27,651 nucleotides of DNA, from positions 1 through 27,651 of IMG/VR virus record IMGVR_UViG_3300008267_000845. The stretch is one strand, 5' to 3'. Shown one piece after another: positions 1 to 27,651 of the stretch; within the stretch, counting starts at the first letter, position 1; every line of letters begins with the position of its first letter. Both the position numbers and the translations under genes were made by a program. Source of the DNA: a virus. The notes under the pieces were generated by a model that had not been told where the DNA came from, searched no databases, and worked only from the letters and a program-made list of their open reading frames with translations.

Positions 1-204
1 GAGGTTGTCCAGATTCCGGTTGAGGTTGAGCCTGCGAAGCCTGACCTTGATTCTGTTTGCTATACGATGAACGCAGCGGAGATTGATTGTCAGCAGGCAT
101 TGTTCCAGATTGTTGACATTCTCCGAAACCTTAGCAAGTCGCTGAATGACCTTGACAATGCAATCGAGATTGTGGAGTCTAACCTTGAGCGGGAGGATTG
201 CTAA
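1..204 (+). CDS. 3' end of a small hypothetical protein (partial)
   Basis: The reading frame is open from the first base of the window to a TAA at 202-204, giving the last 67 residues of a protein whose start lies outside the window. The visible part begins with an acidic, proline-containing stretch (VEVEPAKPDLDS) followed by a probable amphipathic helix or coiled coil (SLNDLDNAIEIVESNLERE). The next gene starts two bases downstream and uses the GGGAGG inside this gene's 3' end as its ribosome binding site, so the two are co-transcribed. No family recognised. Confidence 0.6.
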   Translation, partial: EVVQIPVEVEPAKPDLDSVCYTMNAAEIDCQQALFQIVDILRNLSKSLNDLDNAIEIVESNLEREDC

Positions 205-205
205 T

Positions 206-400
206 ATGGCTAAGAGCAAGGCAAGCGTTGTGCATCTACAGGTCACGCAGGAACAGGCAGATGCAATGCTGGCAGCAATGGATGCCGTAAAGGAAACGCT
301 GGAACGTACAACGCCAAAGGGCAAGCTGTATCAGGAGAACCTTTATAATGCCCAGCGTATTATCACTGACCAGATTATGGGAAAGGGAGTGTTGAACTAA
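206..400 (+). CDS. small hypothetical protein, 64 aa
   Basis: I chose the ATG at 206 rather than an upstream in-frame ATG at 146, because GGGAGG at 190-195 is placed correctly for it and the upstream extension would overlap the preceding gene by about 60 bases. The protein starts MAKSKASVVHLQVTQEQADA and is mostly predicted helix with an amphipathic pattern (ADAMLAAMDAVKETLERTT). Its stop overlaps the ATG of the next gene by one base, which suggests translational coupling. No function recognised. Confidence 0.65.
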   Translation: MAKSKASVVHLQVTQEQADAMLAAMDAVKETLERTTPKGKLYQENLYNAQRIITDQIMGKGVLN

Positions 401-564
401 TGGATAAGATTGCTAATGCGGTTGAGACTAGCCCCCAGTTTCAAAGTCATAAGCGTGTGCTGCGTGAGATGGGATGGGACGAGAATAGGATTAACAAGTT
501 TCTTTATGATGCAATGACTCATCTTGTTGCCATTAACGAAAAGGAAAAGGGGAACGTACAGTAA
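400..564 (+). CDS. small hypothetical protein, 54 aa
   Basis: ATG overlaps the previous TAA by one base (TAATG). The 54-residue product starts MDKIANAVETSPQFQSHKRV and contains RVLREMGWDENRINKFLYDA, a likely helical segment. It ends in a lysine/glutamate-rich tail and its stop again overlaps the next start. The first four residues (MDKI) are shared with the next gene, hinting at local duplication of the translation-start region. Function unknown. The main support is the unbroken coupling with its neighbours and the higher G+C it shares with them. Confidence 0.55.
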   Translation: MDKIANAVETSPQFQSHKRVLREMGWDENRINKFLYDAMTHLVAINEKEKGNVQ

Positions 565-680
565 TGGATAAGATTAATATGCAGGAGTTGAACGAGGCTG
601 TTATGGCAGGCGTTACTGCTGTTGGTATTGTTGGTTGCACGTTTGCGCTGATGTATTTCGGTCTAGCTATGGGGTACTAG
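564..680 (+). CDS. single-span membrane peptide, 38 aa
   Basis: The ORF reads MDKINMQELNEAVMAGVTAV and then a hydrophobic run ending TFALMYFGLAMGY. About 22 residues (GVTAVGIVGC onward) form one predicted transmembrane helix preceded by a short polar N-terminus. The start overlaps the preceding TAA and the stop lies three bases before the next ATG, so it sits in the same transcriptional unit. Tiny membrane peptides of this kind are common in large phages; the role is unknown. Confidence 0.5.
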   Translation: MDKINMQELNEAVMAGVTAVGIVGCTFALMYFGLAMGY

Positions 681-683
681 GAT

Positions 684-1052
684 ATGAGGAGGGAACTGGA
701 TAGAGTTAGACTTACACTTTCACGCCTGAGTGATATGTGGCTATTCACCCACCACCCACTATCCTATCAGGTAGACTTGATGTTGCGTGTTGTTCCCAAA
801 GATGATTGGGAGAATATTATATATGCCATTCGTGGCTATGGCTGTCTCGCTCGTATCGCTGGTGATGCTATCGAATCTGGTGTGCAACCTCCTGCTGAAT
901 GGTCTAGACTATTTGGGGAATGTGGACAGCGATTGATGTTTGACTTGCCAGACAACTTAAAGCTTTTTGATAAGCGAAAGTTTAATAAAGAATATCAGAA
1001 GGCTTTCATGTTTGGGTTCAACACCGGGGGGGACTCCCCCTCCCCCCGGTAG
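684..1052 (+). CDS. hypothetical protein, 122 aa
   Basis: Starts at ATG 684, just after the preceding stop, with an AGGA-type ribosome binding site. The product begins MRRELDRVRLTLSRLSDMWL and is mainly helical. It includes a YAIRGYGCLARIAGDAI segment and a basic C-terminus ending in TGGDSPSPR. The last residues are encoded inside the G/C-run hairpin at 1023-1064, so the C-terminus may vary between relatives. No family recognised. It is the last gene of the GC-richer block at the left end of the window. Confidence 0.6.
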   Translation: MRRELDRVRLTLSRLSDMWLFTHHPLSYQVDLMLRVVPKDDWENIIYAIRGYGCLARIAGDAIESGVQPPAEWSRLFGECGQRLMFDLPDNLKLFDKRKFNKEYQKAFMFGFNTGGDSPSPR

Positions 1053-1064
1053 TATCCCCCCGGT
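1023..1064 (+). repeat. G-run/C-run hairpin with duplicated right arm
   Basis: The left arm at 1023-1032 (ACC followed by seven G) can pair with TCCCCCCGGT at 1041-1050, giving nine Watson-Crick pairs plus one G-U. The same ten bases TCCCCCCGGT recur at 1055-1064, so a second, mutually exclusive stem is possible. A third, shorter G5/C5 stem fits inside. No T-run follows, so a classic intrinsic terminator is not supported. The element overlaps the end and stop codon of the preceding gene. Confidence 0.6.
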
Positions 1065-1170
1065 ATACGGAATGTATGTCTCCCAAGTGGTTGAAATCAT
1101 TGGGGTTTTGGGCTAGGGTCTTAAATGAATCCCCGGCCAAAAATGGGAATTTTTCGTTTTTTAATAGGGG

Positions 1171-1199
1171 TTGAAAAAGCGGCAAACATAGGGTATAGT
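1171..1199 (+). promoter_or_regulatory. sigma70-like promoter
   Basis: TTGAAA at 1171-1176 and TATAGT at 1194-1199 are separated by 17 bases, close to the consensus host promoter. Transcription would begin near 1206, just upstream of the ATG at 1223. It sits in the 170-base gap that follows the left-end gene block. No other gene start was seen in that gap. Confidence 0.6.
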
Positions 1200-1222
1200 A
1201 AAAAAATCCTCGGAAAAAATTT

Positions 1223-1474
1223 ATGAAAATTACTCCTAAATATAATATTGGCGATACGGTTATGTGTAAGGCTGTAAAAGATCAGTATGACAAGGATTAC
1301 AAAAATATTCTTGGAATCATAACAGACGTAAAAATTTATATGCAAGGTAGCGATACTATGATTACATATAGGGTGCATTGGGCTGATCGGGATGATTCAT
1401 CGCTAACAGATGAAAAAACGGTAGGATTGTTACGTGAACATTATTTAAAAACTCGTCATGAAATGGGTGTATAA
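1223..1474 (+). CDS. small SH3-like protein, 83 aa (paralogue family A)
   Basis: Product begins MKITPKYNIGDTVMCKAVKD. The N-terminal NIGDTV, the central hydrophobic strand ILGIITDV and the later ITYRVHWADRDD follow the strand pattern of small SH3-like/KOW-type beta barrels. It is the most diverged of the left-hand copies of a family that recurs at 1592, 1785, 2017, 2224, 3205, 3408, 6177 and possibly 16987. It is transcribed from the promoter at 1171-1199 and closed by the terminator at 1502-1533, so it forms a single-gene unit. The fold is an inference from sequence pattern; function unknown. Confidence 0.65.
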   Translation: MKITPKYNIGDTVMCKAVKDQYDKDYKNILGIITDVKIYMQGSDTMITYRVHWADRDDSSLTDEKTVGLLREHYLKTRHEMGV

Positions 1475-1501
1475 AACCCACCATTATGCCGAATCATCGC
1501 G

Positions 1502-1533
1502 GGGTTGCTAATTATTGTTAGCAACCCTATTTT
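1502..1533 (+). terminator. intrinsic terminator
   Basis: A perfect 10-bp stem (GGGTTGCTAA at 1502-1511 with TTAGCAACCC at 1518-1527) closes a six-base loop, and is followed by TATTTTATTT. It ends the 1223-1474 transcript. Confidence 0.85.
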
Positions 1534-1591
1534 ATTTGCATCAGAAAGGCCGTAGCTTTGCGTATAAACGATTTATCGAGGACAAGGCAAC

Positions 1592-1801
1592 TTGGACACC
1601 TTCAAAGAGAAGAACATTCCTATAGGCGCGTTGGTGCGTATAAGAGTGCATGGTGCGAAGCGCTATCTTGGCATCGTTGTTGAACGCATTTGGCACGGCA
1701 ACACTAAAAAACTAGGTTATACTGTCTACTTGATGGAGTTAGAAACTCGCATTATGATGTTTGATAATGAGTTTGAGGTTTTAAATGATAAAGTATCGTA
1801 A
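1592..1801 (+). CDS. small SH3-like protein, 69 aa (paralogue family)
   Basis: The only start that gives a full domain is TTG at 1592, with GAGG (1578-1581) and AAGG (1584-1587) upstream. There is no in-frame ATG before the middle of the protein. Sequence features are IPIGALVRIR near the N-terminus, YLGIVVERI in the middle, GYTVYLMELE, and a C-terminal FDNEFEVLND. The same order of short motifs appears in the neighbouring genes. It overlaps the next gene by 17 bases, with that gene's GAGG ribosome binding site inside its own 3' end. Function unknown. Confidence 0.6.
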   Translation: MDTFKEKNIPIGALVRIRVHGAKRYLGIVVERIWHGNTKKLGYTVYLMELETRIMMFDNEFEVLNDKVS

Positions 1802-2024
1802 TCCAATAGCAATTGGTGCTTTAGTAAAAGATAAAAGCACAAAACGCCTAGCAATCATTCTAGACAAAATGAGCACAAGCGAATGGGAGCGAACTGATAA
1901 AGATAATGAATTCAATGCTGGAATAGTTTATGGCATGCAATTCATGGATGGAATAGGACCATTTAAGACATATCGTTATGCTTATGAGGTAGAAGTATTA
2001 AGCCGAGGAAAGGACGGTGAATAA
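1785..2024 (+). CDS. small SH3-like protein, 79 aa (paralogue family)
   Basis: ATG at 1785 has GAGG at 1774-1777, seven bases upstream. The product contains IAIGALVKDKSTKRLAIILD, then GIVYGMQFMDG and a C-terminal YAYEVEVLSR, matching the strand order of the other family members. An insertion-like acidic stretch (WERTDKDNEF) lies between the second and third strands. It overlaps both neighbours by 8-17 bases, which points to coupled translation. Function unknown. Confidence 0.65.
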   Translation: MIKYRNPIAIGALVKDKSTKRLAIILDKMSTSEWERTDKDNEFNAGIVYGMQFMDGIGPFKTYRYAYEVEVLSRGKDGE

Positions 2025-2211
2025 AAAATTAATAGATTTTAAAATAGGAGATTTAGTATATTTAAATTTTGATAATGGTGATGGTGGGATGGGGATGGTT
2101 ATAAGTGACATAGTTTATACAGAAATAGAGTTTTATTACGCTGTTTTCTCCATGAGAGAAAATAAAATCGTGATTGCGTTCCCATATGAATTGGAATTAG
2201 TGAGCGGCTAA
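2017..2211 (+). CDS. small SH3-like protein, 64 aa (paralogue family)
   Basis: GTG start at 2017 preceded by a strong purine-rich site (GAGGAAAGGA) within the end of the previous gene. Features are FKIGDLVYLNFDNGDGGMGM, MVISDIVYT, FYYAVFSMRENKI and the C-terminal AFPYELELVSG. The IGDLV start and the YELELV end are the family signatures. Function unknown; small SH3-like barrels can bind nucleic acid or peptides, but nothing here decides between these. Confidence 0.65.
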   Translation: MNKKLIDFKIGDLVYLNFDNGDGGMGMVISDIVYTEIEFYYAVFSMRENKIVIAFPYELELVSG

Positions 2212-2223
2212 CTAATTATATGT

Positions 2224-2457
2224 ATGGGGAACAAATATATTCCAGAAAATTCTCATATACCAATTGGTGCGCTTGTGCGAGTTAATATCATAAAGCGTAA
2301 GGAAGACCTTGCCATTGTTGTTGATAAAAACGTTGGCTTACTTGAAAATACTTGGTATATGGTGCATAGTTTGAGTACAGGCAAAGAATACATGGCATAT
2401 CCCCATGAAGTTCTTTGGTTAACGGATAAAAACAGGAAGGACGGTGAGGATAAGTAA
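2224..2457 (+). CDS. small SH3-like protein, 77 aa (paralogue family)
   Basis: ATG at 2224, twelve bases after the previous stop, without a clear ribosome binding site. Sequence includes IPIGALVRVNIIKRKEDLAI, IVVDKNVGLL, WYMVHSLSTGKEY and MAYPHEVLWLTD. The IPIGALVR block is almost identical to that of the gene at 1592, so these two are probably the closest pair. The highly charged tail (KNRKDGEDK) encodes the AGGAAGGA used by the following metallopeptidase gene, whose GTG start lies inside this gene. Confidence 0.65.
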   Translation: MGNKYIPENSHIPIGALVRVNIIKRKEDLAIVVDKNVGLLENTWYMVHSLSTGKEYMAYPHEVLWLTDKNRKDGEDK

Positions 2458-3025
2458 CGCTTATATAAGATTACTTTTATGGAGAAATATGAAGATGCGA
2501 GCATCACCTGTAACAACTTTTTATAATTTAGTTAATGATATAACCCGTGAATTTCCTGATTTTGCCGTTATATCAAAGAGCGATAGTAAATTAATGTGGG
2601 CTTGCTACTATCTCGGTTTAATGCGTTTCTGGAATCCGGTTTTCATGACACGTTATATAACAACAGCCTTTGGCAAGGTATATATGCCCGCTGAATTGAT
2701 TGGTACTGAAGTTGGAGCGGATATATTGCGTCATGAGTTGGTGCATTTGCGTGATGCTAAAAAGTGGGGTATCCTTTTCTATCTTTCTTATTTATTATTC
2801 CCGCTTCCTGCATTTTTCACCATGCGTGCCTATTGGGAATTTCGCGGTTATTGCGAGAGTTTGCGTTGTGAGCGCGACCGTTATGGCGTAGTTTATAGTG
2901 AATCGCTGTATTATTTTATTTCTCTTTTCACCGGTCCTGCATATTTGTGGATGTGTCCGTTTCCAAAATTTGTAGAAAAACAATTCTTAAAATTTTTAGT
3001 ACGGGAAGGTATAAGGTTGGTATAA
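2444..3025 (+). CDS. membrane-associated zinc metallopeptidase-like protein, 193 aa
   Basis: The zinc-binding motif H97-E98-L-V-H101 (RHELVHLRDAKKWG) is followed by a hydrophobic segment at about 109-126 and then AYWEFRGYCES, where E132 or E138 could be the third zinc ligand. This arrangement is that of gluzincin-type peptidases with an embedded membrane helix. The family is not assigned. The GTG at 2444 is preferred because AGGAAGGA lies just upstream; an ATG at 2489 would also keep all motifs. It overlaps the preceding SH3-like gene by 14 bases. It could process membrane or surface proteins, but the substrate is unknown. Confidence 0.65.
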   Translation: MRISNAYIRLLLWRNMKMRASPVTTFYNLVNDITREFPDFAVISKSDSKLMWACYYLGLMRFWNPVFMTRYITTAFGKVYMPAELIGTEVGADILRHELVHLRDAKKWGILFYLSYLLFPLPAFFTMRAYWEFRGYCESLRCERDRYGVVYSESLYYFISLFTGPAYLWMCPFPKFVEKQFLKFLVREGIRLV

Positions 3026-3032
3026 TAAGGAG

Positions 3033-3119
3033 ATGATAAATAGTTTAAAAGCCCTCATATTATTTGGAGTCTTTATACCGCCTTGGGCGTGGAGAAAGAT
3101 ATATAATAGTTGGAAGTAA
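3033..3119 (+). CDS. possible membrane peptide, 28 aa
   Basis: A short ORF (MINSLKALILFGVFIPPWAW then RKIYNSWK) with a hydrophobic middle and a basic C-terminus follows the metallopeptidase by seven bases. AAGGAG lies directly against the ATG, which is too close for an ideal ribosome binding site, so the start may be wrong or the peptide poorly translated. Resemblance to other tiny membrane ORFs in this block (564-680, 3619-3768) supports it modestly. Confidence 0.4.
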   Translation: MINSLKALILFGVFIPPWAWRKIYNSWK

Positions 3120-3153
3120 AATAGTTTTAGGCCGCTTGCGCGGATAATGTTCG

Positions 3154-3178
3154 ACCCTGCCCCTCGGTAGGGTTTTTT
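3154..3178 (+). terminator. intrinsic terminator
   Basis: ACCCTGCC at 3154-3161 pairs with GGTAGGGT at 3166-3173 (eight pairs, one of them G-U) around a CCTC loop, followed by a run of T to 3178. It closes the 1592-3119 transcript. Confidence 0.8.
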
Positions 3179-3204
3179 ATTGAACTTTCAACTATTTATA
3201 TATT

Positions 3205-3408
3205 ATGCCATTCCGTAGACCATGTTATGTAAAGGTAGGTGATCTTGTTCGTACCCGTGGAGATTTGGATATCTACGGATATGTTACTTATATTGATGGA
3301 AATAGCGAAACAGGTGATTATTACGTAGAAATAGCTTTTGACGAAGATGCTGATCCGCTTTATTTTTATGATGATCAACTGGAAGTATTGACAGTATTAA
3401 AGGAATAA
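3205..3408 (+). CDS. small SH3-like protein, 67 aa (paralogue family)
   Basis: ATG at 3205, 27 bases after the terminator, with no clear ribosome binding site. Features are VKVGDLVRTRGDLDIYGYVT, YIDGNSETGDYYVEIAFDED and the C-terminal YFYDDQLEVLTVLKE. The VGDLVR start and the DDQLEVL end match the family pattern. The middle is strongly acidic. The stop overlaps the next ATG, so it is coupled to the following family member. Confidence 0.6.
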   Translation: MPFRRPCYVKVGDLVRTRGDLDIYGYVTYIDGNSETGDYYVEIAFDEDADPLYFYDDQLEVLTVLKE

Positions 3409-3632
3409 TGCACAAGCTAGGTGAATTATTGTTAGCCCATACAGTTGATGGGGGCATAATGCTTGGGATAATAACAAATATAGATACATCATTATTTGAT
3501 GAAACGTTTAATCTTTATACCGTAACTTGGTTTAAAGGGGTTGACTCAACAGATGTAAGAGACTATACTTATCAAAATATCTGTAAATTAAAACAAAACC
3601 TGAAAGATTATTTAAGTTATGACAAAGTTTAA
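3408..3632 (+). CDS. small SH3-like protein, 74 aa (diverged paralogue)
   Basis: TAATG overlap with the previous gene and AAGGA upstream. The product starts MHKLGELLLAHTVDGGIMLG and continues IITNIDTSLF and LYTVTWFKGVDSTD. LGELL replaces the usual IG-A/D-LV, and the C-terminus (NICKLKQNLKDYLSY) is more helical than in other copies, so this is a diverged member. It overlaps the next small membrane gene by 14 bases. Confidence 0.6.
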   Translation: MHKLGELLLAHTVDGGIMLGIITNIDTSLFDETFNLYTVTWFKGVDSTDVRDYTYQNICKLKQNLKDYLSYDKV

Positions 3633-3768
3633 AGAGATAGTGAAAATTATTTTTTTGATGCTGTTTGCTATTTCACTATTTTTTTACGCGGCTTGGGGTA
3701 TCACACACTGGAAATCTAACAAACCAGAACCGCGATACAAGAATACCCTACAAAGAGATATAAATTAA
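3619..3768 (+). CDS. single-span membrane protein, 49 aa
   Basis: Starts MTKFKEIVKI, then a hydrophobic helix (IIFLMLFAISLFFYAAWGI, about residues 10-28) and a basic hydrophilic tail (KSNKPEPRYKNTLQRDIN). The positively charged N-terminus with a single helix suggests an inner-membrane protein with one side exposed. It overlaps the preceding gene and ends two bases before the transglycosylase ATG. Its place before a secreted lytic enzyme would suit a holin or spanin partner, but there is no diagnostic motif. Confidence 0.55.
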   Translation: MTKFKEIVKIIFLMLFAISLFFYAAWGITHWKSNKPEPRYKNTLQRDIN

Positions 3769-3769
3769 T

Positions 3770-4405
3770 ATGAAAAAAATAATCGTACTTTTAACTGCTC
3801 TTATGAGCATGGGTGTTACTCCTGCGCCAATAATGAAACCATTGATGTGGGAAAAGAAAAATCCTAAGAGAGTTAAGTGGAGTGAACACACATTTCAACA
3901 AATTTATAGGAACTTTGATTCACTTGATAGGGCACAAGATATAAATTATTTTTGTCCAAATTATAATAATTTAAACCGCGATCAGCGTGTAAATGTTTGG
4001 GCACAATTAATTGCTGCAATGTCTTGGTATGAAAGCGGGCATAATCCAAAAGCAAGATATCCACAGCCAAGTTTAGGTATTGATCCAGTTACAAATCGTC
4101 CGCTTTGCGCTGAAGGATTAATGCAATTAGGATATGTTGATACAATGTGGCGTTCGTCGTGCGATTTTGATTGGTCACAAGATATTCAATTTGATGATAA
4201 CGATTCACGCAAAACTGTATTTGACCCTTATATGAATCTAAAGTGCGGAATTGGAATTCTTGTAGATCAAGTAGATAAGTATGGTAAAATAATTGTTAAA
4301 AATGGTGCCTACTGGTCTGTTATTAAAGTTGGTCATAAGAATTCTAGACTTAACGGTATCCGAGATATAATTCAAGAATATGAAATGTGTAAATTAAATG
4401 AATAA
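3770..4405 (+). CDS. secreted lytic transglycosylase, SLT type, 211 aa
   Basis: An N-terminal signal-like segment (MKKIIVLLTALMSMGVTPA) precedes a GH23-like domain. SWYESGHNP contains the presumed catalytic E88. AEGLMQLG at 114-121 and DPYMNLKCGIGIL at 152-164 are the conserved second and third blocks of the SLT fold. This family cleaves the MurNAc-GlcNAc bond of peptidoglycan. The signal segment suggests Sec export, so it could serve lysis or remodelling of the wall. It may matter more because the GH19 endolysin at 11758 is disrupted. Start and preceding membrane peptide are closely spaced, and its 3' end overlaps the next membrane gene. Confidence 0.8.
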   Translation: MKKIIVLLTALMSMGVTPAPIMKPLMWEKKNPKRVKWSEHTFQQIYRNFDSLDRAQDINYFCPNYNNLNRDQRVNVWAQLIAAMSWYESGHNPKARYPQPSLGIDPVTNRPLCAEGLMQLGYVDTMWRSSCDFDWSQDIQFDDNDSRKTVFDPYMNLKCGIGILVDQVDKYGKIIVKNGAYWSVIKVGHKNSRLNGIRDIIQEYEMCKLNE

Positions 4406-4721
4406 TAATACTAAAATAATTTTAGTTGCTGTGACGTTAATAAGTAATGGTATATTTGCCGCATTTCTTTCTAAATCTATACGTGCGGGCAATACTGAAT
4501 GGTACTGGTCTTATTTCACTAGTTTTATAAGCGCTTCTATATTTGCTTATCAACTAAAAGAAAAAATATTACCTCTTACTGTTACATCAGTATTTCAAAC
4601 TTTCTTTTTTCATGCTGCTTGGTACTGTACGGCATTTTTTATAATGTCTAATGAGTTACAAGGGCATAAAATACTAGGACTTCTATTAGCATTTGCTGGT
4701 ATGATAATTATGAGTTTATAA
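4398..4721 (+). CDS. integral membrane protein, four helices, 107 aa
   Basis: Four hydrophobic segments are visible: ILVAVTLISNGIFAAFLS (about 8-25), WSYFTSFISASIFAYQL (38-54), VTSVFQTFFFHAAWYCTAFF (62-81) and ILGLLLAFAGMIIMSL (92-107). Length and topology resemble small drug/metabolite-transporter-like membrane proteins, but no specific motif supports transport. ATG at 4398 overlaps the stop of the transglycosylase by eight bases, so the two are probably translated together. Alternative role: holin-like or superinfection-related membrane protein. Confidence 0.55.
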   Translation: MNNNTKIILVAVTLISNGIFAAFLSKSIRAGNTEWYWSYFTSFISASIFAYQLKEKILPLTVTSVFQTFFFHAAWYCTAFFIMSNELQGHKILGLLLAFAGMIIMSL

Positions 4722-4732
4722 AGGAGAGATAA

Positions 4733-4975
4733 ATGAATTTAACTCAAGCACAAGTAGAAAATGCAAAAAATGTTGCATGTGAAAAATGCAGTTGTGAAGT
4801 TATGAAGCAGGCATTTGTTATTAAAATGGTTTCAGGGTTATTAACTGGTGACGGAAAAGATACATATGTACCAATTCCAATTTTTGCATGTAATGATTGT
4901 GGACATGTAAATTCAGTGTTTGTTAAAGATTTAAAAATTAAAACAAAGGAATCTATTCCTCACGTACAAATATAA
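4733..4975 (+). CDS. zinc-ribbon protein, 80 aa
   Basis: AAGGAGAG upstream of ATG 4733 is a strong ribosome binding site. Two cysteine pairs, C16-x-x-C19 (CEKCSC) and C53-x-x-C56 (FACNDCGHVN), would bind one zinc ion with a 33-residue hydrophobic insert between them (VPIPIFACNDC in the second half). Short zinc-ribbon proteins of this shape are common in T4-like phages and remain unassigned. Function unknown, perhaps nucleic-acid or protein binding. Confidence 0.65.
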   Translation: MNLTQAQVENAKNVACEKCSCEVMKQAFVIKMVSGLLTGDGKDTYVPIPIFACNDCGHVNSVFVKDLKIKTKESIPHVQI

Positions 4976-4988
4976 TTATTGTTGTAGG

Positions 4989-5017
4989 TTGACGTTGAGG
5001 AAAGGCTCATGTATGAT
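4989..5017 (+). promoter_or_regulatory. sigma70-like promoter before HNH nuclease
   Basis: TTGACG at 4989-4994 and TATGAT at 5012-5017 are spaced by 17 bases. Transcription would start near 5024, downstream of an in-frame ATG at 5009 but upstream of the ATG at 5042, so the promoter itself argues for the later start. Confidence 0.5.
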
Positions 5018-5041
5018 GAACAGGCAATTGGAGATTTAAAC

Positions 5042-5566
5042 ATGAAAGTTCTTGCGCTGTCAGCTAATTATGAGCCTTTAGGAGTCGTTTCTTGGGAACG
5101 TGCTGTAACACTATTATTTTCTAATAAAGTTTCTGTTGTAGAAGAATATGAATGTTTTGTGCGTTCGCCATCTACAGAAATTAAAATTCCAGCTGTTATA
5201 GTATTTAAAAAATCTTTTATAAGCAATAAAAGAAATTCTGTTAGATTTTCACGCAAAAACGTCTGGATACGTGACGAAGGCAAATGCCAGTATTGTCGTT
5301 TACATGTATCACTTTCTACATTTACTATTGATCACGTTGTGCCTAAAAAGCTTGGCGGTCAGACCGTTTGGGATAATGTTGTAGCCTGTTGTTATTCTTG
5401 TAATCAAAAAAAAGGTGATAAAAGTTTAAAAGAAACTAACTTTAAACTATTTAAAGTACCACGGAAACCATTTAAGTTACCGTATTTGCAAGAAATAACA
5501 GATGGACAATACAACTTGGAAAAAAATATTCCCCAAGAGTGGAAATTCTATCTAGAAAGATTCTAA
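5042..5566 (+). CDS. HNH endonuclease, 174 aa
   Basis: Starts MKVLALSANYEPLGVVSWER, the usual beginning of a widespread bacterial HNH family. C82-x-x-C85 (KCQYC) and C117-x-x-C120 (CCYSCN) are zinc-binding pairs around the ββα metal site, with D97-H98 (IDHVVPKKLGG), N112 (WDNVV) and N121/K123 forming the HNH core. I prefer ATG 5042 (GGAG at 5030-5033) over ATG 5009, because the promoter's -10 box overlaps 5012-5017. It could act in DNA processing or as a mobile nuclease. The disrupted exonuclease begins immediately after its stop. Confidence 0.8.
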   Translation: MKVLALSANYEPLGVVSWERAVTLLFSNKVSVVEEYECFVRSPSTEIKIPAVIVFKKSFISNKRNSVRFSRKNVWIRDEGKCQYCRLHVSLSTFTIDHVVPKKLGGQTVWDNVVACCYSCNQKKGDKSLKETNFKLFKVPRKPFKLPYLQEITDGQYNLEKNIPQEWKFYLERF

Positions 5567-6014
5567 ATGAAAATTACAGTTATTGATACTGAAACGACAG
5601 GTTAATAAAAAAGATTGGGAAAATGCTCATTCTTTTTCAGAAGTTATTGGTTTATTAAATAATATTTGGGATACTTCTGAATTATTGCTTGGTCAAAACC
5701 TTATTTTTGATTTACGTTTTATAGCTAAACATTATAAACGTTATGGTTTTGATTGTCCTAAGTTTCCTCGTTATATAGACACAAAACATATGGGTGCTAG
5801 CTTAGTTACCGAAGGCGTAATGAAATCTAGTTCAATGGACAATATGTGTAAACATTTCAATATAAAGTTTAAAGGTAGAGCACATACTGCGTTGACAGAC
5901 TGCCAGAGAACTGTTACATTGTGGAGACAGTTGGCTAAGTACTCGGAAGCAAAGAAGTTTTCTTACAAGGAGCCATATGACCCCCACGCAAAAAAGAATT
6001 CAAATGCCAGATAG
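5567..6014 (+). pseudogene. disrupted DnaQ-type 3'-5' exonuclease
   Basis: The first frame (5567-5605) encodes MKITVIDTETTG and stops; DTET is the Exo I motif with two metal-binding acids. The +1 frame carries the rest from about 5601 to 6014: ENAHSFSEVIGLL, then LLGQNLIFDLRFI (Exo II, D) and RAHTALTDCQRTVTLW (Exo III, H and D). In the family, Exo I and Exo II are usually about 70-80 residues apart; here only about 35 can be read. So a segment of roughly 40-45 residues (β2-β3 of the RNase H fold) is missing in addition to the shift. Translation from the TTG at 5583 alone would lack the first catalytic acids. Either a real deletion or an assembly error. Confidence 0.75.
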
Positions 6015-6180
6015 TTTGTCTGCTAAAGATTTAGATCGTATCTCGTATGTTTTTTCTAAAATGTCTATTGCGTCCAAGCACGATTTCTTAGCAGCACTAA
6101 TGGTAGATTGCCCCGATCAATACTTAAAAGTCACACAAGCCCTTGGAAGCGATTACAAAAAATCTATGGTGCAAGCATGA
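5977..6180 (+). CDS. small hypothetical protein, 67 aa
   Basis: ATG at 5977 is preceded by AAGGAG at 5967-5972. It overlaps the end of the exonuclease remnant by 38 bases. The product starts MTPTQKRIQMPDSLSAKDLD and is mostly helical, with a SKHDFLAALMVDCPDQYLKV segment. Its stop overlaps the ATG of the next gene (ATGA), indicating coupling. No family recognised. A second in-frame ATG lies ten codons in. Confidence 0.6.
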   Translation: MTPTQKRIQMPDSLSAKDLDRISYVFSKMSIASKHDFLAALMVDCPDQYLKVTQALGSDYKKSMVQA

Positions 6181-6404
6181 AAGCTGGTGCCTTAGTTAAA
6201 GTTGAAATATTGACACCCGGTTTATCAGTATATTCTTACGGTATTTTACTTGACGATGAAGCACATGACCTATATGACGGCAGAGAAAAATATAAAAAGA
6301 TATGGGTTTTTAAGTATCCTGAATCATATGGAGAAATGGAACCAAAAAACATGTTAATTCAAGAAGAACGCATAACTCACATTAAGACGTTTGAGGATTG
6401 GTGA
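6177..6404 (+). CDS. small SH3-like protein, 75 aa (distant paralogue)
   Basis: I start this gene at the ATGA overlap (6177), not at an earlier in-frame ATG inside the previous gene. It starts MKAGALVKVEILTPGLSVYS, then YGILLDDEAHDLYDG, KIWVFKYPESYGEMEPKNM and LIQEERITHI. AGALVKVE at the N-terminus and the order of hydrophobic strands match the family at 1223-3632, although this copy stands about 2.5 kb away from them. The centre is strongly charged. Function unknown. Confidence 0.6.
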   Translation: MKAGALVKVEILTPGLSVYSYGILLDDEAHDLYDGREKYKKIWVFKYPESYGEMEPKNMLIQEERITHIKTFEDW

Positions 6405-6405
6405 G

Positions 6406-6413
6406 ACTAAATA
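6406..6413 (+). promoter_or_regulatory. possible T4-type late promoter box
   Basis: ACTAAATA resembles the TATAAATA late promoter of T4-like phages and lies 35 bases before the ATG at 6449. A similar TCTAAATA occurs before the gene at 10822. In such AT-rich DNA, chance matches are likely. Confidence 0.25.
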
Positions 6414-6448
6414 TTTTAACGGGTATTTATGCTCGTTAAGGAGTCAAT

Positions 6449-6610
6449 ATGTTTCTTCCAGCTATTGTTGAAAAGTTGAAGAAAGAAAAAGAATTACCAA
6501 TTGAAAAATGTTTAGAACTCCCAAATTATCAACAAGAATATACAGAATTTAATAAAAAAAACGAAGAAAAAGAAAAAAAAGAAACAGTAATACATATCCA
6601 AATATACTAA
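6449..6610 (+). CDS. small charged protein, 53 aa
   Basis: An ideal ribosome binding site (TTAAGGAG) lies eight bases before ATG 6449. The product begins MFLPAIVEKLKKEKELPIEK and continues with CLELPNYQQEYTEF, a lysine/glutamate-rich stretch, and a hydrophobic end (TVIHIQIY). The layout of hydrophobic start, charged helix and short hydrophobic strand at the C-terminus recalls short conserved phage peptides of unknown role. It is the last gene before the terminator at 6636-6671. Confidence 0.65.
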   Translation: MFLPAIVEKLKKEKELPIEKCLELPNYQQEYTEFNKKNEEKEKKETVIHIQIY

Positions 6611-6635
6611 TAAAATTAGAAATTTAAGCTTTAAG

Positions 6636-6671
6636 AAACTACTTATGACATAGCTCGTAAGTAGTTTTTTT
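6636..6671 (+). terminator. intrinsic terminator
   Basis: A perfect 10-bp stem (AAACTACTTA at 6636-6645 with TAAGTAGTTT at 6658-6667), a 12-base loop, and a run of seven T ending at 6671. Confidence 0.85.
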
Positions 6672-6847
6672 ATTACGCACAAAAGCTAGCAGGTTTCGAT
6701 GATAATTTAGATTTATCAAAAACTTCAAATCCGGCGTATGCATCAGAAGATGAAGGCTTGAGAGAAATGGAACGAGATGCTTTTGAACGTGGTAATATGA
6801 TTTTTAGAGATTGGTGTGACGGCAAAAAAATAGAGAGGAAAAATATA
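6671..6847 (+). pseudogene. in-frame gene remnant without a 5' end
   Basis: Directly after the terminator the frame of the next gene is open and reads like protein: YYAQKLAGFDDNLDLSKTSN, then PAYASEDEGLREMERDAFER and GNMIFRDWCDGKKIERKN. There is no start codon before a TTG at 6758 and an ATG at 6767, and an in-frame TAG lies at 6662-6664. The sequence looks like the middle or end of a structural-type phage protein whose 5' part has been lost, with the terminator now at the break. It could instead be an N-terminal extension of the following gene, using TTG 6758. Confidence 0.35.
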
Positions 6848-7327
6848 ATGGCTGAAGAAAAAAAGTTACCAAAAAGTGTTGTAGTAAAAGGACATAAAAT
6901 AGCTAAAAAAATTGCTAAAAATGATGGTGATGTTAATCCATATGCCGTAGGAATGGCCGCTGCAAAAAAACAAGCTGGCATTAAACAAGAAATGGAAATG
7001 CCTGAACTTTCTGAATTAGAAAATAAAGAAGATGCAGATTTAGATAATGACGGTAAACTATCCCCTTATGAAAAGAAACGCGGTGAAGCTATTGAAAAAT
7101 CAATGAAAAAACAAGCTCAAAAACAAGCAAAAGAAGATATGAGAGCAATTCGTGGAAAGGATGTTGTTGAACAAAGCGATTTTGAAACCAAAGAAAAATT
7201 ATCTGAAAACGAAAATCATCCTTATCCAGAACTATTAAAGAAGCAAGAGCGTTTAATGCAAGATGCTTTTAATAAACGTGAAGATATTATTTATCAAGAA
7301 TTAATTCGTAGATTTATTAAAAAATAA
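6848..7327 (+). CDS. EF-hand-like charged protein, 159 aa
   Basis: ATG 6848 has GAGAGGA nine to ten bases upstream, so I prefer it to the in-frame TTG/ATG at 6758/6767. The product starts MAEEKKLPKSVVVKGHKIAK. GDVNPYAVGMAAAKKQAGIK is a conserved-looking block. DADLDNDGKLSPYEKKRGEA at about residues 57-76 matches an EF-hand calcium loop (D-x-D-x-D-G-x-L-x-x-x-E). The remainder is a long charged helix rich in K, Q and E. Function unknown; it opens a block of larger proteins whose genes overlap or nearly abut. Codon use is AT-rich like its neighbours. Confidence 0.6.
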   Translation: MAEEKKLPKSVVVKGHKIAKKIAKNDGDVNPYAVGMAAAKKQAGIKQEMEMPELSELENKEDADLDNDGKLSPYEKKRGEAIEKSMKKQAQKQAKEDMRAIRGKDVVEQSDFETKEKLSENENHPYPELLKKQERLMQDAFNKREDIIYQELIRRFIKK

Positions 7328-7815
7328 TGGCTAAATTTATTATAGAATTTGATTCATCAAGAAAAGACGGTAATAATCAACTATTGCCGTTTTCTCAATT
7401 TGTTCCCGGTATATTATCTTTAAAAAATACAAAAACTGTTTATACATTATTTGTAGGTGAAACAAATAAAAATTCTTTAGTAGATAATATTAGCAGCTTT
7501 AAAACAAACATAAGAATTTATCAAGAATTATTAGGAATAAATCCTGATTTACAGTTACAATTAGAAAATAGTAATGCCTCAAATCCAATTCCAGAACGAG
7601 AAGAATTAATACAAATTCCACAAAAAAACAATCCAGTTACTGGACAAAGAATTCCTTTTAAATTTAATGGGTTGGATGTAAAAAATATACCTTTTATGAA
7701 TTATAAAGTTATGGATAGAATGAAAAGAAATGAAATTATTAATATTCAAAAACTAAATTTATCTAAAATAAAACTTCCTAAAATGTCATTACTAGAAAAA
7801 ATAAAACTAGAATAG
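7327..7815 (+). CDS. hypothetical protein, 162 aa
   Basis: The start overlaps the preceding stop by one base (TAATG). The product begins MAKFIIEFDSSRKDGNNQLL and includes FSQFVPGILSLKNTKTVYTL, which suggests a β-rich N-terminal half, a central KNNPVTGQRIPFKFNGLDVK and a basic helical C-terminus. I recognise no family. It sits between the EF-hand-like protein and the ligase/nucleotidyltransferase and is probably co-expressed with both. Confidence 0.6.
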   Translation: MAKFIIEFDSSRKDGNNQLLPFSQFVPGILSLKNTKTVYTLFVGETNKNSLVDNISSFKTNIRIYQELLGINPDLQLQLENSNASNPIPEREELIQIPQKNNPVTGQRIPFKFNGLDVKNIPFMNYKVMDRMKRNEIINIQKLNLSKIKLPKMSLLEKIKLE

Positions 7816-7825
7816 GAAAAAAATA

Positions 7826-9868
7826 ATGTTAAACGATAATGATCTTTTATTAGAGGGTGGCGCGGCGGGGCATATGAACCATTTATATGATAATGGTGAT
7901 TTGACATTTGCTAAATTAATAGAAATATTTAATGCAGCTGCTGAAGGCAAGCTAGAAGGTACGGAAAAAACTGATGGTCAAAATTTAATGATCTCTTATT
8001 CCGTAAAAGACGGAAGAGCTAAAGGCGTAAGAAATAAAAGCGAAATTAAAGCAGGTGGTCTTAATCCAGAACAATTAGCAGCTAAATTTGCCGATAGAGC
8101 AAATCCAGCATTAAAAGAAACATTTGCGGATGCTTTAAGAGCATTTGAAAAAGCAGTTCATGGCTTGTCACATGAAGAGCAAATAGAGTTATTTGGTCCT
8201 GAAACAAATATTTTTTATAATGCAGAAGTAATGGACCCTAGAACTCCTAATGTTATTAATTATGATACTAAAACATTAGTAATTCATCGTGCAGGACATT
8301 TTGAATTTGATCGTAAAACAGGTGAAAAAACAAATAGAGATTTATCACAAATAGCTTCTAAATTAGAAAAAGTTATTTCTGATATGCAAGATAAGATAAA
8401 GCACGATAATTATGGTGTTCAAATTAATGCAATTAAAAAATTAAAAGGTTTAAGCGATAAACGTCCATTAAATACTGCTGTTAGTAAAATAAATAATTTA
8501 TTATCTTCTGTTAATAGTCATTTAAGAAATCAAAATTTAAATTTAAATACTAGTTCAACAATAGATGATTATATGGTAGCAAGAGTGTATATAATTATTA
8601 GCTCTATTTTATTACGTGGAAAAATAAAATTAAATCCAGTAGCAAAAATGAATATTACTAAAAAAGTTCTTGGCGTTAAGGGAATTTCTAAAAATGACAT
8701 AAAAAAGAAAATTTCTCCTGAAGAATTAGAATTTGCCGAAACTCATTTATTAAATGATAGTAGCAGAAAAGAAATATTAAAAACTGCTATCATTCCTTTA
8801 GAAAGTATTGTTAGCGATTTTGCCGTAGAAATGTTAAAAGGATTACAAAGTACATTTGTAGTTGATAACACTAAAGAAGTTCAAAGATTAAAAGGTGAAT
8901 TACAAAAAGCTATTAATGCAATTGAATCTTCTGGTAATGAAGAAGCAATGACTATCCTTCGTCAACAAATGACTAAATTAAAAAGTGCTGAAAATGTAGA
9001 TGCAGCTGCTGAAGGTTTTGTGTTTGATTACGATGGAGTAACATATAAATTTACTGGTAATTTTGCACCAATGAATCAAATATTAGGATTATTTAAATAT
9101 GGTCGTGGAAATGTTCCGCCCTTACAAAAACTTACAGAAGCTAAAGGCGGTAATAAAATTGCCGTTGTACCGGGTGCTTTTAAGCCTCCACACAAAGGTC
9201 ATCTTTCAATGATTAAAAAATATGCAAAGATGGCAGACAAAGTTGTAATTATGGTATCTCCAATCTCAAGAGACTTACCGAACGGTAAACCAGTTACATT
9301 TGAAATTTCAAAAGCAATTTGGGATATATATTTAAAAGCTGAAAAATTAAATAATAAAGTTGTAGTGATGAATTCTCCATTCAGTTCTCCAGTTCGTGCA
9401 GCATATGAATTTGTTGGTAATAAAGATAACCGTGCTGACTTTGCTCAACCGGGACAAACAATTATTTTAGGAACCAGCACAAAGGGTGGAGATGAATCTC
9501 GTTTTGAAAGAGATGTAACAAAATACGCTAGACCAAATGTTAAAGTAGAAGTAGCACCAATAAAATCAGAAGGAGAAATTAGTGCTACAGATATGCGTGC
9601 TGCTATTGCGGCGGAAGATATAAAATCATTAATGAAATTTTTACCTGATTCAGTTGATAAAAAGAAAACTGCCGGAATGATTATGTCGTTATTTGGTAGT
9701 AAAGAAATAAAATTAGAAAATATAATTTATGATATAATTAATGAATATAAAATAAAAACAGGTAAATATTTTTTATTATCTAAGAAGAAAACTTTTAAAA
9801 AAGAAAATATGAGCGCTGGATTAGTTGCTGGTTACACTGCGCCATTAGTAAAAAAGGCGGATAAATAA
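7826..9868 (+). CDS. fusion of nucleotidyl-ligase-like and HxGH nucleotidyltransferase domains, 680 aa
   Basis: The N-terminal part carries the covalent nucleotidyltransferase (RNA/DNA ligase) motifs in order: E47-K48-T-D-G-Q-N (motif I, KxDG), FYNAEVMDP at 130-138 (motif III), EGFVF at 396-400 (motif IV) and YKFTG at 407-411 (motif V). A helical insert of about 250 residues separates III from IV. The C-terminal part is a cytidylyltransferase-like domain with PGAFKPPHKGHL (H456-x-G-H459) and EISATDMR at 584-591, the ISxTxxR motif. Such domains transfer AMP or CMP, as in NMN or pantetheine-phosphate adenylyltransferases. A role in RNA repair or NAD metabolism is plausible; a virion role is also possible because related proteins occur among phage structural genes. 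The ribosome binding site is weak (GGAAAA). Confidence 0.75.
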   Translation: MLNDNDLLLEGGAAGHMNHLYDNGDLTFAKLIEIFNAAAEGKLEGTEKTDGQNLMISYSVKDGRAKGVRNKSEIKAGGLNPEQLAAKFADRANPALKETFADALRAFEKAVHGLSHEEQIELFGPETNIFYNAEVMDPRTPNVINYDTKTLVIHRAGHFEFDRKTGEKTNRDLSQIASKLEKVISDMQDKIKHDNYGVQINAIKKLKGLSDKRPLNTAVSKINNLLSSVNSHLRNQNLNLNTSSTIDDYMVARVYIIISSILLRGKIKLNPVAKMNITKKVLGVKGISKNDIKKKISPEELEFAETHLLNDSSRKEILKTAIIPLESIVSDFAVEMLKGLQSTFVVDNTKEVQRLKGELQKAINAIESSGNEEAMTILRQQMTKLKSAENVDAAAEGFVFDYDGVTYKFTGNFAPMNQILGLFKYGRGNVPPLQKLTEAKGGNKIAVVPGAFKPPHKGHLSMIKKYAKMADKVVIMVSPISRDLPNGKPVTFEISKAIWDIYLKAEKLNNKVVVMNSPFSSPVRAAYEFVGNKDNRADFAQPGQTIILGTSTKGGDESRFERDVTKYARPNVKVEVAPIKSEGEISATDMRAAIAAEDIKSLMKFLPDSVDKKKTAGMIMSLFGSKEIKLENIIYDIINEYKIKTGKYFLLSKKKTFKKENMSAGLVAGYTAPLVKKADK

Positions 9869-10744
9869 ATGGAACAAATTGACACATTAAGACTTTTCAT
9901 TCGTAGTGTTTTACGCAACATTAAAAAACAACAAAAAATAGAATTACAAACTCAATTATCTGAAGAACGTAATTTACGTAAATCTATTCGTAAAATGCTA
10001 AGAGAAAAACAAGATACTGTACAGCATAATTCTACCGGTATTAATGCATTAGAAAAATTATTAAGTAGCGTTGTTCCAATTATCGAAACTGGCTATAAAG
10101 ATTTAAAAACCGATCAAGCACAAAGACATTCTTTTAAAGCACATATTCTTCGTGCAATACAAAATCTTTTATCCACCGCTTCTGTTTATTTTGCGGCTGA
10201 TAAAAAGGCTAAAGGTACAACACCAGAAGCTTCTCCTGCTGTACCAGTTTTATCACCGCCAGCTGGTGGAGAATTAAAAGAACAAGATGAAGAAGCACCA
10301 GAACAAGATGCAGAAACAAAAACTGGTCCAGAAGCTGATCCGCAATTTATTGATATCGATAAAGATAAAAAGAAAGAAGTAAAACCAAATCCTGTTGATG
10401 CCTTCCAAGCCGTAGAAGGAGAAGACTTGACAGGAAGAAACTTTGCTCTTGAAACTTTTAAGAAAATTCAAAAACAAATTCTTGAAACATATTCGTTATT
10501 ATCAAATGAACAAGACCGCGAAATATTTTATGATTTCCTTATTACAAATGTCAAATTATATTTTGATAAATTTGAAACTGAGCTAGAAGCTAATCCGGCG
10601 GAACCAACAACTCCTGAATATGAGGCAGAAAAAGCAAAGAAAGATGCTTCATTACAAGGTACTGCACCTCCAGCAACAGGTTTAGAAACTTCAACACCAA
10701 CTGCTGACACAGCAGCAGCGCCAGAATTAACTCCACCAGCATAA
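9869..10744 (+). CDS. hypothetical protein with coiled and low-complexity regions, 291 aa
   Basis: The ATG follows the previous stop directly. The N-terminal third is a basic helix (RNLRKSIRKMLREKQDTVQH). A Pro/Ala-rich acidic linker follows (ASPAVPVLSPPAGGELKEQD to about residue 175), then a second helical domain (FKKIQKQILETYSLLSNEQD) and another Pro/Thr/Ala-rich tail ending in APELTPPA. Two small domains joined by disordered linkers are typical of scaffold or core-type phage proteins, but no motif confirms this. It sits in the same transcript as the ligase/nucleotidyltransferase. Confidence 0.6.
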   Translation: MEQIDTLRLFIRSVLRNIKKQQKIELQTQLSEERNLRKSIRKMLREKQDTVQHNSTGINALEKLLSSVVPIIETGYKDLKTDQAQRHSFKAHILRAIQNLLSTASVYFAADKKAKGTTPEASPAVPVLSPPAGGELKEQDEEAPEQDAETKTGPEADPQFIDIDKDKKKEVKPNPVDAFQAVEGEDLTGRNFALETFKKIQKQILETYSLLSNEQDREIFYDFLITNVKLYFDKFETELEANPAEPTTPEYEAEKAKKDASLQGTAPPATGLETSTPTADTAAAPELTPPA

Positions 10745-10793
10745 GAACCAAGAACATGATGGTAAGCTACACTAGCTAAAATTTGTAGTTAAA

Positions 10794-10801
10794 TCTAAAT
10801 A
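10794..10801 (+). promoter_or_regulatory. possible T4-type late promoter box
   Basis: TCTAAATA matches seven of eight bases of TATAAATA and lies 20 bases upstream of the ATG at 10822, in a 77-base gap that shows nothing else. Weak evidence in AT-rich DNA. Confidence 0.3.
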
Positions 10802-10821
10802 TTGTAAAGGAATATAAGAAA

Positions 10822-11112
10822 ATGAATCCAGCAAAACGTAAATTACTTCATAGATTAGAATTACTTCAACAAAAACAACAAGTTGAATTAGTTCAACAAA
10901 AAGTTGAAACAAAAATTGAGGTAAAAAAAGAAACCGTTGTTGTACCTGCTGTTGAAGTTTTACAACCAGTGGTTCAAGAAACTGCTTTAGAACCAGTAGC
11001 TGAATTAGAAATGGGTTTAAAACTAGAAGAAACAAAAATTGAAACTACCTCTACACAAACAACAGAATATAAAAAAGAAAAGAAAAAGAAAAGTACTACA
11101 CAAGATGTTTAG
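10822..11112 (+). CDS. low-complexity charged protein, 96 aa
   Basis: AAAGGAA upstream of ATG 10822 is a clear ribosome binding site. The product begins MNPAKRKLLHRLELLQQKQQ and is a glutamine/valine/glutamate-rich helix (VELVQQKVETKIEVKKETVV) followed by an acidic middle and a lysine-rich tail (YKKEKKKKSTTQDV). This is a probable coiled coil with no recognised domain. Similar short KR-start helical proteins occur in T4-like marine phages near head genes, which is only a loose resemblance. Confidence 0.6.
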   Translation: MNPAKRKLLHRLELLQQKQQVELVQQKVETKIEVKKETVVVPAVEVLQPVVQETALEPVAELEMGLKLEETKIETTSTQTTEYKKEKKKKSTTQDV

Positions 11113-11131
11113 TGTGTTATAGTGGTTGCCT

Positions 11132-11413
11132 ATGAGCCACAGAACATACAAACAAATTGGTGAAGAAATTGGTAGTTTAGTAGATGAAAAAAATGCAGCA
11201 TATGGCAGTTCATTTGCTGAATCATATAAAATCTTGAGCGTCTTATATCCTAATGGTATTCAACCAGAACAATATACAGACGCTCTTGCTATTATAAGAG
11301 TTATAGATAAGTTATTTAGATTAGCAAATAAAAAAGATGCTTTTGGCGAATCTCCTTGGAAAGATATAGCTGGATATGCTATTCTTGGAGTAGCTAATAA
11401 TGAAAAAGAATAA
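11132..11413 (+). CDS. DUF1599-like (nucleotide-modification-associated) protein, 93 aa
   Basis: I start at ATG 11132 rather than at a TTG two codons upstream. The product reads MSHRTYKQIGEEIGSLVDEK, then NAAYGSSFAESYKILSVLYP, YTDALAIIRVIDKLFRLANK and GESPWKDIAGYAILG. The sequence K-x-x-A-Y-G, RVIDKLFRLA and SPWKDIAGYA matches the pattern of the DUF1599 / Nmad1-like family, all-helical proteins proposed to act on modified nucleotides or nucleotide pools. Exact activity is unknown. It overlaps the next gene by 14 bases. Confidence 0.6.
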   Translation: MSHRTYKQIGEEIGSLVDEKNAAYGSSFAESYKILSVLYPNGIQPEQYTDALAIIRVIDKLFRLANKKDAFGESPWKDIAGYAILGVANNEKE

Positions 11414-11798
11414 TTATAAAAATACTTGTAAAGATTATAGTATTAGTAAAGTATTAAGAGAACAAAAAAGAAGTAATGAATACTTTGAAATATTATTAAA
11501 TAATTTAACATTAGAAGAAATAATAGCTTTAAAAATGGAATTAGGATATAAAGCTATTGGTTTTCCATTACATGGCTTTCCAATTTGGAAGAGTACAAAC
11601 TATATAGTAAAAGATGCATTACTTAAATATGCTGTATCTGCTACTCAAACTAAAAGAGAAGCAATGAGATTATTAGGTTTGCCATCTAAAAGATTCTTTA
11701 GATTATTAAAGAAATTTAATATAAATGCATATTTTACTAAACAGGAAAAACAAGAAAATGCTGATTACAGAAATTCAATTAAAGAAGATATATCCTAA
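11400..11798 (+). CDS. Fis-type helix-turn-helix protein, 132 aa
   Basis: The ATG at 11400 lies inside the end of the preceding gene. The N-terminal half (LEEIIALKMELGYKAIGFPL, HGFPIWKSTNYIVKDALLKY) is helical. The C-terminal AVSATQTKREAMRLLGLPSK, RFFRLLKKFNI has the spacing of the HTH_8/Fis-like motif found at the C-terminus of NtrC-type activators (helix, T-K-x-E-A-x-x-x-L-G turn, recognition helix). A DNA-binding regulator is the best guess; target unknown. It overlaps the GH19 remnant by 41 bases. Confidence 0.6.
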   Translation: MKKNNYKNTCKDYSISKVLREQKRSNEYFEILLNNLTLEEIIALKMELGYKAIGFPLHGFPIWKSTNYIVKDALLKYAVSATQTKREAMRLLGLPSKRFFRLLKKFNINAYFTKQEKQENADYRNSIKEDIS

Positions 11799-12268
11799 TA
11801 TAAAAAAAGATAAATTACAAACCTATGTTAAAGCTTTTAATAATGTTTTTCCTACCTATGGCATCAATACCGCTAGAAGGATTGCTGCATTTCTTGGACA
11901 AGTTGGCGTCGAAAGCGGAGAATTAAAATACGATAAAATTATATGAAGGAAGAAAAAATTTAGGTAATACACAAGTCGGTGATGGACCTAAGTTTATTGG
12001 TCGTGGAATTCTTCAGTTGACAGGCAGAGCTAACTATGAGAACATGTCTAAGATATTAGGAGTTGATTTAGTTAATAACCCTGAATTAGCATGCGATCCA
12101 GAAATTAGTACTAAAATTGCTTGTGAATATTTTAAAAAACGCGGCTTGCTAGAATTAGCAGACGAATGGAATTTAGATGAAATAACTAAAAGAGTTAATG
12201 GTACTGCTAAATTACATCACGATATAAGAGTAAAATATAGTGAAAAAGCTTTAGAAATATTAAAATAA
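11758..12268 (+). pseudogene. frameshifted GH19-type endolysin (chitinase-like lysozyme)
   Basis: The first frame from ATG 11758 encodes MLITEIQLKKIYPNIKKDKL, then ARRIAAFLGQVGVESGELKY with the presumed catalytic glutamate (VES), and stops at 11944-11946. The +1 frame then reads YEGRKNLGNTQVGDGPKFIG, RGILQLTGRANYENMSKILG and continues to 12268. YEGR-x-x-LGN and GRGxxQLTGRxNY are hallmark GH19 blocks. A single extra A in the AAAA at 11934-11937 would explain the shift. The linker between ESGEL and YEGR also seems five to ten residues shorter than in relatives, so a small deletion is possible. As it stands, no full enzyme is made unless recoding occurs. Confidence 0.75.
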
Positions 12269-12972
12269 TGATTAAAGTTAAAATTAAAAATAAAATTCAA
12301 GAAATACAAGTTCCCAATAACTTAAAAAAAGATGATTGGCAAAATCACGTTGAGGATTGGAAAAGTTTAGGAAAAATTCTTATTAACAATTCTAATAGAT
12401 TTTCTAAAATCGGCATAAATGTTATGGGTGCAAAAAGATTAGGTTCTGGAGCATTTGGTAATGCATATTTATTAAAAGATGGAAAAGTATTAAAAATAAC
12501 TAAAGATACGGATGAAGCTGTAATAAGTAATTTTTTAATAAATAAAAATGCTGCTTATATAGTTAAAATTTTTAATGTTGTTAAACTGCCAATATTAGAA
12601 TCTGGTGAGCAGATTTATGCGATTTTACAAGAAAAATTATCTCCTTTATCTAGCAATAAAGGAACAATGTTAGAAAATAATATAAAACTTTTAAAAAAAT
12701 TGATTGGCGGTTCTGATCCATTTATTTTTACAAATAAATCTTGGGAAGAAATAAAAAAAATAGTAAATGAAAAAGATACAAAAAATACTATTAATTTTCT
12801 AGAAAAAATTGGTTTTGCAAATATTTGTAATAATTTAAAAGAACTTAAAATAAAATATGTCGATTTTCATTCTGGTAATTTTATGCTTAGAAATGATGGT
12901 ACATTAGTTCTTATAGACATAGGCGCAGATTCAACAAATTTTGGCAGTGAACAGAATATAAAACAAATATAA
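12268..12972 (+). CDS. protein-kinase-like protein, 234 aa
   Basis: ATG overlaps the endolysin remnant's TAA by one base. After about 50 N-terminal residues come a glycine loop (RLGSGAFGNAY, 57-67) and the ATP-binding lysine (GKVLKITK, K76). A hinge-like ILQEKL lies at 119-124, a catalytic loop V198-D-F-H-S-G-N204 has the DxHxxN arrangement, and L215-I-D-I-G219 replaces the DFG. All key kinase positions are present in a short sequence with a compact C-lobe, as in phage and small-molecule kinases. The target could be host proteins, an antibiotic-like small molecule or a sugar. Very AT-rich. Confidence 0.65.
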   Translation: MIKVKIKNKIQEIQVPNNLKKDDWQNHVEDWKSLGKILINNSNRFSKIGINVMGAKRLGSGAFGNAYLLKDGKVLKITKDTDEAVISNFLINKNAAYIVKIFNVVKLPILESGEQIYAILQEKLSPLSSNKGTMLENNIKLLKKLIGGSDPFIFTNKSWEEIKKIVNEKDTKNTINFLEKIGFANICNNLKELKIKYVDFHSGNFMLRNDGTLVLIDIGADSTNFGSEQNIKQI

Positions 12973-12976
12973 TTAT

Positions 12977-13156
12977 ATGAATAATCAATCTTGTAAATCT
13001 TGTGGTTGGCAACATGCTCCAAATATGCACGCTGTCGCACATATTGGTTTTTTCTTTTATTGTAATCGTTGTCATGATACAATAACCAAAGAAGCAAAAA
13101 AGAAACATAAAGAAAGAATGAAAGCATTAGAAGAATTGAATAATAAGCCTGTATAG
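12977..13156 (+). CDS. zinc-ribbon protein, 59 aa
   Basis: The ORF starts MNNQSCKSCGWQHAPNMHAV, with C6-x-x-C9 and a second pair FYCNRCHD (C29-x-x-C32), then a lysine-rich helical tail (KEAKKKHKERMKALEELNNK). The two knuckles would hold one zinc. It ends inside the first ten bases of tRNA-Thr, so the coding sequence and the tRNA overlap by 10 bases. Processing of that tRNA would remove the stop codon and last codons from the mRNA. No strong ribosome binding site. Confidence 0.55.
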   Translation: MNNQSCKSCGWQHAPNMHAVAHIGFFFYCNRCHDTITKEAKKKHKERMKALEELNNKPV

Positions 13157-13218
13157 CACAGTGGTAGTGCAATAGTTTTGTAAACTATAGGTCGGGGGTT
13201 CGAATCCCTCTACAGGCT
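13147..13218 (+). tRNA. tRNA-Thr(UGU)
   Basis: Cloverleaf: acceptor GCCTGTA/TACAGGC, D-stem GCAC/GTGC, anticodon stem ATAGT/ACTAT with loop TTTGTAA (anticodon TGT), T-stem GGGGG/CCCTC with TTCGAAT. CCA is not encoded (TCA follows). First of six clustered tRNAs. Confidence 0.9.
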
Positions 13219-13224
13219 CAGTAA

Positions 13225-13298
13225 CTAGGTGTAGTTCAGTCTGGTGGAACGCTTGGTTTGGGACCAAGAGGCCGCAGGTTCAAATCCTGCCACCTAGA
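13225..13298 (+). tRNA. tRNA-Pro(UGG)
   Basis: Acceptor CTAGGTG/CACCTAG, D-stem GTTC/GAAC, anticodon stem CTTGG/CCAAG with loop TTTGGGA (anticodon TGG), T-stem GCAGG/CCTGC with TTCAAAT. It lies six bases after tRNA-Thr. CCA is not encoded. Confidence 0.9.
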
Positions 13299-13300
13299 TA

Positions 13301-13420
13301 AAATAGAATAAGCGAATGTAGCTCAGTTGGTTAGAGCAGCCGCTTGATAAGCGGCAGGTCAGTGGTTCAAGTCCACTCATTCGCACTGAAAATAGAATAC
13401 GCGAATGTAGCTCAGTTGGT
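13301..13420 (+). repeat. 31-base direct repeats covering the starts of tRNA-Ile and tRNA-Val
   Basis: 13301-13331 and 13390-13420 are identical except at one base (A at 13311, C at 13400). Each copy has eleven bases of leader (AAATAGAATA plus one) followed by the first 20 bases of the tRNA (GCGAATGTAGCTCAGTTGGT). Repeat copies start 89 bases apart, one tRNA unit. This marks a tandem duplication that included non-tRNA leader sequence. Confidence 0.85.
13312..13385 (+). tRNA. tRNA-Ile(GAU)
   Basis: Acceptor GCGAATG/CATTCGC, D-stem GCTC/GAGC, anticodon stem GCCGC/GCGGC with loop TTGATAA (anticodon GAT), perfect T-stem AGTGG/CCACT. All stems are intact, so this is likely the functional parent of the duplicated pair with tRNA-Val. 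Confidence 0.9.
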
Positions 13421-13473
13421 AGAGCACTACCTTTACACGGTAGGGGTCATTGGTTCGAATCCATTCATTCGTA
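13401..13473 (+). tRNA. tRNA-Val(UAC), slightly degenerate
   Basis: Acceptor GCGAATG/CATTCGT (G1-U72 wobble), D-stem GCTC/GAGC, anticodon stem CTACC/GGTAG with loop TTTACAC (anticodon TAC). T-stem ATTGG/CCATT contains one U-U mismatch. The first 20 bases equal those of tRNA-Ile, so it arose by duplication and then changed its anticodon arm, or recombined with a Val tRNA. Confidence 0.85.
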
Positions 13474-13477
13474 TTTT

Positions 13478-13561
13478 GCCCGTGTGGTGTAATGGTAGCC
13501 ACGGCAGACTCAAAATCTGCTGCCCCTTAAAGGCGTACTGGTTCAAGTCCGGTCACGGGTA
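13478..13561 (+). tRNA. tRNA-Leu(CAA)
   Basis: Acceptor GCCCGTG/CACGGGT, anticodon stem GCAGA/TCTGC with loop CTCAAAA (anticodon CAA). A long variable arm (GCC/GGC stem within TGCCCCTTAAAGGCGT) is typical of class II tRNAs. T-stem ACTGG/CCGGT. Reads UUG codons. Confidence 0.9.
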
Positions 13562-13564
13562 CTT

Positions 13565-13636
13565 GCAGGAATAGCTCAGTGGTAGAGCATCACGTTGCCA
13601 ACGTGAGGGTCGTGGGTTCAAATCCCACTTTCTGCT
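13565..13636 (+). tRNA. tRNA-Gly(GCC)
   Basis: Acceptor GCAGGAA/TTTCTGC (one G-U), D-stem GCTC/GAGC, anticodon stem TCACG/CGTGA with loop TTGCCAA (anticodon GCC), T-stem GTGGG/CCCAC with TTCAAAT. Last tRNA of the cluster. Confidence 0.9.
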
Positions 13637-13969
13637 TGTTAGCGGTAGGTAGTAGGCCCAGAAGTAGCCATCTTTAATGAGTGAGACAAAATCCTTTACT
13701 AGTGATATAATTCCGTTAACAGCGGGGAGCGATGCGATGTTCTGCCCGAAGAAAGCACAACGAAACCTGATGTCAGTTGTGTGGACACACCGATTCTAGG
13801 TAAACTCCAATATATCTTAATGTACTAGGAGGTTGGGTAATAGGAAAGTCAGACTTACTGATGGGACAGAAACACACAAGAGATATAATCCTGAAAGATT
13901 ATATTGTCTGTTTCCTCCCGCTCTTTGGTGTAGTAACACGCCTACTGTTAACAGTTTTTGGAGAATAAA
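13637..13969 (+). ncRNA. candidate structured non-coding RNA (333-base gene-free stretch)
   Basis: This is the only stretch over 300 bases without a protein or tRNA gene. It follows directly on tRNA-Gly and ends at the ribosome binding site of the next gene. It is visibly less AT-rich than the flanking coding sequence. Elements seen: a small hairpin CCGTT/AGCGG at about 13713-13725; complementary TTGTGTG (13777-13783) and CACACAA (13873-13879), about 90 bases apart; a CTCC/GGAG pair around 13806-13832; and the long irregular hairpin at 13863-13919. I could not match it to tmRNA, RNase P, 4.5S, a group I or II intron core, or a hammerhead. GOLLD/ROOL-type phage RNAs sit near tRNAs but are longer. 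Confidence 0.45.
13863..13919 (+). other. long irregular hairpin within the candidate ncRNA
   Basis: Three collinear paired blocks: GGGA 13863-13866 with TCCC 13916-13919, GAAACA 13869-13874 with TGTTTC 13909-13914, and ATATAATC 13883-13890 with GATTATAT 13897-13904 around a CTGAAA loop. That makes 18 base pairs with small internal loops. There is no downstream T-run, so it does not look like a terminator. CACACAA in one internal loop can alternatively pair with TTGTGTG upstream. Confidence 0.6.
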
Positions 13970-14242
13970 ATGAAAAAGAAAAATTCTTATTGGAATTATA
14001 GAGTTCTTAAGACAATTAATGAAGATAATGCTGGACAAATATATGAATCATATAATATTATTGAAGTATATTACGATTCCTCAGATAAAATAACTGGATA
14101 TACAGATATTATGTTTCCGTTTGGAGAAACAGAAAAAGAATTAAAATTAGATTTAAGCATGATGCTTAAAGCATGTAGATATCCAGCATTAACAATAGAA
14201 GAATTAAATCCTAAAAAAAGAAAGTCTAAAAAGAAAAAATAA
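13970..14242 (+). CDS. conserved phage-type hypothetical protein, 90 aa
   Basis: GGAG at 13960-13963 supports ATG 13970 over a TTG at 13958. The product begins MKKKNSYWNYRVLKTINEDN and continues YNIIEVYYDSSDKITGYTDI, MFPFGETEKELKLDLSMMLK and ACRYPALTIEEL, with a lysine-rich tail. The order W-N-Y-R-V, E-V-Y-Y-D, P-F-G-E-T, then a helix and P-x-L, fits a widespread small protein family in bacteria and phages with no known function. It follows the candidate ncRNA and has no obvious terminator before it. Confidence 0.65.
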   Translation: MKKKNSYWNYRVLKTINEDNAGQIYESYNIIEVYYDSSDKITGYTDIMFPFGETEKELKLDLSMMLKACRYPALTIEELNPKKRKSKKKK

Positions 14243-14286
14243 CTTGTGGTATGTTAGAAGGGTAGCAAGAAAGAAAAGGTAAATAT

Positions 14287-14913
14287 ATGGTCTTCGGCAA
14301 AACTCTTAATAACGACAAGGAAAAGCAAAAAGAAGCTGCTCCCACACGTAAGTCTAGAGAAAGGGACGAAGATATTCTTGACGTAGAACATGAAGATGGA
14401 CATATCTATTTTTATACCGAAGTTAATAAAGGTTCTATTTTAGATCTTAATAAAGCTATTCGTATTAGTGAAGCAGAAATGCTTCATACGGCACAAGTAT
14501 TAGAAGTACCAACTCCTGAAATTAAACTTCATATTAATAGCCCCGGTGGTAGTTTATTTGATGGTCTTGCTGCTGTAGACTATGTTCGTAGAAGTAAAGC
14601 ACCAGTACATTCCCTTATTGAAGGAATGGCTGCTTCTGCCGCTACGCTTATTTCAGTAATGGCACACAAACGTTCTATTAATAAGCATTCTTATATGTTG
14701 ATTCATCAGCTTTCTTCTGGTATGGTAGGTAAGTTTGAAGAATTAGTAGATGATATGGAAAATAATAAAGCCTTGATGAAAGCAATCAAGCAAATTTATC
14801 TGGAGCGTACAAAGATTCCAGAAAGTCTGTTAAAAGATATCCTTAAAAAAGATATCTATTTTGACGCAAAGCAGTGCTTGAAGTACGGTCTTGTAGACCA
14901 AATTCTAGAATAA
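14287..14913 (+). CDS. ClpP-like serine protease, 208 aa
   Basis: After an unstructured charged N-terminus (to about residue 35) comes a ClpP/crotonase-fold domain. It contains HINSPGGSLFDGLAAVDYVR at 82-101, EGMAASAATLI with the nucleophile S117, and YMLIHQLSSG with H140. D184 in LLKDILKKDIYFDA is a plausible third triad residue, and the C-terminus ends with the family-typical KYGLVDQILE. ClpP-type proteases form barrel oligomers. In phages they serve as head maturation proteases or as host-like ClpP replacements. No scaffold or portal lies next to it here, so a head role is not supported by context. AAAGG precedes the ATG. Confidence 0.85.
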   Translation: MVFGKTLNNDKEKQKEAAPTRKSRERDEDILDVEHEDGHIYFYTEVNKGSILDLNKAIRISEAEMLHTAQVLEVPTPEIKLHINSPGGSLFDGLAAVDYVRRSKAPVHSLIEGMAASAATLISVMAHKRSINKHSYMLIHQLSSGMVGKFEELVDDMENNKALMKAIKQIYLERTKIPESLLKDILKKDIYFDAKQCLKYGLVDQILE

Positions 14914-14924
14914 AGGAAAATAAA

Positions 14925-15203
14925 ATGAAGACACTCGTAATGACCGCAGTAGCAGCAGCAATGTTTGTAGGTTGCACCAGCAAGACCAGCGTACCAGCCG
15001 CCGGTTCTACTTCTACAACCACACCAGTAGTAGAAGTTTCAGCACCAGCAGTATCAACCACTACACAAACTTCCCCTACTGTAGCCGCTCCAGTTGCCCC
15101 ACAAACCGCTGTAGTGGCCCCATCCGTAGGTGGAAGCACCTCTGCCGCAACATCAACAAGTAGCCTTTCTGGTGCCTCTGGAACAACTGTAGAAAAGAAG
15201 TAA
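14925..15203 (+). CDS. Ser/Thr/Ala-rich lipoprotein, 92 aa
   Basis: AAAGGAAAA precedes ATG 14925. MKTLVMTAVAAAMFVGC is a signal peptide with a lipobox, giving a lipidated cysteine at residue 17. The rest is a low-complexity chain of T, S, A, V and P (PAAGSTSTTTPVVEVSAPAV and similar), with no domain and a short charged end (VEKK). It is expected to be a flexible envelope lipoprotein. It may be an outer spanin component or a surface decoration, but there is no partner to prove it. Codon use (GCC, ACC) is richer in G+C than the neighbours, which fits either repetitive composition or transfer. Confidence 0.65.
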   Translation: MKTLVMTAVAAAMFVGCTSKTSVPAAGSTSTTTPVVEVSAPAVSTTTQTSPTVAAPVAPQTAVVAPSVGGSTSAATSTSSLSGASGTTVEKK

Positions 15204-15213
15204 TAGGTGAGCT

Positions 15214-15564
15214 ATGCAATTCAGAGTTAGAGATGCTGTAGGTTTTGAATTAAATGAAGAAGTAGCAAAAGAATTAGGATTGTTAGAAGAATTCCAAACT
15301 TGGAAAAAAACTTATAACACTACCGATTTTTCGGTTGCTATGGAAGAAAAATACAAACTTCCTGATTATACTGAGCCATCAATTTATGAGTTTAAGTATG
15401 AGCGTGGAGGAGAAATTCAAGGTCTAGAAGGTTTTGATTGGGATAAAACTTATTGTTGGTTCTTTTCGGATGATACTAAACAAAAAGGTTGGAAACCATT
15501 TGCTAATAGACTAAAGAAAAAAGGTATTGTTCTTGAATCTGCACGTTGGTCTGAATTAGGTTAG
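15214..15564 (+). CDS. hypothetical protein, 116 aa
   Basis: AGGTGAG lies upstream of ATG 15214. The product begins MQFRVRDAVGFELNEEVAKE, then LGLLEEFQTWKKTYNTTDFS, and is rich in aromatic residues in its second half (GFDWDKTYCWFFSDDTKQKG), ending GIVLESARWSELG. It is a soluble α/β-type protein by pattern. No family recognised. It is followed by a possible weak terminator and tRNA-Ala. Confidence 0.6.
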   Translation: MQFRVRDAVGFELNEEVAKELGLLEEFQTWKKTYNTTDFSVAMEEKYKLPDYTEPSIYEFKYERGGEIQGLEGFDWDKTYCWFFSDDTKQKGWKPFANRLKKKGIVLESARWSELG

Positions 15565-15573
15565 TATCAGTAA

Positions 15574-15609
15574 TCCCGCAGGTGACGGCATGGGGAGTTC
15601 TTTTTTTGA
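15574..15609 (+). terminator. possible weak terminator
   Basis: TCCC at 15574-15577 can pair with GGGA at 15593-15596 across a 15-base loop, and a run of eight T (15599-15607, with one C) follows. The stem is short, so the call rests mainly on the T-run. Confidence 0.3.
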
Positions 15610-15642
15610 ACAAATAGATGTCGTCTTACTATTTATGTTTAA

Positions 15643-15713
15643 GGGCGATTAGTTAAACGGGATAACAACGGCTTTGCAAGCCGTGATTGACAGTTCGATT
15701 CTGTCATCGTCCA
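15643..15713 (+). tRNA. tRNA-Ala(UGC)
   Basis: Acceptor GGGCGAT/ATCGTCC includes the G3-U70 pair that identifies alanine tRNAs. D-stem GTTA/TAAC, anticodon stem ACGGC/GCCGT with loop TTTGCAA (anticodon TGC), T-stem GACAG/CTGTC. It stands alone, 2 kb from the main cluster. Confidence 0.9.
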
Positions 15714-15714
15714 T

Positions 15715-15906
15715 ATGAAAAATAAACCAAAAGATAATCTATTGTGGTTTCGTATATTAGTTATCCTAAATACATTAGCTGTAGCAACTTATGTTCTATA
15801 CGGTGAATGGGAAAAAAGACAGCCACGGTTCGTAAAGCATGTTTGCCAAACCGTAGCTGCTGATCAAGATAAAGGCTTGATCGCACTTACTTGTTTAGAA
15901 GATTAA
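15715..15906 (+). CDS. single-span membrane protein, 63 aa
   Basis: The ATG lies two bases after tRNA-Ala with no ribosome binding site, so its mRNA would be cut from the tRNA by 3' processing. The N-terminus is basic (MKNKPKDNLL), followed by one hydrophobic helix (WFRILVILNTLAVATYVLYG) and a hydrophilic C-terminal region with two cysteines (HVCQTVAADQ, LTCLED). It converges on the reverse-strand protease, and the two genes overlap by four bases at their stops. Function unknown. Confidence 0.5.
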   Translation: MKNKPKDNLLWFRILVILNTLAVATYVLYGEWEKRQPRFVKHVCQTVAADQDKGLIALTCLED

Positions 15907-16721
15907 GCATTCTCTAGTTGCCATAATCCTTCAGCAAGTTCTAATAATGTCTTAGCATTCTCTAAGCTAACACATATTGATATATGTTCATAGTGAATTG
16001 TACGTTTGCTTAACAAGCCAATTACTTTTCCTTTGTAAAAAATACCAGAACCGCTATGGCCGGGAGCAGAAGGAAGAGTAATAATTTCTTCGTTATTTTC
16101 ATCTAATCCCATAAATCTACCATCTGTTACAATGAATATATTTTTTGGATGATATCCCAAGGCAGCACCAGAAATCATTACGTTAGCACCAACTGGTGGT
16201 AATTCATCAGCTAATTCTCTTGCTTCTCCTGCAATACAAGTACTTTTAATAACTGATAAATCTTGCTTTTCATTTCCTGCCATTGGAAATGCGGCACATT
16301 TTTCACCATCTAATCTTTCAACCATCATTTCAATTTTATCTATTTGGAAGAAATAGAATCCGCTTTCGTCTATCTCTAAAGTTGTTTTTTGTGGATGTGT
16401 TACGTGGGCAACACTCAATATTAAACTTTCTTTTTTATTAAAGTTATTTCTGACTACAACGCCAGAACCTGTCCAGTTTTTTTCTTCACTTTTTTCTTTT
16501 GTTCCTTCTGGCATGCTTGCATTTATACCCAAAACGCTAGCTAAATTAGTTCTATGACCAGAAACTTTTGTGTAAATCTTAACTGTACTACTCATTGCTT
16601 CTCTTGCATCATATCCTTCTTCTGCAAATAAACCACAACGTTTGAAACAGCCACTCATCACTACTAACATCATTGTTGCTGCTATTAATTTTTGTTTAAT
16701 CCATGTATTATTCCCTTTCAT
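15903..16721 (-). CDS. trypsin-like serine protease lipoprotein, 272 aa
   Basis: This is the only gene on the reverse strand. A strong GGAGGAGA site precedes the ATG at 16721. The N-terminal segment ends in VVMSGC, a lipobox with C25 as the probable lipidation site. The chymotrypsin-fold triad is visible as LSVAHVT (H106), KQDLSVIK (D154) and APGHSGSGIF (S223 in GxSGxG). It should be exported and anchored to the envelope, acting on periplasmic or surface proteins. Flanking tRNA-Ala and tRNA-Ser and the opposite orientation suggest an independently expressed, acquired gene. Possible roles: superinfection exclusion, defence against surface factors, or receptor trimming. Confidence 0.8.
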   Translation of the reverse strand: MKGNNTWIKQKLIAATMMLVVMSGCFKRCGLFAEEGYDAREAMSSTVKIYTKVSGHRTNLASVLGINASMPEGTKEKSEEKNWTGSGVVVRNNFNKKESLILSVAHVTHPQKTTLEIDESGFYFFQIDKIEMMVERLDGEKCAAFPMAGNEKQDLSVIKSTCIAGEARELADELPPVGANVMISGAALGYHPKNIFIVTDGRFMGLDENNEEIITLPSAPGHSGSGIFYKGKVIGLLSKRTIHYEHISICVSLENAKTLLELAEGLWQLENA

Positions 16722-16872
16722 TACATATTCTCCTCCCTATAAAAGTAGGGGTTGGTCTATTATTAACTAGTAACGAAAAAAATCTTCGGCATTTTCGTAA
16801 CTTTTGACTATTTACTTCTTAATCTTTTTTCTTTACATAAACTTACAATCATGAGACACTGTTTATGTATTT

Positions 16873-16959
16873 GGAGTGGTGGCCGAGAGGCTTAAGGCAC
16901 AGGTTTGCTAAACCTGCGTATTCGAAAGGATACCGATGGTTCGAATCCATCTCACTCCG
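16873..16959 (+). tRNA. tRNA-Ser(GCU)
   Basis: Acceptor GGAGTGG/TCACTCC (one wobble pair), anticodon stem CAGGT/ACCTG with loop TTGCTAA (anticodon GCT). A long variable arm of the class II type (GTATTC/GGATAC region) and T-stem GATGG/CCATC with TTCGAAT. It stands between the protease and the next coding block. Confidence 0.85.
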
Positions 16960-16986
16960 TTGGTGTTTCTGGACACTAGTTAATGT

Positions 16987-17196
16987 ATGATGATTCAGTT
17001 GAATCCAATGATTCCTGTTTATAGCTTAAGGCATAATATGCAAGGATATGCCTTTTTAGTTATAGATTATTCTCAAGAACATAATTTATTATTTACTGTT
17101 GCATTAGATAATGGAGAAATTTGGACATTAAAAAATCAAGAGTTAAGGTTTTGTAAAAACGCTTCTTTGGATAGAGAAAAAATGGAGAAAACTTAA
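16987..17196 (+). CDS. small protein, possible SH3-like family member, 69 aa
   Basis: Two in-frame ATGs (16987, 16990), neither with a clear ribosome binding site. The product includes NPMIPVYSLRHNMQGYAFLV, IDYSQEHNLLFTVALDNGEI and WTLKNQELRFCKN. The order of strand, glycine-hydrophobic strand, loop, Y/F-T-V strand, and a final N-Q-E-L-R-F recalls the left-hand SH3-like family, but it lacks the IG-A/D-LV start. This is the weakest assignment to that family. Its stop overlaps the next ATG. Confidence 0.5.
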   Translation: MMIQLNPMIPVYSLRHNMQGYAFLVIDYSQEHNLLFTVALDNGEIWTLKNQELRFCKNASLDREKMEKT

Positions 17197-17417
17197 TGAG
17201 TATTATCAAGGGCTTAGGAACAATTAAAGTTTTAGAAGTAGTAGACAATCCTGACGGTACTTCAACAATTCATTTTGATGTAAGCGAAGATTTTCAAGCT
17301 AATCTAGTTCGTGAAATGGGTTGGTCTGAATGGTCGCAAGAAAGATTTGAAAAGTTAGTTTTAGAAGCACTTGAAAATGCCGTAAAAGACAAACTCGTTG
17401 ACAGACCAGAAGATTAG
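17196..17417 (+). CDS. conserved phage-type hypothetical protein, 73 aa
   Basis: GGAG lies upstream and the start overlaps the preceding stop. The product begins MSIIKGLGTIKVLEVVDNPD and reads GTSTIHFDVSEDFQANLVRE, then MGWSEWSQERFEKLVLEALE. A β-hairpin followed by W-S-x-x-x-F-E-x-L-V helices is a pattern I associate with short phage proteins of unknown role. It is likely translated together with the gene before it. Confidence 0.6.
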   Translation: MSIIKGLGTIKVLEVVDNPDGTSTIHFDVSEDFQANLVREMGWSEWSQERFEKLVLEALENAVKDKLVDRPED

Positions 17418-17432
17418 TAGTAATCTGTTTTT
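17411..17432 (+). terminator. weak terminator-like hairpin
   Basis: AGATTA 17411-17416 pairs with TAATCT 17421-17426 around GTAG, followed by G and five T. The stem is short and AT-rich. It overlaps the previous gene's stop and ends just before the methyltransferase ATG. Confidence 0.3.
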
Positions 17433-17435
17433 ACT

Positions 17436-18017
17436 ATGCAAATCACCACTACCACTAATAACTCTAATGATAATCGTAACATCGCTGATAGATATAAGCA
17501 TGATCGTTTGGTTAAATGGACTACGGAAATGATAAAGTCCGATCTCCAGCAAAAGTCTTTTCCTTTTGCTGTGATGATGGAAAATTTTGTTGGTGACTTT
17601 AACCTTTCTTCTGTTCTCCGTTCTTGTAATGCCATGAACGGTCGTGAAATGTTCTATCTTGGTCGTAAGCAATATGATCGTCGTGGAACAGTTGGAACAC
17701 ATCACTATACTGATTTAATTAACGTAAAGACCCGTGAAGAGCTTTTAAAGCTTAAGGAACGGTATACTTTCGTTGCACTTGAAAATAGTGTTGCTCAAGC
17801 AGAAGCTATTTACGATTTTGTATGGCCTGAAAATCCTCTTATTATTATTGGAGAAGAGGGCGTAGGTATCACGCCAGAAACTCTTGCATTGTGCGATAAA
17901 TTTGTTTATATTCCTCAATATGGGAGCGTTAGAAGCATGAATGCCGCTGTTGCTGGAAGCATTGCAATGAATGATTTTGTCGCTAAATATGTAAAAAATA
18001 AAGACAACTTGCGCTAG
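17436..18017 (+). CDS. SpoU/TrmH-family RNA 2'-O-methyltransferase, 193 aa
   Basis: The SPOUT motifs are present in order. Motif 1 (ENFVGDFNLSSVLRSCNAMN) carries N50/N56 and the catalytic R62. Motif 2 is NPLIIIGEEGVGI at 133-145. Motif 3 is IPQYGSVRSMNAAVAGSIAM at 159-178, which forms the SAM-binding knot. The N-terminal 30 residues are polar and poorly conserved. Such enzymes methylate a ribose in tRNA or rRNA. With eight tRNA genes nearby, a tRNA target is the simplest guess, perhaps protecting tRNAs from host anticodon nucleases. No clear ribosome binding site; the start follows the weak hairpin. Confidence 0.8.
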   Translation: MQITTTTNNSNDNRNIADRYKHDRLVKWTTEMIKSDLQQKSFPFAVMMENFVGDFNLSSVLRSCNAMNGREMFYLGRKQYDRRGTVGTHHYTDLINVKTREELLKLKERYTFVALENSVAQAEAIYDFVWPENPLIIIGEEGVGITPETLALCDKFVYIPQYGSVRSMNAAVAGSIAMNDFVAKYVKNKDNLR

Positions 18018-18063
18018 AATACTATTTATATCGTGCCGAATATTTGGTGCGAAGGAATACATA

Positions 18064-19374
18064 ATGAAAAAATATTACGTGTTGGACACAAACGTATACT
18101 TAAGCGATTGTGATGCAGTATTCGCGTATAAGAATAACAACGTAGCAATTCCATTAAAAGTATTAGAGGAAGTTGATAAACACAAAAAACGTCAAGACGG
18201 CGTTGGTGCTAATGCAAGACAGTTTATTCGTACTCTTGATGAATTAAGAGCTAAAGGTAGTTTAGACGAAGGTGCAAAGTTAGGAAAAGGCAAAGGAACT
18301 ATTTCAGTAATTCCTTGTGATTTATCTCTTCTTCCAACTGGATTTGAAAGCAACAATGCCGATAATCAAATTATTGCAGCAACTTTAACACTTATAAAAG
18401 AATTAGGCGATAACAAAAATGTATTCTTAGTATCTCAGGATATTAACATGAGAGTTAAATGCGACTCTCTTGGTATTAATACTGAAGATTATATTCCAAA
18501 TCAAATAGTTGAACGTGCAGAAGAAGTATTTACCGGCTTTACTCAATACCTTGTAGATGATGCACTAATTGATCGTTTTTATGCAGGCGAGAAGATTCAG
18601 TTTGAAGAAAAAGATATTAAGCTTTGCCCAAACCAATTTGTAATGCTTGTTTCTAATGCAAATGATAAGAAAACTGCGTTAGCTAGATTCCGTGCTTACA
18701 ATAAACCAATCACAAAAGTTCGTGAATATAAGGACGGTGTTTGGGGTATCCACGCAAAGAACAAAGAGCAGCAATTCGCTCTAGAATTGCTTATGGACCC
18801 CGAAGTAAAGATAGTGTCTATCATTGGCCGTGCAGGTGGCGGAAAAACGTTAAACGCCCTTGCAGCGGGCTTACAACAGATTCTAGACGATAAGGTATAC
18901 AAGAAGCTTATCGTTTCTCGTCCAGTACAACCAATGGGTAAAGATATTGGTTATTTGCCGGGAACACTAGAAGAAAAAATGTCCCCTTGGTTAGCCCCAG
19001 TACAAGATAACTTAGAGTTCTTAATGGGTGACGATAAAGCACATTTACAAATGTTAATGGAAGCAGGAACTATCGAAATGGAAGCTTTAACATATATTCG
19101 TGGTCGTTCTATTGCTAATGCTTTTATTATCATCGACGAATCTCAAAATTTAACATCGCACGAATTAAAGACTATAATTACCCGCGTAGGCGAAGGAACA
19201 AAAATAGTTTTAACAGGCGACATTGAACAAATTGATAATGCTTATGTAGATGCAACAACAAACGGTCTTACATATGCAGTAGAAAAATTAAAAGCATACG
19301 AAATCTCTGGTCATATCACACTAAAGAAAGGTGAGCGTTCTGCTGTTGCTACCCTAGCCGCTCAAGTACTATAA
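18064..19374 (+). CDS. PIN-PhoH protein (PhoH2-like ATPase/RNase), 436 aa
   Basis: AAGGAA precedes ATG 18064. The N-terminal PIN domain has D8 (VLDTNVYL), E35-E36, D100 (NNADNQIIA) and D126 (SQDINMR) as the acidic metal-binding residues. The C-terminal PhoH ATPase has Walker A GRAGGGKT at 255-262, Walker B AFIIIDESQ at 353-361, and LTGDIEQID as sensor. PhoH2-type proteins combine an RNA helicase/ATPase with a ribonuclease. PhoH genes are very common in T4-like marine phages, although the fused PIN form is less so. The stop overlaps the next start. Confidence 0.9.
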   Translation: MKKYYVLDTNVYLSDCDAVFAYKNNNVAIPLKVLEEVDKHKKRQDGVGANARQFIRTLDELRAKGSLDEGAKLGKGKGTISVIPCDLSLLPTGFESNNADNQIIAATLTLIKELGDNKNVFLVSQDINMRVKCDSLGINTEDYIPNQIVERAEEVFTGFTQYLVDDALIDRFYAGEKIQFEEKDIKLCPNQFVMLVSNANDKKTALARFRAYNKPITKVREYKDGVWGIHAKNKEQQFALELLMDPEVKIVSIIGRAGGGKTLNALAAGLQQILDDKVYKKLIVSRPVQPMGKDIGYLPGTLEEKMSPWLAPVQDNLEFLMGDDKAHLQMLMEAGTIEMEALTYIRGRSIANAFIIIDESQNLTSHELKTIITRVGEGTKIVLTGDIEQIDNAYVDATTNGLTYAVEKLKAYEISGHITLKKGERSAVATLAAQVL

Positions 19375-19634
19375 TGGAAAATCCTGAAATTGCAAAACAA
19401 GTAGCTGTTGATAATCCGATGAAAGAATGGCTAGTGAGCTATGTTGGTGAAGCAGTAAAGCCTGAAAATAACCAAGTAACAGTTGGAATGATAGTAGAAC
19501 AAATGATGAAAGAATTTCCAGAATTTCTTATGGTTATTGCAGAAGAAAACTTTATTCGTGGCTATCAACAAGCATTTGCCGATTTAGAAGAACATCAAAA
19601 AAAGCAAGAAGAAACACAACAAAATAATGGGTAG
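19374..19634 (+). CDS. conserved small phage protein, 86 aa
   Basis: ATG overlaps the PhoH stop. The product starts MENPEIAKQVAVDNPMKEWL and contains VTVGMIVEQMMKEFPEFLMV and IAEENFIRGYQQAFADLEEH, with a glutamine-rich tail. EFPEF-x-x-x-x-AEENxIRGYQQA is a strikingly regular motif that looks like a conserved all-helical phage family without known function. Its tail overlaps the metallopeptidase start by eight bases. Confidence 0.65.
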   Translation: MENPEIAKQVAVDNPMKEWLVSYVGEAVKPENNQVTVGMIVEQMMKEFPEFLMVIAEENFIRGYQQAFADLEEHQKKQEETQQNNG

Positions 19635-20313
19635 TGAGAATTACATAAGATCTTCTTCTAAGAAAGCTCAGAAGGTATTAAAAGAATATACTCTTTTTAA
19701 TAATATATCTATTGTCATTAAAGACAAAGTATCTGACGACATAGACTTAGATTTTATTTTTAATACTGTTAATAAACGTGTACCACCCGTATTAGCACAA
19801 GAATTAGATATAATATATATTGGTCAATTTCCACAACTGAAAGCACGTAGCGTCGAATCAGCTTATATGAACGGCGCTATTTTTCTTTCTAATGAAATAG
19901 TAGACAACGATATTTTTATTAAATCAATTATTCATGAATTAGCTCATAGTGTAGAAAAGATATTTGGCAGAGAAGTTTTTGGAGATCAAGAAATAATTGA
20001 AGAATTTATAAGTAAAAGAAAGCAACTACAAGATATATTAGAAAGTCACAAATTGTATTGCGATCCAAGATTATATATACAATTTGATTATAGTAGAATA
20101 TTTGATGATTTCCTTTATAAGACTGTAGGTTATGATAGATTAGCGCAATTAACAACAAAACTTTTTATTTCTCCTTATGCAGCAACAAGTTTAAGAGAAT
20201 ATTTTGCAAACGGCTTTGAACATTATTTTGTTGATGAAAATCCAAAATATTTAAAATCAATCTCTCCAAGACTTTATTCTAAGATTAATTCCTTGACAAA
20301 AATAGCTGACTAG
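19627..20313 (+). CDS. ATLF-like zinc metallopeptidase, 228 aa
   Basis: H103-E104-L-A-H107 (IIHELAHSVEKIFG) is the zinc site. E191 in SLREYFANGFEHYFVDENP is the expected third ligand, in the pattern of the anthrax lethal factor-like (ATLF) gluzincin family seen in phages and toxins. No signal peptide is visible, so it probably acts in the cytoplasm or virion. It differs from the membrane-linked peptidase at 2444. It overlaps the previous gene by eight bases, and its last codons contain the promoter for the next operon. Confidence 0.75.
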   Translation: MGSENYIRSSSKKAQKVLKEYTLFNNISIVIKDKVSDDIDLDFIFNTVNKRVPPVLAQELDIIYIGQFPQLKARSVESAYMNGAIFLSNEIVDNDIFIKSIIHELAHSVEKIFGREVFGDQEIIEEFISKRKQLQDILESHKLYCDPRLYIQFDYSRIFDDFLYKTVGYDRLAQLTTKLFISPYAATSLREYFANGFEHYFVDENPKYLKSISPRLYSKINSLTKIAD

Positions 20314-20321
20314 TATATACT
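20293..20321 (+). promoter_or_regulatory. strong sigma70-like promoter
   Basis: TTGACA at 20293-20298 (perfect -35) and TATACT at 20316-20321 with a 17-base spacer. It lies across the end of the metallopeptidase gene and would start transcription near 20328, 15 bases before the nuclease ATG. It probably drives the nuclease, gmd and glycosyltransferase genes. Confidence 0.75.
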
Positions 20322-20342
20322 CATATTAGAAAGTGAGTTACT

Positions 20343-21110
20343 ATGTCAAAACATATCTCTTATTCCGCATTAAAGACGTGGAACGATTGTCCATTTAAAT
20401 ATAAGCTTGTTTATGTGGATGGAGTAGGAAAGTTTTCTGGTAGCGAATATACAGCATTCGGTACTGCACTCCACGAAGCATGTGAAAAGAAACTTCTGAA
20501 TAATTCAGAAGATGAAGTAAAAGTTTTCTCTGATGTTTTTGAAGAAGAAATAAAGAAGCTTGTTGCAGAAAAAACTCCAGATGAAAAGCTTCTCGCAGAA
20601 ATGCGAGATCAAGGAAAAGTATTAGCTAAGCTTGTTCTTCCGGCAGTCCAAAAAAAGTTTGGTAACTTTACTGTTCTTGCAGCAGAAGAAGATATTTATG
20701 AAAAAATGTTGCAAATTCCTAATTGGAATTTTAAGGGTTTTATCGATCTAGTAATTAAGACAGAAGATGGAAAAATACATATCCTTGATTGGAAGAGTTG
20801 CGCTTGGGGTTGGGATATGAAAAAGAAAAGCGATCCAATCACAACTTATCAATTAACATTTTATAAGTATTTTTATGCTCAAAAGCACGGTATTCAATCT
20901 GATATGATTGAAACTCATTTCGCTCTTTTAAAGCGCACTGCTAAAAAAGATCAAGTTGAAATTTTCCGTGTAACAAGCGGCGACAAAAAAACTCAAAATG
21001 CTTTTAACTTGTTAACAAAAGCATTATATAGTATTGATAAAAATTTCTTCCCTAAAAATCGCTTGAGTTGTAAATACTGCGAATTTAATAAAACTAAGGA
21101 ATGTCCATAA
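20343..21110 (+). CDS. Cas4/RecB-like Fe-S nuclease, 255 aa
   Basis: PD-(D/E)XK motifs: G40-x-x-x-H44 (FGTALHEAC), F133-I-D135 (KGFIDLVI), D149-W-K151 (HILDWKS) and Q170-x-x-x-Y174. Cysteines C16 (WNDCPFKY), C243, C246 and C254 (SCKYCEFNKTKECP) are placed as in Cas4 and AddB, where they bind a 4Fe-4S cluster. It is expected to be a single-strand exonuclease or endonuclease in replication or recombination, stand-alone and not linked to CRISPR here. It overlaps the gmd start by one base and is the first gene after the promoter at 20293. Confidence 0.8.
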   Translation: MSKHISYSALKTWNDCPFKYKLVYVDGVGKFSGSEYTAFGTALHEACEKKLLNNSEDEVKVFSDVFEEEIKKLVAEKTPDEKLLAEMRDQGKVLAKLVLPAVQKKFGNFTVLAAEEDIYEKMLQIPNWNFKGFIDLVIKTEDGKIHILDWKSCAWGWDMKKKSDPITTYQLTFYKYFYAQKHGIQSDMIETHFALLKRTAKKDQVEIFRVTSGDKKTQNAFNLLTKALYSIDKNFFPKNRLSCKYCEFNKTKECP

Positions 21111-22090
21111 TGAAAACAGCTGTTGTTACTGGAATAACAGGGCAAGATGGTAGTTATCTTGCGGAATTATTATTAGAAAAAGGTTACAAAATAGTTGGTT
21201 TAGTACGTAGAAGCTCTATGGAAGATAAAAAGCTTTTTAATATTGAACATTTATTACAGAATAAAAATCTAATATTAGAAAATGGAGATTTAACCGATTC
21301 TCCCTCTTTATGGAGAATTATTGGCTCTCACCAACCAGACGAATTCTATAATTTGGCCGCGCAAAGTCATGTTGGAGCATCTTTTACTTCCCCCGAAAGC
21401 ACTTTTCAAATAAATGCTACGGGGGTTTTAAATTGCTTGGAGGCTATTAAAACTCTAAAACCAGACACTAAATTTTATCAAGCAAGCACCAGTGAAATGT
21501 TTGGTGATAATATTAATGCTCCGCAAAATGAAGAAACACCATTTTCGCCTGTTTCTCCTTATGCTTGTGCAAAAGTTGCTGCTCATAATTTATTAGTAAA
21601 TTATCGTAAAGCATATGGACTTTTTGTATGTTCTGGCATTCTTTTTAATCACGAATCACCACGTAGAGGAGAGCAATTTGTTACAAGAAAGATAACAAAA
21701 GCAGCTGCTAGAATTAAACTTGGTTTACAAAAAGAATTACGTCTTGGCAATTTAGAAGCAAAACGCGATTGGGGATATGCTAAAGAATATGTTGAAGGAA
21801 TGTGGATGATGATGCAACATAGTAAGGCAGATGATTATGTATTAGGAACTGGTAAAACTCACACAATTTCTGATTTTATTTCTTGCATATCAGATATTGC
21901 TGGTTATAATTTAATGGATTACGTAATTCTTGACGAAAAGTATAAGCGACCAAGTGAAGTACCATTACTATTAGCCGACGCATCAAAAGCTAAAAAAGTT
22001 TTAGGTTGGGAGCCAAAAACCGATCTAAAGCAATTAGCTAATTTGATGTATAATACAGACTTAGAAAAGGAAAAAGCAAATGTCAGATAA
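21110..22090 (+). CDS. gmd: GDP-mannose 4,6-dehydratase, 326 aa
   Basis: I start at ATG 21110 (AAGGA about ten bases upstream) rather than an ATG three codons earlier. It is a short-chain dehydrogenase fold with the NADP-binding G8-x-x-G11-x-x-G14 (VVTGITGQDGSY). T127 and E129 (STSEMFG) and Y151-x-x-x-K155 (SPYACAKVAAH) are the catalytic set. LFNHESPRRGEQFVTRKIT and AKRDWGYAKEYVEGMW are diagnostic for GMD. It converts GDP-mannose to GDP-4-keto-6-deoxymannose, the precursor of GDP-fucose, rhamnose and perosamine. No epimerase or aminotransferase follows, so the host must supply the next step. Slightly shorter than typical GMD. Confidence 0.9.
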   Translation: MKTAVVTGITGQDGSYLAELLLEKGYKIVGLVRRSSMEDKKLFNIEHLLQNKNLILENGDLTDSPSLWRIIGSHQPDEFYNLAAQSHVGASFTSPESTFQINATGVLNCLEAIKTLKPDTKFYQASTSEMFGDNINAPQNEETPFSPVSPYACAKVAAHNLLVNYRKAYGLFVCSGILFNHESPRRGEQFVTRKITKAAARIKLGLQKELRLGNLEAKRDWGYAKEYVEGMWMMMQHSKADDYVLGTGKTHTISDFISCISDIAGYNLMDYVILDEKYKRPSEVPLLLADASKAKKVLGWEPKTDLKQLANLMYNTDLEKEKANVR

Positions 22091-23318
22091 AAAAATTAAA
22101 GTATTAACACTAAGCGATCATCCGTTATCACCTAGTGGAGTTGGCACTCAAACTAATTATATTTTACAAGCACTATTAAAAAGTGGCAAGTTTAAAGTTA
22201 TATCTCTTGGTGGAGCAATTAAGCATCAAGACTATAGACCAGTTAAATTTGAAGAATACGGAGATGATTTTATTATTCTTCCCGTAGATGGTTATGGCTC
22301 TCCAGAATTAATACGTACCATTCTAATGAAAGAAAAACCAGATATTTTATGGATGATGACAGATCCAAGATTTTATACTTGGCTTTGGAGTATGGAACAA
22401 GAAATTCGTCCAAATTTACCAATTGTTTATTATCACGTTTGGGATAATTATCCTTATCCGAAATTTAATAGACCTTATTATTTATCAAACGATAAAATTG
22501 CTACAATCTCTAAATTAACAAGCGACATCGTAAGAACAGTTGCTCCAGAGGTTGAAGAACAGTATGTTCCTCATGCGGTAAATCCAGATATATTTAAGAT
22601 TTTAGATGAAAAAGAATATGCACATTTAAAAACTAATAAGACTTTATTTTTCTGGACAAATAGAAATGCCCGCCGTAAGATGAGCGGCAGTGTTGTTTGG
22701 TGGTATAAAGAATTCCTAGATAAAGTTGGACACGATAAAGCATTCTTATTAATGCACACTGATCCAAAAGATCCACATGGACAAGATTTAATAGCGATTG
22801 CTGAAGAGCTTGGTTTATCAAAAGAAAATTTTGGTATTTCAGCTGGTAAAGTTCCCGCTCCGGAAATGGCTAAGTTTTATAATGCTGCTGATTGTACAAT
22901 TAATATCAGCGATGCAGAAGGGTTTGGTCTTTCAGTTTTAGAAAGTTTATCATGTGGAACTCCAGTTATAGCAAATAAAACTGGCGGCATGCAAGATCAA
23001 CTTACAGATGGTGTTGATACATATGGTGTATTAATTGAACCTGCTTCAAGGGCAGTTATTGGTTCACAGGAAGTGCCGTATATTTATGAAGATCGAGTTT
23101 CTAAAGAAGATTTTATAAATGCCTTGCTAAAGATTCATAATATGACCCGTGAAGAAAGAAAAGAATTAGGACGTAAGGGCTATGAAAATGTAAAGAAGAA
23201 TTTTGGCTTTGATACTTTCCAACAAACATGGGTTAAAATGCTATTAGACGTTCATGAAAAGCATGGTTCTTGGGAAACACGAAAAGGTTATAACGCTTGG
23301 GGCGTAAAGGAATACTAA
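22080..23318 (+). CDS. GT4-type glycosyltransferase, 412 aa
   Basis: GT-B fold. The N-terminal domain starts KIKVLTLSDHPLSPSGVGTQ with a glycine-rich acceptor loop. The C-terminal domain has NRNARRKMSG (R/K donor-phosphate contacts) and DAEGFGLSVLESLSCGTPVI, with E280 and E288 forming the EX7E motif of retaining GT4 enzymes. It would transfer a sugar from a nucleotide donor, possibly GDP-linked, given gmd directly upstream with a 11-base overlap. The acceptor is unknown. Confidence 0.8.
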   Translation: MSDKKIKVLTLSDHPLSPSGVGTQTNYILQALLKSGKFKVISLGGAIKHQDYRPVKFEEYGDDFIILPVDGYGSPELIRTILMKEKPDILWMMTDPRFYTWLWSMEQEIRPNLPIVYYHVWDNYPYPKFNRPYYLSNDKIATISKLTSDIVRTVAPEVEEQYVPHAVNPDIFKILDEKEYAHLKTNKTLFFWTNRNARRKMSGSVVWWYKEFLDKVGHDKAFLLMHTDPKDPHGQDLIAIAEELGLSKENFGISAGKVPAPEMAKFYNAADCTINISDAEGFGLSVLESLSCGTPVIANKTGGMQDQLTDGVDTYGVLIEPASRAVIGSQEVPYIYEDRVSKEDFINALLKIHNMTREERKELGRKGYENVKKNFGFDTFQQTWVKMLLDVHEKHGSWETRKGYNAWGVKEY

Positions 23319-23319
23319 G

Positions 23320-24528
23320 ATGAAAAAGATATTAATTAGCGGTCCTGTATTAAGCAGAAGCGGTTATGGAGAAATGGCACGTTTTGCATTACGTTCTTTA
23401 AAAGATCGTACAGATATAGATTTATATCTTTTACCAACATCTTGGGGTAATACTGGATGGTTACACGAAATAAATGATGAAAGAAACCTAATTGATTCAT
23501 TAATTTTAAAGACACAAGTATTATTACAGCAAACTAATAATAATCCACAATTTGATGTAGCAGTTCAAATATCTATTCCAAATGAATGGAAAAAGATGGC
23601 ACCAATCAATATCGGCTATACAGCTGGAATTGAAACAAATCTTATTTCTCCATCTTGGTTACAACCAAGTCAACAAATGGATAAGATTATAGTAATTAGC
23701 GAACATGCAAAAGCTGGTTTTGTTAATACAATTTTTGGTAATCCACAAGGACAGCAATTTAAAGTCACTGTTCCAGTTGAAGTAGTCCATTTACCTTACA
23801 GAAATACTGATAAAAAGCCCGTAGAGCTTGTTTTAAAGCACGATTTTAATTTCTTAGCGGTATGTCAATGGGGACCAAGAAAAAACCTAGAACAAACCAT
23901 TACGGGCTTTTTAGAAGAATTTAAAAAAGAAGAAATTGGTTTAGTATTAAAAATAAACAGTTCTAATGATTCTATAATAGATAGAAATTTAACACAAAAG
24001 CGTTTAGAAGCTTTATTGGCAAATTATCCTGATCGTAAATGCTCCATAACTTTACTACATGGTCATTTAAGCGAAGCAGAAATGGAATCTCTTTATAATC
24101 ATCCAAAAATCAAAGCAATTGTTTCTACTACTCATGGCGAAGGTTTTGGTTTACCATTATTAGAAGCAGCAGCAAACGAATTACCGGTAATTGCTACTGA
24201 TTGGAGCGGACATCTAGATTTCTTGTATTTACCAGATGGCGATGATAAGAAACGTATGTTTGGTAAGATAGATTATGACTTAAAACCAATTGATAAAGCA
24301 CATGTATGGAAAGGTGTTTTAGAAGAAGGTACACAATGGGCTTACCCAAAAATGGCAAGTTATAAAGATCGTCTTCGTGATTGTTATAAGGATTGGGGGC
24401 GTTATAAATCACAAGCTAAAAAATTAGCTCCTTGGGTAAAAGAAAATTTTAGCCAAGAAAAATTATTTAATAAAATGGTTTCTGAGCTGAAATTAGAAAC
24501 CTCAGAATCGGAATTAATAATATTATAA
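23320..24528 (+). CDS. GT4-type glycosyltransferase, 402 aa
   Basis: Starts MKKILISGPVLSRSGYGEMA, one base after the previous stop. The donor-binding half contains AVCQWGPRKNLEQTI and THGEGFGLPLLEAAANELPV with E274 and E282 (EX7E). N-terminal SGYGEMAR resembles SGYGNAAR in the next gene, so these two enzymes are probably paralogues. Retaining glycosyltransferase in the cytoplasm, working on the same glycan. Moderately AT-rich compared with the three genes that follow. Confidence 0.75.
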   Translation: MKKILISGPVLSRSGYGEMARFALRSLKDRTDIDLYLLPTSWGNTGWLHEINDERNLIDSLILKTQVLLQQTNNNPQFDVAVQISIPNEWKKMAPINIGYTAGIETNLISPSWLQPSQQMDKIIVISEHAKAGFVNTIFGNPQGQQFKVTVPVEVVHLPYRNTDKKPVELVLKHDFNFLAVCQWGPRKNLEQTITGFLEEFKKEEIGLVLKINSSNDSIIDRNLTQKRLEALLANYPDRKCSITLLHGHLSEAEMESLYNHPKIKAIVSTTHGEGFGLPLLEAAANELPVIATDWSGHLDFLYLPDGDDKKRMFGKIDYDLKPIDKAHVWKGVLEEGTQWAYPKMASYKDRLRDCYKDWGRYKSQAKKLAPWVKENFSQEKLFNKMVSELKLETSESELIIL

Positions 24529-25694
24529 TGAAAAATATTGTTTATATTGGACAATTTAAAGATGCCTCTGGATATGGTAATGCTGCCAGAGGCTATCTGT
24601 TTTTATTAGATAAAAAATTAGATAAATCTTTATATAATTTAAATATTATTTCATTAAATTTTGAAAAACAAGAGTATATTAGCGTTGAAGATAAAAATTT
24701 ATTAGATAAATATGAACTTTTAAATCCATTAGAATTTTGTAAAAATAATAAATATACTTTAATTGTTCATGGATTGCCAAATTATTGTGAAATAAATTTA
24801 ATTAAAAATTTATTAAATAATAAAAATTGCGAAAAGAAAATTAATTTTGTGGCTTGGGAAACAGACAATATTCCAAAACAATGGAAGAAAATTTATGAAG
24901 ATGATGTTTATGATGAATTAGTTGTATTTTCTAAATGGAATAAAGAAATATTTTCTAAATCTTTTATAAAACCAATACATATAATTCCGCATGTAATATT
25001 AGATTTTTATGATTTAAATAAAAAAAATAATAATAAATTTAATATTTTCTCCATGTCTCAATGGAGTAACAGAAAAGGATTTGATATTCTTTTAAAAGCC
25101 TATTATCAAGAATTTTTTAATAATGAAGATGTTGAATTATTTATAAAAACTTATAGAAATGAAACCATGTCTGGCATTGAAGAGAGTAAAGAAAGAGAAA
25201 TAATTATAAATGATATAACAAAGATTAAGAATTCCATTAGAGATTATGGTAATTTACCAAAATGTAAAGTTTCCTTAAAAACAGGTTTTGTTGATAAAAA
25301 AGAAATTAAATCTTATTATGAAAAGGCGGATGTATACTGTAGTCCTAGTCGCGGTGAAGGCTTTGGTATGACAATAGCTCAAGCGGCTTTGTCTGGGATA
25401 CCGTGTATAGTACCAGATTTAGGAGGTCATATAGATTATCTGGATCCAAATAATACGTATTGGATAAAAAGTATTTTTGAACCAGTATATGATTTGTCGT
25501 ATAATATATACTCTTCTATTGATATGAATTTTATTGAGCCAGAACTTAAAAGTACAAGAAATCAGCTTAGAAAAGCATATAATAACTGGAAAACTGATAA
25601 ATTAAATTCCGTAAGTGATGAATATAAAACATTTACTCGTAATTATTTATCAGAAGATAAAATATTTAATAAATTTATGGAGATGATATGTTAG
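24528..25694 (+). CDS. GT4-type glycosyltransferase with altered EX7E, 388 aa
   Basis: The ATG overlaps the previous TAA. The N-terminus MKNIVYIGQFKDASGYGNAA and the donor site (SMSQWSNRKGFDILLKAYYQ) are typical GT-B. In CSPSRGEGFGMTIAQAALSG the first glutamate (E277) is kept but the second position is Q285, not E. That may alter donor binding or reduce activity, though some family members tolerate Q. Base composition becomes much more AT-rich from here on, pointing to a separate origin for this and the next two genes. Confidence 0.7.
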   Translation: MKNIVYIGQFKDASGYGNAARGYLFLLDKKLDKSLYNLNIISLNFEKQEYISVEDKNLLDKYELLNPLEFCKNNKYTLIVHGLPNYCEINLIKNLLNNKNCEKKINFVAWETDNIPKQWKKIYEDDVYDELVVFSKWNKEIFSKSFIKPIHIIPHVILDFYDLNKKNNNKFNIFSMSQWSNRKGFDILLKAYYQEFFNNEDVELFIKTYRNETMSGIEESKEREIIINDITKIKNSIRDYGNLPKCKVSLKTGFVDKKEIKSYYEKADVYCSPSRGEGFGMTIAQAALSGIPCIVPDLGGHIDYLDPNNTYWIKSIFEPVYDLSYNIYSSIDMNFIEPELKSTRNQLRKAYNNWKTDKLNSVSDEYKTFTRNYLSEDKIFNKFMEMIC

Positions 25695-26602
25695 AAAATC
25701 TAAAAAAGATACAATTTCCAATTTCAAAAGATTTTAATAATGAAAAAGTTGCAGTAGCAATAACAGCGTATGATAGACCAGAATATTATAAACAATGTGT
25801 TCACGCTATTAATAAATGTCCGGAATTAGAACAAGTTCCCATATTTATATTTCTTGATGGTGGTTCTAAAAGTAAATCTAAAGAAAATTTAGAATTGTCT
25901 AAAAATATAAAATTTAAAAATAAATTTGTATTGAAAAGAAATGTTAATTTTGGATGTGAAAAAAACATTTTAGATGTCTTTAAGACAATTTTTGAAGATC
26001 TTGAATTCGATTATTTATTTCTATTAGAAGACGATATAGTTGTTGGAAAAAATTATTTTAAATCTTGTTTTGAAGCATATAAAGATATTTACAATAACAT
26101 AGATAAAACAATAGGGATTTTTCAAGGACATTCACTTTGCCAAATGCCTACTGAAGAAAAAAAACGTTATATTAATAATTATGAATTATCTGGCGACTTA
26201 CATCATTGGGGAATATTAATTTCTAAAAAAGCTTACAATGAAATAAAAATTAAATTAAAACAATATATTGATCTAATTTTTTCTTTACCAAATGACGGTA
26301 ATTCTAATATTAATATTATAAAAAATAAATTTATTATTAATAATATTTTTGATAATATATTAAATAATTCCACCGGAGAAATACCAAATAAAATATATAA
26401 AGATTATTATAATAAACAAAATAGTCATTGTACATTGGGTTGGGACGGCGCTTTTTTAATTTGCCTATTAAGTTGTAATATGAAAAGATATAATTTTGTT
26501 GTTAATCGAATGATAAATATTGGTCGTGAAGGTAGTCATTTTAGTAAAAAAGAATTTGAACAAATGAATTTACATAAAATGGAATTAGAAGAATTATGGT
26601 AA
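25688..26602 (+). CDS. GT-A glycosyltransferase, GnT-I/GT13-like, 304 aa
   Basis: Opens with KVAVAITAYDRPEYYKQCVH, the nucleotide-binding start of GT-A enzymes, then IFIFLDGGSKSK. E114-D115-D116 (YLFLLEDDIVVGKNYF) is the metal-binding DxD-type motif. SGDLHHWGILISKKAYNEI and the later CTLGWDGAFLICLL resemble the acceptor side of GT13-like and related inverting enzymes. Sugar and acceptor are unknown. It overlaps both neighbours by 7 bases, and is the only GT-A fold in the cluster. Confidence 0.65.
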   Translation: MLENLKKIQFPISKDFNNEKVAVAITAYDRPEYYKQCVHAINKCPELEQVPIFIFLDGGSKSKSKENLELSKNIKFKNKFVLKRNVNFGCEKNILDVFKTIFEDLEFDYLFLLEDDIVVGKNYFKSCFEAYKDIYNNIDKTIGIFQGHSLCQMPTEEKKRYINNYELSGDLHHWGILISKKAYNEIKIKLKQYIDLIFSLPNDGNSNINIIKNKFIINNIFDNILNNSTGEIPNKIYKDYYNKQNSHCTLGWDGAFLICLLSCNMKRYNFVVNRMINIGREGSHFSKKEFEQMNLHKMELEELW

Positions 26603-27645
26603 AAAATATATGTTTTCATGTAAATAAGTTTTTTCCTTATATGGGCGGTACTGAATTATTAGCTAAACAAATAATTGATTATATTCATATAAATACTAAA
26701 TTTAATATAGTCGTAAAAACTTCTAAAGAAGAAAATAGAAAAAATATTATTTTTCCTTATATAATAGAGGAAGATCAATTTTTAAGAGAAGAACAATTTT
26801 TTGATATTAGTGTTTTTTTTAGCGATTTATGGAGTGAGCAATTAGCAAATTATTCTATTAAAAAAAGTAAAAAAAATATATGTATATTAAATTTAGATGA
26901 AATGACATATCCATATAAATATAATTTTAAAACTACAATAAATAATTTAAAAAAATTTGATTTAGTTATTACATTTACAATTAATGGAATAGCTAACAGA
27001 TTTTTAGAAGAAGAAAAAATTAATAATTTATATATACCAAATTTTTCAAGAGATGTTTTATCCAATCCAAAAATTTTTAATTTAAAAGAAAAATTAAAAT
27101 TAGATGACAAGAAGGTAGCTTTATATTGTGCAGCATATGACGTTAGAAAAAATCAATTATCTTTATTAGAGTCTATTAAAAAATCTGATATTTTAAAAAA
27201 TTATAATTGGATTTTTATAGGAAATAACTCTGATATAGAATATCAGAAAAAATGTGTTAATTATGTAAAATATAATAATTTAAAAAATATTTTTTTTGTT
27301 TCACCAACAACTGAAGAAATAAAAATTGATACTCTATACCAACAGGTTGATTTAGTAGTATTATTATCTTTAGCAGAAGGTATGCCTTTAACGCTGTTGG
27401 AGAGTTTAAGCGCTAATAAACCTTTAATTTCTACGCCGGTTGGCGGAGTTTCAGGTGTTCTAAAAGATGGTATAGATAATGGAGTATACATTTTAGAAAA
27501 AGTAAATTATGAACTAGAGGATTTAGAAAACAACATTTTAAAATCCAATACCTATAACTCTCAGCATTTACGTAATATGTGGTTAAAAAATCATCAAAAA
27601 TCACTTATATTAGAAAAGTATAAAAAATTATTTGATGATTTATAA
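26596..27645 (+). CDS. GT4-type glycosyltransferase, 349 aa
   Basis: Starts MVKNICFHVNKFFPYMGGTE with the GGTE acceptor loop typical of GT4. The C-terminal domain has YDVRKNQLSLLESI and SLAEGMPLTLLESLSANKPL, with E261 and E269 in the EX7E motif and TPVGG after it. It ends six bases before the window end, so the operon may continue. Extremely AT-rich, with codon use to match. Confidence 0.75.
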   Translation: MVKNICFHVNKFFPYMGGTELLAKQIIDYIHINTKFNIVVKTSKEENRKNIIFPYIIEEDQFLREEQFFDISVFFSDLWSEQLANYSIKKSKKNICILNLDEMTYPYKYNFKTTINNLKKFDLVITFTINGIANRFLEEEKINNLYIPNFSRDVLSNPKIFNLKEKLKLDDKKVALYCAAYDVRKNQLSLLESIKKSDILKNYNWIFIGNNSDIEYQKKCVNYVKYNNLKNIFFVSPTTEEIKIDTLYQQVDLVVLLSLAEGMPLTLLESLSANKPLISTPVGGVSGVLKDGIDNGVYILEKVNYELEDLENNILKSNTYNSQHLRNMWLKNHQKSLILEKYKKLFDDL

Positions 27646-27651
27646 TTAATA

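Follow-up and report, generated by a model that had tools for sequence, protein, structure and literature searches.

The GTPase-associated centre (GAC) of bacterial 23S rRNA, which comprises helices h42–h44 at E. coli positions 1051–1108 and lies within Rfam family RF02541, is the site at which ribosomal protein uL11 and thiostrepton bind and at which translation factors dock. The isolated 58-nt GAC RNA folds by itself and binds uL11 tightly, and activation of RelA requires uL11. Imitation of an rRNA binding site outside the ribosome is a feature of ribosomal protein leaders (L1, L10, S8, S15), which act in cis on r-protein genes. Among phage RNAs, the stable RNAs C and D of T4 are small, of unknown function, and located in the phage tRNA cluster, and the structured GOLLD and ROOL RNAs, encoded by phages (also prophages) and likewise without a known function, form RNA cages and sit by tRNA islands (PMC12286853). 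The bacterial OLE RNA has been proposed to sequester the ribosomal protein RpsU (PMC12286853). The phage RNA family analyzed here shares with the leaders the copying of an r-protein's rRNA site, with GOLLD, ROOL and the T4 RNAs a location beside tRNAs, and with OLE RNA the proposed holding of a ribosomal protein. It differs from the leaders in being carried by phages with no r-protein gene downstream, from GOLLD and ROOL in that these are much longer and have other folds and sequences, and from OLE RNA in that the latter is unrelated in sequence and fold and contains no rRNA copy.

The starting point was a 27.7-kb virus fragment from IMG/VR (27,651 nt, the whole of the DNA analyzed, hereafter called the window), in which a first-pass annotation had flagged positions 13637–13969 as a gene-free, comparatively AT-poor stretch that might encode a structured RNA released by processing of the adjoining tRNA. 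The setting proved to be as described. Open reading frames in the stretch are of chance size only (40–73 aa), its G+C content is ∼0.45 along most of its length versus 0.23–0.33 in the flanking genes, and position 13637 starts immediately 3′ of a tRNA-Gly(GCC) (13565–13636, plus strand; ARAGORN, Rfam tRNA 74.1 bits), which is the final member of a six-tRNA cluster and lies outside the element. Release of the RNA by tRNA processing is plausible. The folding energy of the stretch alone is unremarkable (z = −1.47), and the case for a structured RNA therefore rests on conservation. The earlier statement that the stretch matches no known RNA class is true of Rfam, since no family matched this stretch at its gathering threshold and GOLLD and ROOL gave nothing there at E≤10 and were also missing from the relatives. 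It is false in a wider sense, because the RNA is homologous to the 23S rRNA GAC in sequence and tertiary design. Other candidate classes were rejected individually. RNase P RNA had been suggested by GGUAAACUCC..AAUAGG, a string that falls in a variable, unconserved part of the element, and a group I intron by GAUAUAAUCC, which is one arm of a local hairpin; Rfam matched neither class in the window (E≤10 for RNase P RNA). A mir-787 match (E 2) was on the wrong strand and spurious.

To collect relatives, the adjacent head-maturation-protease gene was used as bait, which led to related phages with the same RNA at the same site, in some cases immediately after a tmRNA. The conserved end blocks, which flank a variable middle, were then turned into DNA patterns, and these added relatives located on contigs as large as 470 kb. 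The same element was found in more than 140 viral loci plus isolated phages, and it is mostly unannotated. All 120 loci obtained with the 3′-block pattern alone show the 5′ block or match the covariance model (the locus end truncates a few of them), and seven loci (L034, L037, L039, L040, L042, L044, L052) were dropped as matches of that pattern that arose by chance or in coding sequence. The link to isolated phages was provided by the 5′ block of the divergent relative L030, GGCUUAGAAGUAGCCAUCCUUUAAAGAGUG, which is the h43–h44 region of bacterial 23S rRNA. Isolated carriers are Aeromonas phage 4_4572; Pseudomonas phages pf16, UNO-G1W1, Milchi and Astolliot; Cronobacter phage GAP32; Pectobacterium phage CBB; Serratia phage BF; Erwinia phages pEa_SNUABM_12, 19, 44, 47, 49 and 50, and Kaldavass; Xanthomonas phages XacN1, XaC1 and XbC2; Acinetobacter phage ME3; and Vibrio phage 2.275.O. 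In nearly all of them the site carries no annotation, and in Milchi it is annotated as a hypothetical protein. More direct searches were unproductive: GenBank phages searched by blastn with the window RNA returned chance matches only, a single 22-nt probe was too specific and matched nothing in IMG/VR, and a pattern of the window type yielded one match, a non-member, across 84,980 genomes. One copy (L187, 4674–4829; model E 4e-11) lies on the Methylobacterium indicum plasmid pVL1_2, a 128-kb replicon described as 'non-mobilizable', rich in small hypothetical genes and possibly a phage-plasmid. Two deposited 'phage' records, MZ092003 (Pd_22F, ∼83976–84012) and OR845016, contain genuine bacterial 23S rRNA and are probably assembly or contamination artefacts.

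Searches in opposite directions agree on the identity of the element, which is almost certainly a rebuilt GAC of 23S rRNA with helices h42, h43 and h44. A covariance model built from 17 phage elements only matched E. coli 23S rRNA at 1045–1116 (E 4e-13), S. aureus 23S rRNA (2e-16) and Paenibacillus 23S rRNA (5e-16), the GAC being its sole match in those bacterial 23S records. It also matched the window (E 5e-7). In the reverse test, a profile of the bacterial 23S GAC matched 119 viral loci at E<1e-3, and the Rfam LSU_rRNA_bacteria model matched phage Astolliot at model positions 1081–1156 (E 1.7e-4, below the gathering score). No LSU match in the phage loci was above gathering; only the GAC is present, not as part of a full-length 23S gene. 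The T4 region encoding rnaC and rnaD had no match to the phage-only model (best E 9). In E. coli 23S numbering, the order of parts is a closing helix P1 (= h42), h43 (1057–1081), the junction J43/44 with the 5′ strand of h44 (1082–1091), an insert, the sequence UUUG, the h44 apex GC-GUAAYA-GC, positions 1101–1104, and the second strand of P1. The likeness to 23S rRNA extends to a near-identical h43 and J43/44, the same h44 hexaloop GUAAYA, the 1082:1086 pair, and U1060 and A1088, and the h43 hairpin with its 1065–1073 loop and 2×2 internal loop is present in the family. In contrast to the ribosomal GAC, the phage RNA is free-standing, with the rest of 23S absent and an h42 whose sequence varies freely, and its h44 is not continuous but is split by an insert of 21–359 nt with its own closing helix, plus UUUG.

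All of these parts can be located in the window, on the plus strand. The conserved core consists of 13638–13683 and 13924–13952, separated by a 240-nt insert. P1 is formed by GUUAGCGGUAGG (13638–13649) and CCUACUGUUAAC (13941–13952), with 12 of 12 pairs formed and compensatory changes in relatives. The h43 mimic (13651–13673, aligned with 23S 1058–1081) contains the pairs A13651-U13673 and G13652-C13672, an internal loop UA/AU, and GGC 13655–13657 paired with GCC 13667–13669, capped by an apical loop at 13658–13666 in which U13665 corresponds to U1072. The bacterial GAC profile (nhmmer) matches exactly at 13652–13683 (E 0.03). J43/44 and the h44 5′ strand, UUUAAUGAGUG (13673–13683), correspond to 23S 1081–1091, and A13680 (A1088) is partnered with U13653 (U1060). 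The insert (13684–13923) is closed by G13683-C13923, A13684-U13922 and G13685-C13921 and is joined by the UUUG linker (13924–13927), which is conserved and has no counterpart in 23S rRNA, to the h44 apex (13928–13937; 23S 1091–1100). There, G13928-C13937 and U13929-A13936 close the hexaloop GUAGUA (13930–13935; A13932 = A1095), of the same class as the GUAAUA and GUAACA loops of 23S rRNA, and U13665 together with U13929-A13936 gives the triple 1072.(1092-1099) in its U.(U-A) form. The h44 3′ strand (13938–13941) pairs A13938 (1101) with U13682 and C13939 (1102) with G13681, and both are 100% paired in the A2 alignment. The window copy is a divergent but recognizable member of the family: its h43 is one base pair shorter than in the usual member, it has a G at 1103, and, like a group of relatives, it shows U.U at 1082:1086 in place of the U-A, A-U or C-G of most members. 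Because of this divergence, uL11 binding is predicted with less confidence for this copy than for copies such as that of GAP32.

Covariation was assessed with 83 sequences against a phylogeny-aware null, which replays the inferred substitutions along the tree. The top eleven covarying pairs (E<0.01) all belong to the structure: 1058:1080 (A-U/G-C/U-A), six P1 pairs, 1082:1086, and the three pairs that close the insert across the family (1091:i-1, i1:i-2, i2:i-3), the partner of 1091 being the nucleotide before UUUG. Next in rank is 1072-1092 (E 0.03). In 109 distinct members, 1082:1086 is U-A in 60, A-U in 21, C-G in 13 and U.U in 13, and the triple 1072.(1092-1099) occurs as C.(C-G) (85 members), U.(U-A) (22) or U.(U.G) (two), the types never being mixed. 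This coupled change from C/C-G to U/U-A matches what is expected of the GAC base triple, for which Conn, Gutell and Draper reportedly described such coupling. U1060 and A1088, a tertiary pair in GAC crystal structures, are invariant (109/109), the invariance of A1088 being partly fixed by the search because J43/44 belonged to the search anchor. The UUU of the linker is likewise constant (83/83) and its G nearly so (82/83), in columns partly fixed by the 3′ search pattern. Conservation of J43/44, the h44 apex and the 3′ block in general is thus overstated to some degree, but the covariation results are unaffected. Simple pair counting in 17 members gave the same picture, with 96% of cells paired versus 74.5% after shuffling, 93 double changes versus 27, and a covariation score of 0.61 versus 0.17 in shuffles; none of 500 shuffles reached this score, and slid structures scored 0.07–0.18. 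Covariation at both tertiary and helical GAC pairs indicates that selection maintains the tertiary fold. The proposal of a structured non-coding RNA beside tRNAs is therefore strongly supported, and decay of a tRNA or of a protein gene is rejected as the origin of the element.

The first-pass annotation had drawn attention to features that fall inside the variable insert, whereas conservation in the window is concentrated in the two ends (13638–13683 and 13921–13952). The imperfect 18-bp hairpin that it described at 13863–13919 is real (−17.1 kcal/mol); five near relatives (L002, L003, L004, L006, L007) preserve the pairs at its base, which are missing from L008, L009 and L010. The heptamers 13777–13783 and 13873–13879 are complementary in the window as claimed. 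The long-range pairing inferred from them, however, and with it a switch competing with the hairpin, found no support in relatives, since each pair is kept in only 2–5 of nine sequences and the 5′ heptamer is the 3′ strand of a local stem, GCACAAC/GUUGUGU (13755–13782), that shows compensatory changes (alignment columns 175–181/196–202) and excludes the alternative. Among the 109 members the insert has a median length of 153 nt, and in two it measures just 21–24 nt (21 nt in L147), so the constant part of the RNA is the GAC core. In a minority of members (L006, L009, L038, L079, L099, L100, L113, L117, L119, L135, L144, L157, L158, L180, L181) a hairpin of ∼20–60 nt is inserted at another site, independent of that in h44, between h43 and J43/44 (1077–1081).

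The uL11-binding fold is what stays constant, and inserts may be as short as 21 nt. Read most simply, the RNA binds the uL11 of the host, and in the cell it probably does so. The function we favor, with better than even chances of being correct, is that of a phage-encoded structural mimic of the GAC that acts in trans through host uL11, as a decoy or an assembly platform. P1, h43 and h44 would fold into a three-way junction with the tertiary core that uL11 recognizes, with a lineage-specific domain jutting from h44. The RNA would be made in infected cells, either excised from a tRNA transcript or transcribed from its own promoter, would bind host uL11, and would compete in trans with ribosomes for free or newly made uL11, perhaps drawing in the stalk and its GTPases. 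Possible outcomes are ribosomes partly depleted of uL11, a reduced synthesis of (p)ppGpp by way of RelA, and changes in factor-dependent steps, and the variable insert may provide stability, a second ligand or host-specific tuning. Because RelA activation requires uL11, a relaxed stringent response is a natural candidate consequence, although it is doubtful that this is the main effect. Equally tentative is the stronger version, in which the RNA is a weapon that strips or withholds uL11, perhaps with the GTPase stalk, from host ribosomes, silences RelA signalling and steers translation toward the phage. Given how abundant ribosomes and uL11 are, a decoy would need a very high copy number, and the h44 insertion and UUUG, having no rRNA counterpart, might alter or block uL11 binding. 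No uL11 gene was detected in the 18 phage records searched (the control was positive in 14/14 genomes). Short segments resembling the bL12 C-terminal domain were seen in phage UNO-G1W1 (96300–96383, W03; E 7e-10) and in G007 (240996–241076; E 4.5e-8), where they sit in phage ORFs of ∼200 aa; the other 16 records searched lack them.

The target loops of the GAC are also what a sacrificial decoy for an attacker or binder of this site would need, be it a thiopeptide antibiotic, a defence enzyme that modifies or cuts rRNA, or a translation-targeting toxin. The GAC is an established thiostrepton site, A1095 is constant (83/83), and the 1067 loop closely resembles its 23S rRNA counterpart. Position 1067, however, which is critical for thiostrepton, varies (A in 71, G in nine, C in two, U in one of the 83 sequences), so that this contact is not strictly kept, which argues against a thiostrepton sponge, and the positions that never vary are those forming the fold and junction. 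We consider a decoy of this kind improbable.

A comparably small chance is given to a cis-acting leader or spacer, in which uL11 or another protein on the nascent RNA would control the processing or expression of a neighboring tRNA or gene. Mimicry of rRNA is the usual trick of r-protein leaders, and the genomic setting lends the idea some weight: of 108 members, 40 have a tRNA or tmRNA no more than 100 bp away, versus 23 expected if they were placed at random in these stretches, which are rich in tRNAs to begin with, and the 54 with such a neighbor within 500 bp all share its strand. On the other hand, P1 seals the whole element as a separate unit, tRNAs are missing from the retrieved stretch in 37 of the 108 loci, and in XacN1 the RNA is immediately preceded by a promoter-like TTGACT-17-TAATAT and immediately followed by a terminator-like hairpin, such matches being weak evidence. 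What makes this a weaker rival is that the downstream genes differ among loci (tRNA, ClpP-like protease, HNH nuclease, hypothetical). An r-protein leader in the strict sense was rejected, given these neighbors and the missing uL11 gene.

A slim chance goes to reuse of the GAC fold as a scaffold, for example to bring tRNAs or translational GTPases into an RNA-protein body of the phage, with no titration of uL11. The insert is large and variable, and the cage-forming GOLLD and ROOL RNAs are likewise found by tRNA islands (PMC12286853). Yet the insert is dispensable, as in L147, and varies freely, so a shared second domain is not evident beyond the closing helix and UUUG. That the element is a captured, decaying 23S fragment or a contaminant without function is next to impossible: a few 'phage' records are truly plain 23S rRNA (L057 and L063, which we used as controls), but covariation at tertiary and helical pairs refutes the idea, and the element occurs in complete isolated phages and throughout a whole genus.

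A GAC mimic acting on host uL11 thus remains the preferred reading; on this view, many large phages would produce a decoy or platform for a central component of host protein synthesis. The family is apparently undescribed so far; no prior description was found in Rfam 15 or in open-licence PMC papers. A free-standing rRNA functional centre in many unrelated large phages would represent a new way for viruses to handle the ribosome, through RNA rather than protein. If the uL11-stripping reading is true, it would be, to our knowledge, the first trans-acting viral mimic of an rRNA functional centre. Classical reagents are available for direct tests of the idea (uL11, the 58-nt GAC fragment, thiostrepton), which proposes a function open to assay for one class of the unexplained RNAs at phage tRNA islands, and the family itself is a large natural data set for the GAC tertiary fold outside the ribosome.

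Several further observations concern the surroundings of the element. In three loci (L010, L011, L017) it starts at ∼3195, directly downstream of a phage tmRNA (2847–3192) with a tag ending in YALAA, and L033 and L031 are similar, so that two translation-related RNAs, tmRNA and GAC mimic, adjoin. The element lies beside and not within the tmRNA in the former three loci, and the window has no tmRNA match (ARAGORN, Rfam); a tmRNA or decayed tRNA was rejected as its identity. L126 has two adjacent copies on the minus strand, one of the U.(U-A) and one of the C.(C-G) type, Astolliot (L186, 1744–1928) has a second copy upstream, and L183 also carries tandem divergent copies. Near the element in L105, a 375,937-bp phage contig, positions 1253–1537 gave a sub-threshold match to the Y RNA-like YrlA (E 9e-5; score 36.7 versus a gathering score of 69). 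In the window, the gene just upstream of the tRNA cluster (12268–12972) shows a weak likeness to phage protein kinases (phrog_15752, E 3.5e-6), a kind that shuts off host transcription. Positions 11700–12268 look by eye like a GH19-type lysozyme/chitinase split across two frames near 11945, by either a real frameshift or a sequencing error. At the right end (22080–27645), a run of glycosyltransferase-like genes (phrog_2170 family, four hits) suggests glycosylation of the capsid or DNA.
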